From Actinoplanes siamensis (GTDB lineage Bacteria > Actinomycetota > Actinomycetes > Mycobacteriales > Micromonosporaceae): a stretch of 64,000 nucleotides of DNA. Within the stretch, counting starts at the first letter, position 1; every line of letters starts with the position of its first letter. The stretch spans positions 91,240 to 155,239 of the forward strand of contig NZ_BOMW01000008.1 in assembly GCF_016862395.1 (NCBI RefSeq), written 5' to 3'. Position numbers and translations under genes: made by a program. Positions 1 to 64,000 of this stretch are shown here, piece after piece. The notes below the pieces were generated by a model. The model ran no database searches. It saw nothing but the letters and a program-made list of their open reading frames with translations, and was not told the origin of the DNA.

Positions 1-1871
1 GGATCGTGCTTGCGAACCAGGTCACGGGGAAGCACCACAGGCGCGGCGGCGCCGGCGTCGATTCTGCGCACCGGGAGCGACGTCTGCGCGCCGTCCGCGA
101 ACCGCAGCGTGATCGCCGATCCGACCGACGCTCCCACCTCGCCGGCAGCCTCCGGGGTCAGTGTGACGGCCGAGCCCGCGATGCCGGCCGCGTACTCCCC
201 GGTGGTCGCCGCGCCGTGCGTGACCAGTACCCGGGTGTCGAGCCGCGAACTGCCCGCCTGCCCGCGCACGGCGGCCTCGCTCAGCCCGGGAGTACCGTCG
301 GGGGCCAGCACGGTAGCCGCCGGGATGTCGGCGGCCTCGTCGACGCCGGCGGCCTCGTTGATCGTCGCCACCATGCCGACGAGCAGTACCGTCATACCCA
401 CGGTGACGAGGACCGGCGCGGCCGTCGAGGCGACCCGCCGCACTCCGGTCAGCGTCCCCTCCCGGACCACCATCCCGGTCGCCGAACCCCGCCACGGAGC
501 GGTCACCAGCCGCACCAGCGGTCCGATCACGACCGGAGCGAGCAGCGCGGCCGCGGTGATCAGGAGCATCGCGGCGCCCATCCCGGCGGTCGTCTTGCTC
601 TGCGTGGCCATCGCCGGCATGGCTGCCAGCAACGCCGCCCCGCCGGCCGCGCTGAGCAGGCCGAACACCCACCGGGCCGGAGTCATCGAGCGGGTCTCGG
701 CGGCTGCCTCCCGCAGCGCGGCCAGCGGCGGCACCCGGCTCGCCCGGCGTGCCGCCACGGCTACCCCGGCGAGGGCGACGATCAGGCCGAGCAGAATCGC
801 TCCACCGGCCGCGGCCGGCTGCCAGGTCGCCTCGAACCCGGGCGGCTCCAGGTCGAGGTCGGTCATCGGCCGGGCCAGCAGAGGCGCGAGCGCGGACCCC
901 ACCGGAGCACCGACCAGACCCGCGAACACGGCGATCAGCGCGGTCTCGGCGTACATCATCCGGCGGACCTGGCCCGGAGTCGCGCCCGCCGTCCGCAGCA
1001 GTCCCAGCTCCCGTCGTCGCTGCGCGGCGGTCAGCGCACACGTCGAGGCGACCACGAACACGGTCGCGAAGGCTCCCAGGGTGACCATCGCGATCAGCAG
1101 CTGAGCCCCGATCCAGCGGATCCGGGTCACCTCAACCGGCTCCAGGGCGGCGCGCTCCGGTCCCGCGCGGACCGTTCCGGCCCCGCCGATCCGGGCTTGC
1201 GCGCCGTCCGCCACCTGCTCTTGATCACCGGTCACGGTCAGGCCGATCACCCGTACGCCGGAAGCCCGCGCCAGCGCGTCATCATCGCTCACGTAGAAGC
1301 CGGGCCCGTCGGTCGTCCCGGTGACCGTCCACGTCTCCGGCCCGACCGCGGTGAGCACCTCGATCGTGCCGCCAGGGACCAGGCCCGCCGTGGCGCCGGC
1401 CTCGTCCGCCGGGGCGCCGACGCTGACCTCGCCCTGCGAGGCGCCGACGACAACCTCGCCCTTCTTCGCCGGTGCGTGGCCCGTGGCCAGCTGGTATCCG
1501 CCCAGCGCCGCTGACGACCAGGAATGACCGGCCAGCCGAGCCATCCCGTGGTCGGCCGTGCCCTGCCTCTGCACGTAGAAGAAGGGGTCGGGGATCGCGG
1601 CCGTGATCCGTGGATCCTGCTCGAGCCGTCCGGACACCTCAGCCAGCTCGTCCGGGGTCCACGAGCGGATCTCGGGCTCGCCGTAGTCGTTGATGCCCAC
1701 CGACGGCGCCTGCACCATCACCGGCGACGCTCGGTATCGCTCCGGCGGCTGCGGCCGCGAGGACAGATAGAGCGTCACCGAGCCGGCGACCACGGCGACT
1801 CCCAGCGCGATCGCCACGAACGTGCCGGCGAAGCTCGCAAACCGGTGCCGGACCATCGCCCACGCGGTCAC
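1..1871 (-). CDS. FtsX-type ABC transporter permease (C-terminus cut by window edge)
   Basis: This is the membrane subunit of a MacB/LolC-like exporter and partners the ATPase just upstream. It starts at GTG 1871, overlapping the ATPase stop by four bases (GTGA), so the two are translationally coupled. The N-terminus has a short basic leader and one membrane segment (AIALGVAVVAGSVTLYL), followed by a large extracellular domain. An FtsX core lies near 1020-860, with the typical QRRRELGLLRTAGATPGQVR cytoplasmic motif and several hydrophobic segments. The frame stays open to base 1, giving at least 620 residues; the stop is outside the window. The substrate cannot be told. It is a paralogue of the permease at 42882-45389. 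Confidence 0.85.
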   Translation of the reverse strand, partial: MTAWAMVRHRFASFAGTFVAIALGVAVVAGSVTLYLSSRPQPPERYRASPVMVQAPSVGINDYGEPEIRSWTPDELAEVSGRLEQDPRITAAIPDPFFYVQRQGTADHGMARLAGHSWSSAALGGYQLATGHAPAKKGEVVVGASQGEVSVGAPADEAGATAGLVPGGTIEVLTAVGPETWTVTGTTDGPGFYVSDDDALARASGVRVIGLTVTGDQEQVADGAQARIGGAGTVRAGPERAALEPVEVTRIRWIGAQLLIAMVTLGAFATVFVVASTCALTAAQRRRELGLLRTAGATPGQVRRMMYAETALIAVFAGLVGAPVGSALAPLLARPMTDLDLEPPGFEATWQPAAAGGAILLGLIVALAGVAVAARRASRVPPLAALREAAAETRSMTPARWVFGLLSAAGGAALLAAMPAMATQSKTTAGMGAAMLLITAAALLAPVVIGPLVRLVTAPWRGSATGMVVREGTLTGVRRVASTAAPVLVTVGMTVLLVGMVATINEAAGVDEAADIPAATVLAPDGTPGLSEAAVRGQAGSSRLDTRVLVTHGAATTGEYAAGIAGSAVTLTPEAAGEVGASVGSAITLRFADGAQTSLPVRRIDAGAAAPVVLPRDLVRKHD

Positions 1872-2620
1872 CGGGCCGACTCCTCGAGCCGGGCGGTGTG
1901 CACCGCGATCTTCTCGGCGCCGACCGGCCCGGCCACGTCGTCGACCACTCGGCCGTCGGCCAGGAACAGCACCCGGTCGGCGTGCGCGGCGGCCACCGGA
2001 TCGTGGGTGACCATCACGATCGTCTGACCGTGCCGGTCGACCGCGGCGCGCAGCAGGCGCAGGATCTCCAGCCCGGATCGCGCGTCCAGCGCGCCTGTCG
2101 GCTCGTCCGCGAAGATCACCGCGGGCCGGGTGACCAGCGCGCGGGCGATCGCCACCCGTTGCTGCTGGCCGCCGGACAGCTCCGTGGGGCGGTGCCCGGC
2201 GCGCTCGGCGAGACCCACCTCGGCCAGCATCGCGGCCACCTCGCCGGGCCGCGGCCGGCGGCCGGCGAGGCGGAGCGGGAGCACCACGTTCTGCGCGGCC
2301 GTCAGCGCCGGGATCAGGTTGAAGGCCTGAAAGACGAAACCCACCCGGCTGCGTCGCAGCCGGGTCAGCGCCCGCTCGCTCAGGTCCTTGACCGGCACGC
2401 CGTCGATCAGCACCTCACCGCTGGTCACCCGGTCGAGCCCCGCCGCACAGTGCAGGAGCGTGGACTTCCCGGAGCCGGACGGCCCCATCACGGCGGTGAA
2501 CGTGCCCGGGTCGAACCGTGCGTCCACCGCGTCGAGCGCGGTGACCGTGTTGTCGGCCTGGCCATACCGTTTGGTGACCGCACGGATCTCCACAGCGGCT
2601 GTCTCTGCTCGCGTCGTCAT
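1868..2620 (-). CDS. ABC transporter ATPase, MacB/LolD-like
   Basis: The ATPase drives the FtsX-type permease that follows it. Walker A (GPSGSGKS), signature ([15 protein letters not shown]), Walker B (VIFADEPTG) and the H-loop (MVTHDP) are all present in about 250 residues, the normal length for this family. I chose ATG 2620 ([12 protein letters not shown]); an in-frame start at 2656 would add a proline/arginine leader unlike the family, and ATG 2626 is also possible. The stop overlaps the permease GTG by four bases. A histidine kinase gene lies divergently upstream, a common arrangement for exporters controlled by their neighbouring two-component system. Substrate unknown. Confidence 0.92.
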
Positions 2621-2730
2621 GGGCATCAGCCAACCGGGTCGCGCGGCGCGGCACATTCACGCAGGAGTGAGGATCGAAGGTAACGCCAGCACTACCGACG
2701 ATCGTGAATCGCGCCGGTACCGTGCCACAC

Positions 2731-4023
2731 ATGCCGGTCCGCAACGCGCTCGAGGCGCTCACTCTCCGGCCGACCGTGTTCCTGCGGTCGGCCTGGCCGT
2801 GGCGTTCACTGGTCTATCTGGGCGGCGGCGCCATGCTCGGGTGCGTCACGATGCTCTGCGTGGTCGTCCTGGTGCTGGCCGGGGCCCTGCTGTCGATCGT
2901 GGCGATCGGGCTGGCGGCCTATGTGGCGACCGTGCTCTCCGGCATCGTGGTGGCCCGCATGGAGCGGCGCCGGATGCGCCTGGTCGACGACGACACGCTG
3001 CCCGACCCGCACCGGCCGGTGTTGCGGCCCGGTGTGCGGGCCTGGTTGTCCGTCCGTCTCCGCGAGCAGGTCACCTGGCGCGAGCTGGGGTACGCGATGC
3101 TCTCGGCGAGTCTCCTGTGCTGGATGGACTCCCTGGTCATCGGCGGGGTCGTCTACGAGGTGATGACCACCCTGGGCGCGCCGTTCTACATGCACGACGA
3201 GCCGATGTCGTCCCGGCTGGCCCTGGCCGCGGCGGGGATTCCGCTCACGCTGGTGCTGGCCTGGCCGGTGACCGCCTGGGCCGGAGCGCGGGCCGCGATG
3301 GCGCGGGCGATCCTGGCGCCCCGGGCGCACGACGCCAACGAGAAACTGATCGAGGTGACCCGGTCGCGGGCCCGGCTGGTCGACGCGTTCGAAGTGGAGC
3401 GCCGCCGGATCGAGCGGGATCTGCACGACGGCGCCCAGCAGCGGTTGGTGGCCATGCGCCTGCAACTGGGCATGGCGCGGTTGGAGATGCCGCCCGACAG
3501 TCCAGCCGAGAAATATGTGTTGGAGGCGGAGAATCTGGCGAAACAGGCGCTGACCGAGATCCGCGAGCTGATCCGCGGCGTGCACCCGAAGGTGCTGACC
3601 GATCGAGGCCTGCCCGCGGCGGCCGGCGAGGTGGCGTCGACGGCGCCGCTGCCGGTCCACCTCAAGTTCTCGCTGCCCGGCCGACTGTCCAGCGCGGTGG
3701 AGGTGGCGGCCTACTTCGTGATCGCCGAAGCGCTCACCAACGTGACGAAGCACAGCGGCGCCGCCCACGCCGCCGTCAATGGCCGGGTGGAAGAGGGCCG
3801 CCTGGTGGTGGAGATCTGCGACGACGGACGGGGAGGCGCTGATCCGGCCGCGGGCTCGGGCCTGCTCGGGTTGGCCGATCGTGTCGCGGTGGTCGACGGC
3901 ACGGTCGCGCTCGCCAGTCCACCCGGCGGCCCTACGACGCTGCGCGTCGAGATTCCGCTCTCACCGGACGAGCCCGCGCTCAGCGGCTCGCCGCCCGCCG
4001 CGCGCGGTGCGCGGGCACCGTAG
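2731..4023 (+). CDS. Sensor histidine kinase, NarL-partner (HisKA_3) type
   Basis: This is a membrane sensor kinase of about 430 residues. The N-terminal half has two pairs of hydrophobic segments (about residues 30-75 and 130-200), resembling the sensor domain found in many actinobacterial kinases of this class. A DHp helix with phospho-acceptor His follows (ERRRIERDLHDGAQQRLVAM), then an HATPase domain with the N box (FVIAEALTNVTKHS) and G boxes (CDDGRGGADP, GSGLLGLADRV). ATG 2731 (MPVRNALEAL) is preferred over GTG 2704. The partner regulator is at 4372. The divergent exporter at 1-2620 is a likely target by position only. Confidence 0.9.
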   Translation: MPVRNALEALTLRPTVFLRSAWPWRSLVYLGGGAMLGCVTMLCVVVLVLAGALLSIVAIGLAAYVATVLSGIVVARMERRRMRLVDDDTLPDPHRPVLRPGVRAWLSVRLREQVTWRELGYAMLSASLLCWMDSLVIGGVVYEVMTTLGAPFYMHDEPMSSRLALAAAGIPLTLVLAWPVTAWAGARAAMARAILAPRAHDANEKLIEVTRSRARLVDAFEVERRRIERDLHDGAQQRLVAMRLQLGMARLEMPPDSPAEKYVLEAENLAKQALTEIRELIRGVHPKVLTDRGLPAAAGEVASTAPLPVHLKFSLPGRLSSAVEVAAYFVIAEALTNVTKHSGAAHAAVNGRVEEGRLVVEICDDGRGGADPAAGSGLLGLADRVAVVDGTVALASPPGGPTTLRVEIPLSPDEPALSGSPPAARGARAP

Positions 4024-4136
4024 GTGTGGACATGAATGCCGCCAGGTCGCCGAGTGTGCTCCCCGTTTCGGTTCGCCGGTCATTCCAGACCGCCAGGTCA
4101 GGTTGCGCCGCACTCGGCGATGGCGGTCGGCGGTGG

Positions 4137-4260
4137 CGCGGACAGCGGGTGGCGGCGATGGCGGTGGCTGCGGTGTTGCGGACAGCGGGTGGCGGCGATG
4201 GCGGTGGCGGTGGCTGCGGTGGCGCGGACAGCGGGTGGCGGCGATGGTGGCTGCGGTGGC
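4137..4260 (+). repeat. G-rich imperfect tandem repeat between kinase and regulator genes
   Basis: The 348 bases between the kinase stop and the regulator start (4024-4371) hold no convincing gene. The core GACAGCGGGTGGCGGCGATG occurs three times (4141, 4181, 4226), separated by GCGGTGGC-type filler of varying length. The repeat stays in frame with the downstream regulator without a stop, so it could in principle encode a glycine/alanine/arginine-rich extension, but the composition looks non-coding. Runs of GG on the plus strand could form G-quadruplexes in the transcript. Confidence 0.7.
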
Positions 4261-4371
4261 TGCGATGGCGGTGGCGTGGGTGACTGTGGGTGCCGGCGGC
4301 GGGATCGTGCATCGGCGGCGGGCGTGGGGGCTGTGGCGCGAGGACAAGGTGGACGGGACTGGGGTGCCGGG

Positions 4372-5025
4372 GTGAGTGACGGGCTGCGGGTGGTGATCGC
4401 CGAGGACGGGGTGATCGTCCGGGAGGGCGTCAGCGGGATGCTGCGGCGCTTCGGGCACGAGGTGGTGGCCGCGGTGGGGGACGCCGAGAAGCTGCGTGCG
4501 GCGGTGGCGGAGCACCAGCCCGACGTGGTGGTCACCGATGTGCGGATGCCACCCGGGTTCAGTGACGAAGGGCTGCAGGCGGCCATCGCCCTGCGGGCCG
4601 CGGACCCGGAGTTGCCGGTGCTGGTGCTGAGTCAGTACGTGGAGCAGACCTACGCCGCCGAGCTGCTCGACTCGGGGCGGGGCGCCGGGGTGGGGTATCT
4701 GCTCAAGGACCGGATCGGTGAGGTGGTGGAGTTCGTCGATGCGCTGGTGGCGGTGGCGCGGGGGCGGACCGTTGTCGATCCGGAGGTGGTTCGCCAGTTG
4801 CTGTCACGGCGTCAGGCGCCGCTGTATCGGCTGACCGCGCGGGAACGGGAGGTGCTGGCGCTGATGGCGGAGGGGCGGTCGAACACGGCGATCGCGCGGG
4901 CACTGGTGGTCTCCGAGGCGGCGGTGGCCAAACACATCAACAGCCTGCTGACCAAGCTGGACCTGCCACCGGATGCGGACGATCACCGGCGGGTGCGGGC
5001 GGTTCTCGCCTATCTGCGCGGGTGA
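4372..5025 (+). CDS. LuxR/NarL-family response regulator
   Basis: This DNA-binding regulator pairs with the kinase at 2731. The receiver domain (residues 1-125) has the acidic pair (IAEDG), the phospho-Asp in VVVTDVRMPPG and a Lys in YLLKDR. The HTH domain (about 150-210) carries LTAREREVLALMAEGRSN and AVAKHINSLLTKL. I chose GTG 4372 (VSDGLRVVIAEDG), because receivers normally begin a few residues before the first beta-strand. An ATG at 4036 in the same frame would add 112 low-complexity residues from the repeat. At 217 residues it is normal length. Confidence 0.9.
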   Translation: MSDGLRVVIAEDGVIVREGVSGMLRRFGHEVVAAVGDAEKLRAAVAEHQPDVVVTDVRMPPGFSDEGLQAAIALRAADPELPVLVLSQYVEQTYAAELLDSGRGAGVGYLLKDRIGEVVEFVDALVAVARGRTVVDPEVVRQLLSRRQAPLYRLTAREREVLALMAEGRSNTAIARALVVSEAAVAKHINSLLTKLDLPPDADDHRRVRAVLAYLRG

Positions 5026-5288
5026 CAGGAGCAGGCGGCGCGCTGACCGCCGAGCGCTACCCCGTACCGGGATGATGGGCCGCGCCCTGGCCAGGGGCGG
5101 GCTGGCCTGGGCCACGCGCTGTGGGTATCGGGGGCGCACGGGGAAGTGTTCGTGTGGCGTTGATCTGGGCGCTGCTCGATGGACCCTCGGGCATCGGTCC
5201 GGGATGCGGAAATCCCTCGCGACGATCAGTGGCCCCGCGTCCTGAGGGGGAGGGCGGCCGTGCCGGAACCACGGTCTGCGGACCGGGA

Positions 5289-5876
5289 TCAGCGGCCGGT
5301 GACCGCATTGATCGTGGCGAGCAGGCCGGCGGACAGATCGTAGCGATCCCGCGGGACGACCTGCGGGATCCCGGCGCGTGGTCCGGGCGGCGGGACCGGT
5401 GCGGGATTCCGGCGGTACGGCGGCAGCGCCGCGATCTGCACGGCCAACTGCCCGGGAAAGTCGAGCCGGCCGCCGTCCCGGGCGCCGGCGAGGTGCAGCA
5501 GCAGGTCCATGCCGGCCGGCTGTTCCGCGTCCCAGCCCGGGAACACCGTCTTGAACTCGGCATATCCATGCGGATCGGTCACCTGGGCGCCGCGCAGCGG
5601 CTCGCCCGGCGCGGACGGCGGGCGATGAGTGATCTCCAGGACCGCGCCGGGCAGTGGCCGGCCGGCCGCGTCGAGAACCCGGATCCGCAGCATCATGAGC
5701 ACGCCGCCGGTGGCCGGCGCCAGCTCGCGCCGCACCGTGAACCGGCGGTCCGGGGCGGCCCGCACGGGGCTGAGTCGGCAGATCGCCGGCGCCTGCCCCG
5801 GGAGATCCAGGGTGACTATGCCGCGCCGGTTCAGCACCGGCGCCGCGGCGCGCTCCTCGTGTCCCATCCGTCCCAC
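5289..5876 (-). CDS. Intradiol-dioxygenase-fold (beta-sandwich) protein without the usual iron ligands
   Basis: A 195-residue protein whose middle (about 60-140) reads like the C-terminal beta-sandwich of protocatechuate/catechol dioxygenases: an IRVLDAAGRPLPGAVLEI strand pair, then GAQVTDPHGYAEFKTVFPGW. In true intradiol enzymes this block supplies two tyrosines and an H-x-H pair that bind Fe(III). Here the Tyr after PG is Trp and the HIH equivalent is LLLHL, so the ligand set is incomplete. There is no signal peptide. The tail is proline-rich. It is probably not a dioxygenase; the fold may be used for carbohydrate or protein binding. No operon partner is evident. Confidence 0.6.
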   Translation of the reverse strand: MGRMGHEERAAAPVLNRRGIVTLDLPGQAPAICRLSPVRAAPDRRFTVRRELAPATGGVLMMLRIRVLDAAGRPLPGAVLEITHRPPSAPGEPLRGAQVTDPHGYAEFKTVFPGWDAEQPAGMDLLLHLAGARDGGRLDFPGQLAVQIAALPPYRRNPAPVPPPGPRAGIPQVVPRDRYDLSAGLLATINAVTGR

Positions 5877-5980
5877 CGTCCCCCGCCGTTTACACCCGAA
5901 TGATCATTGCAGGGCGGAAAGACTTGGATATGCCGTTTTCCGGAAATGGTGGAGGGGGATCGATGGCGTCGGAGCGCTGC

Positions 5981-6811
5981 TCAGGCGGCCCGCAGGTGCG
6001 CGAGCACGAGGGGATCGATCGACCCGGGCACAAGGCGCATCTCGAGGTTCTCGATGCCGGCCCAGGAGGCGAGCGCCTCGTCGAGGTCGGCGTCCTGGTG
6101 ACCGAGATCGTTCAGACGCTGGCGTACCTCGGTCTCCAGCGGCCCGATCAGCGGCATCAGCAGCGCGGGGTCGGGGCGTTCGAAGTACAGGGTGTGCATG
6201 GTCAGCAGCCGGGACAACTCGGCGACCGGATCGGGGTGATCGTCGACGCGCAGGTCGACAAGGACGTCGCCGGTCCCGCCGTACCCCAGTCCCTTGGCGA
6301 CCACCAGCAGCGCCGCACTCTGCCGCCCACGCCGGTCCCCACCCGCCTGGTCTCCGGCGCGCAGCGCCGCCACCAGCCGATACGCCAGCCGTGACTCGGA
6401 CGCGGAGCCCAGCCACGCGCTCTCCATGTCGCCCACGACGGCCGGGCCGGCCAGCATGTTGCCCTGGATCGCATAGCCGTCCCCGGCCGTCCCGCCGGCC
6501 CACGGGTGGCAGTCGTCGCCGGTGAACGTGGCCCCCTCGCCGGACACGCCGACCACCCCGACCTGGCGGTGCCCGACCGGCCCGTCGTCGCCGGCGATCA
6601 GCGCCTTGACCGCGAAGCCGGCCGGCACCCCGGAGGAGAGCAGGGCCAGGCCCTGCGGGCGGTAGGCCAGATTCGCGTACGACTGGGTGGCCAGCGCGCC
6701 GACATCGGCCAGCGCCGCCGGCACCGCCGCGCCCACCCCGAGGAACTTGCTGGCCACGGCCACACCCAGGGCCGCGCCGTCCGCGGACCGGCCCACGATC
6801 GAGAACGTCAT
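5981..6811 (-). CDS. DUF1028 family protein (Ntn-hydrolase-like)
   Basis: The 276-residue product has the DUF1028 hallmarks: an N-terminal MTFSIVGRSADGAALGVAV strand, a central ATQSYANLAYRPQGLALL segment, GYAIQGNML, and a helical C-terminus with acidic patches. DUF1028 proteins are thought to adopt the N-terminal-nucleophile hydrolase fold; the substrate is unknown. ATG 6811 is chosen, so the second codon gives Thr as a possible nucleophile after Met removal; ATG 6841 would bury it. It stands alone between two minus-strand genes. The start choice matters for activity and could be wrong. Confidence 0.85.
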   Translation of the reverse strand: MTFSIVGRSADGAALGVAVASKFLGVGAAVPAALADVGALATQSYANLAYRPQGLALLSSGVPAGFAVKALIAGDDGPVGHRQVGVVGVSGEGATFTGDDCHPWAGGTAGDGYAIQGNMLAGPAVVGDMESAWLGSASESRLAYRLVAALRAGDQAGGDRRGRQSAALLVVAKGLGYGGTGDVLVDLRVDDHPDPVAELSRLLTMHTLYFERPDPALLMPLIGPLETEVRQRLNDLGHQDADLDEALASWAGIENLEMRLVPGSIDPLVLAHLRAA

Positions 6812-6943
6812 GAGCGGCACGTTATCGGAGGTTGCGGGCAACGTTCCGACGCCACCCGGCGCGACTTCCTGGCCCCGGCCGGCCGCGGCGCGCTGTCCGT
6901 CCCGGTGCTCGCCGGCGGTCGGGTCGGGGCCGGACGCCCGCGC

Positions 6944-8434
<1,491 letters not shown>

Positions 8435-8706
8435 GTTCCGAAGAGTGCCGATCCCGCGGTGCGATGCCGGTGCCGGCCGGGTGCGGTTCAGGTGCCGGCA
8501 GCGTCCATGACCGCTTCCCGGTGCGCCACCGGGTCGGGCAGGCCGCCCAGGCAGTCGTCGTACCGGACGCGGAACGCCGCGGTGGCGCGGCCCGACCAGG
8601 AGCCGGCGCCGCCGGTCGGCTCCGAGCGAAGGCGTCAGCCGGGCTGACTGACCCGTTCTCCCTCCTGGCCGCACCGCCGCTGAGGCGGTCGGGCAGAATC
8701 GGGGGC

Positions 8707-9312
8707 ATGCGGCAGGCACGGGTGGATCACGGTGTGGTCAGCGGAACGTTCAGCCTCGACGGCCAGACCTTCGACGTCGACAACAACGTCTGGGTGGTCG
8801 GGGACGACACCGAGTGTGTGGTGATCGACGCCCCGCACGACGCCGACGCGATCCTGGCGGTCGTCGGCGACCGCCGGGTCAGCGCGATCGTCTGCACCCA
8901 CGCCCACGACGACCACGTCCGGGTCGCGCCGGCCCTGCGCGAGCGCACCGGCGCGCCGATCCTGCTGCACCCGGCCGAGCGGCCGCTCTGGGAGCTGACC
9001 CACGGGAGCGACGTCACCTGGGACTCCGATCTGGCCGACGGCGACCGGATCGAGGTGGCCGGCACCGCCCTGACCGTGCTGCACACGCCGGGCCACGCGC
9101 CCGGGGCGGTCTGCCTGTACGCCCCGGAGCTGGGCTGCGTCTTCACCGGCGACACCCTGTTCCAGGGCGGTCCCGGCGCGACCGGCCGCTCCTACTCCGA
9201 CGCCGGCCTGATCGTCGCGTCGATCGAGGCCAAGCTGTTCACCCTGCCCGGCGCGACGGTGGTTCACACCGGGCACGGCGACGACACCACTATCCAGGCG
9301 GAGAAACGCTGA
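8707..9312 (+). CDS. Metallo-beta-lactamase-fold hydrolase (glyoxalase II-like)
   Basis: A 201-residue MBL-fold enzyme, probably a thioesterase or hydroxyacylglutathione hydrolase relative. Metal ligands are visible: the THAHDDH motif, the later HTPGHAPG histidine, the GDTLF aspartate and a final HTGHGDDT histidine. ATG 8707 starts MRQARVDHGVVSG. The last 23 bases overlap the end of the convergent LCP gene. The usual physiological thiol in actinomycetes is mycothiol, so an S-acylated mycothiol substrate is possible but not shown here. Confidence 0.87.
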   Translation: MRQARVDHGVVSGTFSLDGQTFDVDNNVWVVGDDTECVVIDAPHDADAILAVVGDRRVSAIVCTHAHDDHVRVAPALRERTGAPILLHPAERPLWELTHGSDVTWDSDLADGDRIEVAGTALTVLHTPGHAPGAVCLYAPELGCVFTGDTLFQGGPGATGRSYSDAGLIVASIEAKLFTLPGATVVHTGHGDDTTIQAEKR

Positions 9313-10354
9313 CCACGCCCGGGTTGGCCGCCAGGAACGACGCCACCCGGTCCTGTACGACAGCGGCGAAGAACGGCCGCACCGTGGCCGGCAGCTGCTC
9401 GCCGCGGTAGGTCCCCTCCTCGAACAGCGCGAACCCGGGCAGCCCCACCGAGTTCATCTCCCTGACCCGTAGCGCCCGCAGCGCCTGTGCCCACGCGGCG
9501 AGGTCGTGCCCGCCGCCGACGAAGGTCAGCGAGCTGCCGACCGCCGCGGTGATCTGGGCCAGTTTGCCGGGCTCGGTGAGGATCTTCCGCTTCATCTTCT
9601 TCGCCAGCGCCTGTACGAACTGGCGCTGGTGCCGCTGCCGGTCGTAGTCGGAGTGCGGCAGGCCGTAGCGCTGCCGCACGTAGTCGAGGGCCTCCCAGCC
9701 GCTGAAGTGCACCGGTGTGGCGCTGCTCGGGTAGGTCTTCTGCACCCCGACATACGGCCGGTGGCAGTTGTCGTGGCCGGGGCACTGCGGCAGCCGGTCC
9801 CGCATGGTGCCGTCCGGTTTGCGGTGCTCGCTGACCACGTCCTGGTCGACCGGCACGCTGATCCCGTCGATCGCGTCCACCAGCCTCCGGAAGCCCCCGA
9901 AGTTGATCACCGCCCCGGCGTCGAACGCGCTGATCCCGGTCACCGCGCCGACGGTCCGCGCCAGCAGCTCGAAGCCCTGCGCCGGGTCGTACCGCCGCTC
10001 ACCGATCCGGCTCCCGAGCGCCATCGCCGCGTTGATCTTCGTGCGCTGCGCCGGGCTGCCCGACCTGGGGAACGCGGGGATTTCCACGACCAGGTCACGC
10101 GGGATGGAGAACAGGGTGGCCGCGCCCCGGTCCGCCGGGACGTGCACCACGATGATGGAGTCGGCCAGCGGCGCGGTGTGCGCGTCCCGCGGGTCGATGC
10201 CCACGAGCAGGATGTTGAGCGGGCCGCTGATGGTGACCGCGGCCAGCCCGGCGGCCGCCGGGCTGCCGGCCATCAGCAGACATCCGAGCCCCATCGCGAG
10301 CCGCGCCCGCCACGGCATACGGGCCACTCCGGCAACCCTCGTAACTCTGGTCAT
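9290..10354 (-). CDS. LytR-CpsA-Psr (LCP) family cell-wall ligase
   Basis: LCP proteins transfer polyprenyl-linked glycopolymers to peptidoglycan outside the membrane. The N-terminus has one basic-flanked membrane anchor (about residues 17-42). The LCP domain follows: NILLVGIDPRD, ADSIIVVHV, FSIPRDLVVEIP, RTKINAAMA, and the conserved block around VRQRYGLPHSDYDRQRHQRQ, which supplies the Arg/Asp residues that bind pyrophosphate. At 354 residues it is a short LCP without the C-terminal LytR_C domain. In mycolate-free actinomycetes the substrate is probably a wall polysaccharide or teichoic-type polymer. Confidence 0.9.
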   Translation of the reverse strand: MTRVTRVAGVARMPWRARLAMGLGCLLMAGSPAAAGLAAVTISGPLNILLVGIDPRDAHTAPLADSIIVVHVPADRGAATLFSIPRDLVVEIPAFPRSGSPAQRTKINAAMALGSRIGERRYDPAQGFELLARTVGAVTGISAFDAGAVINFGGFRRLVDAIDGISVPVDQDVVSEHRKPDGTMRDRLPQCPGHDNCHRPYVGVQKTYPSSATPVHFSGWEALDYVRQRYGLPHSDYDRQRHQRQFVQALAKKMKRKILTEPGKLAQITAAVGSSLTFVGGGHDLAAWAQALRALRVREMNSVGLPGFALFEEGTYRGEQLPATVRPFFAAVVQDRVASFLAANPGVVSVSPPG

Positions 10355-10394
10355 TGGGGGATGGTGGCAGCTTTTGGTGCGTTATGTGGCCGTA

Positions 10395-10469
10395 TCACGG
10401 AATCACCACGACCGGCCAGCGGGCGGCCCGTACCAGGCCGGTCGCCACCGAACCGCCCAGCCGGCGGCG
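10395..10469 (-). pseudogene. Possible 3' stub of a universal-stress-protein gene
   Basis: On the minus strand, a frame ending at TGA 10395 encodes RRLGGSVATGLVRAARWPVV followed by VIP. This matches my recollection of the C-terminal strand of UspA-family proteins (GSV...L-x-H/A-A-x-x-P-V-x-V-V). No start codon or upstream Usp core is visible, so it would be the remnant of a gene whose 5' part was lost. In DNA this G+C-rich, antisense frames often look coding, so this is only a suggestion. The remaining intergenic bases up to 10589 hold nothing clear. Confidence 0.3.
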
Positions 10470-10589
10470 CCGCTGCTGGGGCGTCTCCGGCGCGACAGCG
10501 GCCGGCGACGGGCACCTCGAGCCCTTGCGTCCACGCTCGACGCGGCCCACCTCTGACCGCCGGCGTGAGGTGCTGGCAGGGTGGACGGC

Positions 10590-11297
10590 ATGCGGATCCT
10601 GGTGGTGGAGGACGACGCCGCGGTGCGTGACTCGCTCGCGCGCACACTGCGCTTCGAGGGATATCAGGTGGAGATCGCCGGCGACGGGCTGCAGGCCCTC
10701 GACGCGGTCCGCGCCGGCCAGCCGGACGCGCTGATCCTCGATGTCAGCATGCCGCGGATGGACGGCCTGGAGGCCTGCCGCCGGCTGCGCGCCGGCGGGG
10801 TGCTGCTGCCGGTGCTGATGCTGACCGCCCGGGACGGCGTCGGCGACCGGGTGGCCGGCCTCGACGCGGGCGCCGACGACTACCTCGTCAAACCCTTCGC
10901 CCTGCAGGAACTGCTGGCCCGGATCCGGGCCCTGCTGCGCCGGTCGGCGCTGACCGCGCCGGCCGGCGCCCCGGTGGAGACCGGGGCGGGCGAGTGGCTG
11001 GCCTTTTCGGATGTACGGCTCAATCCCCGCACACGCGAGGTCCATCGGGCCGGACGGCCGCTGAGGTTGACGCGTACGGAGTTCGACATCCTCGAGGCGT
11101 TCCTGCGCCACCCGCGTCAGGTGCTCACCCGGGCCGCGCTCTTCGAGCAGGTGTGGGGCTACGACTTCGGCGAGGGATCGAACAGCCTGCACGTCTACCT
11201 GGGTTACCTGCGGCGCAAACTGGAGGCGCGGGGCGAGCCGCGGCTGCTGCACACCGTGCGCGGGGTCGGCTTCGTGCTGCGGGAGGAGCCGCTGTGA
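10590..11297 (+). CDS. OmpR-family response regulator (MprA/CutR-like)
   Basis: A 235-residue regulator with a receiver domain (acidic EDD near residues 7-9, phospho-Asp in [13 protein letters not shown], Lys in YLVKPFA) and a C-terminal winged helix ([41 protein letters not shown]). ATG 10590 is chosen over GTG 10581, placing Met-Arg-Ile-Leu directly at the first strand. The stop overlaps the kinase GTG by four bases, so the two form a coupled pair. Many MprAB-like systems respond to envelope stress; the signal here is unknown. Confidence 0.93.
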
Positions 11298-12784
11298 ACG
11301 ACCGTCGGGGAGGCGCCGCCGTGCGCGGGTTCGTCGCGCGGCTCCCGCCGGGCCGGTGGTGGCGGGCGCGCCCGCTGCACGCCCGGTTGTCGCTGCTGGT
11401 CACCGGCGCGGTGGGGGCGGCCGTGCTGGTGGTGGCGGCGGGCGCCTGGATCGCGGTCGGCCAGATCCAGCGGCACCAGGTGGCGCTGGAGCTGAGCAGC
11501 GACGCCGCGTCCATCGCGGCCAACCCGCAGCAGTGGCTGGCGACCGAGTCCTCCCGGACCCGGGACGACGGCAACCGCCCGGCGTACGGCAAGGGCGCGG
11601 GCCGCGACCGGGAGATCGGCCCGTGCTGGCAGATCCTCGACCCGGACGGCACGGCGGCCGGTGGCAGCCGCACCACGCTGCCGATCACCACCACCGCCAA
11701 GGAGATCGCCACCGGCACGCGGGAGGAGGCCGTGCAGGAGAAGATCGTGCTCGGTCCGGACGACTACATGATGCTCACCGTGCCGCTCGCCGGTGGGGGA
11801 GCGGTCCAGGTCGGCATGGACGAGGATCCCGGCGAGCGCGTGCTCACCGCGTTCGGGGTGCTGCTCGCGCTGGGCTGCGCGGCAGGCGTCGCCGGCGCGG
11901 CGTTCCTGGGGCGCACGGTGGCCCGCGCCGGCCTGGCCCCGGTGGAACGCCTGACCTCGGCGGTCGAGGACGTCGCCGTCACCCAGGACCTGGACCAGCC
12001 GATCGTGGTCCACGGCGCCGACGAGATCGCCCGGCTGGGCCGCTCGGTGAACGCGATGCTGGCCGCGATCGACGCCTCCCGTCGGGCCCAGCGCACCCTG
12101 GTCGAGGACGCCGGTCACGAGCTGCGCACCCCGCTGACCAGCATCCGCACCAACGTGGAGCTGCTGCTGGAGCTGGAACGCCGCCCGGAGCTGGCGCATC
12201 GCCTGCCTCCGGAGGAACGCGCCAAGCTGCTCGCCGACCTGGACGCCCAGGTACGCGAGCTGGCCACGCTGACCACCGAGCTGGTTGAGCTCTCCCGGGA
12301 GGAGGCCACCCGCGAGACGATCGAACCGCTCGACTTCGCCGAGGTGGTGTCCGCGGCCCTGGACCGGGTGCGCATCCGGGTGCCCGGCCTGGCCTACGAC
12401 ACGGCGCTCGACCTGGCCCCGGTCCTGGGCCGGCCCGGCGAGCTGGAGCGCATGGTGGTGAACGTGCTGGACAACGCCGCCAAGTGGAGCCCGCCCGGCG
12501 GCTCGGTCCAGGTCCGTCTGACCACCGCGGAGCCCGGCTGGACGGTCCTCACGGTCACCGACGGCGGCCCGGGCATCGCGGCCGAGGACCTGCCGCACGT
12601 CTTCGACCGCTTCTACCGCGCGCCGGCTGCGCGCTCGATGCCCGGCTCCGGTCTGGGCCTGGCCATCGTCGCCCAGACCGCCGCCCAGCACGGCGGCTGC
12701 GCCACCGCCGCCCCGGCCAGCGCGCCCGGTGCCGGCACCACGGTGACGATCCGGCTCCCGGCCCAGCCGCTCGCCGCGGCGTAG
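11294..12784 (+). CDS. Sensor histidine kinase (MprB-like, HAMP + HisKA)
   Basis: The cognate kinase of the upstream regulator, 496 residues from GTG 11294. It has two membrane segments (about residues 33-58 and 190-215) flanking a ~130-residue extracellular sensor, then a HAMP linker, a HisKA helix with [20 protein letters not shown] (His phospho-acceptor), and HATPase boxes [29 protein letters not shown] and [12 protein letters not shown]. The extracellular part shows only one Cys (GPCWQ). The GTGA overlap with the regulator gene fixes the start well. The longer in-frame extension upstream is antisense to nothing useful and lies inside the regulator gene. Confidence 0.92.
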
Positions 12785-12847
12785 CGCCAAGCGTCCCGGC
12801 CCGCGCCCCCGGGGGCGGCCGCCGGCCGCGGGCGCGCCGCGAATCGG

Positions 12848-12967
12848 TCAGGCGGGGCCGAGGTGGTCCATCGAGCGGAGCGCCTCGACGACACCGGTGA
12901 GGTGGTCGCGCATCGCCGCCTCGGCCGCCTTCGCGGGCCAGTGGTCACGACACGCGCGCGACTCGGC
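12848..12967 (-). pseudogene. Possible 3' stub of a GntR/FadR (FCD) regulator gene
   Basis: The 330-base gap 12785-13114 has no intact gene. On the minus strand a frame ending at TGA 12848 reads AEAAMRDHLTGVVEALRS and then a short tail, with HWPAK before it. This resembles the last helix of an FCD ligand-binding domain (A-E-x-A-M-R-x-H-L), the kind of regulator often found beside dehydrogenase genes. No start or HTH region survives, because the frame runs into the upstream region of lhgO. Recognition is by pattern only. Confidence 0.35.
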
Positions 12968-13114
12968 GCGGTCCGCCGGTCCCGCCCCGGACCGGCCGGC
13001 GGTTGGACGGTTTCCCGACTCCGGGCGGCGAGGCGGCGCGGTCCTGTACCAGGATCAAGACGTGCACCGTCCACTTCGGCGGCACTGCGACCTGGCGGAA
13101 GAGGCGTGACAACG

Positions 13115-14308
13115 ATGAGTGACGAGACGATCGCGATCGTCGGGGCCGGCATCGTCGGGCTGGCGATCGGCCGGGAGATCACCCTTCGCCGCCCGGGGAC
13201 CAGGGTCGTCGTGCTGGAGAAGGAGCACGACGTCGCGCTGCACCAGACCGGGCACAACTCCGGGGTGGTGCACGCCGGGATCTACTACGCGCCGGGCAGC
13301 CTGAAGTCGCGGCTGTGCACGCGGGGGCGGGCGCTGCTCAAGGAGTACTGCCAGGAGCGGGACATCGCGTACGACGAGTGCGGGAAACTCGTCGTGGCGG
13401 TGCGGGCCGACGAGCTGGGGCGACTGGACGACCTGGAGAAGCGGGCGCGGGAGAATGCCGTACCGGGACTGCGGCGGGTCGATCCCGCGGGGATCCGGGA
13501 GATCGAGCCGCATGCCGCCGGCCTCGCCGCGCTGCACTCGCCGGAGACCGCCATCACGGATTTCCCGGGCGTCGCCCGGGCCTTCGCCGCCGACATCGCC
13601 GCCGCCGGGGGAGAGGTCCGCTGCGGCTGGCCGGTCGACAAGATCGCGGAGTACGGCGGTCGCACCGTGATCGCCGCGGGGCGGCGCACCCTGACCGCCG
13701 ACCGTCTGATCGTCTGCGCCGGCCTCCAGAGCGACCGCGTCGCCCGGCTCGCCGGGGACCGCGCGGAACCGGCCATCGTCCCGTTCCGCGGTGAGTACAT
13801 GCGGGTCGGACCGGCCAAGGCGGGACTGGTCCGCGGCATGATCTACCCGGTCCCCGACCCGCGCTACCCGTTCCTCGGCGTGCACTTCACCCGCCGCGTC
13901 ACCGGCGTGGTCGAGGTCGGCCCGAACGCGGTGCTGGCCACCGCCCGCGAGGGCTACCGGCGCTCCGGGCTCTCGGTGCGCGACCTGGCCGCCGTCGCCG
14001 CGTGGCCGGGCACCTGGCGGATGGCCCGCCGGCACTGGCGGACCGGCGTCAAAGAGGTGCGCGGCTCGCTCTCCAAGACCCGCTACATGGCCGAGGCCCA
14101 GCGGTACGTGCCGGAGATCGGCGCGTCCGACGTGGTCCGGGCCGGCGCCGGCGTGCGTGCCCAGGCGCTGGACCGCGACGGCAGCCTGGTCGACGACTTC
14201 CGCATCCACCGGATGGGCGCCGTCACGGCCATCCGCAACGCCCCGTCACCGGCGGCGACGTCGTCGCTGGCGATCGCCGAGCACGTCCTGCACGCGATCT
14301 TCGACTGA
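13115..14308 (+). CDS. lhgO: L-2-hydroxyglutarate oxidase/dehydrogenase
   Basis: A FAD enzyme of the DAO superfamily that oxidises L-2-hydroxyglutarate to 2-oxoglutarate. It shows the dinucleotide fold (IAIVGAGIVGLAIGREI), the family block HQTGHNSGVVHAGIYYAPGS with LKSRLC following, and the C-terminal substrate-side motif DFRIHRMGAVTAIRNAPSPA. At 397 residues from ATG 13115 it matches the usual length. Larger in-frame starts upstream are not credible. It stands alone, convergent with the siderophore ATPase gene. Bacterial LhgO enzymes can pass electrons to the quinone pool; nothing here shows the acceptor. Confidence 0.93.
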   Translation: MSDETIAIVGAGIVGLAIGREITLRRPGTRVVVLEKEHDVALHQTGHNSGVVHAGIYYAPGSLKSRLCTRGRALLKEYCQERDIAYDECGKLVVAVRADELGRLDDLEKRARENAVPGLRRVDPAGIREIEPHAAGLAALHSPETAITDFPGVARAFAADIAAAGGEVRCGWPVDKIAEYGGRTVIAAGRRTLTADRLIVCAGLQSDRVARLAGDRAEPAIVPFRGEYMRVGPAKAGLVRGMIYPVPDPRYPFLGVHFTRRVTGVVEVGPNAVLATAREGYRRSGLSVRDLAAVAAWPGTWRMARRHWRTGVKEVRGSLSKTRYMAEAQRYVPEIGASDVVRAGAGVRAQALDRDGSLVDDFRIHRMGAVTAIRNAPSPAATSSLAIAEHVLHAIFD

Positions 14309-14409
14309 CCCGGGCCGTCCAGCCGGGCCGACCGGCGCCCAGGGGCGAACCGGACCACCGGGACGGCGCAGCCGAAACCGAGCAGCAGCCCCGGGGCCCT
14401 TCCCGACCG

Positions 14410-15216
14410 TCAGACTTCAGCGTGCGCCGAGGACTTCTTCCGTGCGGCCGGGACGACCAGCGGGGTGCCGGTCTCCGGGTCGTCGATCACCCGGCAGGGC
14501 AGCCCGAAGACCTCCTCCACCAGCGCGGCGGTGAGCACGTCGGCCGGCGCGCCGGCCCTGGCGACCCGCCCGCCGCGCATGGCGATCAGATGCGTGGCGT
14601 AACGGGCGGCGTGGTTCAGGTCGTGCAGCACCGCGACCAGCGTGCGCCCCTGCTTCTCGTGCAGGTCGGCGCAGAGGTCCAGCACCTCGATCTGGTGTGC
14701 GATGTCCAGGTACGTCGTCGGCTCGTCCAGCAGCAGCAGCGGCGTCTGCTGGGCCAGCGCCATGGCGATCCACACCCGCTGGCGCTGGCCGCCGGAGAGC
14801 TCGTCGACGCTGCGGTCGGCCAGATCGCCCACCCCGGTCGCGGCCATCGACTCGGTGACCACTGTCTCGTCCTCGGTGGACCAGCGGCGTAGGAGGCTCT
14901 GGTGTGGGTAGCGGCCGCGGGCGACCAGCTCGGCCACGGTGATCCCGTCCGGGGCGGTGGACGACTGCGGCAGCAGGCCGAGCGTCCGGGCGACGGTGCG
15001 GGTGGGCAGCGTGTGCACGTCGCTGCCGTCCAGCAGCACCGTCCCGACCGCCGGCTTGAGCAGCCGGGCCAGGGCACGGAGCAGTGTCGACTTGCCGCAC
15101 GCGTTCGGGCCGATGATCACGGTGAACGAGCCGTCCGGGATGTCGACGCTCAGCTCCTCCGCGATGACCCGCTTGTCGTACGCCAGGGTCATCCCGGTCC
15201 CGCTCAGTCGGCTCAT
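14410..15216 (-). CDS. Siderophore ABC importer ATPase (FepC-like)
   Basis: The ATPase of a ferric-siderophore importer. It has Walker A (GPNACGKST), Q-loop (LLPQSS), signature (LSGGQRQRVWIAMALAQ), Walker B (LLLLDEPT) and the H-loop (VLHDLNHA), all characteristic of FepC/FhuC proteins. It has 268 residues. It is the third gene of the minus-strand operon permease-permease-ATPase, 37 bases after the second permease. Iron control is expected from the iron box at 17312, which precedes the first gene. The particular siderophore cannot be inferred. Confidence 0.93.
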   Translation of the reverse strand: MSRLSGTGMTLAYDKRVIAEELSVDIPDGSFTVIIGPNACGKSTLLRALARLLKPAVGTVLLDGSDVHTLPTRTVARTLGLLPQSSTAPDGITVAELVARGRYPHQSLLRRWSTEDETVVTESMAATGVGDLADRSVDELSGGQRQRVWIAMALAQQTPLLLLDEPTTYLDIAHQIEVLDLCADLHEKQGRTLVAVLHDLNHAARYATHLIAMRGGRVARAGAPADVLTAALVEEVFGLPCRVIDDPETGTPLVVPAARKKSSAHAEV

Positions 15217-15253
15217 TCCTGCGCTCCTGTGGTGGTCTTCGCGAATACGGGGA

Positions 15254-16249
15254 TCAAATCCGGCCGGCCTTGCGTTGCGAGACCAGCAGCCAGACGAGGT
15301 AGGCCCCGCCCAGCGCCCCGGTCACCACGCCCACCGGCAGCGGATAGCCGGAGTGCATGGCCAGCCAGTCCGCGCCGACGGTGAGCAGCGCGCCGACGGC
15401 CATCGAGGGCAGCAGGTTCGGGCCCGGCGCGCGGGTCAGCCGCCTGGCGATGTTCGGCGCGATCAGCGCGACGAAGTTGACCGGCCCGGCCGCGGCCGCC
15501 GCGCACGCCACCACCAGAGCCGCGGCGAGCAGCGCGCCGGTGCGCACGCGCCGGACCGGAACGCCCAGCCCGGCCGCGATGTCGTCGCCCATCTCCAGCA
15601 TCCGCAGACCCGGACCGCAAGCCAGGGCGAGGAACGGGACGGCCACCACCAGCACGCCGAGCAGCGGCAGCGCCTCCTCCCAGCCCCGTCCGTCGAAGCT
15701 GCCGGTGAGCCAGAGCATCGCCCTGGCGTTCTCCATCTGCACGCCCTTGGTCAGCAGCCAGCCGCTGATCCCGTTGAGGATCGCCGCCATGCCGACGCCG
15801 ACCAGGATGAACCGGTACCCGTGCAGGCCCCGCCGGCCGCCGACGAGCTGGATCAGCAGGGCCGCCGCGACACCGCCGGCCACCGCGGCGAGCGAGAGCT
15901 GGGCGCTGGTGCCGCCGAGGACCACCACGGCCAGCCCCGCGGTGCTCGCGCCGTTGACGATGCCGAGCACGTCGGGGCTGCCCAGCGGGTTGCGGGTGAG
16001 TGACTGGAAGGTCGCGCCGGAGGCGGCCAGGGCCATGCCGACCAGGACGGCGGTGACCACCCGGGGCAGCCGCAGCTCGTTGATGATGAACGCGTGCGCG
16101 GCGGTGCCCTGACCGGCCAGGGTCCTCACCACGTCGCCGGGGGCGATCGGGAAGTCTCCGGTGCCCAGCGTGAGCACGGCCAGCACGGCCATGCCGGCCA
16201 GCGCGACGGCGCCGACGAGCACGGCGCGGGGACGGACGGTGGCCATCAT
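15254..16249 (-). CDS. Siderophore ABC importer permease (FepG/FecCD family)
   Basis: The second permease of the importer, 331 residues, with about nine to ten membrane segments. FecCD motifs are visible: LRLPRVVTAVLVGMALAASG, FQSLTRNPLGSPDVLGI, the ATPase-contact stretch GLGVPVRRVRTGALL, and GPVNFVALIAPNIARRL. ATG 16249 overlaps the upstream permease stop as ATGA, giving coupled translation. A long in-frame extension to 16477 lies inside the neighbouring gene and is ignored. Confidence 0.92.
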   Translation of the reverse strand: MMATVRPRAVLVGAVALAGMAVLAVLTLGTGDFPIAPGDVVRTLAGQGTAAHAFIINELRLPRVVTAVLVGMALAASGATFQSLTRNPLGSPDVLGIVNGASTAGLAVVVLGGTSAQLSLAAVAGGVAAALLIQLVGGRRGLHGYRFILVGVGMAAILNGISGWLLTKGVQMENARAMLWLTGSFDGRGWEEALPLLGVLVVAVPFLALACGPGLRMLEMGDDIAAGLGVPVRRVRTGALLAAALVVACAAAAAGPVNFVALIAPNIARRLTRAPGPNLLPSMAVGALLTVGADWLAMHSGYPLPVGVVTGALGGAYLVWLLVSQRKAGRI

Positions 16250-17259
16250 TTGACGACTCGCACGAGGTAGAGGAAGAGGGGACCGCCGAGCACCGCGGTG
16301 ACCACGCCGACCTGCAGCTCGCCGGGGCTGCCCAGGACCCGGCCGAGCACGTCGGCGCCGACCAGCAGCACCGGCGAGAGCACCGCCGTGTAGGGCAGCA
16401 TCCAGCGCAGGTCGGGCCCGGTGAACGGGCGGACCAGGTGCGGGATGAGCAGGCCGACGAAGATGATCGGGCCGCACGCCGCGGTGGCCGCGCCGCAGAG
16501 CAGGGTGACCGCGACGATCACCAGGACCCGGATGACGCCGGGCCGGGCGCCGAGGGCGCGGGCCGCGTCGTCGCCGAGAGCCAGCGCGTTCAGCGGGCGG
16601 GCCGTGGCCAGCGCGAGCAGCAGGCCGGCCAGGATGAACGGCAGCACCCGGTGGATCGTCGGGAAGTCCGCGCTGGCCAGTGAGCCGACCGTCCAGAACC
16701 GCATCGCCTCGACCGACTCGGTGTGGGCGAGCAGGACCGCGCTCACGTACGAGTAGAGGGTGGCGTTCAGCGCCGCGCCGGCCAGCGCCAGCCGGGCCGG
16801 AGTGGCCGCGCGCCCGCCGCCCACCGCGTACACCAGCGCGGTGACGATCGCGGCGCCGATCAGAGCGAACCAGACGTATCCGGAGAAGGTCGCGATGCCC
16901 AGGAAGGCGGCGGCCGTGGCGACCGCTGCCGAGGCGCCGGCGTTGATGCCGAGCAGGCCCGGGTCGGCGAGCGGGTTGCGGGTCAGCGCCTGCATGATCG
17001 CGCCGGCCAGGCCCAGGGCGAGGCCGACGAGCAGGCCCAGCAACGTCCGGGGCAGCCGCATCTCGTGAACGATCCGGTAGTACGGCGAACCGGAGTCGAC
17101 CAGGCCGGACCAGACCTCGCCGGGGGCGAGAAAACGCGCGCCGAACCCGATGCCGAGCACCAGCACGACGGCGAGCACCGCGAGCGCGGCCAGCAGCCCG
17201 GCCGCGAGCCTCCCCTGGCTGCGGACCCGCTGTTCAGAACGGGTGTCGATGGTGGACAG
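16246..17259 (-). CDS. Siderophore ABC importer permease (FepD/FecCD family), probable CTG start
   Basis: The first gene of the importer operon. FecCD motifs include MRLPRTLLGLLVGLALGLAG, MQALTRNPLADPGLLGI and GPIIFVGLLIPHLVRPF. The only ATG/GTG in the right frame near the 5' end is GTG 17178, which would cut away the basic leader and half of the first membrane helix. The frame stays open upstream to a TAA with no ATG, GTG or TTG, but a CTG at 17259 sits seven bases after GGGAG and gives an N-terminus (STIDTRSEQRVRSQGRLAAG) typical of the family. I therefore annotate CTG as the likely start. The iron box lies about 50 bases further upstream. Confidence 0.88.
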   Translation of the reverse strand: MSTIDTRSEQRVRSQGRLAAGLLAALAVLAVVLVLGIGFGARFLAPGEVWSGLVDSGSPYYRIVHEMRLPRTLLGLLVGLALGLAGAIMQALTRNPLADPGLLGINAGASAAVATAAAFLGIATFSGYVWFALIGAAIVTALVYAVGGGRAATPARLALAGAALNATLYSYVSAVLLAHTESVEAMRFWTVGSLASADFPTIHRVLPFILAGLLLALATARPLNALALGDDAARALGARPGVIRVLVIVAVTLLCGAATAACGPIIFVGLLIPHLVRPFTGPDLRWMLPYTAVLSPVLLVGADVLGRVLGSPGELQVGVVTAVLGGPLFLYLVRVVK

Positions 17260-17311
17260 TGGTGGGCTCCCGTTCGCTTCCGGCGGATCCTGTTGACGCG
17301 CTTTCGGCTCG

Positions 17312-17330
17312 TTAGGTTAGCCTAACCATT
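17312..17330. promoter_or_regulatory. Iron box (IdeR/DmdR-type operator)
   Basis: TTAGGTTAGCCTAACCATT lies between the divergent permease operon (start near 17259) and the binding-protein gene (17376). It matches the 19-bp IdeR/DmdR consensus (TTAGGTTAGSCTAACCTAA) at all but the last three positions. One site can serve both arms. Inference: the importer is repressed when Fe(II) is plentiful. Confidence 0.85.
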
Positions 17331-17375
17331 CATCCGGTCGAGCGACCGGCCTGTTGTTCTGCGAAAGATGTGAAC

Positions 17376-18407
17376 ATGTCACTTTCCTCCTTTCCCCTGT
17401 CCCGTCGTGGCCTGCTGACGGCCGGCGGGGCCGTCGCCGCCGGCGCGGTGCTGAGCGCATGTGGCAGCAAGGATGACGACACGTCCTCGCCGGCTTCCTC
17501 GGCCGCCGCCTCCGGCCCGTGGTCCTTCACCGACGACGTGCCCAAGGAGTTGACGGCGGACCGGACGCCGTCCAAGATCGTCGCTTTCACCGGAACCGCT
17601 GCCGCGCTGGCCGACCTGGGGCTGCAGGACAAGATCGTCGGTGTCTTCGGCGAGACCAAGAAGTCCGACGGCACCGCCGAGGAGCAGGCCGGCTCGCTGG
17701 ACATCGGCAAGGTCCAGATCATCGGCAACGCGTGGGGTGAGTTCTCCGTCGAGAAGTACGCCGCGCTCACCCCGGACGTGCTGATCACGCACATGTTCGA
17801 CCCGGGCGCGTACTGGTACGTCCCGGACGAGTCGAAGGACAAGATCCTCGCGGTGGCTCCGGCGGCCGCGATCTCCGTCGGCCGCGTCCCGCTGACCAAG
17901 CCGATCGAGCGCTACGCCGAGCTGGCCAAGTCCCTCGGCGCCGACCTGACCGCGCCGAAGGTCGCCGAGGCCAAGGCCCGCTTCGAGAAGGCCGCCGCCG
18001 ACCTGACCGCCGCCGCCAAGGCGTCCGGCGGCGTCAAGGTGCTGTTCGGCTCCGGTAGCCCGGACATCTTCTACGTCTCCAGCGCCGCGGTCAGCTCCGA
18101 CCTGATGTACTTCAAGGAGCTCGGCGTCGACCTGATCCTCCCCGAGGTCAAGGGCCAGGACTACTACGAGTCCCTGAGCTGGGAGAACGCCGACAAGTAC
18201 AAGGCCGACATCATTTTCCTGGACTCCCGCACCGGCACCCTGCAGCCCAAGGACCTGGTGTCCAAGCCGGCCTGGAACGCGCTGCCCGCCGTCAAGGCCA
18301 ACCAGGTGTTCCCGTGGCAGGCCGTCCCGATCTACTCGTGGAACGGCGCCGCCCCGCTGCTGGAGGCCCTGACCGCCGCGATCAAGAAGTCCAAGAAGGT
18401 CGCCTGA
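17376..18407 (+). CDS. Ferric-siderophore binding lipoprotein (FepB/FhuD family)
   Basis: The extracytoplasmic binding protein of the importer. The leader carries both a twin-arginine motif (SRRGLLTAGG) and a lipobox (LSAC, Cys near residue 27), so it is probably Tat-exported and lipid-anchored. A polar Ser/Asp linker follows, then two lobes joined by a long helix, typical of TroA-like class III binding proteins (KIVAFTGTAAALADLGLQDK, LTPDVLITH). ATG 17376 is chosen over GTG 17370. The gene end overlaps the convergent MBL gene by 26 bases. Confidence 0.92.
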   Translation: MSLSSFPLSRRGLLTAGGAVAAGAVLSACGSKDDDTSSPASSAAASGPWSFTDDVPKELTADRTPSKIVAFTGTAAALADLGLQDKIVGVFGETKKSDGTAEEQAGSLDIGKVQIIGNAWGEFSVEKYAALTPDVLITHMFDPGAYWYVPDESKDKILAVAPAAAISVGRVPLTKPIERYAELAKSLGADLTAPKVAEAKARFEKAAADLTAAAKASGGVKVLFGSGSPDIFYVSSAAVSSDLMYFKELGVDLILPEVKGQDYYESLSWENADKYKADIIFLDSRTGTLQPKDLVSKPAWNALPAVKANQVFPWQAVPIYSWNGAAPLLEALTAAIKKSKKVA

Positions 18408-19515
18408 CCTGCGCCCCGCCGCCGGTGCCCGGCACCGGCGGCGGGACCGCGGCGTCCTGTCCGGCGCGGGTCACCACCTCGCCGGACCAGCGCAGCGCCC
18501 CGCGGTCGGCCAGATAACGCACGTGCGCCATGGTCTCGGCGATCGCGCCGACCCGCATCGCACCGATCTGCGCCCACGGCCGTGACCAGGTCAGGCCAGC
18601 GGCCAGCTGCCAGATCGTGGGCGCCCCCAGCTTGTCCACGACCGCCACGACCTCCTCGCACCGCTGGTCGTGATGCGCCCGCAACTGCCGGGCGCGCGCC
18701 GCGATGCCCCGGAACCGGTACTCGTGCGCGGGCAGCGCCTCCAGTTCGTCGTACCCCGCCACCTTCGTCAGCGATTCCAGGAACGCCTCGAGCGGCGACG
18801 AGCCGGGCCGCTGCAGGCCGATGTTGGGACTGATCCGCGGCAGCAGGTGATCGCCGGTGAGCAGCACCCCGGCGTCCGCCTCGACCAGGCAGATGTGCCC
18901 GGGGGTATGCCCCGGGGTCCACACCGTGGTCAGTCTGCGCCCCTTGACCGGCACCGGGTCGCCGTCCTCGAGCAGCACGTCCGGCTTGGCCGGTGCGGAG
19001 AGCCGGTGCTGCCCGATCGTCCCGGCCAGCACCGCGATCTCGTCCTCCGGCACCTGGTGCGCCCGCAGCCACTCGGCGGGCGAGCCGCCGGGCGTCAGCG
19101 CGTCCCGCTCGGCCGGGTGCATGGCCACCCAGGCGCCCCGGTCCTGGAGCCGCTTGGAGAGCCCGTGATGGTCCGAGTGCACGTGCGTGACCACCACACC
19201 GGCCACGTCGTCAGCGGTCGCCCCGGCCGCGGCCAGCCCGTCCCGCAGTGCCGCCCAGCCCTCGTCGCTGTCCCAGCCCGGGTCCACGACCACCACCCCG
19301 TCGTCGCCCGGGATCAGGTAACAGATGGTGTATCGCAGCGGATTGTCCGGGATCGGCACCGGCACCGACCAGATCCCACAGGTCAGCCGGCCCGCCGCCG
19401 GCAGCGTCCAGGCGCCGTCGGTCAGCCGCTCCACCGGGGGCAGGACGCGCGCCCGCCAGGCCTCGTGCTGCGCGACACCGGTCACGACGATCCCGGCTGC
19501 CATCCCGTACCCCAC
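18382..19515 (-). CDS. MBL-fold hydrolase with C-terminal winged helix (LACTB2-like)
   Basis: A 377-residue metallo-hydrolase. The metal site is clear: VTHVHSDHHGL, the HTPGHTPGH histidine, TGDHLLP aspartate and a late HEYRFRG histidine. After residue ~265 comes a helical, winged-helix-like domain (ARQLRAHHDQRCEEV, TMAHVRYLADRGAL) as in LACTB2-type hydrolases and some acyl-CoA/CoA-thioester hydrolases. The last ~30 codons (PPPVPGTGGG region) are encoded by a perfect palindrome that doubles as the terminator of the opposing gene. ATG 19515 or the ATG four codons later could start it. Confidence 0.88.
   Translation of the reverse strand: MGYGMAAGIVVTGVAQHEAWRARVLPPVERLTDGAWTLPAAGRLTCGIWSVPVPIPDNPLRYTICYLIPGDDGVVVVDPGWDSDEGWAALRDGLAAAGATADDVAGVVVTHVHSDHHGLSKRLQDRGAWVAMHPAERDALTPGGSPAEWLRAHQVPEDEIAVLAGTIGQHRLSAPAKPDVLLEDGDPVPVKGRRLTTVWTPGHTPGHICLVEADAGVLLTGDHLLPRISPNIGLQRPGSSPLEAFLESLTKVAGYDELEALPAHEYRFRGIAARARQLRAHHDQRCEEVVAVVDKLGAPTIWQLAAGLTWSRPWAQIGAMRVGAIAETMAHVRYLADRGALRWSGEVVTRAGQDAAVPPPVPGTGGGAQVRRPSWTS
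18415..18445 (+). terminator. Factor-independent-like hairpin after the siderophore-binding gene
   Basis: A perfect 15-bp inverted repeat (CCCGCCGCCGGTGCC and its complement around base 18430) begins eight bases after the binding-protein stop. It has no T-run, as is usual in actinomycetes. It lies inside the 3' coding part of the convergent MBL gene. Confidence 0.7.
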
Positions 19516-19710
19516 TTCCTAGACGGACCCGGTCCAGGAATACGACCCTAAACCGATCGGTACGGGAACGGCGACGCCGGCCCCGCGGCCACTCGGTCGC
19601 ACCGCCGTGCCGCTGACGGCCGGTCCCTTCCGCGGCACAGCGCCGAGCGCTGTCGCGGCGTCCTTCAACGGCAAGGGCCGCGCGCTGCCGCCAGCGGCCC
19701 CCGGCCGGGC

Positions 19711-19804
19711 GCGGGGCACGCGCCGCCCTCGAACCCCGCGGGGCACGCGCCGCCGCCGAACCGCGCGGCACGCGCCGCCCCCGAACCGCGGGGCACGCGC
19801 CGCC
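19711..19804. repeat. 25-27 bp tandem repeat in a gene-free stretch
   Basis: The 391-base gap 19516-19906 contains no gene I can support. The core GGCACGCGCCGCC recurs at 19715, 19742, 19767 and 19792 (spacings 27, 25, 25), separated by CCGAACCGCG-type filler. Each core contains a short GGC...GCC arm and can fold. Upstream of the MBL gene, at about 19552, is a perfect ACCGATCGGT palindrome that could be a small operator. Confidence 0.7.
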
Positions 19805-19906
19805 ATCACGCCCAGGCGGAAGCGGGAGTCGCGCCGCGGCCCGGAGTGGCGGCGGCGCCGCGGGCACGACCGGCGGGGACGGCCGATCAGGGCGTACCGC
19901 GGAAAA

Positions 19907-20539
19907 TCAAGCGGCGCCGGTGTAGGCGGCGAACGTCGCGGCGGACCGCCTCCGCGCGTCCTGCGGGGCGGTCCCGGAGGCGATGTCCGCCTCGGCCCAC
20001 GCGTCGCTGCTCAGCCGCAGGAAGCGCTTGCCCTCCTCGGAGCCCAGCCAGGCCATGATCGCCTCGGGGTCGCGCGGCGCGTCCGGTGCGGCGAGGTGCA
20101 TGGCCAGCCCGAGCAGCCCGGAGTCCCAGCCCAAGCCGACCGCGCCGGGTCCGAACTGGTCCCAGCGGTCGTCGACGTGCGCGGTGTGCTCCAGAGTGAA
20201 CCGGGTGCGCTCCTCGCCCTCCGGGGTGAGGCGGACCTCGATCCAGCTGATGCCGCCGCCGAACTCCCAGGTGGCGGCGAACGAGCGCGGCTTGTCGCAG
20301 CTGGTGATCGTGCCGCCGGCGTTGCCCTCGAACTGGTACTTCCCGCCCTCGCGCAGCTCCCCGGAGACCGGCAGGAACCAGCGCTCGATGCGCTCCGCGG
20401 TGGTCACCACGTCCCACAGATCGTCCAGGTCGGTGTCGTAGACCTGGCTGATCGTCAGAACCCGGGCCTCGCCGGCCTCCAGGGTCCGGTCGCCCAGCGT
20501 GCGGCGAACGCTGCTGATCTGCTCGGTCACGTCGATCAT
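19907..20539 (-). CDS. SRPBCC/AHSA1-family protein
   Basis: A 210-residue START-like (AHSA1) domain protein: ISQVYDTDLDDLWDVVTTAE, IERWFLPVSGELREGGKYQ, a glycine-rich turn and a closing helix. Such proteins bind hydrophobic ligands or act with ArsR partners; the ligand is unknown. ATG 20539 overlaps the ArsR stop (ATGA). A C-terminal ~60 residues (PEAIMAWLGSEEGKRFLRLS) extends beyond the usual AHSA1 domain, as in related actinobacterial proteins. The pair is a single transcription unit. Confidence 0.87.
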   Translation of the reverse strand: MIDVTEQISSVRRTLGDRTLEAGEARVLTISQVYDTDLDDLWDVVTTAERIERWFLPVSGELREGGKYQFEGNAGGTITSCDKPRSFAATWEFGGGISWIEVRLTPEGEERTRFTLEHTAHVDDRWDQFGPGAVGLGWDSGLLGLAMHLAAPDAPRDPEAIMAWLGSEEGKRFLRLSSDAWAEADIASGTAPQDARRRSAATFAAYTGAA

Positions 20540-20895
20540 CGGGTCTCCTCCAAGCTGTCGGAAGCGGCCAGCCGCCGCTGTCGTTTTCCGCGGGCGACCT
20601 CGGTGGCCATCGCGGCGAGGCGCGGCGTCCAGAACCGCCGGAACCGGCTCAGCCACTCGTCCGCCTGGCGCAGCGCGGTGTCGTCGACCGCGTAGAGCCG
20701 CCGCGCGCCGTCCGGCCGGACGGTGGCGAAGCCGTTGTCCCGCAGCACCTTCAGGTGCTGCGAGACGGCCGGCTGGGAGATGCCGAACTCGGCGCGGATC
20801 ACCGCGGTCACCGCGCCGGAGGTCTGCTCGCCGTCGGCGAGCAGCTCCAGGATGCGGCGCCGGACCGGATCGCCGAGCACGTCGAACGCATGCAC
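20536..20895 (-). CDS. ArsR-family transcriptional regulator
   Basis: A 119-residue winged-helix repressor: FDVLGDPVRRRILELLADGE, recognition helix region GISQPAVSQHLKVLRDNGF, wing TVRPDGARRLYAVD. The metal-binding ELCVCDL motif of the metal sensors is absent, so this is the non-metal subtype usually paired with an AHSA1 protein, as here. It probably represses its own operon through the palindrome at 20918. Normal length. Confidence 0.92.
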   Translation of the reverse strand: MHAFDVLGDPVRRRILELLADGEQTSGAVTAVIRAEFGISQPAVSQHLKVLRDNGFATVRPDGARRLYAVDDTALRQADEWLSRFRRFWTPRLAAMATEVARGKRQRRLAASDSLEETR

Positions 20896-20917
20896 GCGGG
20901 CACCCTATCAGACGAGA

Positions 20918-20927
20918 CTTATATAAG
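20918..20927. promoter_or_regulatory. AT-rich palindrome upstream of arsR
   Basis: CTTATATAAG, a perfect 10-bp palindrome, sits 23-32 bases upstream of the ArsR start in otherwise G+C-rich DNA. Position and shape suit an autoregulatory operator overlapping the -10 region. Inference only. Confidence 0.5.
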
Positions 20928-20958
20928 AAGCACCTTAGAGCCCGGAGCCGGAAAGCGG

Positions 20959-20996
20959 GGAAGCGGGCCGGGGGAGTAGGGTCCCGGCCCGCTTCC
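20959..20996 (-). terminator. Strong hairpin terminator after the 58-codon secreted-peptide gene
   Basis: GGAAGCGGGCCGGG (20959-20972) pairs perfectly with CCCGGCCCGCTTCC (20983-20996) around a ten-base loop. It begins 28 bases after the peptide stop and lies upstream of the ArsR promoter, separating the two units. Confidence 0.75.
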
Positions 20997-21024
20997 GCTC
21001 CTGGCCCGCGCAGGGGAGGGCGGG

Positions 21025-21201
21025 TCAGAAGTCGTCGGCCGTCCGGATCCGGGAGCGGATCAACTGGCCGGAGGCGGTCAGCGTGCTCGCCCCGGAGAAG
21101 GAGGCGGCCTCCGCGCTGGCCGGCAGCGCGAAGAACGCCACGGCCGAGGCGGTGGCCACGGCGAACGCCGAGGCCGGAATGACTTTCAAGCTACGCTTCA
21201 A
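21025..21201 (-). CDS. Small secreted peptide (58 aa) under a CebR-like operator
   Basis: A TTG-started frame of 58 codons. The product has a classic Sec signal: basic start (MKRSLK), hydrophobic core (VATASAVAFFAL) and an ASA cleavage site near residue 30. That leaves a 28-residue mature peptide, EAASFSGASTLTASGQLIRS followed by RIRTADDF. AAGGTGA lies eight bases before the TTG. It is supported by its own -35/-10, an operator at the expected start site and a 14-bp terminator. I do not recognise the mature sequence. It could be a true micro-peptide or the 5' remnant of a secreted glycoside hydrolase. The in-frame stop and immediate terminator favour the former. Confidence 0.62.
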   Translation of the reverse strand: MKRSLKVIPASAFAVATASAVAFFALPASAEAASFSGASTLTASGQLIRSRIRTADDF

Positions 21202-21226
21202 CGCTGCGTCACCTTAGGGGAGGGAA

Positions 21227-21246
21227 ATTTGGGAGCGCTCCCAAAT
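21227..21246. promoter_or_regulatory. CebR-type operator palindrome
   Basis: The 14-bp core TGGGAGCGCTCCCA (21230-21243) is identical to the site bound by CebR, the LacI-family cellobiose/cellulose repressor of Streptomyces, and the palindrome extends perfectly to 20 bp. It lies just downstream of the -10 hexamer, where a bound repressor would block transcription of the small peptide gene. No cebR gene is in the window. Confidence 0.85.
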
Positions 21247-21256
21247 CTGGGTGACG

Positions 21257-21285
21257 ACTGTAACCCGCCTCTGGATACGTGTAAA
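21257..21285 (-). promoter_or_regulatory. Sigma-70-like promoter of the small peptide gene
   Basis: On the minus strand TTTACA (21280-21285) and TACAGT (21257-21262) are separated by exactly 17 bases. A start about seven bases further falls at the edge of the CebR-type palindrome. Confidence 0.65.
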
Positions 21286-21298
21286 GATCGCCCCGGGA

Positions 21299-21745
21299 TC
21301 AATCGCATCGCCACGGCCGGCGCGGCCGCGGCTGATGCGACGAGGGCGGAACGGCGGTGGCCGCGGCGGCCAGCGCCGCCGCGGCCACCTTGGCGTCCTT
21401 CAGGTCGGCCGGGTCACGGGTCACCTGGTGGCGCAGCAGCAGCGACTGCCACTGCCGCCGCCAGGCGCGCACGGCCAGTTCGGTGCCGGGGTCGGCGACC
21501 AGGACCATGCAGCCGGCCGCGTCCACCAGCGCGTCCCAGTCGCCGACGTCGCCGGACCGCTCGGCCCGCTCCTGCAGCAGGTCGAAGAGAACTCCCCATC
21601 CGATGACGAGATCGGGGTGGCCCGCCGGGGCCCCGTGCAACAGCCGGTAGATCTCGTCAATGGCGTGCTCGAGGCCGCGGGGGTGCTCCGCGTCCACCGT
21701 GAACGCCACGACGAGGGCCGTGTGGATGAACTCCTCGCCGTCCAT
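21299..21745 (-). CDS. Hypothetical protein, helical repeat-like
   Basis: A 148-residue protein with alternating amphipathic helices (LEHAIDEIYRLLHGAPAG, GWGVLFDLLQERAERSGDV, DWDALVDAAGCMVLVADPG, LLLRHQVTRDPADLKDAKVA). The last phrase resembles the ...D-P-A-D-L-x-x-A... units of TPR regions found in actinobacterial CHAT-domain proteins, so it may be a shortened relative of those. The alanine-rich tail ends in a basic PRPRRPWRCD. It ends 14 bases before the -35 of the peptide promoter. No function can be assigned. Confidence 0.55.
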   Translation of the reverse strand: MDGEEFIHTALVVAFTVDAEHPRGLEHAIDEIYRLLHGAPAGHPDLVIGWGVLFDLLQERAERSGDVGDWDALVDAAGCMVLVADPGTELAVRAWRRQWQSLLLRHQVTRDPADLKDAKVAAAALAAAATAVPPSSHQPRPRRPWRCD

Positions 21746-21783
21746 ACACCAAACGGTAGACGTGGATACGCGCGGGTCAAGCC

Positions 21784-22000
21784 CTATGTAGATTTATTCC
21801 GGGGCAACCGGCGCCACCGCCGGCGTGGGGATGACTGCGCGGCGTTCAGGCAGTCCCGGCCGAAGAGGACAGGGATCTGTCCGGACCGGATGGTGGCGCC
21901 GGTCGGGTCGGCCGGGGAGAGGTCGCCGGCCCTCTGCAACTGCCCGAAGAAGTCGACGCCCTCGACGGCGCCGCCCTGGGCGACCGGGCCCCGCCATCGA
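21784..22000 (-). pseudogene. Possible fragment of a sugar ABC transporter binding-protein gene
   Basis: The 301 bases between 21745 and the GNAT start hold no intact gene. A minus-strand frame ending at TAG 21784 reads AVEGVDFFGQLQRAGDLSPA and then TGATIRSGQIPVLFGRDCLN. This recalls the C-lobe of family-1 solute-binding proteins (V-x-F-F-x-x-L-x-x-A-G-x..., I-x-S-G-Q-x-P-V-x-x-D-x-D). It lacks a start, signal peptide and N-lobe, and the ordinary DWDY-type ending is replaced by a basic tail. If real, it is a decayed remnant beside a CebR-like operator. Recognition is by memory of the family pattern. Confidence 0.38.
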
Positions 22001-22046
22001 CAGGGGTCGGTCTTTCTCTCCCGGCGGCTGCGGCAGAATGGGAAAG

Positions 22047-22580
22047 ATGAGTGACGGTACAGAGTGGACGGACATCAGGTCCGGCGACGCGGACGACGTC
22101 CCGGCCGTGATGGCGCTGCTCGACGGTGCGGTGCGCTGGCTCACCGCGCGGGGCCGCCCCGGCCAGTGGGGCACCGAGCCGCTCTCCGGGAGCCGTCGGC
22201 TCACCACGCTCATCGCCGGGATCGCCGCCGCCGGCGATCTCCACCTCGCGGTCCGCGGCGGCGTCGTGGTGGGCGCCCTCGGCATCGGGAAACCCCCGGC
22301 CCACGTGTCGCCGGCGCCCGAGCCCGAGATCTACATCGTGCTGCTGGTGGCCGACCGGGACCACCCCGGCCGGGGCATCGGCCGGCACCTGCTGGCGCAC
22401 GCCCGCCGGCTCGCCGTCGCCGCCGGCGCCCGCCTGCTCCGCGTCGACTGCTACGCCGGGGACGACCAGGCCCTGGTCCGTTACTACGAGAGTCAGGGCT
22501 TCACCGCGACCCAGCGGTTCACCGTGCCCCAGGGCGACAAGCGGTGGCCCGCCCAGGTGCTGGAGCAGCGTCTGGGCTGA
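22047..22580 (+). CDS. GNAT-family N-acetyltransferase
   Basis: A 177-residue acyltransferase. Its acetyl-CoA loop is visible as LLVADRDHPGRGIGRHLLAHARRLA (motif A, here R-G-I-G-R-H), followed by GARLLRVDCYAGDDQALVRY and YESQGFTATQRF, the end of the fold. ATG 22047 (MSDGTEW) follows a GGGAAAG stretch. The substrate is not predictable. It stands alone. Confidence 0.88.
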   Translation: MSDGTEWTDIRSGDADDVPAVMALLDGAVRWLTARGRPGQWGTEPLSGSRRLTTLIAGIAAAGDLHLAVRGGVVVGALGIGKPPAHVSPAPEPEIYIVLLVADRDHPGRGIGRHLLAHARRLAVAAGARLLRVDCYAGDDQALVRYYESQGFTATQRFTVPQGDKRWPAQVLEQRLG

Positions 22581-22599
22581 CACCCGGCCGGGCGGGCGG

Positions 22600-22710
22600 T
22601 CAGCGCCCCGGCGCGGTGCCGATCGCCAGCAGGTGCGCGCTGGTGGCGGCCAGTTCCGGTTCGGCGGAGTAGATCCGGGCCAGCTGCAGCGCGCCGGCGA
22701 GCCGGCGATT
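22600..22710 (-). pseudogene. Possible 3' stub of an unidentified gene
   Basis: A minus-strand frame bounded by TAA and ending at TGA 22600 encodes LAGALQLARIYSAEPELAAT and then SAHLLAIGTAPGR. It has protein-like helical character but no start codon. I cannot name the family. It converges on the GNAT gene and its truncated end faces the FUSC gene. Confidence 0.2.
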
Positions 22711-22796
22711 TTACCTCGCCGCGGAACGTTGTCGCAGGTCACAGGCGGCGGGACAGGTGGTCGAGGCGGTCCGGGCCGGGCATATCGTGCTCCGCG

Positions 22797-23846
22797 ATGA
22801 AGATCTTCAGGAAGGTGTCGCACCCGATGCCGGCGGCGTTGCGGGCCGGGGTCAGCGTGGCCGTCCCGTTGCTGGTGGTGCTGGTGGCCGACCGGCCGGA
22901 GTGGTCGATGTACGCCGCTTTCGGCGCGTTCACCTCGCTCTACGGGCGGACCCGGTCCGGCCGCCCCCGGCTGATCATGCAGGCCGGCGCGGCCGCCGCG
23001 CTGATCACCGCGGTGCTGCTCGGCGTGCTGGTGGGCTCGCTCGCCGAGCGGAACTGGCCGGCGGTCGCGGTGGTCGGGCTGGTGGCCGCCGCCGGGACGG
23101 CGATCGCCACCGCCGAGCAGTGGCATCCGCCCGGCGCGCTGTTCCTGACATTCGCCTTCGGGGCGGTGGCCTCGGCACCGCATCACCTCGCCGACGTGCC
23201 GGCCGCCGCCGGCGTGGCCTCGGCCAGTGCCGCGTTCTCGCTGCTGGTGGGCAGTCTACGCGGGAGGCGGCCAGCCGGCGGCCGGACCGGGCGGCCGCCG
23301 GTGGAACGGGGTGACGCGGAACCGGGCCGGGTCTGGCACCGGCTGCGCGCGGTGGACGTGCGCGAGGCGGTCTGGTGCGGCGTGGCCGCCTCGGTCGCCG
23401 GGATCGTGGCCACCGGCCTGGGCATCGGCCACCCGTACTGGGCGACCGTCGCCGCGGTGGCTCCGCTGAGCGTGGCCGGCCGGTCGGCGCGGTTGCTGCG
23501 GGCCGGGCACCGGATCGGCGGGACCCTCGTCGGCCTGGTGGCCGCGGCCGGCGTGCTGGCGCTGGGCCTCGGGCCGTACCCCGCGATCCTGGCCCTCGCT
23601 GTGCTGCAGATCGGCGCCGAACTGGTGGTCGGGCGGCACTACGGCCTGGCCATGGTATTCATCACGCCGCTGGCGCTGCTGATGAACCAGATGGCCGCGC
23701 CGCGGGCGATCAGCGAGCTGCTCTGGGACCGGGGCGTCGAGACCGCTGTCGGAGCCGCGGTGGCCTGCGCGGTGATCCTGCTCGCGGCGCCGCGGGCCCG
23801 GGGGCCGGCCCCTCGCCGGGTGGGCGAGGGGCCGGGCTCGAGGTAG
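22797..23846 (+). CDS. FUSC-family membrane protein (aromatic-acid exporter-like)
   Basis: A 349-residue protein with two blocks of about four to five membrane helices. The second half carries the FUSC-type pattern (GIGHPYWATVAAVAPLSV, HRIGGTLVGLVAAAGVLALG, VGRHYGLAMVFITPLALLMN). The first half has a related AFTSLYGRTRSGRPR loop, so the protein looks like an internal duplication. The family includes YccS/AaeB-like efflux components. ATG 22797 is preceded by a weak RBS. The 3' end is overlapped by a terminator hairpin. Confidence 0.8.
   Translation: MKIFRKVSHPMPAALRAGVSVAVPLLVVLVADRPEWSMYAAFGAFTSLYGRTRSGRPRLIMQAGAAAALITAVLLGVLVGSLAERNWPAVAVVGLVAAAGTAIATAEQWHPPGALFLTFAFGAVASAPHHLADVPAAAGVASASAAFSLLVGSLRGRRPAGGRTGRPPVERGDAEPGRVWHRLRAVDVREAVWCGVAASVAGIVATGLGIGHPYWATVAAVAPLSVAGRSARLLRAGHRIGGTLVGLVAAAGVLALGLGPYPAILALAVLQIGAELVVGRHYGLAMVFITPLALLMNQMAAPRAISELLWDRGVETAVGAAVACAVILLAAPRARGPAPRRVGEGPGSR
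23805..23835 (-). terminator. Hairpin serving the M28 peptidase transcript, inside the FUSC 3' coding end
   Basis: CCGGCCCCTCGCC (23805-23817) pairs perfectly with GGCGAGGGGCCGG (23823-23835), a 13-bp stem with a five-base loop. It is 32 bases beyond the minus-strand peptidase stop but within the last codons of the plus-strand FUSC gene. Confidence 0.6.
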
Positions 23847-23866
23847 GACCGCCGGATCGGAGGGAA

Positions 23867-25393
23867 TCAGCGGGCGAGGTGGTCGCCCTGGTAGGGCAGC
23901 TTCGGCGCGGCGGCGCGGGCCGCGGCGCGCAGGCTGCCGTCCGGGTAGAAGCCGGACCTGGTGAGCGCCAGGGTCAGCACGGCGTGCGCCGCGCCGTCGC
24001 CCAGCTCGGCGAGGGCCTTGGTGCTCAGGTTGTTGATGTCGTCGCAGGCCTGGTGGTAGCAGGCGTCGTACGGCGCGCCGGCCGTACCGCCGTACACCGT
24101 CGCCTGCTCCGCCGTCTTCTCGCCCTCGGCACCGCTGAACAGGCCGCCGGCCGGGATGCCGACCTCGATGAACGGCCCGTAGTCGCTGCGGCCGTCGAAC
24201 GCGGTCGGGTCGGTGGCCAGGCCCTGGTCGGCGAAGTACTCGGTGAACAGCCCTTCGATCTGCTCGGAGCCGGCCGGGCCGGACGCGCCGGTGTCCGAGC
24301 CGTCGCCGTCGTAGACGAAGCGGACGTAGTTCGGCGAGCCGACCATGTCGAAGTTCAGGTTCGCGAAGATCTTGGCGAGCTCGGCGTCGCTCAGGTTCGC
24401 CACGTAGTGCTCCGAGCCGAGCAGACCCGACTCCTCGGCGCCCCAGAAGGCGAAGCGCACCTTCTGCCGCGGCTTGACCTTCAGCTTGGCCAGCTGGACG
24501 GCGATCTCCAGGTTGGTGGCCGTGCCGCTGCCGTTGTCGTTGATGCCGGGCCCGGCGACCACCGAGTCCAGGTGGGCGCCGACCACCAGCACCCGGTCGG
24601 CATCGCCGCCCGGGCTGTCGGCGATGATGTTGCTGGTGACCGCGTTCGCGTCGACCTGGGTGCTGGTCTGCACCCGGACCGTCACGCTCCCGGCGGACGC
24701 GGCGGCGTCCAGCGCGCTGCCGTCGGCGAAGCTCAGCCCGACCACCGGGATCGCGGCCGGCCCGCCCAGCGTGCCCTGGAAGAGTTCGGTCCGCCCCTCC
24801 TGGCCCTCGTTGAAGATGATCGCGGCGTCGTACCCGGCGGCCGCGGCGTTCGCGGCCTTCACCGCGAAGTCGCAGCCACCTCGCTGGATCAGCGCGATCT
24901 CCGGCGCGGACGCCGAGGCCGGCGCGAAGTCCGACGCGGCGCAGCCGGCCGTGGAGCTGGGCTCGGCGGTCGGCGGCAGGACGTTGTTCAGCGCCGGCAC
25001 CACCCGGCCGGTGACGTCGCCGCTGGCCGAGTAGTCGTAGGTGACGGTCTCGTAGGCCGGGCCGGCCGGGGAGACGCGGGTGAGCCGCGCCGGGGCCAGC
25101 TCCCGGTAGAAGGGGAAGGTGAACTTCTGCTCGGTCACTCGGTATCCGGCCTGCTTGAGCACGCCGGATACGTACGCGGCGCCGGCCGCGAAACCTGGCG
25201 TGCCGGAGGCCCGGGTCCCGTCGTTCTGGTTCGCGATCCGCTGCAGCACGCGCTCGTGACCGAGGATCCCGGCCACGGTGACCGCGTCGCGCAGCTTCCT
25301 GGTGCTGATCTCGTCCACCGCGGACGCCTGCTGCGGAGCCAGGGTCACGACCAGAGCGGCGGCGAGCGGGACGGCGATGATGCGTTTATGCAA
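23867..25393 (-). CDS. Secreted M28-family aminopeptidase with PA domain
   Basis: A 508-residue secreted zinc peptidase. The Sec signal ends at ASA (about residue 25). A PA (protease-associated) domain spans about 130-240 (IALIQRGGCDFAVKAANAAA). The M28 core follows, with the two-zinc ligand set: GAHLDSV, GINDNGSG, WGAEESG, LNFDMVGSP and YHQACDD. It resembles the Streptomyces aminopeptidases and aminopeptidase Y. The start is TTG 25393 behind a very strong GGAGGAAG. The paired cysteines around YDACYHQACDD are also conserved in the family. Confidence 0.93.
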   Translation of the reverse strand: MHKRIIAVPLAAALVVTLAPQQASAVDEISTRKLRDAVTVAGILGHERVLQRIANQNDGTRASGTPGFAAGAAYVSGVLKQAGYRVTEQKFTFPFYRELAPARLTRVSPAGPAYETVTYDYSASGDVTGRVVPALNNVLPPTAEPSSTAGCAASDFAPASASAPEIALIQRGGCDFAVKAANAAAAGYDAAIIFNEGQEGRTELFQGTLGGPAAIPVVGLSFADGSALDAAASAGSVTVRVQTSTQVDANAVTSNIIADSPGGDADRVLVVGAHLDSVVAGPGINDNGSGTATNLEIAVQLAKLKVKPRQKVRFAFWGAEESGLLGSEHYVANLSDAELAKIFANLNFDMVGSPNYVRFVYDGDGSDTGASGPAGSEQIEGLFTEYFADQGLATDPTAFDGRSDYGPFIEVGIPAGGLFSGAEGEKTAEQATVYGGTAGAPYDACYHQACDDINNLSTKALAELGDGAAHAVLTLALTRSGFYPDGSLRAAARAAAPKLPYQGDHLAR

Positions 25394-25562
25394 CGTGCTT
25401 CCTCCACATTCGGCGATCTCGGCGGCCGTGCGCCGCCGCCGGTGTCGTCGGCCGCGCCCACGGCATCGAGGGTGATCAGCGTCCGCAGATTAGCTGACGT
25501 GAATGTGGCGGGGAAGCGCCGCCGTGTCACTCTGGGGAAAGTCGGAAAGCGGAGGAAAAGCC

Positions 25563-27008
25563 ATGAGCGGCGAGATTTTCGAGTACGCCGGAGCCACCGT
25601 CGAACTGGTCGACGCCTCCACGATTCTGGCGGCGGCCCGCGTCAATCCGGTCGAACTGGTACACCGCGCCCAGTGGCCGGCCGGAGTCCACCGCGTCGAG
25701 GTCACCGTCTCGAGCGCGGACACCACGAGCGGCCCGATGCACGTGTTCGTCGCCCGCATCCACGCCGGCGCCGAGCCGATGACCACCGAGCGGATGCGTG
25801 CCATGGTGCTCGGCCGGGACCCGATCGGCGTGCTGCTGTCCAAGCGGATCGCGGAGGGCGACCCGGTGGCGACCCGGATCGTGGACGGGGTGGGGTCGGC
25901 GGCCGCCGCGGCGTACCGCAAGCTGGGTCTGGACAAGCCGAGCGGCCCCGCGGCGAACCGGCGGCCGGGCGCCTTCGCGGACGCCGGCGTCGGCCTGCAG
26001 GCGCAGGTCGACCGGGAGGACGGCGGCGACGTGGTCCGGCTGCGGTCGGAGGTGCCGCGCGACGAGGTGACCGCGAACCACCTGCGTGCGTTCGTCACGC
26101 TCACCCTGCAGGCCGTCACCGAGCTGTCGGAGCCCGACGCGCTGCGCGGCCGGCGCTACGTGTTCAGCCGCGAGGCGCCGCCGCCGCCGGCTCCGGCCGG
26201 CACCGCGGAGGTCACCCTCGACATGGTCGGCGGGCTGACCGGCGTGGTGGCCGAGCTGCGGCAGATCGCGGTGTCGTTCCGGCATCCGGAGGCGATGGCG
26301 CGGTGGGGCGCGCGGCGCCCGCAGGGAATCCTGATGTACGGCCCGCCGGGCACCGGCAAGACGATGCTGTCCCGTGCGCTGGCCAACGAGATCGGCGCCG
26401 ACTTCCGGGAGATCCGCACCCCGGAGATCCTGGACAAGTGGCTGGGCGGCTCGGAGCGCAACATCAAGCAGATCTTCCGCGACGCGCGGCGCTACCGGGC
26501 GCCCACGCTGATGCTGTTCGACGAGTTCGACTCGATCGTCAGCTACGCCGGGGCCGGCGGGGACGCGGCCAGCCAGGCGCTCAACGCGGTCGCCGGGATC
26601 TTCAAGCAGGAGATGAACGACCTGATCGAGGCGAACCCCAACGTGATCGTCGTGGCCACCACGAACTTCCCGCAACGGGTCGACGAGTCACTGATCCGTT
26701 CCGGGCGCTTCGACATCAAGATCAGTGTCCCGAAGCCGGACGAGGCGAGCCGTGCCGAGATCTTCCGCAAGATGATCCAGGGCCTCGTCGCGGCGCACGA
26801 GCGCGGCGGTTTCCGGATGTTCGCCGACGATCTCGACCTGGCCGGGCTCGGGGTGGCGGCCACCGGGATGACCGGCGCGGACATCAAGGAGGTGCTGCGC
26901 CGCGTCCAGATGACCAAGGCGATGCAGGACGCCCGGACCGGCGCGGCCGACCCGATCTCCCAGCAGGAGCTGCTGACCGCGATCCGGGACCTGCGCGACC
27001 ACGTCTAG
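25563..27008 (+). CDS. Orphan AAA+ ATPase with an unrecognised N-terminal domain
   Basis: A 481-residue single-AAA protein. The AAA module (from about residue 225) has Walker A (GPPGTGKT), pore-loop-like KWLGGSERN, Walker B with DEF in LMLFDEFDS, sensor 1 (VATTN) and an SGRFD arginine finger, so it looks like an active Cdc48/FtsH-like unfoldase. No protease domain or zinc site follows. The first ~220 residues (EYAGATVELVDASTILAAAR onward) form a domain I do not know, with a proline-rich linker before the AAA part. ATG 25563 follows GGAGG. It ends four bases inside the convergent aidB gene. Partner and substrate unknown. Confidence 0.85.
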   Translation: MSGEIFEYAGATVELVDASTILAAARVNPVELVHRAQWPAGVHRVEVTVSSADTTSGPMHVFVARIHAGAEPMTTERMRAMVLGRDPIGVLLSKRIAEGDPVATRIVDGVGSAAAAAYRKLGLDKPSGPAANRRPGAFADAGVGLQAQVDREDGGDVVRLRSEVPRDEVTANHLRAFVTLTLQAVTELSEPDALRGRRYVFSREAPPPPAPAGTAEVTLDMVGGLTGVVAELRQIAVSFRHPEAMARWGARRPQGILMYGPPGTGKTMLSRALANEIGADFREIRTPEILDKWLGGSERNIKQIFRDARRYRAPTLMLFDEFDSIVSYAGAGGDAASQALNAVAGIFKQEMNDLIEANPNVIVVATTNFPQRVDESLIRSGRFDIKISVPKPDEASRAEIFRKMIQGLVAAHERGGFRMFADDLDLAGLGVAATGMTGADIKEVLRRVQMTKAMQDARTGAADPISQQELLTAIRDLRDHV

Positions 27009-28615
27009 GCCGCGGCCCGTTCCACGATCGCGGCGATGTCGGCCCCGGCGGGGAGCGTGCCGAACGTGTGACCCCAGTCTCCGCCCAGCCGGCTGGCGCA
27101 GAACGCGTCGGCGACCGGGCCGGGGGCGTACCGCAACAGCAGCGACGCCTGCAGGACCAGCGCCATCCGTTCGACGAGGCGCCGTGCCCGTACCTCCGGA
27201 TCGGTTCCGTCGGCGAGCTGGGACCGCAGGTCCCGCACCGCCTCGTCGAGGTGGCGGTCGCCGCCGCCCACCTCGGCGAAGAACGCCTCCAGGCTCTCCG
27301 GCGAGCGGCCGATCGCCCGCAGCACGTCGAGGGCCTGCACGTTGCCCGACCCCTCCCAGATCGAGTTGAGCGGCGCGTCCCGGTAGAGCCGGGGCAGGCC
27401 GGAGTCCTCCACGTAGCCGTTGCCGCCCAGGCACTCCAGGGCCTCGCCGACCACCGCCGGCTGCCGCTTGCACACCCAGAACTTACCGACCGGGATGGCC
27501 AGCCGGCGGAACGCCTGCTCCTGCGCGTCGCCGCGGACCGCCCGGTCGACGGACCCGGCCAGCCGCATCGCCAGCACCGTCGCCGCCTCGGACTCGAGCG
27601 CCAGGTCGGCGAGCACGTTGCGCATGGCCGGCTTGCCGATCAGCGGGCTGCCGAACGCCGACCGGTGCCGCGCGTGGTGGATCGCCTGCACCAGCGCGGC
27701 ACGCATCCCGGACGCGGAGCCGATCACGCAGTCCAGCCGGGTCATCGACACCATCTCGATGATCGTGCGCACGCCCTGGCCCTCCTCGCCGACCAGCCAG
27801 GCCACCGTGTCGTCGAACTCCGGCTCGCTGGAGGCGTTGCTGCGGTTGCCCAGCTTGTCCTTGAGGCGCTGGATGCGGAACGTGTTGCGGGCGCCGTCCG
27901 GCAGCACGCGCGGGACCAGGAAGCAGGACAGGCCGCCCGGGGCCTGCGCCAGGACCAGGAACAGGTCGCACATCGGGGCGCTGGTGAACCACTTGTGGCC
28001 GGTCAGGCGCCAGGTGCCGTCCGCACCCGGGCGGGCCGAGGTGGTGTTGGCCCGGACGTCCGATCCGCCTTGCTTCTCGGTCATCCCCATGCCGGCCAGC
28101 AGGCCGCTCTTCGTGGCCGGGGCGCGCAGGCCGGGGTCGTACGACCGGCTGGTCAGCAATGGTTCGTAGAGCGCCGCGAGGCCGGCGTCGTGGCGCAGGG
28201 CCGGGACCACCGCGTAGGTCATCGAGACGGGGCAGGCGTGCCCGGCCTCGGCCTGCGACCAGACGAAGAAGCCGGCCGCGCGGGCCACGTGCGCGCCCGG
28301 CCGCGGGTCGGCCCACGCGGCGCCGGCCAGGCCGTGGGCCACGGCGGTGTCCATCAGCCGGTGCCAGGACGGGTGGAAGTCGACCTCGTCCAGGCGGTGG
28401 CCGTACCGGTCGTGGGTGAGCAGGCGCGGCTCGTTCCGGTTCGCCTCGTCGGCCCACCGCTGGACCTCCTCGGCGCCCGCGCGCAGGCCGAGCTTGTGCA
28501 GATCGCCGGTGGCCCACCCGGCGCCCTCACGCTCGACCGCCGCGGTCAGCGCGGCGTCGGCGGCGACGTCGTAGCCGGTCAGCGGGGGCGGCTGGTTGAA
28601 CACCTCGTGCGTCAC
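27005..28615 (-). CDS. aidB: AidB-type acyl-CoA dehydrogenase family protein
   Basis: A 536-residue flavoprotein close in length and motif order to E. coli AidB (541 residues), a DNA-binding acyl-CoA dehydrogenase relative induced in the adaptive response to alkylation. Visible blocks include GMGMTEKQGGSDVRANTT, GHKWFTSAPMCDLFLVLAQA, MVSMTRLDCVIGSASGMR, and LECLGGNGYVEDSGLPRLYR with DAPLNSIWEGSGNVQALD. The start is GTG 28615, immediately at the expected transcription start (see 28622-28668), so the mRNA may be leaderless. Its real substrate, DNA or an acyl-CoA, is not known even in E. coli. Confidence 0.9.
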   Translation of the reverse strand: MTHEVFNQPPPLTGYDVAADAALTAAVEREGAGWATGDLHKLGLRAGAEEVQRWADEANRNEPRLLTHDRYGHRLDEVDFHPSWHRLMDTAVAHGLAGAAWADPRPGAHVARAAGFFVWSQAEAGHACPVSMTYAVVPALRHDAGLAALYEPLLTSRSYDPGLRAPATKSGLLAGMGMTEKQGGSDVRANTTSARPGADGTWRLTGHKWFTSAPMCDLFLVLAQAPGGLSCFLVPRVLPDGARNTFRIQRLKDKLGNRSNASSEPEFDDTVAWLVGEEGQGVRTIIEMVSMTRLDCVIGSASGMRAALVQAIHHARHRSAFGSPLIGKPAMRNVLADLALESEAATVLAMRLAGSVDRAVRGDAQEQAFRRLAIPVGKFWVCKRQPAVVGEALECLGGNGYVEDSGLPRLYRDAPLNSIWEGSGNVQALDVLRAIGRSPESLEAFFAEVGGGDRHLDEAVRDLRSQLADGTDPEVRARRLVERMALVLQASLLLRYAPGPVADAFCASRLGGDWGHTFGTLPAGADIAAIVERAAA

Positions 28616-28621
28616 GACCGC

Positions 28622-28668
28622 ACCCTACTCGACGGTAACCATCAGGGGTACGGTAACCATCAGGGGTA
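28622..28668 (-). promoter_or_regulatory. aidB promoter with two perfect 18-bp direct repeats
   Basis: On the minus strand a -10-like TAGGGT (28622-28627) lies six bases before the GTG start. The 18-bp unit TACCCCTGATGGTTACCG occurs twice head-to-tail at 28651-28668 and 28633-28650, covering the -35 zone and upstream. This looks like a tandem activator or repressor site. The stretch is otherwise unique in the window. Confidence 0.55.
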
Positions 28669-28689
28669 AGGTCCCGTGCCGGGCCGGAA

Positions 28690-29184
28690 TCAGCAGGGCG
28701 CGTTGTGCGCGCCCAGGCATGGCTCGTTGCCGATCGCGTCGTTGACCCGCTCGCTGATCTGCCTGAGCTGCTTGTACTGCGCCTTGGTGAGCGCGTCGAT
28801 GAGCAGCCGGCGCACCTCGGCGACGTGCCCTGGAGCGGTGGCCACCACCTTCTCCCAGCCGGCGTCGGTGAGCACGGCCAGCGTGTACCTGCCGTCGGTC
28901 GGGTCGGGCGTGCGGTAGAGCCAGCCCTTGGACTCCAGCCGGCGGGCGGTGTGCGAGAGCCGGGACAGCGAGCAGGCGCTGAACTCGGCCAGTTCGCTCA
29001 TCCGGGCCCGGCGATCGGACTTCATCGAGAGGCCGGCGAGCACCTGATACTCGAAGAAGGAGACGCCGGAGGTGTGTTGCAGATCGGCGTCGAGGGCGGC
29101 CGGCAGGCGCGTGAGCATCTTCACCATGGCCAGCCAGGTGTCCTGCTCCTCGGCGTCGAGCCAGCGTGGCTCCTCGGTGCTCAT
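28690..29184 (-). CDS. MarR-family transcriptional regulator
   Basis: A 164-residue winged-helix regulator divergent from the azoreductase gene. The HTH core reads RMSELAEFSACSLSRLSHTARRLESKGWLYR, with the wing PDPTDGRYTLAVLTDAG. A Cys lies in the recognition-helix neighbourhood (FSACSLSR) and two more near the C-terminus (PCLGAHNAPC), so redox or electrophile sensing is plausible. ATG 29184 is chosen; an ATG three codons earlier is possible. It probably controls azoR and itself through the repeats at 29234-29300. Confidence 0.9.
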   Translation of the reverse strand: MSTEEPRWLDAEEQDTWLAMVKMLTRLPAALDADLQHTSGVSFFEYQVLAGLSMKSDRRARMSELAEFSACSLSRLSHTARRLESKGWLYRTPDPTDGRYTLAVLTDAGWEKVVATAPGHVAEVRRLLIDALTKAQYKQLRQISERVNDAIGNEPCLGAHNAPC

Positions 29185-29233
29185 GGGCACCACTTTAGCT
29201 TGACGCGTCGATCTCGCCGGTGATCCACGCGAC

Positions 29234-29300
29234 TTGAACCATCAACTCATTCGACTTGACGCTTCAAGTCCTGTCGGCCTAACTTGAGTTGACGGTTCAA
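29234..29300. promoter_or_regulatory. MarR operator cluster and azoR promoter
   Basis: Between marR and azoR lie three related elements: TTGAACCATCAACTC (29234-29248), the palindrome GACTTGA-N4-TCAAGTC (29253-29270), and GAGTTGACGGTTCAA (29286-29300). The first and third are inverted copies of each other with one mismatch. A plus-strand promoter TTGACG (29256-29261) / TAACTT (29280-29285), spacing 18, is embedded between them, so a bound MarR dimer would cover it. Confidence 0.7.
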
Positions 29301-29326
29301 GCCTGACAGCAACGGGAGCAGTACCG

Positions 29327-29959
29327 ATGAGCATTCTTCGCGTCGACGCCAGCATCCTCGGCCCGAACTCCGCGAGCAGTGCGCTCGCCGATATCGCCGA
29401 GGCCGCCTGGCTCGAGACCGCGCCGGACACCAAGGTCGTGCGCCGGCACGTCGGCAACGAGCCGCTGCCGTCCGACGCCTGGCAGCTCGCCGTCTCGGCC
29501 GCCTACGTGTCCGAGGCCGACCGCAGCGCCGCCCAGAACCGCGCCGTCGACCTGGCCCGTGAGCTGGCCAACGAGCTGCGCGACGCCCAGGGCGCCATCC
29601 TGGCGCTGCCGTTCTACAACTACGGCGTCTCGCAGCACGTCAAGACTTGGTTCGACCTGGCCATGGCCGGCGGGGAGAACGGCGAGAAGTACCTCGACGG
29701 CAAGCCGGTCATCGTGGTCACCAGCCGCGGCGGCGCCTACGGCCCGGGCACCCCGCGCGAGGGCTGGGACCACAACACCGACTACCTGCGCCGCGTCGTC
29801 GCCGACATCTGGGGCGCCGACCTCACCCTGATCGAGCGCGAGTTCACCCTGGTCGGCGTGAACCCGGCGCTGGACGCCTTCCTGGAGACCGCGACCGCCA
29901 TGAAGGAGGCCGCGCACCAGGCAGCCGACGAGGCCGGCCGCACCCTGGCCGCCCGCTGA
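29327..29959 (+). CDS. azoR: FMN-dependent NADH:azo-/quinone reductase
   Basis: A 210-residue flavodoxin-fold reductase of the AcpD/AzoR family that reduces quinones and azo compounds with NADH and FMN. Family blocks are ILRVDASILGPNSASSALAD (phosphate-binding start), LPFYNYGVSQHVKTWFDLA, the FMN-contacting VVTSRGGAYGPGTPREGWDH, and the late IWGADLTLIEREFTLVGVNP. ATG 29327 follows GGGAGCAG. The adjacent divergent MarR and its operators point to induction by quinones or electrophiles. Confidence 0.93.
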   Translation: MSILRVDASILGPNSASSALADIAEAAWLETAPDTKVVRRHVGNEPLPSDAWQLAVSAAYVSEADRSAAQNRAVDLARELANELRDAQGAILALPFYNYGVSQHVKTWFDLAMAGGENGEKYLDGKPVIVVTSRGGAYGPGTPREGWDHNTDYLRRVVADIWGADLTLIEREFTLVGVNPALDAFLETATAMKEAAHQAADEAGRTLAAR

Positions 29960-29980
29960 CGCCCCCCGGCAGCCCGAGCT

Positions 29981-30009
29981 CGTCCCCGCCGTGCTTCGCG
30001 GCGGGGACG
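29981..30009 (+). terminator. Terminator after azoR
   Basis: An 11-bp perfect stem, CGTCCCCGCCG with CGGCGGGGACG, closes a seven-base TGCTTCG loop 21 bases after the azoR stop. Confidence 0.75.
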
Positions 30010-30026
30010 CTGGGTATAAGCCGCTG

Positions 30027-30716
30027 ATGCGGCATCAGCGGGAGATCGCCCTAGGGGTACGGACCACTCAGGCGGCCGGGCTGGCCGTGGCGCTGCTCGT
30101 GCCGTTCGGGATGATCGCGGCACTCGTGGCGGCCCGGGCCGGCGCGTTGCACGACCTGGACATGCGGGTCGCCGACCGGCTGCACGCCTCGGCGCTCGAG
30201 CATCCGGCGCTGGTCGACGCGATGCTGTGGTGGAGCCTGATCCTGCATCCGAACACCTGGCGGGTGGCGGCGGTCCTGCTCGCGATCTGGCTCGCCCGGC
30301 GCCGGGAGACCGTGCTCGTCTGGTGGGTGGTGGCGACGATGGCCGCCGGGGGAGTGCTCGGCGGCGTACTCAAATTGTTGTTCGGCAGGCATCGGCCGGA
30401 TCTGCTCGATCCGGTCGCCCGCGCCACCGGATACTCGTTCCCGTCCGGGCACGCGCTCAACGCGGCTCTGGGCGCGGCGGTGTTCCTGCTGGTCCTGCTG
30501 CCCCGGACGGCGGGCCGGACGAAGCGGGCGGCGCTGGTCGTCGCGGCCGTCGTCCTGCCGTTGATCACCGCGTACGCCCGGGTGGCGCTCGGCGTGCACT
30601 GGACCAGTGACGTGCTGGCCGGGATGCTGCTCGGGGTGGCGGTGCCGGCGGTCACCGTGGCCGTGTTCCAAGGACGCCGCGTCCGGGTAGAAAGCGGCGG
30701 TGTCCACATACGTTAG
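30027..30716 (+). CDS. PAP2-family membrane phosphatase (first of two)
   Basis: A 229-residue integral membrane lipid phosphatase with about six membrane segments. The three PAP2 signatures are intact: KLLFGRHRP (K-x6-R-P), FPSGHALN (S-G-H) and RVALGVHWTSD (R-x5-H-x3-D). Likely substrates are phosphatidic acid, PgpB-type phosphatidylglycerophosphate or undecaprenyl pyrophosphate. ATG 30027 (MRHQREIALG) is preferred over ATG 29991, which falls inside the terminator. It overlaps the next, paralogous gene by 17 bases. Confidence 0.88.
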   Translation: MRHQREIALGVRTTQAAGLAVALLVPFGMIAALVAARAGALHDLDMRVADRLHASALEHPALVDAMLWWSLILHPNTWRVAAVLLAIWLARRRETVLVWWVVATMAAGGVLGGVLKLLFGRHRPDLLDPVARATGYSFPSGHALNAALGAAVFLLVLLPRTAGRTKRAALVVAAVVLPLITAYARVALGVHWTSDVLAGMLLGVAVPAVTVAVFQGRRVRVESGGVHIR

Positions 30717-31428
30717 TCAGGCGCTGAAGAGGATCGTGCTGCCCGTCGCCGCGATCCTCATTCTGATGATCGGTCTGGGGCTGCTGGTCACGCACGTGCT
30801 GGCGCATCACTGGCCGTTCACCGTGGAGGACGGGGTCAACCGGTACTTCGCCACCCACCGCACGCACGACGAGACCGAGGTCTCCTGGTGGTTCAGCTTC
30901 CTCGGCAACACGTCGACGGTGATCGGGCTGACCGCGATCATGGCGATCGTCCTGCGGCTCACCCTGCACCGGTGGCGGGAGTCGATCTTCCTGTGCCTCG
31001 TGGTCAGCGCCCAGGCGCTGGTCTTCTTCTTCACCACGTTGGCCATCGACCGGCCGCGGCCGGACGTGCAGCGCCTCGACGCGTCCCCGCCCACCTCCAG
31101 CTTCCCGTCCGGGCACACCTCGGCGGCGTTCGCCCTCTACGTCGGGCTGGCCTTGCTGCTGGCGTCGCTGGCCCGGCCCGGCTGGCTCAAGGCGCTGTGC
31201 TGGGTGCTCGCGTTGCTGCCGGTCGCGGTCGCGCTGGGCCGGCTCTACCGGGGCATGCACCACCCCAGCGACGTGCTGTCGTCGTTCCTGAACGCCTCGC
31301 TCTGCCTGCTGGTGATGACCCGCGCGGTGCTGTCCCCCCACGTCCCCTGGAAGATATCTAAGGTGAGGTCATGGTCCCCTTCGACTTCCCCGGCGAACCG
31401 TCGCCGAACGGGTACAGCAACGTCGTGA
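30700..31428 (+). CDS. PAP2-family membrane phosphatase (second of two)
   Basis: A 242-residue paralogue of the preceding gene, started at GTG 30700 and overlapping it by 17 bases. PAP2 signatures are present: a degenerate first block ATLAIDRPRPDVQ-like (here TTLAIDRPRP), FPSGHTSAAFALYVGLALLL and GRLYRGMHHPSDVLSS. The last ~20 residues (VRSWSPSTSPANRRRTGTAT) are read through the start of the ridA-like gene, which overlaps by 58 bases; this tail may be unstructured. Two tandem PAP2 genes suggest different lipid substrates or a heteromer. Confidence 0.85.
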   Translation: MSTYVSQALKRIVLPVAAILILMIGLGLLVTHVLAHHWPFTVEDGVNRYFATHRTHDETEVSWWFSFLGNTSTVIGLTAIMAIVLRLTLHRWRESIFLCLVVSAQALVFFFTTLAIDRPRPDVQRLDASPPTSSFPSGHTSAAFALYVGLALLLASLARPGWLKALCWVLALLPVAVALGRLYRGMHHPSDVLSSFLNASLCLLVMTRAVLSPHVPWKISKVRSWSPSTSPANRRRTGTATS

Positions 31429-31751
31429 CCATCCACCCGGGCAGCCGTCTGGTGTGGACGTCCGGACAGGTCGCGGCCGGGCCGGACGGCGTGGTGCCGT
31501 CCGGCTGGGCGGAACAGACCCGCCAGGTGTTCCGCAACCTCGGCGCTGCGCTCGAACAGGCCGGCGCGACCTGGGCCGACGTGGTCAAGTTGACGTTCTA
31601 CGTGGTGGACACCGACGAGCTGCCGACGGTCCGGGCGGTGCGCGACGAGTTCGTCAACGTGGCCGCCCCGCCGACCAGCACCCTGGTCAAGGTGGCCGGG
31701 CTGTTCCGCCCGGAGTTCCTCGTCGAGGTGGAGGCGGTCGCCGCCCTCTAG
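31371..31751 (+). CDS. RidA/YjgF-family protein
   Basis: A 126-residue Rid-fold protein: RLVWTSGQVAAGPDG, QTRQVFRNLGAALEQAGATW, VVKLTFYVVDTDELPTVRAV and the closing FLVEVEAVAAL. True RidA enamine/imine deaminases have an Arg in a P-x-R-x-x-V block; here the equivalent stretch is APPTSTLVKV and I see no Arg, so it may belong to a Rid subfamily with another activity. ATG 31371 lies within the end of the preceding PAP2 gene. Confidence 0.87.
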   Translation: MVPFDFPGEPSPNGYSNVVTIHPGSRLVWTSGQVAAGPDGVVPSGWAEQTRQVFRNLGAALEQAGATWADVVKLTFYVVDTDELPTVRAVRDEFVNVAAPPTSTLVKVAGLFRPEFLVEVEAVAAL

Positions 31752-31846
31752 CGGTCGGCGGGCCGGTGACCCCCGGCCGCGCCGGACGCCGGGAGCGCCC
31801 CGGGGCGTACCGCATCGGGATCTTGACTGTGCTGGTGATCGGAGGC

Positions 31847-31887
31847 GGCGAAGCCGGGGCAGGTCGGAGGGCTGCCCCGGCTTCGCC
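31847..31887. terminator. Bidirectional terminator between ridA-like gene and aceB
   Basis: A perfect 16-bp stem (GGCGAAGCCGGGGCAG at 31847, partner 31872-31887) with a nine-base loop. It lies between convergent genes and can end both transcripts. Confidence 0.8.
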
Positions 31888-31894
31888 TCACCGC

Positions 31895-33517
31895 TCAGGC
31901 CGCGACAGGAGCCTGAGCGGTGACCGGAGCCGACCCGCCCGACAGGTGCCGTAGATATGCCGGCAGGGTCAGGAACTCCGGGCACGTTCTCTCTGTGAGC
32001 AGGACCGTCAGCAGCGTCCGCGCCTGGCCGAACAGCCGGGCCGTCTCCTCGTCCAGCGCACCGGTCTCGCTGAGCACGTCCAGCTCCTCGCGGAGCATCC
32101 GGGTGACCAGGGCGGCCGTGACCGGCACCCCGTAGTCGGTGGGCGTGCCCGTGGAGATCCACTGCCAGAGCTGGGCCCGGCAGATCTCCGCCGTGGCGGC
32201 GTCCTCCATCAGGCCGCCGAGCGCGACGGCGCCGCGTCCGCCGAGCCAGGCGGCGACGTACCGGAGCGCGACGCTGACGTTGTTGCGCAGCGCCACCTCG
32301 CTCACCGTCACCGCGGGACCTCTGACGCCGAGCAGTTCGGCGGCGCCGACCCGCACGTCGTCGCGCTTGCGGACGATCTGGTGCGGCTCGTCGCCGAGCC
32401 ACTGGTCGAAGACCTCGCGGCAGGTGGCGACCAGTCCGGGGTGCGCCACCCAGGAGCCGTCGAAGCCGTCGCCGACCTCGCGCCGCTTGTCCTGGCGGAC
32501 CTGGTTGAGCGCGCGCTTCGCGGCCACCGGGTCGCGGCTGGGCACCACCGCCGCCATCCCGCCGATGGCGTGCGCGCCGCGCCGGTGGCAGGTCTTGACC
32601 AGCAACTCGGTGTACGCCCGCAGGAACGGCGCGGTCATGGTGACCTGGGAGCGTTCGGGCAGGACCACGTCCGGCCGGTTCTTGATCATGCTGAACAGGT
32701 AGTCCCAGCGGCCCGCGTTCAGCCCGGCCGAGTGCTCCCGCAGCTCGTAGAGGATCTCGTCCATTTCGAACGCCGCGTTGATGGTCTCGATCAGCACCGT
32801 GGCCCGGATCGTGCCACGCGGGATGCCGAGCAGGTCCTGGGCGAACACGAAGACGTCGTTCCAGAGACGGGCCTCCAGATGCGACTCCAGTTTCGGCAGG
32901 TAGAAGTAGGGGCCGGAGCCGCGCTCGAGCTGCTTGCGCCCGCAGTGGAACAGGTAGAGACCGAAATCGAACAGCGACGCCGAGACCGCGCGGCCGCCGA
33001 TCCGCAGGTGACATTCCGGCAGGTGCCAGCCGCGCGGGCGCACCATGATCGTCGGCAGGGTGTCGCCGACCTGGTAGCGGCGGCCGTCGGCGGCCGTCCA
33101 GTCCAGCGTGCCGTCCAGCGCGTCCTTCAGGTTGAGCTGGCCGAGGACGACGTTCTCCCAGGTGGGCGAGGTGGCGTCCTCGAAGTCGGCCATCCACACC
33201 CGGGCGCCGGAGTTGAGCGCGTTGATGGTCATCTTCCGCTCGGGCGGTCCGGTGATCTCCACCCGGCGGTCCATCAGGTCGGGACGCGGGGGAGCGACCC
33301 GCCACGTGGCGTCGTCGCGGATGTGCCGGGTGGAGCCGAGGAAGTCCAGTTCGGTGGTGCGGGTGGCCCGGCGGCGCCGGCGGCGCTCCAGCAGCTGCAC
33401 CCGGCGGGCGCCGAACTCGCGGTCCAGCGCGACGACGAACGCCACCGCCCCGGGGGTGAGGATCTCGGCGTACCGGCCGGTCGTGGCGCCGGTGAGGGTG
33501 ACCTCTTCGCCGCCCAT
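31895..33517 (-). CDS. aceB: Malate synthase A
   Basis: Condenses glyoxylate with acetyl-CoA to malate, the second step of the glyoxylate shunt. At 540 residues it is the A isoform. Typical blocks: MTINALNSGARVWMADFEDA with TSPTWENVV, RPRGWHLPECH, FYLPKLESHLEARLWNDVF, RATVLIETINAAFEMDEILY, and the C-terminal DYGVPVTAALVTRML. ATG 33517 touches the aceA stop (TGATG), so the two form one operon. The same frame continues open through aceA, but that is a shadow. Confidence 0.95.
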   Translation of the reverse strand: MGGEEVTLTGATTGRYAEILTPGAVAFVVALDREFGARRVQLLERRRRRRATRTTELDFLGSTRHIRDDATWRVAPPRPDLMDRRVEITGPPERKMTINALNSGARVWMADFEDATSPTWENVVLGQLNLKDALDGTLDWTAADGRRYQVGDTLPTIMVRPRGWHLPECHLRIGGRAVSASLFDFGLYLFHCGRKQLERGSGPYFYLPKLESHLEARLWNDVFVFAQDLLGIPRGTIRATVLIETINAAFEMDEILYELREHSAGLNAGRWDYLFSMIKNRPDVVLPERSQVTMTAPFLRAYTELLVKTCHRRGAHAIGGMAAVVPSRDPVAAKRALNQVRQDKRREVGDGFDGSWVAHPGLVATCREVFDQWLGDEPHQIVRKRDDVRVGAAELLGVRGPAVTVSEVALRNNVSVALRYVAAWLGGRGAVALGGLMEDAATAEICRAQLWQWISTGTPTDYGVPVTAALVTRMLREELDVLSETGALDEETARLFGQARTLLTVLLTERTCPEFLTLPAYLRHLSGGSAPVTAQAPVAA

Positions 33518-34800
33518 CAGAACTGCTCCGCCTCGGTCGAGCCGGACAGCGCGGTGGTCGAGCTCTCCGGGTTCAGCGCGGTGGAGACGGCGTCGAAGTA
33601 CCCGGTGCCGACCTCGGCCTGGTGCTTGGTCGCGGTGTAGCCGTCGGCCTCGGCGGCGAACTCCGCCTCCTGCAGCTTCACGTAGGCGCTCATGCCGCTC
33701 TGCGCGTAGCCGCGGGCCAGCTCGAACATCGAGTGGTTCAGCGCGTGGAAGCCGGCCAGCGTGACGAACTGGAACTTGTAGCCCATCGCGCCGAGCTCCT
33801 TCTGGAACCGCGCGATGTCGGCGTCGTCCAGGTTCTTCTTCCAGTTGAACGACGGCGAGCAGTTGTACGCCAGCAGCTTGCCCGGGTGCACGGCGTGCAC
33901 CGCCTCGGCGAACTTGCGGGCGAACGCCAGGTCCGGCTTGCCGGTCTCGACCCAGAGCAGGTCGGCGTAGTCGGCGTAGGCGATGCCGCGGGCGATCGCC
34001 GCGTCGTCGCCGGGCCGGACCCGGTAGAAGCCCTCGGAGGTGCGCTCGCCGGTGGTGAACGGCTTGTCCCGGTCGTCCACGTCGGAGGTGAGCAGGTCCG
34101 CGGCCAGGGCGTCGGTGCGGGCGACCACCACCGACGGGACACCCGCCACGTCGGCCGCCAGGCGGGCCGCGTTGAGCGTGCGGATGTGCTGCTGGGTCGG
34201 GACGAGCACCTTGCCGCCCAGGTGGCCGCACTTCTTCTCGCTGGCCAGCTGATCCTCCCAGTGCACGCCCGCGGCGCCGGCCGCGATCATGGCCTTCATC
34301 AGCTCGAACGCGTTCAGCGGGCCGCCGAAACCGGCCTCCGCGTCGGCGACGATCGGGGCGAACCAGTCCCGCTCGTGCCGGCCGGCGGCGGTGTCGATCT
34401 GGTCGGCGCGCAGCAGCGCGTTGTTGATCCGCCGGACCACCGCGGGCACCGAGTTCGCCGGGTAGAGCGACTGGTCCGGGTAGGTGTGCCCGGAGAGGTT
34501 CGCGTCCGCCGCGACCTGCCAGCCGGACAGGTAGATCGCCTTCAGCCCGGCCCGCACCATCTGCGTCGCCTGGCCGCCGGTCAGCGCGCCGAGCGCGTTG
34601 ATGTAGTCCTCGGTGTGCAGCAGCTCCCACAGCCGCGCCGCGCCCCGCTCGGCGAGGGTGTGCCGTTCCTGCAGCGTGCCCCGCAGCCGCACGACATCCT
34701 GCGCGGTGTAGTCGCGCTTGACGCCGGTCCAACGGGGGTCGCCGGCCCACGCCCGAGTGAGGTCCGCAGCGGTACCGCCCCTGGTGGCAAGCTCAGTCAT
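33517..34800 (-). CDS. aceA: Isocitrate lyase
   Basis: Splits isocitrate to succinate and glyoxylate. It has 427 residues, normal for bacterial Icl. The catalytic KKCGH motif ([20 protein letters not shown]), the SGWQVAAD and [14 protein letters not shown] blocks, VHWEDQL, and the late [13 protein letters not shown] all match. ATG 34800 is preceded by GGAAGGG on the minus strand. The divergent ramB gene and the RamB-like box at 34918 suggest repression when acetate or fatty acids are absent. Confidence 0.96.
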
Positions 34801-34917
34801 CGAAGATCCCTTCCCTGCTCTGTCGCGTTCCTCCGCGTTCTGCCGCGTGGAAGAACTTCACTCTCAGGGATCCCACCCGCCACTCTGAAGGCCTTTTCCA
34901 ACAGAAGAATCGCGGAA

Positions 34918-34930
34918 TTTCTGCTAAGTT
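34918..34930. promoter_or_regulatory. RamB-like operator between aceA and ramB
   Basis: TTTCTGCTAAGTT (reverse AACTTAGCAGAAA) resembles the corynebacterial RamB site (AACTTTGCAAA core) with about two mismatches. It overlaps a TAAGTT -10-like hexamer seven bases before the ramB GTG, so autoregulation and a leaderless ramB mRNA are both possible. Confidence 0.5.
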
Positions 34931-34937
34931 GAAACCC

Positions 34938-36383
34938 GTGAGCGCTTCACCTTCACCGGACGTCGATCTGGTCACGCTCGGGCAGCGTCTGCGGCATCTG
35001 CGACGGTCCAAGGGCCTGACGCTGGAGCAGCTCAGCGCGGCGGCCGGCCGGGCGCCGTCGCAGCTGTCGCTGATCGAGAACGGCAAGCGCGAGCCGAAGC
35101 TCTCCGTGCTGCAGGCGCTCGCCGCCGCGCTCGGGGTGACCCTGCAGGACCTGCTGCGCGCCGAGGCGCCGAGCCGGCGGGCCGCCCTGGAGATCGAGCT
35201 GACGCATCTGCAGAAGAACCCCGCTTATTCCGCTCTCGGCCTGCCGGTCGTCAAGGGCGGCCGGCGGCTGCCCGCGGATGCCCTGGAGGCCCTGATCGGG
35301 CTGCACCGCGAGCTCAACCGGGTGCTCACCGAGCAGAGCGCCACCCCGGAGGTGGCCCGGCGGGCGAACGCGCAACTGCGGGTGGAGATGCGCCGGCGCA
35401 ACAACTACTTCGCCGAGATCGAGGCCGCCGCGAACGACATCCTCCGGTCGGTACGGCATCCGACCGGCCCGCTGTCCCAGCGCGGCATCCTGGACATCGC
35501 CGCGCAGGTCGGGTTCACCCTGCACTACGTGAACGACCTGCCCAGCTCCACCCGCTCGGTGACCGACCTGAAGAACCGCCGGATCTATCTGCCGCAGGTG
35601 GCGAGCGGCCGCGGCCACGACCCGCGCGGGGTGGTGCTGCAGACGCTCGGGCACTTCGTGCTCGGCCACAACGACCCGGCCGACTACGGGGACTTCCTGC
35701 GCCAGCGGGTCGAGGTGAACTACTTCGCGGCGGCGCTGCTGATGCCGGAACGGTTCGCGGTGGACTTCCTCACCGCGGCCAAGGCCGACCGGGCGCTGGC
35801 CATCGACGACTTCCGTGACGCGTTCGGGGTGTCGTACGAGACGGCGGCGCACCGGTTCACCAACCTGGCGACCCAGCACTTCGGGATCCCGGTGCACTTC
35901 GCGCGGGTGCACGAGAGCGGGATCGTCTACAAGGCGTACGAGAACGACAACGTGCGTTTCCCGTCCGATGTGACGGGCGCGATCGAGGGCCAGCCGGTGT
36001 GCCGGAAGTGGGCGTCCCGGACGGTGTTCGAGGCCGACGATCCGTATTCGTCGTTCTATCAGTTCACCGACACCGTGGCGGGGACCTACTGGTGCACCGT
36101 GCACGTGGAGTCCACGCGGTCCGGGGAGTTCTCGGTGACGGTCGGGACACCGTACGAGCACGCGCGCTGGTTCCGGGGCGGGGACGTGTCCGGGCGCACC
36201 GTCTCCACCTGTCCCGATCCGGACTGCTGCCGGCGGCCGCCGGCGCCGCTGGTGGACCGCTGGGCCGGGAACGCCTGGCCGTCGGCGCGGGTGCACTCGC
36301 ACCTGCTCGCGGCCCTGCCGCCGGGGACGTTCCCGGGCGTCGACAACCGGGATGTGTACGACTTCCTGGACCGCCGGGCCTGA
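34938..36383 (+). CDS. ramB: RamB-type acetate-metabolism regulator (XRE + ScfR-like)
   Basis: A 481-residue regulator, close to corynebacterial RamB in length. The N-terminal XRE HTH (LGQRLRHLRRSKGLTLEQLS, PSQLSLIENGKREPKLSVLQ) is followed by a linker and a peptidase-like ImmA/IrrE region in which the usual H-E-x-x-H is degenerate (VLQTLGHFVLGHND: G for E). The C-terminal domain has a CxDPDCC cluster (STCPDPDCCRRPP) that could bind metal. GTG 34938 is chosen; TTG 34929 would add three residues. Position opposite aceA-aceB fits direct control of the shunt. Confidence 0.9.
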   Translation: MSASPSPDVDLVTLGQRLRHLRRSKGLTLEQLSAAAGRAPSQLSLIENGKREPKLSVLQALAAALGVTLQDLLRAEAPSRRAALEIELTHLQKNPAYSALGLPVVKGGRRLPADALEALIGLHRELNRVLTEQSATPEVARRANAQLRVEMRRRNNYFAEIEAAANDILRSVRHPTGPLSQRGILDIAAQVGFTLHYVNDLPSSTRSVTDLKNRRIYLPQVASGRGHDPRGVVLQTLGHFVLGHNDPADYGDFLRQRVEVNYFAAALLMPERFAVDFLTAAKADRALAIDDFRDAFGVSYETAAHRFTNLATQHFGIPVHFARVHESGIVYKAYENDNVRFPSDVTGAIEGQPVCRKWASRTVFEADDPYSSFYQFTDTVAGTYWCTVHVESTRSGEFSVTVGTPYEHARWFRGGDVSGRTVSTCPDPDCCRRPPAPLVDRWAGNAWPSARVHSHLLAALPPGTFPGVDNRDVYDFLDRRA

Positions 36384-36547
36384 ACCAGCCGCGGGCGCGG
36401 CATCGCCGGCCGTCCGGCGCCGCCGACGTCCTTCTCCGCTGAGCGGCCCGACCGCCGGTGCCCTCGGTGGTGATCGAGCGGACCGGCGACCCGGGGCCCG
36501 CTCGGTGCGTACCTGGCGAGGCTTGTGGGTGTTGCCCTAAAGATTCC

Positions 36548-36585
36548 TTAACAGTGTTTACTGTTAACTACATTTCATTTACGTT
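36548..36585 (+). promoter_or_regulatory. Promoter and AT-rich inverted repeat upstream of the LPMO gene
   Basis: TTAACAGT-GTTT-ACTGTTAA (36548-36567) is a perfect inverted repeat in an AT-rich island. A candidate promoter TTTACT (36557-36562) / TACGTT (36580-36585), spacing 17, overlaps it, so a repressor is likely. The repeat is not a DasR (dre) or CebR site. The rest of 36384-36626 shows nothing else. Confidence 0.55.
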
Positions 36586-36626
36586 GATGAACACGTCGTC
36601 CCTCCTCTTCAGGCAAGGAGCTCCTG

Positions 36627-37370
36627 ATGAGACGCCGATTCACCCTGCCCGCCCTGACCGTCGCGGCGGTCACCGGTTCCCTGTTGGTAGCCGCCTCCCC
36701 GGCGTTCGCGCACGGCTACATCTCCTCCCCGCCCAGCCGCCAGGCCAACTGCGCCAGCGGCAAGGTCGCCAACTGCGGCGACATCATCTACGAGCCGCAG
36801 AGCGTCGAGGCGCCGAAGGGCTCCACCCAGTGCAACGGTGGCGGCAGCCGGTTCGCCGTGCTCAACGACAACAGCAAGAACTGGCCGGCCGCCAGCGTCG
36901 GCCAGACGGTCACCTTCAACTGGACCCTGACCGCCCGGCACTCGACCTCGACCTGGGAATACTTCATCGGCAACACGCTGCTCGCGTCGTTCAACGACGG
37001 CGGCGCGCAGCCCGGCGCCACCAAGTCGCACACGGTCAGCATGAGGGGCTTCACCGGCCGGCAGACCGTGCTCGCGCGGTGGAACATCGCGGACACGGTG
37101 AACGCGTTCTACTCCTGCGTGGACCTGAACATCGGCGGCGGGGCGTCGAACCCGACCCCCACGCCGGCCCCGACGGCGACGCCCACCCCGGCACCCACCG
37201 CGACCACCCCGCCGGGCAACCCGGGCAGCACCACCTGGGCGGCCGGGACCACCTACAAGGCCGGGGACAAGGTCACCTACGCGGGCCGGTCCTACCAGTG
37301 CCGGCAGCCGCACACCGCGATCAGCGGCTGGGAGCCGCCCAACGTGCCGGCTTTGTGGACCGCGCTGTAG
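36627..37370 (+). CDS. AA10 lytic polysaccharide monooxygenase with CBM5/12
   Basis: A secreted copper enzyme that oxidatively breaks crystalline polysaccharide. The signal peptide ends at AFA, leaving His as the mature N-terminus (HGYISSPPSRQ), which with the second His in LTARHSTSTWEYF forms the histidine brace. The catalytic domain spans about 29-170. A Thr/Pro-rich linker (PTPTPAPTATPTP) follows, then a CBM5/12 (TTWAAGTTYKAGDKVTYAGR with aromatic WEPP) that normally binds chitin. ATG 36627 follows AAGGAG at six bases. Chitin is the most likely substrate; cellulose activity cannot be excluded. Confidence 0.93.
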   Translation: MRRRFTLPALTVAAVTGSLLVAASPAFAHGYISSPPSRQANCASGKVANCGDIIYEPQSVEAPKGSTQCNGGGSRFAVLNDNSKNWPAASVGQTVTFNWTLTARHSTSTWEYFIGNTLLASFNDGGAQPGATKSHTVSMRGFTGRQTVLARWNIADTVNAFYSCVDLNIGGGASNPTPTPAPTATPTPAPTATTPPGNPGSTTWAAGTTYKAGDKVTYAGRSYQCRQPHTAISGWEPPNVPALWTAL

Positions 37371-37372
37371 TC

Positions 37373-37963
37373 ATGGTTCTTCTCGGACAGTCGAGCGGCC
37401 CGGTTCGCCGGGCCGTCTCGGCCTCGACCGCGGCGGTCCTGCTCGCCGGGTGCTCGTCGGCGCCGGCTCCCGCGCCGGCCCCGGTCGCGTCCGCCGCGGC
37501 CACCGACACCGACGTGATGTTCCTGCAGATGGGGCTGGCGCAGATCGCCGAAGGGGACCGGGTGGCCGCGCTCGCCGCGGAACGCGCCGACAACCCGGAG
37601 ATCAGGGCGATCGCGGGGGAGCTGCGCGGGCAGTGGAAGGACGAGAGCGGCACCATGCGGCGCTGGCTGCTGGGCTGGTCGGCATCGGTCACCGCCGACC
37701 CGTCGGCCGGCGCGCACGCGGGACATGGGGACCTGCACGCGCTGCGCGAGTCCGACTTCGCGCAACTCGCGGCCATGCGAGGGGCGGATTTCGATCGTAC
37801 GGCGGTCAGCCTCCTGCTCGGCAATCTGCACAACGGTATGGAGACGCTGCGGATGGAGTCGGCGTCCGGCGGCTATCCGCCGGCGAGGAACCTCGCCACG
37901 ACGATGACCGCCACCCGTCAGTCCCAGATCCAGCGGTTGCTGCAGCTCGCGGCGTCCGGCTAG
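37373..37963 (+). CDS. DUF305-family lipoprotein lacking the HH motif
   Basis: A 196-residue lipoprotein (lipobox LAGC near residue 27, then an Ala/Pro linker). The helical core DVMFLQMGLAQIAEGDRVAA, DNPEIRAIAGELRGQWKDE and the closing ARNLATTMTATRQSQIQRLL follow the DUF305 pattern, but the usual MMIPHHxQA metal-binding histidines are replaced by MGLAQIAEG. Other histidines (HAGHGDLHAL, LHNGM) remain and might substitute. It starts two bases after the LPMO stop, so it may be co-transcribed. LPMO needs copper, and DUF305 proteins often occur with copper genes, so a copper link is possible but inferred. Confidence 0.75.
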   Translation: MVLLGQSSGPVRRAVSASTAAVLLAGCSSAPAPAPAPVASAAATDTDVMFLQMGLAQIAEGDRVAALAAERADNPEIRAIAGELRGQWKDESGTMRRWLLGWSASVTADPSAGAHAGHGDLHALRESDFAQLAAMRGADFDRTAVSLLLGNLHNGMETLRMESASGGYPPARNLATTMTATRQSQIQRLLQLAASG

Positions 37964-38940
37964 GCGAGTACGGTCGGCGGCGTGCCGGAGCTGATCGTGC
38001 CCACCGCGCCGCCGCCACCAGCGGTGAGCGGATTCGGCGGCAGCGACCGGACCGCCTCCCGCAGCGTCTGCAGCAGCGCCGCCGCCAGCGCGGAGGGGCG
38101 CCTCCTCGGCGTCGCCACCCCGACGAACCGGCACGGCGCGGGCGGCCGCAGCGGCACCGCCACCAGGCCGGCCGGATCCATGGTCAACGCCACCTCCGGG
38201 ACCGCGCTGATCCCCACGCCGGCCCGCACCAGCGACTGCGCGAACTGGTAGTCCGTCCCGCGGCACGCCGTCCGCATCTCGAACCCGGCCAGCGCCGCGT
38301 AGTGCTGCAGCAGGTCGCTCTGCCAGATGCAGCCGGAGACCCAGCGCTCCTCGGCCAGGTCGGCGATCGCCAGGCTCCGTGCGCCGGCCAGCGGATGGTC
38401 CGCCGCCATCACGATCCACATCGGGTCGTCCAGCACCGGCGTCCAGACCAGCCCGGACCTGTCGCCGTCGACGACCGGCGGCGGGCCGTCGAAGTGGTAG
38501 GCCAGCGCCAGCTCGGCGGCGCCGGACCGGACCAGCGGCAGGCTGTCCTCCGGCTCGCTCTCGATCACGGTGAGCTCGACGCCCGGGTGCGCCGTCGCGA
38601 ACCGGATCAGCGCGGACGGCAGCAGCCGCTGCCCGCCGCTGGTGAACGTCGCCACGGTCAGCTTCCCGGTGCGCGCGGTCGCCAGCCGGTCGATCTCGCG
38701 CTGCGCGGTGACCAGCTCGGCGGTGATCGCCTCGGCGGCGTCGATCAGCACCAGGCCGGCCTCGGTCAGCTCCACGCCGCGGGTGCTGCGCCGCACGACG
38801 GCTGTGCCCAGGCCCCGCTCCAGGGCGCTGATCTGCTGGGACACCGCGGACGGGGTGAGCCGCAGCTCGGCCGCCGCCCGGTTGAAGCTGCCCTGCCGGG
38901 CGACCTCGGAGAGCACCTGCAGCCGCCGGGAGTCGATCAT
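37960..38940 (-). CDS. LysR-family transcriptional regulator
   Basis: A 326-residue regulator. The HTH is at the N-terminus (RRLQVLSEVARQGSFNRAAA, TPSAVSQQISALERGLG), followed by two substrate-binding subdomains (TFTSGGQRLLPSALIRFATA, DPMWIVMAADHPLAG). It is divergent from the EamA exporter at 39005, with 64 bases between starts, the usual layout for LysR control of a neighbour. A proline/glycine-rich tail follows the last helix. The effector is unknown; by context it may be an amino acid or metabolite exported by the EamA protein. Confidence 0.93.
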   Translation of the reverse strand: MIDSRRLQVLSEVARQGSFNRAAAELRLTPSAVSQQISALERGLGTAVVRRSTRGVELTEAGLVLIDAAEAITAELVTAQREIDRLATARTGKLTVATFTSGGQRLLPSALIRFATAHPGVELTVIESEPEDSLPLVRSGAAELALAYHFDGPPPVVDGDRSGLVWTPVLDDPMWIVMAADHPLAGARSLAIADLAEERWVSGCIWQSDLLQHYAALAGFEMRTACRGTDYQFAQSLVRAGVGISAVPEVALTMDPAGLVAVPLRPPAPCRFVGVATPRRRPSALAAALLQTLREAVRSLPPNPLTAGGGGAVGTISSGTPPTVLA

Positions 38941-38962
38941 CAGTTTTCCTTAGTACGACATC

Positions 38963-38986
38963 AGTAAGTCAGCACTACCGCTTACT
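38963..38986. promoter_or_regulatory. LysR-type inverted repeat in the lysR/eamA gap
   Basis: AGTAAG (38963-38968) and CTTACT (38981-38986) form an interrupted palindrome with a 12-base spacer, flanked by further TAGTA/TACT half-sites. Position between divergent starts suits a LysR recognition site. Confidence 0.5.
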
Positions 38987-39004
38987 ACCGTACAAAGGAA
39001 TCCT

Positions 39005-39895
39005 GTGGGGGTGAATCGTCGTGCCTGGCTCCTGTTCGTCCTCGTCTCCGTGCTGTGGGGCATCCCGTACTTCCTGATCAAGATCGCCATCGACGACCTC
39101 TCGCCGATGCTGGTGGTCGCCGGCCGCTGCGCCATCGCCGCGGCGGCCCTGCTCCCGGTCGCCGCGCTGCGCGGCAGCCTGCCCGCGCTGCGCGGTCGGC
39201 TCCCGGTGACCGGCCTGCTCGCGCTGGTCCACATCGTGGGTCCGTTCCTGCTCATCACGTACGGCGAGCAGCACATCAGCTCCTCGCTGACAGGCATCCT
39301 GATCGCGATCGAGCCGGTCGTCATCGCGCTCCTGATGGCCGGCTCCGAGCCGATCACCAACCTGCGCCTGGCCGGCCTGGTCGCCGGCTTCGCCGGGGTG
39401 GTCATCCTGGTCGGGCTCGACGTGTCCGGCGACCGGTGGGGCCTGATCGGCGCCGGGATGGTCCTGCTCGCCGCCCTCAGCTACGCCTACGCCACCAAGC
39501 TGGTCCAGCAGCACGTCGCCGACGTCCCGCCGGACGCGCTGACGGCGGCCACCACCACGATCAGCACGCTGGTGCTGATCCCGTTCGCGCTGTTCCACCT
39601 GCCGCCGGCGGGCAGCGTGGGCGCGGACTCCTGGCTGGCCCTGGGCGGGCTGGGGGTGCTGTGCACCGCGCTGGCGATGCTCGCGTTCTACCGGTTGATC
39701 GGGCTGGCCGGTTCCAACAAAGCGGGCCTGGTGACGTATGTCAACCCGGTGGTGGCGGCGCTCCTCGGTGTCGCTCTCCTGCACGAGCCGGTCGGGGTGG
39801 GGACGGTGGCGGGCTTCCTGCTGATCGTCGCGGGTTGCTGGCTCTCCACCCGCCCGGCCCGGAGCCCCGCCGAGATCCCCGTGAACGCCGTCTGA
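39005..39895 (+). CDS. EamA/DMT-family exporter
   Basis: A 296-residue drug/metabolite transporter with ten predicted membrane helices in two EamA repeats. Markers: LLFVLVSVLWGIPYFLIKIA, a GEQHISSSLTGILIAIEPVV segment in repeat 1, and YVNPVVAALLGVALLHEPVG in repeat 2. GTG 39005 follows AAAGGA. Likely substrates are amino acids or small metabolites. Divergent LysR gives probable regulation. Confidence 0.92.
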   Translation: MGVNRRAWLLFVLVSVLWGIPYFLIKIAIDDLSPMLVVAGRCAIAAAALLPVAALRGSLPALRGRLPVTGLLALVHIVGPFLLITYGEQHISSSLTGILIAIEPVVIALLMAGSEPITNLRLAGLVAGFAGVVILVGLDVSGDRWGLIGAGMVLLAALSYAYATKLVQQHVADVPPDALTAATTTISTLVLIPFALFHLPPAGSVGADSWLALGGLGVLCTALAMLAFYRLIGLAGSNKAGLVTYVNPVVAALLGVALLHEPVGVGTVAGFLLIVAGCWLSTRPARSPAEIPVNAV

Positions 39896-39928
39896 CCGCC
39901 CACCCACGGCCCTGCCGGCCCGACCCCA

Positions 39929-40011
39929 CCCGGTCCGCGCCGCCCGGTCCGCGCCGCCCGGTCCGCGCCGCCCGGTCCGCGCCGCCCGGTCCGCCTGTCC
40001 GGTCCGCGCCG
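39929..40011. repeat. 14-bp tandem repeat between convergent genes
   Basis: CCCGGTCCGCGCCG is repeated four times perfectly (39929-39984) and twice imperfectly to 40011. It fills most of the gap between the EamA stop and the convergent regulator gene. The rest of 39896-40179 holds no gene. Confidence 0.85.
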
Positions 40012-40179
40012 CGCGGCCGCGCCGGACCTGCCCGGCTGGCGTCCGGAGACACCTCTGGACGCCGGCCCCGGCTGTTCGCCTGGTCCTGAGAGGTGTGTCA
40101 GGCCGCGAGGTGACTCTGGGCGCCAGCCGCAAGCGTGCCGGCCGGGCGTCGAAGGTGTGTCCTCCAGGTACGGAACCGG

Positions 40180-40818
40180 TCAGCTCACCAGGCGACGCTC
40201 CCAGACCCAGGCCGCGATCTCCACCCGGTTCCGGGTGCCCAGCTTCTGATGGACGCTCCCCAGATGCGTCTTCACGGTGCCGATCGAGATGAACAGCTCC
40301 TTGGCGATCTCCGCGTTGGTCTGTCCGCGAGCGATCAGCCGAACCACCTCCAACTCCCGCGGCGAGAGCCCCCCGTCGTCGGCGCGCGGCTGCGGCGCGG
40401 TCAGGTGCTGCAGCAGACGGACCGTGATCGACGGGCTGATCAGCGCGTCCCCGGAGACCGCCGCGCGGACCGCCTCGACCAGCAGCGCCGGGCCGGAGTC
40501 CTTGAGCAGGAAGCCGGCCGCCCCGTTGCGCAGCGCCGAGTGCACGTACTCGTCGAGGTCGAACGTGGTGACCACGACCACCTTGATCGGGTCGGCCACG
40601 CCCGGGCCGGCGAGCAGCCGCAACGCCTGCAGGCCGTCCATCCGGGGCATGCGGATGTCGAAGAGCGCCACGTCCGGGCGGAGCCGGCGGGCCGCCTCGA
40701 CCGCCTCGACGCCGTCGGAGGCCTCGCCGACCACCTCCATGTCCGGCTGCGCGCCGATGATCATGCCGAAGCCGGTCCGGACCATCGCCTGGTCGTCGGC
40801 TACCAGTACCCGTATCAC
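40180..40818 (-). CDS. LuxR/NarL-family response regulator (DesR/LiaR-like)
   Basis: A 212-residue regulator paired with the kinase just upstream. Receiver: VLVADDQAMVRTGFG, phospho-Asp in VALFDIRMPRMDG, Lys in FLLKDS. HTH: LSPRELEVVRLIARGQTNAE, SIGTVKTHLGSVHQKLGTRN. The start is GTG 40818, 15 bases after the kinase stop. It probably controls the divergent ABC exporter at 42118, the same plan as the 1-5 kb module but with the HK/RR and ABC arms swapped in direction. Confidence 0.93.
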   Translation of the reverse strand: MIRVLVADDQAMVRTGFGMIIGAQPDMEVVGEASDGVEAVEAARRLRPDVALFDIRMPRMDGLQALRLLAGPGVADPIKVVVVTTFDLDEYVHSALRNGAAGFLLKDSGPALLVEAVRAAVSGDALISPSITVRLLQHLTAPQPRADDGGLSPRELEVVRLIARGQTNAEIAKELFISIGTVKTHLGSVHQKLGTRNRVEIAAWVWERRLVS

Positions 40819-40833
40819 CAGTGCATCCTCACC

Positions 40834-41967
40834 TCAGAGCGGAAAGACCGCGTCGACGACCCAGCCGCCGTCGACCCCCGGGCCGGACGCGATCCGGCCG
40901 CCCGCGGCGCGGACCCGCTCGGTCAGGCCGACCAGACCGTACCCCGGCCGGTCCAGCGAGGGCCGCGGCGCCGGACCGTCGTTCGCGACCCGGACCAGCA
41001 ACTGGTCCTTGGCCCGCCGGACCCAGATGTCGACAGCGGTGGCCTGCGGCGCGTGCTGGCGCACGTTGGTCAGGGCCTCCATCACGACCCGGTACACCGA
41101 GGTGGACACCTCGACCGGCAGGCCGTGCGGGTCGCCCTCCAGGTGCAGCCGGCCCGGTGGGCCGCCGGCCGCGGTGAACTGCTCGGCGAGGGCCGCCAGC
41201 TCCGGGACGCCGGCCACCGGGGCCAGCGGCGCGTCCGGTCGTGATTCCGGATCGCGCAGCACGCCGACCATCCGGCGCATCGACGCCATGGTCTCCGTGC
41301 CGGCCTGTTCGATCTGTTCCAGGGCCAGCAGGACCCGCTTCGGGTCCTGCTCGGCGACGAACCGCGCGCCCTGCGCCTGCACGACGATCCCTGTCACGTG
41401 GTGGGCGATGAAGTCGTGCAGGTCGCGGGCGAACTCGGCGCGCTGCTCGGAGCGGACCGAATCGAGCGCGCGCTGCCGGTTGCCGGCCATCATGCGCAGC
41501 GTGACGCCCAGCCCGATGGCGGCGGCCGCGCCGAGCGCCTGGATCAGGCAGAACGTGCCGTAGATGGTGGTGTGCCCGGCGCGCAGCGGCATCACGCTGA
41601 CCGCGGCGCCGGTGATCACCAGCGCGACGACCGCCGGGCCGGGCTGCGCGGTGCGGGCCACCAGGGCGAGCACGACCAGCAGCGCGGCCGACTCGGCCAG
41701 GCCCCACAGCCCGCCGTAGGGATCGGCGAGCGCGAGCATCGCGGTGACCGTCAGGGACACCAGGGAGACAGCGATCGCGGCGGCCGGCAGCATCCGCGAG
41801 CCGGGCCGGTAGTGCGGCAGCCAGACCGCGGCGGCCGCCACCGCGAGCAGCACCTGGCCGCCGAAGAGCCGGCTCACGCTCATGCTGGCGGTCACGTCCA
41901 CCAGGCCGATCAGGGCCATCGCGCCCAGCCCGGCCACCTGCAGGACACCAACGAGAATGCGGTTCAT
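40834..41967 (-). CDS. Sensor histidine kinase (DesK/HisKA_3-like)
   Basis: A 377-residue kinase with about five to six membrane helices and almost no extracellular domain, as in intramembrane-sensing kinases. Phospho-acceptor helix: EFARDLHDFIAHHVTGIVVQ. HATPase: VVMEALTNVRQHAPQATAV, a VANDGPAPRPS G-box and GYGLVGLTERV. ATG 41967 is 150 bases from the divergent ABC ATPase gene. Such kinases often sense cell-wall antibiotics or membrane state and regulate an adjacent ABC transporter; here that is inference. Confidence 0.91.
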   Translation of the reverse strand: MNRILVGVLQVAGLGAMALIGLVDVTASMSVSRLFGGQVLLAVAAAAVWLPHYRPGSRMLPAAAIAVSLVSLTVTAMLALADPYGGLWGLAESAALLVVLALVARTAQPGPAVVALVITGAAVSVMPLRAGHTTIYGTFCLIQALGAAAAIGLGVTLRMMAGNRQRALDSVRSEQRAEFARDLHDFIAHHVTGIVVQAQGARFVAEQDPKRVLLALEQIEQAGTETMASMRRMVGVLRDPESRPDAPLAPVAGVPELAALAEQFTAAGGPPGRLHLEGDPHGLPVEVSTSVYRVVMEALTNVRQHAPQATAVDIWVRRAKDQLLVRVANDGPAPRPSLDRPGYGLVGLTERVRAAGGRIASGPGVDGGWVVDAVFPL

Positions 41968-42117
41968 CGTGACCCAGCGTAGGTGGACGACCCCGGGTCC
42001 CCATCGGCCGAAAGTAAGAGTCGCCGCGCCCTGAAGCCCGACCGGGAGCCGATGTGCCGGCCGCTGCCGATCGATCAGGATTCCTCCCGTCCGGTTCCCA
42101 GCTTTCCTGGAGCTTTC

Positions 42118-42885
42118 ATGCAGACGCAGTCCTCACCTCCGGCCGCCCGGGACGCCCTGGCGGCGGTCGCGGCCGTCGACCTGGTGAAGGTGTACGGCAC
42201 CGGTGACACCGCGGTACGCGCCCTCGACGGGGTCACTGTCGGCTTCGAGCGCGCCCGGTTCACCGCGATCATGGGACCGTCCGGGTCCGGCAAGTCCACG
42301 CTGATGCACTGCCTGGCCGGGCTGGACACGGCCAGCTCCGGCCAGGTGCTGCTCGGCGGCAGCGACCTGACCAAGCAGTCCGACAAGGTGCTCACCAAGG
42401 TGCGCCGGGAGCGGATCGGCTTCGTCTTCCAGTCGTTCAACCTGCTGCCGCAGCTCACCGCGGCCCGCAACATCACGCTGCCGCTGGACCTGAGCGGCCG
42501 GAAACCGGACGCCGAACTGCTGGACCGGCTGGTCACCACGCTCGGCCTGGTCGGCCGCCTCGGGCACCTGCCCAGCGAGCTCTCCGGCGGCCAGCAGCAG
42601 CGGGTCGCGCTGGCCCGGGCGCTGGTGTCGCGGCCCGAGGTGCTCTTCGCCGACGAGCCGACCGGCAACCTGGACTCCCGGTCCGGCGCCGAGGTGCTGG
42701 GCCTGCTCCGCGACTCGGCCCGGCAGTTGGGCCAGACGATCGTGATGGTCACCCACGACCCGGGCGCGGCCGCCTACGCCGACCGGGTGGTGCTGCTCGC
42801 CGACGGGCAACTGGCCGGGGAGATCCACCAGCCGGACATCGCCTCGGTGACCGACGCCCTGCAGCAGCTGGCGAGTGCCCGATGA
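42118..42885 (+). CDS. ABC transporter ATPase, MacB/LolD-like (second module)
   Basis: A 255-residue ATPase with Walker A (GPSGSGKS), signature ([15 protein letters not shown]), Walker B (VLFADEPTG) and H-loop (MVTHDP). It couples by ATGA overlap to the FtsX permease. ATG 42118 (MQTQSSPPA) is chosen; a frame extension to 41983 has no support. It is a clear paralogue of the ATPase at 1868-2620. Confidence 0.93.
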   Translation: MQTQSSPPAARDALAAVAAVDLVKVYGTGDTAVRALDGVTVGFERARFTAIMGPSGSGKSTLMHCLAGLDTASSGQVLLGGSDLTKQSDKVLTKVRRERIGFVFQSFNLLPQLTAARNITLPLDLSGRKPDAELLDRLVTTLGLVGRLGHLPSELSGGQQQRVALARALVSRPEVLFADEPTGNLDSRSGAEVLGLLRDSARQLGQTIVMVTHDPGAAAYADRVVLLADGQLAGEIHQPDIASVTDALQQLASAR

Positions 42886-45389
42886 ACACGATCCTGCGCA
42901 CCCAGCTGGCGGGCGTCGTCCGGCGCCCGGCGCGGATGCTTCTCACCGGCCTGGCCGTGCTGGTCGCCTCGTTCGTCGTCTACGCCACCGTGCTGGCCCA
43001 GCAGATCACCGAGCGCAGCGTGCTGGACGGCCTGAGCGGCACCCCGGAGGCTGTCGATCTGGTCGTCCGGGACGGCAGCATCAGCGACAAGCAGCTCGCC
43101 GCGATCAACGCCATCCCCGGGGTCTCCCGGACCGCCGCGCGGCTGGGCATCGGCGCCGGCCTGGGCGGGCAGTACCTCAACGTCACCGCCGATCCGGGCA
43201 GCGGCCCGCTGGCCCTGGTCACGGTGAGACAGGGGCGGTATCCGGGCGCGGCCGGCGAGATCGCTGTCACGCCGCGCACGGTCCAGCTGCTCGGCCTGAC
43301 CGTCGGCTCGACCGCGACCATCGATCCGGGCACCGGCCGGAAGGTGCCGCTCAAGGTGGTCGGCGTGGTCGATCCGCCGCAGGACTTCGGGTACGACGCG
43401 TACGCCCCGGCGAGCACCGTCATGCGGCTCACCGACCTGCCGTACCTGCAGCAGATCGACGTCGACGTGGACGCCGGGACCGACGCCGGCCCGGTACGCG
43501 ACCGGATCGAGGCGTTGTTCGCCGGCGCCAAGCCGGAGGATCGGGCGAACGTGGCCACGGGGGCCGACGTCCGGCTCGCCGAGGCGCGCGACGCCGCCGA
43601 CCAGATCGACCAGGTGTTCGCCGTGGTCGGGATGTTCGTCGGGATCGCCGTCGCGGCGGCCGGCCTGATCGCCGCCAGCACGTTCCGGATCGTCTTCGCC
43701 CAGCGGATGCGGCAGCTCGCCCTGCTCCGCGCGGTCGGCGCCGGCCGCGGCGCGACGTTCCGCGCCCTGGCCACCGAAGGAGCCCTGACCGGCCTGGTCA
43801 CCGGCGTCACCGGGGTGCTCGCCGCGCTCGCCGCCGGGCACCTGGTGCCGGCCGCGCTGCGGGGGCTCGGCTGGCACGTGCTCGGCCCCGGCGTCCCGCT
43901 GCTCCCGGGGCTCGGCACGGTGCTACTGGCCGTGGTGATCTCGGTGGTGGCGGTGCTCGCGCCGGCGGTCTCCGCGTCCCGGGTGGCACCGCTCGAAGCC
44001 CTGCGCGCCGCGGCCGGCACCGGCGCCCGCACCGGGATCGGCGTGCTCCGCTGGATCGCCGGGCTGGTGCCGCTGGCCGCTGCGCTGGCCGTGGCCGCCT
44101 ACGTCCACGCCAACCTGCCCGGCCCGGACGAGGAGAACTACGACGCGCTGCGGATGCTGCTGGCCGTGGTCGCCTCCGGGGCGCTCGCCTTCGTGGCCCT
44201 GATCGCGCTGGGCCCGGTCCTGGTCCGGCCGGTCCTGGTGGTGGCCGGCTGGCCGCTGCGCCGGCTCGGGCCGGTCGGCCGGCTCGCGGTCGGCGGGGTG
44301 GGCGGCAGCGCGCGCCGGGCCGCCGCGGTGTCGGTGGTGGTGGCGCTCGGCGTCACGCTGACCGCCGGGGTGCTGGTCGGCGTCGCGTCCATCCGGGCGC
44401 TCGGTGACCGGGAACTGGCCGCGGCCGCCCCGGCGGACTTCGAGATGACCGGCGGCGCGGGCAGCACCCTGCCCAGCGCGTTCGTCGACCGGGCCAGGGC
44501 CAGCCGGGAACTGACCCGGGTCACCCCGTACCGGCGGCTGGACACCGCGAAGGTGGCCCAGTTCGAGCAAATCGCGATCACCGACCTGGACGTCGGCGCG
44601 CTGCCCCGGCTGCGTGACCTGGACGTCCGGTCCGGTTCGGTGGGGGACCTGAAGCCGGGCGCCGCGGTGCTCGCGCACTACCTCGCCGAGATGGCCGGCC
44701 TCGGCCTCGGCGACACCGTGCAGGTGCACAACGGCAGGAAGACCGTCGGCCTGAAGGTGGTGGCGGTGCTCGGCGACGACGCGCCGCTGCACACCGGCCT
44801 GCTGGTGACGCCGGCCGACCTGACCGCGATGGGGATGGGCCCGCAGTGGTCCGGAATGCTCGCCGACCAGGCCGGGGACGGGGAACGGGCGCGGACCGAG
44901 GCGCTGCGGGCGATGCGCGCGGCCGGCGCCGGCAATCCGGAGTTCACCGTGAACGTGCTCGCCGACCAGCGCGACAACCTCAACGCCGACCTGGCCACGC
45001 TGCTCGGCATCGCGCTCGGCCTGATCGGGCTGACCGTGCTGATCGCCGTGGTCGGGGTGGGCGCCACCACGGCGCTGTCGGTGGTCGAGCGGGTCCGCGA
45101 GTCCGGGCTGCTGCGGGCGATCGGGATGTCCCGGGCCGGGCTGCGCACCATGCTCACCGCCGAGTCCGCTCTGTACGGGGTGATCGGCGCGGTGCTCGGG
45201 CTGCTGCTCGGTGTCCCGTACGCCTGGCTGGCTCTGCAGGCCACCGGGGCGAACGCGCCGCTGTCGGTGCCGGTGTGGCAGCTGGCCGTCGCGTTCCTGG
45301 TGCTGGTCACGCTGACCGCGCTGGCCGGGGTGCTGCCCGCGCGCCGGGCCGCGCGGGTGAGCCCGGTGAACGCGCTGGGCACCGACTGA
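42882..45389 (+). CDS. FtsX-type ABC transporter permease, double FtsX
   Basis: An 835-residue exporter subunit. The N-terminal helix precedes a large extracellular domain (about 45-240). A first FtsX block follows (residues ~245-375, with MRQLALLRAVGAGRGATFRA), then a central four-helix segment, a second extracellular domain, and a final FtsX block (VVERVRESGLLRAIGMSRAG, with SPVNALGTD at the end). Ten membrane helices in this layout match actinobacterial peptide or lipid exporters. It overlaps the ATPase gene by ATGA. It is the full-length counterpart of the truncated permease at 1-1871. Confidence 0.92.
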   Translation: MNTILRTQLAGVVRRPARMLLTGLAVLVASFVVYATVLAQQITERSVLDGLSGTPEAVDLVVRDGSISDKQLAAINAIPGVSRTAARLGIGAGLGGQYLNVTADPGSGPLALVTVRQGRYPGAAGEIAVTPRTVQLLGLTVGSTATIDPGTGRKVPLKVVGVVDPPQDFGYDAYAPASTVMRLTDLPYLQQIDVDVDAGTDAGPVRDRIEALFAGAKPEDRANVATGADVRLAEARDAADQIDQVFAVVGMFVGIAVAAAGLIAASTFRIVFAQRMRQLALLRAVGAGRGATFRALATEGALTGLVTGVTGVLAALAAGHLVPAALRGLGWHVLGPGVPLLPGLGTVLLAVVISVVAVLAPAVSASRVAPLEALRAAAGTGARTGIGVLRWIAGLVPLAAALAVAAYVHANLPGPDEENYDALRMLLAVVASGALAFVALIALGPVLVRPVLVVAGWPLRRLGPVGRLAVGGVGGSARRAAAVSVVVALGVTLTAGVLVGVASIRALGDRELAAAAPADFEMTGGAGSTLPSAFVDRARASRELTRVTPYRRLDTAKVAQFEQIAITDLDVGALPRLRDLDVRSGSVGDLKPGAAVLAHYLAEMAGLGLGDTVQVHNGRKTVGLKVVAVLGDDAPLHTGLLVTPADLTAMGMGPQWSGMLADQAGDGERARTEALRAMRAAGAGNPEFTVNVLADQRDNLNADLATLLGIALGLIGLTVLIAVVGVGATTALSVVERVRESGLLRAIGMSRAGLRTMLTAESALYGVIGAVLGLLLGVPYAWLALQATGANAPLSVPVWQLAVAFLVLVTLTALAGVLPARRAARVSPVNALGTD

Positions 45390-45393
45390 CCGG

Positions 45394-47391
45394 TCAGCCC
45401 GAGCGGCGCGCCTGACCGCGCCGCTCCGGGCCGGAGTGCGGGTCGGCGGAGGGCAGGGTGAACCAGAACGTGGCGCCCTGCCCCTCCTCACCCTCCGCGC
45501 GGATCTCCCCGCCGTGCCGCTCCACCGCCCGGTGCACAGTGGTCAGGCCGATCCCGGTGCCCGGGAAGTCCCGCGCGTCGTGCAGCCGGGCGAACGGGCG
45601 GAACAGCTCGCCCGCCTTGCCGGCCGGGAAACCGGCCCCGTTGTCCCGGACGAAGTACTCGCCGCCCACGCAGCCCACGCCGATCACCGGATGCTCGACC
45701 CGGTGGGTGAACTTCACCGCGTTGTTGATCAGGTTCTCCAGGATCACCCGGACCAGGCCCTCGTCCCCGTCCGCCGACATGCCCTCCTGCACCTGGAACT
45801 CCACCCGGTGCGCCGGGTCCCGGGCGGCCACCTCGACGCACACCTGCTGGGCCGTCACGGTCAGGTCGAAGGTGGCCCGGCGCAGCTCCCCGCGGCTGGC
45901 CCGGGCCAGGATCAGCAGCGACTCGACCAGGTCCGCCATCCGCAGCGCGGCCGCGTGGATCCGGGTGATGCGGTGCCGGGTCAGCTCGCCCAGCTCCTCG
46001 TCGTCCGCCTCGTCCAGCATGTGTTCGGCGAAACTGCTGATCACCTGCAGCGGGCCGCGCAGGTCGTGGGAGACCGAGCCGGAGAACGCCTCCAGCTCCC
46101 GGTTGCGCCACTCCAGCTCCTCCACCATGGCGGCGCGGGTCTCGGCCAGCCGCCGGGCCGCCCGCTCCTCGGCGGCGTCCAGCTCCCGGCGCATCAGCTC
46201 CTCGCGGATCCAGCGGGCCTCGTCGTGCGCCTGCTTGCGCCGGATCTGCGCCCGCACGTGCACCCGCAAACCCTCCGGGACGTCGGCGTGCCGCACGTAG
46301 TCGTCGGCCCCGGCGGCCAGGCACGAAAGCATCGCGTCCTCCCGGCCGGTCATCACCAGCGGCAGGTCGCCGACCTGCGGTACCGCGCGGATCCGGCGGC
46401 ACGCCTCGCGGGCGCCCGGCACGTCGTCGCCGGTGCCCAGCACGAGGCAGTCGGCGGCCTGCTCGCCGAGCAGGTCCAGGGCGTCGTCGACGCTCGTGCA
46501 CGGGATGATGTCGTACCCCTCGGTGCCCAGCGCCTCGGCCCAGACGTCCAGATCGTCGCGGGACGGGCTGACGACGAGCACCTTGCCGGGCCCGTGCAGG
46601 CTGGCGATCGCCTCGATCGGCAGCTGCTCGGCGGCGTGCCGCAGCACCGCGGCCAGCTTCGCCAGCACCACCGCCATGTCCTGCTGCTTGCGGACGAACG
46701 CGTCGGCCCCGGCGTCCAGCATCTGCATCTCGGTGGCGTAGTCGTCGGCGGCGGTCATCAGCAGGCAGGGGGTGTCGCGCAGGGCCGGGTCGAGGCGGAT
46801 CCGGCGGATCACCGTGGCCCCGTCGATGCCCGGCATCACCCCGTCCACGATCACCGCGTGCGGCCGGCGGTCGGCGGCCGTCCGCAGGCCCTCCTCGCCG
46901 CTGGCCGCGGTCAGCACCGCGTACCCCTCCGGCTCCAGCAGGTCGCGCAGCTGCTCGCGGAAGGTCACGCTGTCGTCGATCACGAGGATCACCGGGGCGC
47001 CGTCGCCGGACCGGGCGCCCGGCTGCGTGCCGAGCAGCTGCCGGGTACGGGCCACCACGTAACCCGCGTCGTACGGCTTGCCGATGTACTCGTCGGCGCC
47101 GATCCGCAGCCCGGCCAGCCGGTCGGCGACCTCGCTCTCCACCGACAGCAGCATGGTCACCACCCGCTCGTGGGCGGCCGAGCCGCGCAGCTCGGTGAGC
47201 AGCTCCAGGCCGTCCGCGTCGGGCAGCAGCACGTCCAGGATCGCGGCGTCGAACCGGGCGGACGCGAACGCCTTGCGGGCCTCCGCGCCGGTGGCGCAGA
47301 GGATCGTGGCGAAGCCGTCGTCGGTGAACGCGTCGTTGAGGTCCATCCGGACGGTCAGGCTGTCATCGACGATCAGCACGGTCGGGATCAT
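45394..47391 (-). CDS. Hybrid histidine kinase with three receiver-type domains
   Basis: A 665-residue protein at the end of the chemosensory operon. Domains in order: REC1 (1-120, phospho-Asp in AILDVLLPDADG, GKPYD lysine), REC2 (134-255, VIVDGVMPGIDG), REC3 (about 270-385), a coiled-coil linker, HisKA (FSGSVSHDLRGPLQVISSFA) and HATPase (LENLINNAVKFTH, DNGAGFPAG, GTGIGLTTVHRAV). REC3 lacks the phospho-Asp (DCLVLGTGDD) and is probably a pseudo-receiver. No membrane segment is present. ATG 47391 overlaps the cheB stop. It may receive phosphate from CheA and form the output of the array in place of a CheY or WspR. Confidence 0.9.
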   Translation of the reverse strand: MIPTVLIVDDSLTVRMDLNDAFTDDGFATILCATGAEARKAFASARFDAAILDVLLPDADGLELLTELRGSAAHERVVTMLLSVESEVADRLAGLRIGADEYIGKPYDAGYVVARTRQLLGTQPGARSGDGAPVILVIDDSVTFREQLRDLLEPEGYAVLTAASGEEGLRTAADRRPHAVIVDGVMPGIDGATVIRRIRLDPALRDTPCLLMTAADDYATEMQMLDAGADAFVRKQQDMAVVLAKLAAVLRHAAEQLPIEAIASLHGPGKVLVVSPSRDDLDVWAEALGTEGYDIIPCTSVDDALDLLGEQAADCLVLGTGDDVPGAREACRRIRAVPQVGDLPLVMTGREDAMLSCLAAGADDYVRHADVPEGLRVHVRAQIRRKQAHDEARWIREELMRRELDAAEERAARRLAETRAAMVEELEWRNRELEAFSGSVSHDLRGPLQVISSFAEHMLDEADDEELGELTRHRITRIHAAALRMADLVESLLILARASRGELRRATFDLTVTAQQVCVEVAARDPAHRVEFQVQEGMSADGDEGLVRVILENLINNAVKFTHRVEHPVIGVGCVGGEYFVRDNGAGFPAGKAGELFRPFARLHDARDFPGTGIGLTTVHRAVERHGGEIRAEGEEGQGATFWFTLPSADPHSGPERRGQARRSG
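45401..45426 (+). terminator. Hairpin terminator inside the hybrid-kinase 3' coding end
   Basis: GAGCGGCGCG pairs perfectly with CGCGCCGCTC around CCTGAC, starting 12 bases after the ABC permease stop. It lies within the last codons of the convergent hybrid kinase gene (stop 45394). Confidence 0.6.
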
Positions 47392-48455
47392 CGGCGACCC
47401 GCCACCGGCTGCAGTTCGGCCAGGCGCGCCGAGATCCGGCCCGGCGGCAGCACGTGCACGGCCGCGCCGAGCAGCGCCGCCTCCCGGGGCATCCCGTAGA
47501 CCGTGCAACTGTGCTCGTCCTGGGCGAACGTGACAGCGCCCCGGTTGCGCATCTGCAGCAGCCCGGCCGCGCCGTCCCGGCCCATCCCGGTGAGCAGGCA
47601 GCCGGCCGCCGACCCGCCGTACTCGGTGGCCACCGACTCGAACAGCACGTCCACCGACGGGCGGCAGGAGTGCCGCGGCGGGCCGTCGGACAGCCGCAGG
47701 ACGCGGTCGCGGACGTACAGGTGCCGGTCCGGCGGGGCGAGCAGGACCTGGCCGCCCAGCGAGCGCACCGGCAGGCCGTCGCTGGCGTACCTGACGTTGC
47801 GCCCGCTCTGCCCGGCCAGCCAGTCGGAGAACGCCACCGCGAACTGCTCGCTGGCCGCGATGTGCTGCACACACAGCACCGGGGTGCGGAACTTCGGCGG
47901 CAGCCCCCGGAGCAGCTCGGTGAGCGCGGCCGGTCCGCCGGTGGACGCCCCGACCGCGACCACGGCCAGCTCGTTCGCCGCCGGGGGAGTGGCCGCCGGT
48001 GGCCCGATGAGCGGCGCGGGCGCCGTGGACCGCCCGTTCAGCCGGGCCCGTGGATGGGTGATCACCCGGATCCGGGACACCATCCGCAGCGTCCGGCGCA
48101 GCCGTGGCGACCAGTCGGCGTCCGAGTCGTCGCCGCGCGGTTTCTCCAGCACGTCCACCGCGCCCGCGGCCAGCGCGTTGTACGTGCTGAACAGCTCCCG
48201 CCGGTCCGCCGAGGAGACCACCAGGATCGGGGTCGGGTGCTCGGCCATGATGTGCTCGGTCGCCTGCAGTCCGCTGATCCCGGGCAGCATCATGTCCATC
48301 GTGATCACGTCCGGGCGCAGCCGGCCGGTCAGCGCGACGGCCTGCTCCCCGGTCACCGCCTCGCCGACCACCTGCAGCTCCGGGTCCTCGGCCAGCGCCT
48401 CGCGCAGGTAGTTGCGCATGGTCGGCGAGTCCTCCACCACAAGCACCCGGATCAT
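47388..48455 (-). CDS. cheB: CheB methylesterase/response regulator
   Basis: Demethylates and deamidates the chemoreceptor. It has 355 residues: a receiver (VEDSPTMRNYLREAL, phospho-Asp in ITMDMMLPGISG) then a methylesterase domain (from about 165) with the catalytic Ser-His-Asp triad in VGASTGGPAALTELL, CVQHIA and LTGMGRDGAAGLL. The start ATG 48455 overlaps the cheA stop by four bases, and its stop overlaps the hybrid-kinase start likewise. Confidence 0.95.
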   Translation of the reverse strand: MIRVLVVEDSPTMRNYLREALAEDPELQVVGEAVTGEQAVALTGRLRPDVITMDMMLPGISGLQATEHIMAEHPTPILVVSSADRRELFSTYNALAAGAVDVLEKPRGDDSDADWSPRLRRTLRMVSRIRVITHPRARLNGRSTAPAPLIGPPAATPPAANELAVVAVGASTGGPAALTELLRGLPPKFRTPVLCVQHIAASEQFAVAFSDWLAGQSGRNVRYASDGLPVRSLGGQVLLAPPDRHLYVRDRVLRLSDGPPRHSCRPSVDVLFESVATEYGGSAAGCLLTGMGRDGAAGLLQMRNRGAVTFAQDEHSCTVYGMPREAALLGAAVHVLPPGRISARLAELQPVAGRR

Positions 48456-50479
48456 GCCCGCACCACCAGCCGACGGATGTGGGCGAGCAACTCCTCCTGG
48501 TCGAACTCGCCCTTGACGATGTACGCGCTGGCCCCGGCGGCCGTCCCGCGATCCCGGTCCTCGGCGCTGGCCCGCGAGCTGACCAGGATCGCCGGCACCC
48601 CGGCCAGCTCGGGATCGGCGCGGGTGCGTTCGACGAAGCTGAAGCCGTCGATGCCCGGCATGTCGATGTCGGTGAGGAACAGCCCGTACCGCCGGGACCT
48701 CGCCCTGTCCAGGCCCTCCTCGCCGGAGGCGGCCAGATCGACCTGGTAGCCGGCCGATTCCAGAATGCTGCGCTCCAGCATCCGGGTGGTCAGCGAGTCG
48801 TCCACCACCAGGATCGGCAGCGGCGGAGCGGCCGGCGCGGACGCCGCGCGGGGACCGCTGTCGTCGCGCAGCAGCGCGCTCGCCAGCCCGGCGGGGTCGA
48901 GCACCAGCCGCGGGTTGCCATCCGCGTCGAGCGAGACGCTGCCGATCACCGGGGTGGACGGGGCCAGGCCCGGCAGCGGGCGGGCGACCAGCGCGTGGGT
49001 GCCGCAGAGCCCGTCCACGCCGACCGCCACGACACCCTGGCCGGCGTCCACCATCACGGCCGCGCCCGGCCCGGCGGCGTCCGGCACCGTCCGCCCGGTG
49101 TAGAGCATCTCGACGAGCGGCCGGAACGGCGCGGCGGTGCCCTCGAAGACCAGCTTGCCGGTGGCCGCGGCGGTGGCCGCCTCCGCCACGCTCAGGCGCA
49201 CGCAGGCCCGGACCGAGTCCAGCGGCAGCGAGACGACCGTGCCACCCGCCTCGACCAGCAGCCCGGTCATGCTGAGCAGCGCGAGCGGCACGGACAGCTG
49301 GACCGTCGCCCCGGCGCCCGGCGTGCTGCGGATCTTCACCTCGCCGTGCAACTGCGCCGCCACGTCACGCAGCACGTCCATCCCGATCGCCCGGCCGGCC
49401 ACCTCGGTGACCGTCTCGGAGGTGCTCAGCCCGCCGTGCAGCACCAGGTCCAGGACCTCCGCCTCGCCGGCCGCCAGCAGACCGCGGGCCTGCGCCTTGG
49501 CCCGCAGCGCGGCCACGTCGAACCCGCGCCCGTCGTCGGTGCAGCGGAACACCGCGAACCGGCCGTCCCGCTCCACCTCGAAGGTGACCGAGCCCTCCGG
49601 GGCCTTGCCGGCCGCGATCCGCTCCGCCTGCGGTTCCAGGCCGTGCACCACGGCGTTGCGCACCACGTGCTGAAAGGCCGCGCTGACCGGGCCGAGCAGG
49701 TGCGAGCCCATCCGTACGTCGGCGCCGTGCGCGGTGAAGCGCACCCGCTTGTCCTCGGCGTCCGCGGCGTCGCGCGCCGCCCGGTGCAGCACGGTGAAGA
49801 TGCTGCCGGCCGGCACCAGCCGCAGCCCTTCCGCCTTCGCCCGCACCTCCGCCAGCTCCCGCTCGATCTGGTCCACCGCGTCGATGAAACGGCGGCCGGC
49901 GGCGCCCAGGTCACCGGCGAGGCGCTGGGCCGAGGCCCGGGTCACCGCGGTCGCCGCCCGGCCGCCGCGCAGCTGGTCGGCCAGCACCTCGGCCGACCGG
50001 TGCAGGTTCTCGACGGTCCGGCAGCCGGCGCGCAACGGCGCCATCCGGGAGCTGGCCTCGCCGATCGAGTCCAGCAGCTCGTCCAGATCCCCGGACGAGG
50101 CGCGGTGCGCCACCGGCTCGGCCGGCTCCTCGGGTTCCGGTTTTCTCTCCACCGGCGCCGCCGGCCTGGTCAGAGCCGCCACCTGGGCGCTGATCTCGTC
50201 GTTGAGCCGCAACAGCTCGCGCATCTGGTCGGCGGCCAGCCCGGCCGGATCGTCCCGGTGCGGGATCAGGATCTCCTCGAACTCGTGCGCCCGGTCGGCG
50301 ATCTCCTTCTGCCTCACCACCCGGGCCGCGCCCTTGAGCGTGTGCGCCACCCGCAGCAGCTTCGCCACCGGCTCCGGCCCGGGCCGCTGGTCCAGGTCCA
50401 GCACGCCGGAGCTGATCTGCTCGACCAGTTCCCGCGCCTCGACCCGGAAGTAGCGCAGGGGGTCCCGGTTCTCCGGCAT
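48452..50479 (-). CDS. cheA: CheA-type histidine kinase fused to a receiver
   Basis: The central kinase of the operon, 675 residues: Hpt (1-105, phospho-His in AHTLKGAARVV), a P3-like dimerisation region, HATPase (about 220-385, HVVRNAVVHGLEPQAERI N box, TDDGRGFD G box), a CheW-like SH3 domain (390-520), and a C-terminal receiver (545-672, LFLTDIDMPGIDGFSF). A CheA-REC fusion is the WspE-type arrangement used in non-flagellar chemosensory systems. The ATP-binding D of the usual N-x-D-H-G-I-E motif is Val here, as in some relatives. It starts one base after the mcp stop. Confidence 0.94.
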   Translation of the reverse strand: MPENRDPLRYFRVEARELVEQISSGVLDLDQRPGPEPVAKLLRVAHTLKGAARVVRQKEIADRAHEFEEILIPHRDDPAGLAADQMRELLRLNDEISAQVAALTRPAAPVERKPEPEEPAEPVAHRASSGDLDELLDSIGEASSRMAPLRAGCRTVENLHRSAEVLADQLRGGRAATAVTRASAQRLAGDLGAAGRRFIDAVDQIERELAEVRAKAEGLRLVPAGSIFTVLHRAARDAADAEDKRVRFTAHGADVRMGSHLLGPVSAAFQHVVRNAVVHGLEPQAERIAAGKAPEGSVTFEVERDGRFAVFRCTDDGRGFDVAALRAKAQARGLLAAGEAEVLDLVLHGGLSTSETVTEVAGRAIGMDVLRDVAAQLHGEVKIRSTPGAGATVQLSVPLALLSMTGLLVEAGGTVVSLPLDSVRACVRLSVAEAATAAATGKLVFEGTAAPFRPLVEMLYTGRTVPDAAGPGAAVMVDAGQGVVAVGVDGLCGTHALVARPLPGLAPSTPVIGSVSLDADGNPRLVLDPAGLASALLRDDSGPRAASAPAAPPLPILVVDDSLTTRMLERSILESAGYQVDLAASGEEGLDRARSRRYGLFLTDIDMPGIDGFSFVERTRADPELAGVPAILVSSRASAEDRDRGTAAGASAYIVKGEFDQEELLAHIRRLVVRA

Positions 50480-50480
50480 C

Positions 50481-51947
50481 TCAGTGGCTCCGGGTTCCGA
50501 CCAGCTCCAGCAGCTCGCCGGAGAGCGTGCTCAGGTGCGCCGCGGTCTGTTTGGTCTGCACCGCGCTGCTCTCGGTCTCCCGCGACACCCGGGCGGTGTC
50601 CGAGACGGCGACGTTCACCTGCTCGACCGCTGTGGTCTGCTGCTTGGTGGAGAGCTCGATCTCCCGGGTGGCGTCGTTCGTGGTGGCGACCAGCTCGACG
50701 ATCTCCCGGAACGAGTTGGTGGCGTCGTCGAACTGCCGGGCCCCGGCGTCCACCGCCTTGGCCCCGATCTCGGTGGCCATCACCGTGGTGTTCACCGCGC
50801 CACGGACGTCCTCGATCAGCGCCCGGATCTCCTTGGCCGACGCCGCCGTACGGTCGGCCAGCTTGCGGATCTCCTCGGCCACCACGGCGAACCGGCGGCC
50901 CCACTCACCGGCCCCGCTCGCCTCGATGGTGGCGTTGATGGCCAGGATGTTCGTCTGCTCGGCCAGCTCCGAGACCAGGTCCACGACCACGCCGATCTGC
51001 TGCGACTTCTCGCCCAGCGCCAGCATGTGCCCCACGATCTGATCGACCTGGGTGCGGATCGCGCTGATCGACGCGCGGGTCTGGTCGATGGTCTGGTCGC
51101 CGTTGCGCGCCGCCGACTCGGTCTCCTCGGCGATCTTGGAGACCCGCTGGGCGCTGTCGGCGATCTGCCGGGACGTGATCAGCAGCTCGTTGATCGTGGT
51201 GGTGATCTCGTTCATCGCGCTGGCCTGGTCCCGGCCGCCGTCGACCTGCTGGGCGGCCGCCGCCTCCAGCTGCGCCGACGAGCTCTGGATGTGCCCGACC
51301 GCGGCGCCCACCTCGCGGCGCAGGTCCCGGCTCAGCCGCCAGGCCACCAGGATCGCGCTGCCGGTGGTCAGCACACCCAGGACGACGATCACCGTGATCG
51401 CGATGTTCGCCTGCCGGGTCGAGCGCCTCTGGTCGGCCGCCACGTCCGCGCGAACCTGGTCGATCAGCGCGCTCAGCGCGGCCTGCACGTCCCTGCGCAG
51501 CGGCACCGCCTGGGTGTTGTTGAGCTTCGCGGCGGCCAACGGGTCATTGGTCCGGGCCCGCTCGGCCATCGCCGTGTCCACCCACGCCGCGTGCTTGTCC
51601 TCGGCGTCCGCCACCCGTCGCAGCAGGTTCTGGACCGTGGCGCCGGCGCCGTTCTGCAGGTCGCGCAACTGCGCGCGGAACTCGGTGCGGTCCTGCGCGG
51701 TGGCGCCGGCGTACTCCTGCGTGCCGTAGAGCAGGTACGCCCGGTAGTCGGCCAGCCGCTTCTCCATCAGCCGGTTGAGGTTCTCCGCCCCGCTCAGCTC
51801 CCGGGTGGCAGCGGTGACCACGCGGTCCTTGGCGTGCACCACGAAGAGCAGGCAGAGCGCGGCCACGACCACCGAGAGCAGCGTCAGCACACCGGTGATC
51901 CCTACGCCGAAGCCGAGTTTCCGGCCGTACGTGTGTCCAGCCATCAT
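50481..51947 (-). CDS. Methyl-accepting chemotaxis protein
   Basis: The receptor of the array, 488 residues. It has a first membrane helix (about 15-40), a helical periplasmic ligand domain (45-180, with [18 protein letters not shown]), a second helix (185-210), a short or absent HAMP, and the signalling hairpin with the conserved tip [20 protein letters not shown] and [18 protein letters not shown] 51947 overlaps the cheW stop. One receptor per operon suggests a dedicated pathway. Confidence 0.93.
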
Positions 51948-52480
51948 GTGGTCACCTCCGAGTGTTCGTGTCCGGCCATCCGGTGGGCCAGGGCGCGGGT
52001 GGCCGCCACGTCGACGATCGGCCGGTTGCCGTCCGGCAACCGGACCATGCCGCGCAGGCAGCCCTGGGGTACGGCGGCCGCCGCGGAACCGTCCACCACG
52101 TCCGCGGACCGCACCCGGACGTGGTGGTCGAGCCGGTGGAACGCGAGCGCCAGCGGGGGCGCGCCGCCGGCCAGCACCAGCCAGCGCGGCTCGTCGCCGA
52201 TCGGATGGCCGAGCAGGGTGGCCAGGTCGTACACCGGGACGGCGACACCGGCGAAGCCGGCCAGGCCACGCAGCGCGCGCACCGCCGTGGGCAGCGGCGT
52301 GACCGGCCGGTCCGGGTGCAGGCCGGAGGTCTGGGACAGCCGCAGGGCGTAGGATCGGCCGCCCACCCCGATCGCCAGCAGCTCCACCGTCTCGTCGTCC
52401 AGGGTGCGCAGCGGCACCGAGAAGGAGTGGTCGAAGTCGGCCCGCAGCCGCTCGACACGGGTGCGGATGGAATCGGTCAT
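51944..52480 (-). CDS. CheW-like coupling protein (second)
   Basis: A 178-residue CheW-domain protein: [40 protein letters not shown], and the closing [20 protein letters not shown]. It links CheA to the receptor. ATG 52480 overlaps the cheR stop (ATGA), favoured over an in-frame ATG 52525. It is one of two CheW proteins in the operon. Confidence 0.88.
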
Positions 52481-53844
52481 CGCCGGGTTTCCCGGGACAT
52501 GGCCGCGTCCAGCTCGGTGCGGCACAGCGAGCTGAGCGTCAGCCGCCCGAATCCGCCACCGAACAGCGTGATCCGCTCCTGCGACTCCCGCGGCAGCAGC
52601 TCCAGCGCGGTGGCCAGCTCGGCGGCCGCCGCCCGCCCGTCGCCGCGGCGCCGGGCGAGCACGCCCATCCGCAGCCGGGGCATGGCGAAGCCCGGGTCCA
52701 GGTACGCCGCGAGCCGGTACTGCCCGTACGCCTGATCCGGCTGGTCCGCCTCGTCGCAGGTGCCGAGCAGCTGGTGCGCGTCCGGGTCGGGGCCACCCGA
52801 GTCGATCAGCTCCCGGGCGGCGTCCCGGGCCTCCGGGATCCTCCCGACCTGGGCCAGCAGGACGCCGCGCAGCAACAGGTCGTGCGTCGGGGCCAGGTCG
52901 AGCGCCTCGGCGAAGCGCTCGTCACGCAGCAACCGCAGGGCCGCCTCGCGAGGGTCGGCCCGGCGCCGCGGTGGCCTGCGCGCGACGACGATCCGCGGGG
53001 CCGGGTCGGGCGGGGCCGGCGCCGGCACGACCCGGCGGTAGTACACCGTGTCGCCGGCGTCCTCCACGCGGAAACCGGCGGGACGGCTGCCCAGCGTGTC
53101 GGTGTGGCCCAGGAACAGCGCCCCGCCCGGCGCCAGCGAGCCGGTCATCCGCTCCACCAGGCGGGTGGCTGTCGCCTCGGTCAGGTACATCAGCAGGTTG
53201 CGGCAGAAGATCACGTCGTACCGCTCCGGCTGCCAGATCCCCGGATCGTCCGGCCCGGCCACGTTGTGCCCGGCGAAGCGCACCGAGCCGACGACATCAG
53301 GCACAACCTCGAAACCCTCCTTGGTTCGGCGGAACCACCGTTGCCGTACGTCCTGCGGGGTCTCCCGCAGCGACCACTCGGAGTACACCGCCCGGCCGGC
53401 CCGCCGCAGCATCTCCGCGTTCGCGTCGAGCCCCAGCACCGACACGATCCACTCCGGGCCCGGCCGTGCCCGGTGCGCCGCGATGGCCAGCGAGTACGCC
53501 TCCTCGCCGGAGGAGCAGCCGACCGACAGCAGCCGCAGCACCCGCTGCCCGGACCGGGCCTCGATCCGCTCCGGCAGCACCCGCTCGGCGAGCGCGCGGA
53601 ACTGCGAGCCGTGCCGGAAGAAGTAGGTCTCGGTGATGCTCAGCCGCTCGGCGAGGATCGCGATCTCCTCCGGCCAGTCCCGCCCGGCCAGCCGGTTCAG
53701 GTAGTCGTCCTCGGACAGCCGACGGGCCGCGGCCCGCTCGGCCAGCACCGGGAAGATCGGTACCGCCTCGGTGTCGGCGGTGGACCAGCCCAGCCGCTGC
53801 TCCAGGATTCCCCGGAACCGGGCCACGGGCAGGGCCTGCCTCAC
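52477..53844 (-). CDS. cheR: CheR methyltransferase with C-terminal TPR-like region
   Basis: Methylates receptor glutamates with S-adenosylmethionine. It has 455 residues: a CheR N-terminal helical domain, the methyltransferase core with [31 protein letters not shown] and [15 protein letters not shown], and a C-terminal helical repeat region (about 300-440, [40 protein letters not shown]) as in WspC. The gene sits between the two cheW genes and overlaps both by four bases. The TPR part probably aids docking to the array. Confidence 0.93.
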
Positions 53845-54314
53845 GCCGCCGCCCCCGTGGCGGTCTCCTGCGCGGCGGTCTCCCAGACCTCGTCCGGGAC
53901 GGTGCGGATGCCGTGCAGCAGCAACAGGGGTTCGGTGCCGACCCGTCCGACCGCCGCGACAAGCGATGTCGACGCGCCGGTGAACATCGTGCCGGGGCCC
54001 TCCGGCGGCGCCGCCCGCACGGTCTGCACCCCGAGCACCGGCCCGGTCGCGCAGACCACCGGTCCGCGCCCGGCGCGCACCGCCACGTACCGATCGATCT
54101 CGGACGTCACCCCTGTCAGCAGACGGGGCACATCGACCACCGGGGAGGGTTCGCCGCGCAGGATCGTCAGGCCCCGGACGTAGGGTGGGGTGCCGGCCAG
54201 CGGGCGCGTCGGCAGCGGGCGCATGGTCTCGACGACCTCGGCGAGGGGCAGCGCGCAGAACAGCGGCCCGGCCCGAAAGACCAGCGCGGCGACCCCAGCC
54301 TCTTGCTGCTCCAC
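53841..54314 (-). CDS. CheW-like coupling protein (first; operon head)
   Basis: A 157-residue CheW-domain protein (LVFRAGPLFCALPLAEVVET, YVRGLTILRGEPSPVVDVPR, VGTEPLLLLHGIRTV). It begins at GTG 54314 and is the first gene of the seven-gene operon. Two dissimilar CheW proteins in one operon match the WspB/WspD pairing. I did not find a clear sigma-28-type promoter in the 146 bases upstream. Confidence 0.87.
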   Translation of the reverse strand: MEQQEAGVAALVFRAGPLFCALPLAEVVETMRPLPTRPLAGTPPYVRGLTILRGEPSPVVDVPRLLTGVTSEIDRYVAVRAGRGPVVCATGPVLGVQTVRAAPPEGPGTMFTGASTSLVAAVGRVGTEPLLLLHGIRTVPDEVWETAAQETATGAAA

Positions 54315-54460
54315 GGTCTCAGGCTAGCCAGGGCGCCCGTGGAATTCGCGAACTTTGCTCGCTTTGGCCTGACAAATACACCACCCCGGCCCGCGTTGCC
54401 GCCTGACCGGCCAGGCGCGGCGTCGCGCCGGGTCCACCGGGCAGCGCGGCCGGCGGTAGC

Positions 54461-54515
54461 CGGCTGGTCCTCACGGTTGTCTCGAGCGTCCCGAGACAAC
54501 CGTGAGGACCAGCCG
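54461..54515. repeat. Perfect 24-bp inverted repeat upstream of the chemosensory operon
   Basis: The gap 54315-54707 has no gene. CGGCTGGTCCTCACGGTTGT (from 54461) continues to 54484 and is matched exactly by its complement at 54492-54515, with a seven-base AGCGTCC loop. A 24-bp perfect stem is longer than ordinary terminators here and less G+C-rich than its surroundings. It could insulate the operon, form a cruciform, or be the remnant of a mobile element. Confidence 0.85.
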
Positions 54516-54632
54516 AGGAGCGCGAGCCGCGTGGTGGGCGTGCGTGGGCCGCAGCCTCGCGGACCGCTGACCGGCGTGGGGCGCGCTGTGCGGGACCCGG
54601 CGCCGGGTTCGAGCCCGGGCGGCTGGCGGATG

Positions 54633-54678
54633 GGCCGGCTCCGGAGGGCGGCCGCCCTTCCGCGCGCCGGAGCCGGCC
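54633..54678 (-). terminator. Nested hairpin after the acyltransferase gene
   Basis: A 12-bp perfect stem (GGCCGGCTCCGG with CCGGAGCCGGCC) encloses a second perfect palindrome AGGGCGG/CCGCCCT. It begins 29 bases beyond the acyltransferase stop on the minus strand. Confidence 0.75.
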
Positions 54679-54707
54679 GGCTCACCGTGCCCCCGGGAGG
54701 TGCGACG

Positions 54708-56090
54708 TCAGTCCTTCGACGCCCACCACGTGGGGATCAGGGATTCCTCCTGCTTGCGGGCCTTGCGGGCCTTGCCGGACCTCGGCCGGCGGCCGGCCAC
54801 CGGCAGGTCCGGCGACTTGGTCTCCGCGACGTCCGAGGGAGACGCTGCCGCGCCGGTGGCCGAGGCGGCCGGGAGGTCGAGCGTCGCGGGAGGGCGGCCG
54901 GCCCGTGGCGAACCTTCGCGACCGACCTCGGACCAGCCGGCGTGCGGATGGCCGTCGCGATCCACCTCGGGCCACCCGGCCGGCACCGGCCCGGAGAAGG
55001 TGGCCACCGGCGGTACGGACCGCTCCGGGCGGGCAGCCGCCGGGGGAGAGGTGTCCGGCCAGAGCCGGGGCCGGCGCTGGGCGGCCAGGTCCTCGACCCA
55101 GCCGAAGAGCACGACGGCCACCGCGGTCAGCGCCAGCGCGACCGTCAGCGTGACAGGTTTCTCCAGGTGGCCCAGGTCGTCGACGGTGAGGAAGGTGAGA
55201 ATCGGCCAGATCGCGGCGATGGCCAGGTTGTGCCAGAGGTAGACGGTCACCGCGCGGGCGTTGAGCAGGGTGACCGCGCGGTCCAGCGGGCGGAGTCTGG
55301 CGAGCCAGGCCATGCCGGGCTGCCAGCGGAGGAAGAGCAGCACGAAGGCGAGCGAGTACAGCGACTGCGACTCGGAGACGTCGTTCAGGTCCCAGGCGTC
55401 CTCGCCCTGGTGACCCTGCTGGTAGTAGAGCGCGGCGCCGGCCAGCACCGCGGCCAGGAAGACCACGGTCGCCGGCGCGAGCCTGCGCAGCCGGCCGTCG
55501 CGGTGGGCGAAGCCGGTGATCCAGCACGCGGCGTAGGTGACGAAGTCCCACATCACCACGTCCGCGGTCTCCGGCAGCTCCAAGCCGCTGCGGTCGATCA
55601 TCGCGATGGCGGCGAACGGGACGATCACCAGTAGCCAGCATGCCGGGCCGAGTTTCTTCCAGAGCAACCACAGGGCCGGCGAGAGGGCGATGAACCAGAC
55701 GTACGCCCGGATGTACCAGAGCGGCTCCCAGGCGTCGATGGCCAGCTCGCTGCCGGGCGGGTCGCCGAGCGGCAGGACCCAGAAGGCGAGCTTCCACCAC
55801 GTGAACGGGTGCTCGCCGTCCTCCTCCCGCGCCCAGCCCGCGGCGATCATCACCGGCACGGCGAGGAGCCCGAGCAGCCACAGCGGCGGAAGCAGCCGGC
55901 GCAGCCGGGACGTCACCACCCCGGTGGCGGGCCGCCGCTCCAGGGACGCCGCGGTCAGTGATCCGGCCAGGGCGAACATGACCCCCATCGCGGGCATCAC
56001 GATCGACAGCCAGGACCAGCCGAAGAGGTGGTAGACGATCACCCGGAGGATTGCCGCGGCACGAAGCAGATCCAGGTATCGGTTGCGCAC
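54708..56090 (-). CDS. Acyltransferase-3 (OafA-like) membrane protein
   Basis: A 460-residue integral membrane acyltransferase with about ten to eleven helices. The family's N-terminal pattern YLDLLRAAAILRVIVYHLFG includes the conserved His. The central loop DAWEPLWYIRAYVWFIALSP and TVYLWHNLAIAAIWPILTFL follow. The last ~110 residues form a charged, proline-rich cytoplasmic tail ending in a basic patch (GKARKARKQEE). GTG 56090 is chosen, because upstream frame extension is arginine-rich and unlike a leader. It probably acylates a wall or surface polysaccharide. Confidence 0.85.
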   Translation of the reverse strand: MRNRYLDLLRAAAILRVIVYHLFGWSWLSIVMPAMGVMFALAGSLTAASLERRPATGVVTSRLRRLLPPLWLLGLLAVPVMIAAGWAREEDGEHPFTWWKLAFWVLPLGDPPGSELAIDAWEPLWYIRAYVWFIALSPALWLLWKKLGPACWLLVIVPFAAIAMIDRSGLELPETADVVMWDFVTYAACWITGFAHRDGRLRRLAPATVVFLAAVLAGAALYYQQGHQGEDAWDLNDVSESQSLYSLAFVLLFLRWQPGMAWLARLRPLDRAVTLLNARAVTVYLWHNLAIAAIWPILTFLTVDDLGHLEKPVTLTVALALTAVAVVLFGWVEDLAAQRRPRLWPDTSPPAAARPERSVPPVATFSGPVPAGWPEVDRDGHPHAGWSEVGREGSPRAGRPPATLDLPAASATGAAASPSDVAETKSPDLPVAGRRPRSGKARKARKQEESLIPTWWASKD

Positions 56091-56391
56091 CTGGGGAACC
56101 GTAGTCAGGGCCCGGCGGGAATCGGGACATCCGGCCGGTCGGCAAGAGCGCCTCACCGGATTACCCCGATAGCGGGAACTGTGCCGGAATCCAGTGCGAT
56201 TGTGCGACGCGCGTGCGTGGCCGTTTCCGGACTTTGCGCTGCTCAGGTCGTACGGGCAAATGGTTTTGCGAACGGCCTGGGGCAACGGCGGACCCGGCGG
56301 CGAAGTGACCGCCCCGCGTCTGTGACGTTGGTCAACTCCGTGAGCGCCCCGGAAAAGGCGGGGCGCCTGACGGAATGGGATCGACGACGTT
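56091..56391. other. Divergent gap between acyltransferase and CAP genes
   Basis: No gene is visible. A perfect 8-bp hairpin (GCGCCCCG/CGGGGCGC, 56344-56366) lies 25 bases before the CAP start, in the likely 5' leader. I looked for a c-di-AMP (ydaO) riboswitch, common ahead of actinobacterial wall hydrolases, and did not recognise one. Confidence 0.5.
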
Positions 56392-57213
56392 ATGCGCAAG
56401 TCTCTGGTTGTGCTCGGCGTGGCCGCCACCGCCCTGATCGCGGGTGGGGTCGTCACGACACGCGCGATGGCGCAGGAGCCGCCGGACGCGTTCGCGGGGC
56501 TCGGCGTCTTCGGGATGCCGGTGGTGGTCGTGGACGACGGCTACCAGGAGGAGCCCGCCGTCGGCGACGATCCGCCGGACCTGCCGGAGACCGAGCCGTC
56601 CGAGCCGTCCGAGCCCTCCGAGCCGTCCGAGCCGGTCCCGCCCGGCCCGCGGTCGCCGGCGAGCGGCCCGGCGGCGGAAGCTTCCGGCGAGACCGTGCGG
56701 CAGGCGCCGCCCGCGCGGATCAAGGCCGTCGTCCCGCGGAAGAACTACGGGTTCGCCGCGGCCGCCGACCCGATCGCCGCCTCGCACACCCCGGTCACCC
56801 CGGAGAGCATCTCGTCCAGCCCGGTCTCCCCGGTCCAGCAACAGGTTCTCGCTCTGGTCAACCGCTATCGCGGGAGGGCCGGCTGCGACCCGGTGACCGT
56901 CGACCGCCGGCTGATCGACGCGGCCAACCGGCACGCCGCCGACATGGCCCGCCGGCACTACTTCGAGCACGAGTCCCCGGACGGCGGGCGACCCGGCGAC
57001 CGGGTCAGCGAGGCCGGCTACCGGTGGAGCCGGTACGGGGAGAACATCGCCCGTGGGCAGGTCAGCCCGTGGGAGGCGATGGCCGGCTGGATGCGCAGCC
57101 CGGGTCACCGGCAGAACATCCTCGACTGCCGCCTGGACCAGATGGGCGTCGGACTGGCCATCGCCCGCGACAAGACCCCGTACTGGGTCCAGGACCTCGC
57201 CAGCCCCAGGTAA
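56392..57213 (+). CDS. Secreted CAP/SCP-domain protein
   Basis: A 273-residue exported protein. The signal peptide ends near AMA (about residue 27). A low-complexity region holds a Pro-Ser-Glu repeat (EPSEPSEPSEPSEP, encoded by an imperfect 9-bp repeat near 56592). The CAP domain (about 145-270) has LALVNRYRGRAGCDPVTVDR, a HAADMARRHYFEHESPDGGR site with two His/Glu ligands, RYGENIARG and MRSPGHRQNILDC. Two Cys could form a disulfide. CAP proteins bind lipids or metals; no enzymatic function is certain. ATG 56392. Confidence 0.9.
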   Translation: MRKSLVVLGVAATALIAGGVVTTRAMAQEPPDAFAGLGVFGMPVVVVDDGYQEEPAVGDDPPDLPETEPSEPSEPSEPSEPVPPGPRSPASGPAAEASGETVRQAPPARIKAVVPRKNYGFAAAADPIAASHTPVTPESISSSPVSPVQQQVLALVNRYRGRAGCDPVTVDRRLIDAANRHAADMARRHYFEHESPDGGRPGDRVSEAGYRWSRYGENIARGQVSPWEAMAGWMRSPGHRQNILDCRLDQMGVGLAIARDKTPYWVQDLASPR

Positions 57214-57248
57214 CCGCAACGCAACTCCCCAGGAAGTCAACCGCACGC

Positions 57249-57272
57249 CCGGGATGCCGTATGGCATCCCGG
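57249..57272 (+). terminator. Terminator after the CAP gene
   Basis: CCGGGATGCC-GTAT-GGCATCCCGG, a perfect 10-bp stem with a four-base loop followed by ATT, 36 bases after the CAP stop. Confidence 0.8.
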
Positions 57273-57357
57273 ATTCATGTCACGGTCTGTGCCCCGATCG
57301 TCGTCGGGGGACAGGTGTGCTTCGATGTGCGCACGACACTCCTGGGGAGGATGTGAT

Positions 57358-58110
57358 TTGACAGTGAAACGTGTTACCGCACGTCTCGCGACGGCCGCGA
57401 CAGCCGTCGTGGTGGGCGGCGGTCTCGGCGCGTTCGCCCTGACCCCGGCCGGCGCCGGGGCCGCGGTGCGGACCGCGCCGGTGGCCACCACGGTGGTCAC
57501 CAGGGCGGCCGCCTCCTCGTGCGCCACCGGCAAGTACCAGAAGCAGGTCGAGACCTACCTGAAGAAGCTGGGTGGGTACGGCACGATCACGGTCGACGGC
57601 AAGCAGTCGAAGGCGGACTGCGCCGCGATCGTCAAGTTCCAGAAGCGGTTCGGCATCCAGCCGGCCGCGGGCCTGGCCGGCCCGACCACCTTCGACGTCG
57701 CCAAGCGCCTGGCGTCGACGAAGACGTCGGCCTGCAAAGCCAACAAGAAGGGCATCACCTTCTGCATCGATCTCACCCACCAGACGACGTGGGTGATGAA
57801 GGACGCGAAGGTCTACGTCAAGCCCACCGTCACGCGCACCGGTATGAAGGGCTACCGGACACCGGCCGGCACCTTCAAGATCAACAAGCGGACGAAGAAG
57901 GAGTGGTCCGACCCGTACCACGTCTGGCTGCCCTACTGGCAGCGCTTCATCGGCGGGCGCGGGTTCCACCAGACCACCACGTACATCCACGACAAGTGGC
58001 GTGGTTCGCACGGTTGCGTCAACCTGCTGCCGCAGGACGCCAAGCAGTACTACGGCATCGGCAAGATCGGCTCGGTGGTGAAGGTGTTCGGGCGCCGTCC
58101 CGGCACCTGA
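57358..58110 (+). CDS. L,D-transpeptidase with peptidoglycan-binding domain
   Basis: A 250-residue secreted wall-crosslinking enzyme. A signal peptide (to about AGA, residue 32) is followed by a PG_binding_1 domain (YQKQVETYLKKLGGYGTITV, AIVKFQKRFGIQPA) and a YkuD domain with the catalytic SHGCVNL motif (His and Cys both present), preceded by GFHQTTTYIHD. The start is TTG 57358, six bases after GGGAGG; the longer frame from 57277 is not needed. It makes 3-3 crosslinks or attaches wall proteins. Confidence 0.91.
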   Translation: MTVKRVTARLATAATAVVVGGGLGAFALTPAGAGAAVRTAPVATTVVTRAAASSCATGKYQKQVETYLKKLGGYGTITVDGKQSKADCAAIVKFQKRFGIQPAAGLAGPTTFDVAKRLASTKTSACKANKKGITFCIDLTHQTTWVMKDAKVYVKPTVTRTGMKGYRTPAGTFKINKRTKKEWSDPYHVWLPYWQRFIGGRGFHQTTTYIHDKWRGSHGCVNLLPQDAKQYYGIGKIGSVVKVFGRRPGT

Positions 58111-58126
58111 TCCGATCGCGCGAGCT

Positions 58127-58157
58127 CGGGCCGCCCCAACACCAAAGGGGCGGCCCG
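58127..58157 (+). terminator. Terminator after the L,D-transpeptidase gene
   Basis: CGGGCCGCCCC and GGGGCGGCCCG form a perfect 11-bp stem with a nine-base A-rich loop, then TTCCGCTTT. Confidence 0.85.
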
Positions 58158-58188
58158 TTCCGCTTTCCCTGGCATAGAGTGGCCTCTT

Positions 58189-59487
58189 GTGTCTGGCACC
58201 CACTCCCGGGGCGCGCTCCTCGCCGGCGGAACCCTGGTGCTGCTACTGCTGACCGCTGCCAGCTGCGAAGAAGGCGATCCGGGGGTACGCGTCGGCGCCG
58301 CCATCGTGGGCACCGTGGAAGAGGTCGTGGAGGCGCCGGGATCGGTGACCGCGCGGGCCACGGCGACCGTCACCGCGCCGGCCGCCGGGACCGTCGGCGA
58401 CCTGCGGGTGGAGCCCGGCGACCGGGTGGCCGAAGGGGACGTGCTGGCCGTGATCGACTCGCCGGAACTGCGGCAGCGGCGCGACGCCGCGCTCACGACG
58501 CTGGACCGGCTCCCGCCCCGCGCAGGCGGGCCCGTGGGCGACTTCACCGAGGTCCGCAGACGCACCGACGAGCGGGCCGGGTTGGCGTTCGAGCAGGCCT
58601 TCGCGGCCGCTGACCGGATCGCCGACCCGGCTCTCCGGGAAGCGTTGCGGCAGCAGGTCGATGCGGCGCGGGCGCAGTACCGGTCGGCGTCGGCCGCCGT
58701 TGACGCCGCCTTCCGCGCGGTCCAGCGCGGGGTCGCCGCGCTCGGGGAGGCGGTCTCCGCACTGTCCGCGGCGCAACAGCTGCAGGCCCGGCAGGCGTAC
58801 GACCTGGCCGACGCCGCCGTCGACGCGCTGACCCTGAGAGCTCCGATAGCCGGACTGGTGCAGCTCGGCGGCCGGCCGTCGCCACGCTCGGGCAATCTGC
58901 CGGCCCTGGTGGCGAACGGCGGCGAAGGCGCCGACCCGCCGATCTCCGAAGGCGCGTACGTGGCCCCCGGCACGCCGGTGGCGACAGTGGTGGACGCGGG
59001 ACGCCCCGGACTCGCCGCGGAGGTCGACGAGACAGACGTCCTGCTGGTCCAACCCGGCGTGGCGGCGGACGCCGAACTCGACGCGGCGACCGGCGCCACC
59101 TACCCGGCGACGGTCCGCTCGGTCGACCTGCTGCCGACCGCCTCCACCGCGGGTGGCGTCTCCTACCGGGTCCGGCTCGACCTGGGCGAGGGCAGGTACA
59201 CCGACGGCCGGGGAGCGGCGCCGGCGCCCCGCCCCGGGATGAGCGCGGTCGTGCGCCTGCGGGTCCGCCGGGTCGACGACGCGGTCACCGTGCCGGCCTC
59301 GGCGGTGGTCAGCGCCGACGGGCGGGACACCGTCTGGGCGGTGCGGGACGGCCACTACCAGCGGGTGCCCGTCCGGATCGGGATCGAGGGCGAGGAGTCC
59401 GTACAGATAATCTCCGGTGTCGTCGCCGGCCAGAAGATCGTCGTGGCCGGCGCCGACCGGGTGAAGCCGGGCGGCGAGGCCCCGTGA
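58189..59487 (+). CDS. Efflux periplasmic adaptor (MacA/HlyD-like) lipoprotein
   Basis: A 432-residue membrane-fusion-type subunit. The leader ends TAASC (near residue 26), probably a lipobox. A biotinyl-lipoyl-like domain follows ([21 protein letters not shown]), then a helical hairpin (about 90-210, rich in Ala and Gln), the second lipoyl half ([10 protein letters not shown]) and beta-barrel domains. It begins GTG 58189 and overlaps the ATPase gene by four bases. In a Gram-positive the adaptor may serve as an extracellular gate or sensor for the MacB-like permease two genes on. Confidence 0.87.
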
Positions 59488-60146
59488 GCGTCGTCGCCAC
59501 CGACGTGAGCCGCGTCTACCACCTGGACGGCGTCTCCGTCCCGGCGCTGCGCGGGGTGTCGCTCACCGTCGAGGCCGGCGACTACCTGGCCGTCGTCGGC
59601 GCCTCCGGCTCCGGCAAATCCACCCTGATGCACCTGATCGGCGGGCTGGACCGGCCGACCGGCGGCACCCTGCTGATCGGCGGCCGGGACGTCGCCGGGC
59701 TCACCCCGAACGAGCTCGCCGAGCTGCGCAACACCACCATCGGCTTCGTCTTCCAGTCGTTCCACCTGCTGCCCCGCACCACCGCCCAGGACAATGTGGC
59801 GCTGCCACTGGTCTACCGCGGCGCCGGCCGCCGGGAACGCCGGGCCCGAGCCGCCGCGATGCTGGACCGCGTCGGGCTGGCCCACCGCATGACGCACCGG
59901 CCCAGCCAGCTCTCCGGCGGCGAGCAGCAGCGGGTCGCGATCGCGCGGGCGCTGGTCACCGGCCCGTCCCTGTTGCTGGCCGACGAGCCCACCGGAAACC
60001 TGGACTCGGCGACCGGGCAGGCCATCCTGACGCTGCTGGAGTCGCTCAACGCCGAAGGTGTCGCCGTCGTCCTGGTCACCCATGACCGGGACGTGGCGGC
60101 CCGGGCCCGCCGGCAGATCCTGATGCGTGACGGCCGGATCTTATGA
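59484..60146 (+). CDS. MacB-type ABC ATPase
   Basis: A 220-residue stand-alone ATPase: Walker A (GASGSGKST), signature ([15 protein letters not shown]), Walker B (LLLADEPTG), H-loop (LVTHDR). It lies between the adaptor gene and the permease gene, each overlapping by four bases, so the three form one translational unit. GTG 59484 starts it. It is distinct from the two LolD-like ATPases in the window, being shorter and adaptor-associated. Confidence 0.93.
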
Positions 60147-61327
60147 GGCTCGCCGAGGCCTGGCGGGTGGCGCTGGACGCGCTGCGGGCCAACCGCCTAC
60201 GGAGCCTGCTCACCATGCTCGGCGTGGTCATCGGCGTGGCGGCGGTCGTCGCGCTCGTCGCCATCGGCACCGGGACCAAACAGCAGATCGAACGCCAGGT
60301 CGAAGGACTGGGCAGCAACCTGCTGATCGTCGTGCCGGGCCGGCTCGACGCCGGCAGCGCCCCGGCCAGCTCGCCGCTGACCCTGGACGACGTGGAAACG
60401 GTCACCCGGGTGGTCGGCGACCGCTGGCGCGTCGCCGTGACCATCGCGTCCGGGGAGACCGTCCGCGCCGGGCGGCGCTCCCGGTTCGCCAGCATGCAGG
60501 GCGTCCTGGAGACCACACCGGCGGTCTTCGCCCGCGGCCTGGACCGGGGCGCCTACCTGACCCGCACCGACGTCAGCACCGGCCGGCGGGTGGCGGTGCT
60601 CGGCGCGGGGGTGGCCCGGACGCTGTTCGGCGAACGGGACCCGGTCGGGCGGCAGATCACCATCGGCGGCGTGCGGTTCCGGGTGATCGGCACGTTCCGG
60701 CCGCTCGGGCAGAGCCTCGGCGTGGACCGGGACAACGAGGTGCACGTACCGGTGACCGCCGCGCAGCGGCTCCTCGGCACCGACCGCGTCGACGGCCTCG
60801 CCATCCGGGCCCCCGACCGGGAACGCGTCGGCCGGCTCGGCCGGGACGTGGTCGCGGCCCTGGTGAGCCGGCACCCGGACACCAGGTTCAGCACTGTCAC
60901 CCAGGAGCAGATCCTCGGCGTGCTCGGCGACATCCTCGGCGTGCTGACCGGGGTGCTCGCCGCGATCGCCGGGATCAGCCTGCTGGTCGGCGGCGTCGGC
61001 GTGTCGAACATCATGCTGGTCTCGGTACGCGAGCGGACCAGGGAGATCGGGCTGCGCAAGGCGGTCGGCGCGCACCCGCGCGACATCGGTGTCCAGTTCC
61101 TCCTGGAAGCGGTCCTGCTGACCACCACCGGGGGAGTGCTCGGCATGTTGCTCGGCGCGGCCGCCGCCGTGCTGGTCGACGCGCTCAGCCCGGTGCCGGC
61201 CGCGCTGACCTGGTGGTCCATGGCCCTGGCGTTCTCCGTGTCCGCGGGCGTTGGCATCATCTTCGGCGTCGTCCCGGCACAGCGGGCCGGCCGGCTCGAT
61301 CCGGTGGTGGCCCTACGAACGGAGTAA
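60143..61327 (+). CDS. MacB-type permease
   Basis: A 394-residue permease with one N-terminal helix, a MacB periplasmic core domain (about 45-260) and a C-terminal three-helix FtsX domain (residues ~275-390: [37 protein letters not shown]). This is the four-helix MacB type, unlike the ten-helix permeases elsewhere in the window. ATG 60143. Together with its neighbours it forms a MacAB-like exporter, possibly for antibiotics or lipids. Confidence 0.92.
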
Positions 61328-61330
61328 CAG

Positions 61331-62191
61331 ATGAAACGGGTACCCGCGCCGCTGCTGGTCCTGGCCGCGATCGCCTCGGTCCAGCTCGGCAGCGCGGTGG
61401 CCCGGACCCTCTTCGACGACCTCGGCGCGTCCGGCGTCACGTTCCTGCGGCTGGCCGTCGCCGCCGTCCTCCTCGGCGTGCTCACCCGGCCGGACGTGCG
61501 GTCCTGGTCGCTCGCGCAGTGGCGGGCCGCCGCCCTGCTCGGCATCGCCATGGGCAGCATGAACCTGGTCTTCTACCTGGCCATCCAGACCGTCCCGCTG
61601 GGCACCGCGGTGACCGTCGAGTTCCTCGGCCCGCTGCTGCTCGCGCTGGTGCAGACCCGCCGGCTGCCCGACCTGGTCTGGGCGCTGCTGGCCGGCGCCG
61701 GAGTGGTGCTGCTGGGCCTGCACTCCGGAGGCTCCGCCCCGCTCGGCGGCCTGGTGCTGGCGCTGGTCGCCGGACTCTGCTGGGCCGGGTACATCGTGTT
61801 CAGCGCGCGGGTCGGCGCGCTGATCCCGGGCACCGGCGGCCTGGCCGTGTCGCTGGCCGTCGGCGCGCTGCTGGTCGCCCCGTTCGGCCTGGGCGGGGCG
61901 AGCGCCGTCCTGGGCCACCCGCACCTGCTACTCGGCGGGACGGCGGTGGCCCTGCTCTCCTCGGTGATCTCGTACGGCCTGGAGCTGAACGCCCTGCGCC
62001 GCGTCCCCACCCGGGTCTTCGGCATCCTGATGAGCCTGGAACCGGCCGCCGCCGCGCTCGCCGGGCTGCTCGTCCTCGGCCAGCGGCTCGGTCGGGTCGA
62101 GGTGGTCGCGCTGGTCCTGGTCACGCTGGCCAGCGTCGGCGTCACGCTGGGCCGCCGGGCCGCCGTGGAGCGCGAGGTCGTGCCGGTCTGA
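61331..62191 (+). CDS. EamA/RhtA-like exporter
   Basis: A 286-residue DMT transporter with ten helices in two repeats (FLRLAVAAVLLGVLTRPDVR, VEFLGPLLLALVQTR, LMSLEPAAAALAGLLVLGQR). It resembles RhtA, a threonine/homoserine exporter. ATG 61331 is three bases after the MacB stop, so it may share the efflux operon. Its paralogue at 39005 is only distantly similar. Confidence 0.88.
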   Translation: MKRVPAPLLVLAAIASVQLGSAVARTLFDDLGASGVTFLRLAVAAVLLGVLTRPDVRSWSLAQWRAAALLGIAMGSMNLVFYLAIQTVPLGTAVTVEFLGPLLLALVQTRRLPDLVWALLAGAGVVLLGLHSGGSAPLGGLVLALVAGLCWAGYIVFSARVGALIPGTGGLAVSLAVGALLVAPFGLGGASAVLGHPHLLLGGTAVALLSSVISYGLELNALRRVPTRVFGILMSLEPAAAALAGLLVLGQRLGRVEVVALVLVTLASVGVTLGRRAAVEREVVPV

Positions 62192-62221
62192 GCGGCCGGC
62201 CGCGGCCGGGCCGGGTCGTCG

Positions 62222-64000
62222 TCACGTCCGCTTCCCGACCGCCGGCTGCTCCGTTGTGACATCCCCGGCCGTCTCCTCGTCCCTGCGGCCGCTCAGCGGC
62301 GCCAGGATCTCCTCCGGGCTGCGGGGGTACGGACCCCAGCCGTCCCGCAACACGTGGATGTAGACCGCCTCCAGGCAGACCCCGATCCGCTCCACGAGAT
62401 CGTTGTCGTCCGCCGCGCCCAGCCGGACCGCCCGCGCGAAGTGGTCCAGCGCCTCCATCAGCCGGCCCTGGTCGAACGCGCTGCGCCCGGCGTTCTCGTG
62501 CACCACGCTCCGCACCGCCGCGGAGACCTCGGAGTCCACCGCCCGCTGGAAGAGCCGGTCCGCCTCCATCCAGTCCCCGCGCAGCCGCAACACGTGCGCC
62601 AGCTCCGCCTGTGCGATCACCATCGACTGCTCGTCCTGCGCGGACTCGGCGTGCGCCAGCGCCAGCCGGCTCGCGGCCGCGGCCATGCCCAGCTCGCCGA
62701 GCAGGCGGTAGACCTCCGCGCGTACGCTCAGCAGTCCCGCCTTGACGATGTTGTCGGCCTCGTCGGTGAGCGGCCCGTCCAGGCGTTCACCCAGCTCGCG
62801 CAGCGCCTCCCGGTCGTCGACGACCTCCCGTAGGGTGCCGCCGTCCAGCCGCCAGCGGATGGCGTCCAGGTCCGCCGCCGAGAGCGGGAGGTGTTTCCCG
62901 AGGTCGCCCGACTCCTTACCGGTACGGCCGTCGGCCGCCCCGGCGCTGTCCGGCGCCGCCCCCGGGCTGTCGTCGCCGCCCGGCTCGTCCACCTCGGGCA
63001 CCGGGTTCTTGGTGACGAACCAGCCGCTGCCGAACGCGTCCTCCGCGTACCGGCGCGGTTCCTGATCCGGGCCGGAGACGGCGAGGCGGGCTATCGGCTT
63101 GAGGTTGTGCAGGGTGCCGTCCGGGTCCATGTACGGCGCGGGCTCGGCGCCCGGCTGCTCTTGGCCGGGTGTGCTGACCGGTTGCCCGTGGCCGGGCGCG
63201 GTGGGCGGCTGTTGCCGGGCCGGTCCGCCGGTGGGGGCGGCCTGGGGTGCGGGTGCCCCTGCGCCCTGCGGCGGGTTGCCGGGGGCGGCGTCGGGCGGTG
63301 CGGATGCCGGAGCGGGGGGTGCTCCGGCAGGGGTCGGGGCGGGCGACGCCACGGCCGGGGTCACCGGCTGCGGGACGGCCCGGGCCGCCGGTGGCGACTG
63401 GTTGTCGTCCTGCGGCCGGCCGCCACCGGCCGCAGGAGCATTCCCGTCGGATGCCGGGTCGTTGTCGGGCCGTGGGGCCGGCAGCCAGGCCTTACCCGGG
63501 GCGGGGGACACGGGCCGCTGCCCGGCACGCGGCCCCCAGGCGTCCTCCTCGGGCGCCGGCACCAGGGGCAACTCGCCGGTGGGCTCGTCGGCGGCGACAT
63601 GGCCGCCGTCCGGCGTCCGGTCCGGGCCGTAGGGCGCGCCGGGCGCCAGCTGGCCGGGGCCGCCGACCGGGACCTCCGCCGCGAAACCGGATCCGCCGGC
63701 CGGATTGGCCGGCCCGCTGACCGGATCCGCGGCGGGGTGGCCGAAGCCGCTCACCGGATGCGCCGCGGGGTGGCTGAAGCCGCTGACCGGGGTCGCCGCG
63801 GGCTGCTCCGCCGTGGCCCATCCGGCAAGCGAGACCGGCCGCGCCGGACCCGGCTGACCCGGTGTCCACTGCGTCGCGGGCGACACCGAATGCGCCGCCT
63901 CGTGCGCCTGCCCGGACACCGCCCAGCCCGGAACCACATCCCCCGGAACGGCGTTGCCCGGAATCGCCTGTCCGGGCACGGCGGGCCCGGGAACCGCGTG
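62222..64000 (-). CDS. Large proline-rich protein with TPR-like C-terminus (N-terminus outside the window)
   Basis: The frame runs off the right edge, so the start is unknown; the first Met in the window is at 63979. The visible N-terminal half is a low-complexity Pro/Gly/Ala region with repeats such as VPG-x-A (AIPGNAVPGDVVPGWAVSGQ) and GFSHPAAHPVSGFGHPAA. From about residue 360 of the visible part there are helical repeats (REALRELGERLDGPLTDEAD, AEVYRLLGELGMAAAASRLA, AQAELAHVLRLRGDWMEADR, ALDHFARAVRLGAADD) resembling TPRs. A short charged tail ends it. I do not recognise the family. The composition suggests a scaffold or secretion-linked protein. Confidence 0.7.
   Translation of the reverse strand, partial: HAVPGPAVPGQAIPGNAVPGDVVPGWAVSGQAHEAAHSVSPATQWTPGQPGPARPVSLAGWATAEQPAATPVSGFSHPAAHPVSGFGHPAADPVSGPANPAGGSGFAAEVPVGGPGQLAPGAPYGPDRTPDGGHVAADEPTGELPLVPAPEEDAWGPRAGQRPVSPAPGKAWLPAPRPDNDPASDGNAPAAGGGRPQDDNQSPPAARAVPQPVTPAVASPAPTPAGAPPAPASAPPDAAPGNPPQGAGAPAPQAAPTGGPARQQPPTAPGHGQPVSTPGQEQPGAEPAPYMDPDGTLHNLKPIARLAVSGPDQEPRRYAEDAFGSGWFVTKNPVPEVDEPGGDDSPGAAPDSAGAADGRTGKESGDLGKHLPLSAADLDAIRWRLDGGTLREVVDDREALRELGERLDGPLTDEADNIVKAGLLSVRAEVYRLLGELGMAAAASRLALAHAESAQDEQSMVIAQAELAHVLRLRGDWMEADRLFQRAVDSEVSAAVRSVVHENAGRSAFDQGRLMEALDHFARAVRLGAADDNDLVERIGVCLEAVYIHVLRDGWGPYPRSPEEILAPLSGRRDEETAGDVTTEQPAVGKRT

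Follow-up and report, generated by a model that had tools for sequence, protein, structure and literature searches.

A comparable gene has been described in Streptomyces scabies. The part of PMC5332605 used here gives the CebR consensus operator, and it describes scab51081, whose product is a secreted GH5-CBM2 cellulase and whose CebR box lies at -54. The same operator letters stand near the start of this GH5-CBM2 gene and of the 58-codon frame in the window, that is, the whole analysed stretch of 64,000 nucleotides from Actinoplanes siamensis, where the palindrome TGGGAGCGCTCCCA equals the consensus as given in that part of the source (PMC5332605). However, scab51081 is a full-length gene from another genus (PMC5332605). 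Among the papers listed in literature searches, none dealt with this locus or with leftover secreted peptides like this one, and those on CebR concern other genera. Within the genus, the CBM2-GH5 cellulase loci of A. cyaneus (L092), A. palleronii (L094), and A. liguriensis (L095) share the promoter, operator, ribosome site, and TTG start with the window, and their signal peptides, C-terminal residues, and neighbouring genes are also like those of the window. These frames have 487-493 residues and keep the middle of the enzyme, whereas the frame in the window has neither domain.

An earlier note on this DNA had listed a promoter, a palindrome, a ribosome site, a 58-codon TTG frame, and a hairpin. 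By sequence reading, all of these parts are present on the minus strand (Table 1). The N-terminus of the frame is probably a signal peptide, as judged from its homology to cellulase signal peptides. The 72-nt stretch bearing the hairpin has a predicted fold of -43.1 kcal/mol (z -3.48), and none of 200 shuffled sequences was equally stable; no T-run was seen by reading after the hairpin in the window. The analyses below indicate that the 58-codon frame is very probably what an in-frame deletion left of a CBM2-GH5 cellulase gene under predicted CebR control, rather than a new peptide gene.

Table 1. Positions of the regulatory parts, the frame, and the neighbouring genes in the window.
Feature	Position	Strand	Remark
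148-aa gene, upstream synteny anchor	21299..21745	-	no Pfam match
Promoter TTTACA-17-TACAGT, sigma-70-type	21257..21285	-	-35 TTTACA 21285-21280, spacer 17 nt, -10 TACAGT 21262-21257; common to intact congener cellulase genes
Exact palindrome TGGGAGCGCTCCCA, predicted CebR operator	21230..21243	-	
Ribosome site AAGGTGA	21209..21215	-	kept in 5/5 aligned intact orthologues
Frame of 58 codons, TTG start	21025..21201	-	by sequence reading
Codons 1-35, TTG start and probable signal peptide of the CBM2-GH5 cellulase	21097..21201	-	by homology
Putative deletion junction, imperfect 13-nt repeat	21097..21109	-	8 intact orthologues are longer here by 1,272-1,311 nt
Codons 36-58 and stop, last 23 residues of the cellulase	21025..21096	-	by homology
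Terminator-like hairpin, 14-bp stem	20959..20996	-	counterparts in G032, G016, G014, and A. cyaneus, by reading
ArsR-type regulator gene, downstream synteny anchor	20536..20895	-	
AHSA1/SRPBCC gene behind the ArsR gene, synteny anchor	19907..20563	-	

The two halves of the peptide match the two ends of one enzyme. The peptide was searched in six frames first against 60 genomes and afterwards against 67 from the genus, and both sets included the window's own genome. In the first search 51 of 60 genomes matched at E <= 1; most of the weak matches looked like chance signal-like stretches and were not counted. In the second, matches were counted only at E <= 1e-4, and 25 of 67 genomes matched. The matching frame is short only in the window's own genome; in the other 24 it has 464-602 residues. 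In the nine best congener matches, the full-length cellulase frames have N-termini that are 67-75% identical to peptide residues 1 to 40-43. In eight genomes the residues from 18, 19, or 24 to 58 have 56-63% identity to the end of the same 490-529-aa frame; in the ninth, G073, the two pieces (70% for residues 1-40 and 68% for residues 31-58) lie within one 514-aa frame. The full-length cellulase at the locus has 482-495 residues in the eight copies measured. Pfam analysis of the orthologous cellulase, made on the G016 copy, identified PF00553 (CBM_2) and PF00150 (Cellulase, GH5). The 58-aa product matched no Pfam family, and contains neither the CBM2 (PF00553) nor the GH5 (PF00150) domain.

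Alignment of the window with five orthologues showed that the -35 and -10 elements, the palindrome, the AAGGTGA site, and the TTG start are conserved. The tails of all five end in SGQLIRSRIRTxDDF-stop, as does that of the window. The palindrome starts 41-45 nt ahead of the TTG start in all eight orthologues measured; in G073 it also precedes the coding sequence, and lies inside the 514-aa frame. Three of the five aligned orthologues have a counterpart of the hairpin, and none was seen in the other two (G023 and G010) within the 110 nt aligned behind the stop. After the cellulase stop in A. cyaneus (after L092:8009), a long inverted repeat (GGCTGGTTCTCATGGTCGTT.. / ..AACGACCATGAGAACCAGCC) was seen by eye between the hairpin and the ArsR gene.

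The 148-aa gene was found in 11 of the 67 genus genomes, including the window's own. It is followed by a long cellulase frame in nine of them, by the 58-codon frame in the window's genome, and by no match in A. regularis (G081). The distance from this gene to the cellulase is about 100-420 nt in all nine. The order of 148-aa gene, cellulase, ArsR gene, and AHSA1 gene is maintained in G016, G014, G023, and G010; in G032 the ArsR match sits on a different contig. Thus the syntenic position, the N- and C-terminal ends, and the regulatory region of the short frame all match an orthologous CBM2-GH5 cellulase gene. Comparison of the congener sequences shows directly that the two ends match, that regulatory parts and synteny are shared, and that the middle is absent.

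The stretch missing from the window relative to the eight orthologues amounts to 1,272-1,311 nt and includes both enzyme domains. Its junction falls at GGCCGCCTCGTTC in the head of the gene in seven of eight orthologues, and at GGCCGGGACGTTC in the tail in three of eight. Across the eight, 8-10 of the 13 nt of this repeat are identical, with 3-6 nt in exact match. An equally good match is reached by 0.06-2.1% of head/tail position pairs, for a repeat that was picked after the junction had been seen and was compared in orthologues, which stand in for the window's own pre-deletion sequence. A short direct repeat likely drove the in-frame deletion of about 1.3 kb, comprising the entire cellulose-binding and catalytic part, and slippage or recombination at the repeat may have been the mechanism. 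Both copies share one reading frame, so an in-frame product would arise without selection for it. The product left would be the enzyme's signal peptide fused to its last 23 residues, in a frame flanked by elements that belong to the enzyme gene, with its promoter, operator, and ribosome site on one side and its likely terminator on the other.

The lost catalytic part was not found elsewhere in the assembly. Of the 30 matches to the full-length query, two were this locus itself and the remaining 28 fell inside residues 9-220 of the query. Five PF00150 genes remain in the window's genome, but at E <= 0.001 the query did not match the catalytic part of any of them. These searches also bear on an assembly error, in which the cellulase would be whole on the real chromosome and reads spanning the short repeat would have been collapsed. 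The genome is a 161-contig draft and the junction does lie on a short repeat, but this repeat is of 13 nt with at most 10 matches. The overlaps usually used by assemblers are far longer. Moreover, the missing catalytic part matches no other contig, and window-specific residues occur on both sides of the junction. The same protein was counted on two contigs, the longest of 311,796 bases compared with 155,239 bases for the contig of the window, which is a further hint against such an error. An assembly error is therefore exceedingly improbable.

The earlier note had taken the unit for a self-contained gene of a small secreted peptide. This is not supported by the comparison: in the congeners the promoter and palindrome are conserved before a long glycoside hydrolase gene, the short frame is not conserved, and the frame appears to be a truncated remnant. 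The note itself had linked this pattern to such a remnant. No conserved short peptide family was found in the protein database, the 60 genomes, or the 67 genus genomes. The protein database search gave one candidate, identical except for the start residue. A 59-aa frame in G001 (E 3.9e-4) was dropped as a short homologue, because it starts at a contig end and is cut by it.

It is very unlikely that the frame is a genuine gene, under selection, for a small secreted peptide that cello-oligosaccharides induce, whether an old one or one exapted from the two ends of the cellulase once the deletion had occurred. The regulatory parts are complete and intact, the junction is in frame, and the tail is strongly conserved, with at least 13 of the last 14 residues the same in the nine relatives. 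However, the regulatory features belong to the enzyme gene, no short homologue was found in the protein database or elsewhere among the 67 genus genomes (E <= 1e-4), and A. regularis has the same cassette without such a frame. Of nine sequences compared, that of the window also has the most new-residue codons, one of them being L9P in the signal peptide. The window branch has five new-residue and three other unique codons, against 12 and 31 summed over eight relatives (Fisher p 0.099); G073 was left out of this count and inspected separately. These counts hint at relaxed constraint on the frame. The frame is still open, its start and ribosome site are intact, and its tail is conserved, so some function may have been retained; a 28-residue peptide (EAASFSGASTLTASGQLIRSRIRTADDF) may be exported. 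It is hardly to be expected that a secreted microprotein was born here, with both ends of an enzyme joined by an accidental in-frame deletion into a functional gene whose 28-residue product is induced by cellobiose and exported, and with promoter, operator, signal peptide, and terminator already in place.

A gene remnant, maybe still transcribed, is the most economical reading. If transcribed, the unit would respond to cello-oligosaccharides by induction, together with the other members of the CebR regulon, and the remnant would at most export a tail peptide of 28 residues, presumably functionless. The case urges caution in annotating small proteins: an enzyme gene minus its middle can look like a short frame with every part in place, from a perfect promoter, operator, and ribosome site to a signal peptide and a terminator.

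A second loss was found in A. regularis DSM 43151 (L093). The interval between the 148-aa gene and the ArsR gene is about 179 nt in this genome and 403 nt in the window. The A. regularis interval has a similar promoter, an exact CebR-type palindrome, and, by reading, a terminator-like hairpin; these parts stand at L093:6395-6640. No matching ribosome site, no cellulase frame, and no remnant frame were found in it. The two loci are the same and both retain the promoter region, palindrome, and hairpin, whereas the whole coding sequence and the ribosome site are gone only in A. regularis. A larger deletion took the whole coding sequence and left a bare regulated stub. Its boundaries differ from those in the window, which indicates at least a separate deletion step. 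In the poorly resolved locus tree the two genomes (G000 for the window and G081) are not joined; a joint clade is not rejected (AU p 0.109), so the independence of the two losses is unproven. Among the 11 Actinoplanes genomes with the locus, one probably CebR-regulated cellulase has been lost in two, and the control region was left both times.

The reading of the palindrome as a CebR-type operator is well supported, both by the consensus in the part of PMC5332605 used here and by the genes at its other sites. At up to two mismatches the window contains one site, where 0.68 would be expected by chance, so there is no surplus within the window. The whole genome has 18 exact palindromes and 29 at up to one mismatch, compared with 0 for the reversed-pattern control. 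Pfam analysis was carried out at nine of the 18 exact sites; the remaining nine are this locus and eight outside the scan. A glycoside hydrolase, LPMO, or cellulase-type gene adjoins seven of the nine scanned sites. Ten frames were scanned at these sites: seven are GH95, CelD/CBM4_9, GH9, two GH6-CBM2, LPMO, and GH5-CBM2, and the other three are a BNR-repeat protein, an alpha/beta hydrolase (on the other side of the GH9 site), and an RCC1 protein. The locus thus has an exact copy at its promoter, in a genome where the palindrome marks cellulolytic genes, and the palindrome here is a well-supported predicted CebR operator.

The operator-promoter stub might also be kept as a decoy that titrates CebR, with the frame irrelevant, which would be compatible with the remnant reading. 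The promoter region and the exact palindrome have outlived the enzyme in two genomes of the genus. On the other hand, with 17 other exact sites in the genome, one more would have a small titration effect; survival of the stub could simply reflect recent loss, and the -10 region of A. regularis already differs. Such a role is highly improbable, and a remnant gene that has kept its control region is the preferred reading.

A CebR/CelR-like repressor is probably present in the genome. There are 32 LacI matches, and two of them, picked by eye, were compared with solved structures. Both are closest to 5ysz, the structure of Thermobifida CelR, at 345 and 325 bits against 145 and 158 for the next best, and they are two candidates for the repressor. 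Of the loci inspected in placing cebR, L125 carries an imperfect site upstream; the frame ahead of L126 looks by eye like a GH1 beta-glucosidase, and no site with up to three mismatches was listed there in 16 kb. In a 3-kb stretch inspected by eye, an exact palindrome at G000:C37:16407 (L111:3001) appears to stand within coding sequence, ahead of a LacI gene, and not at an obvious promoter.
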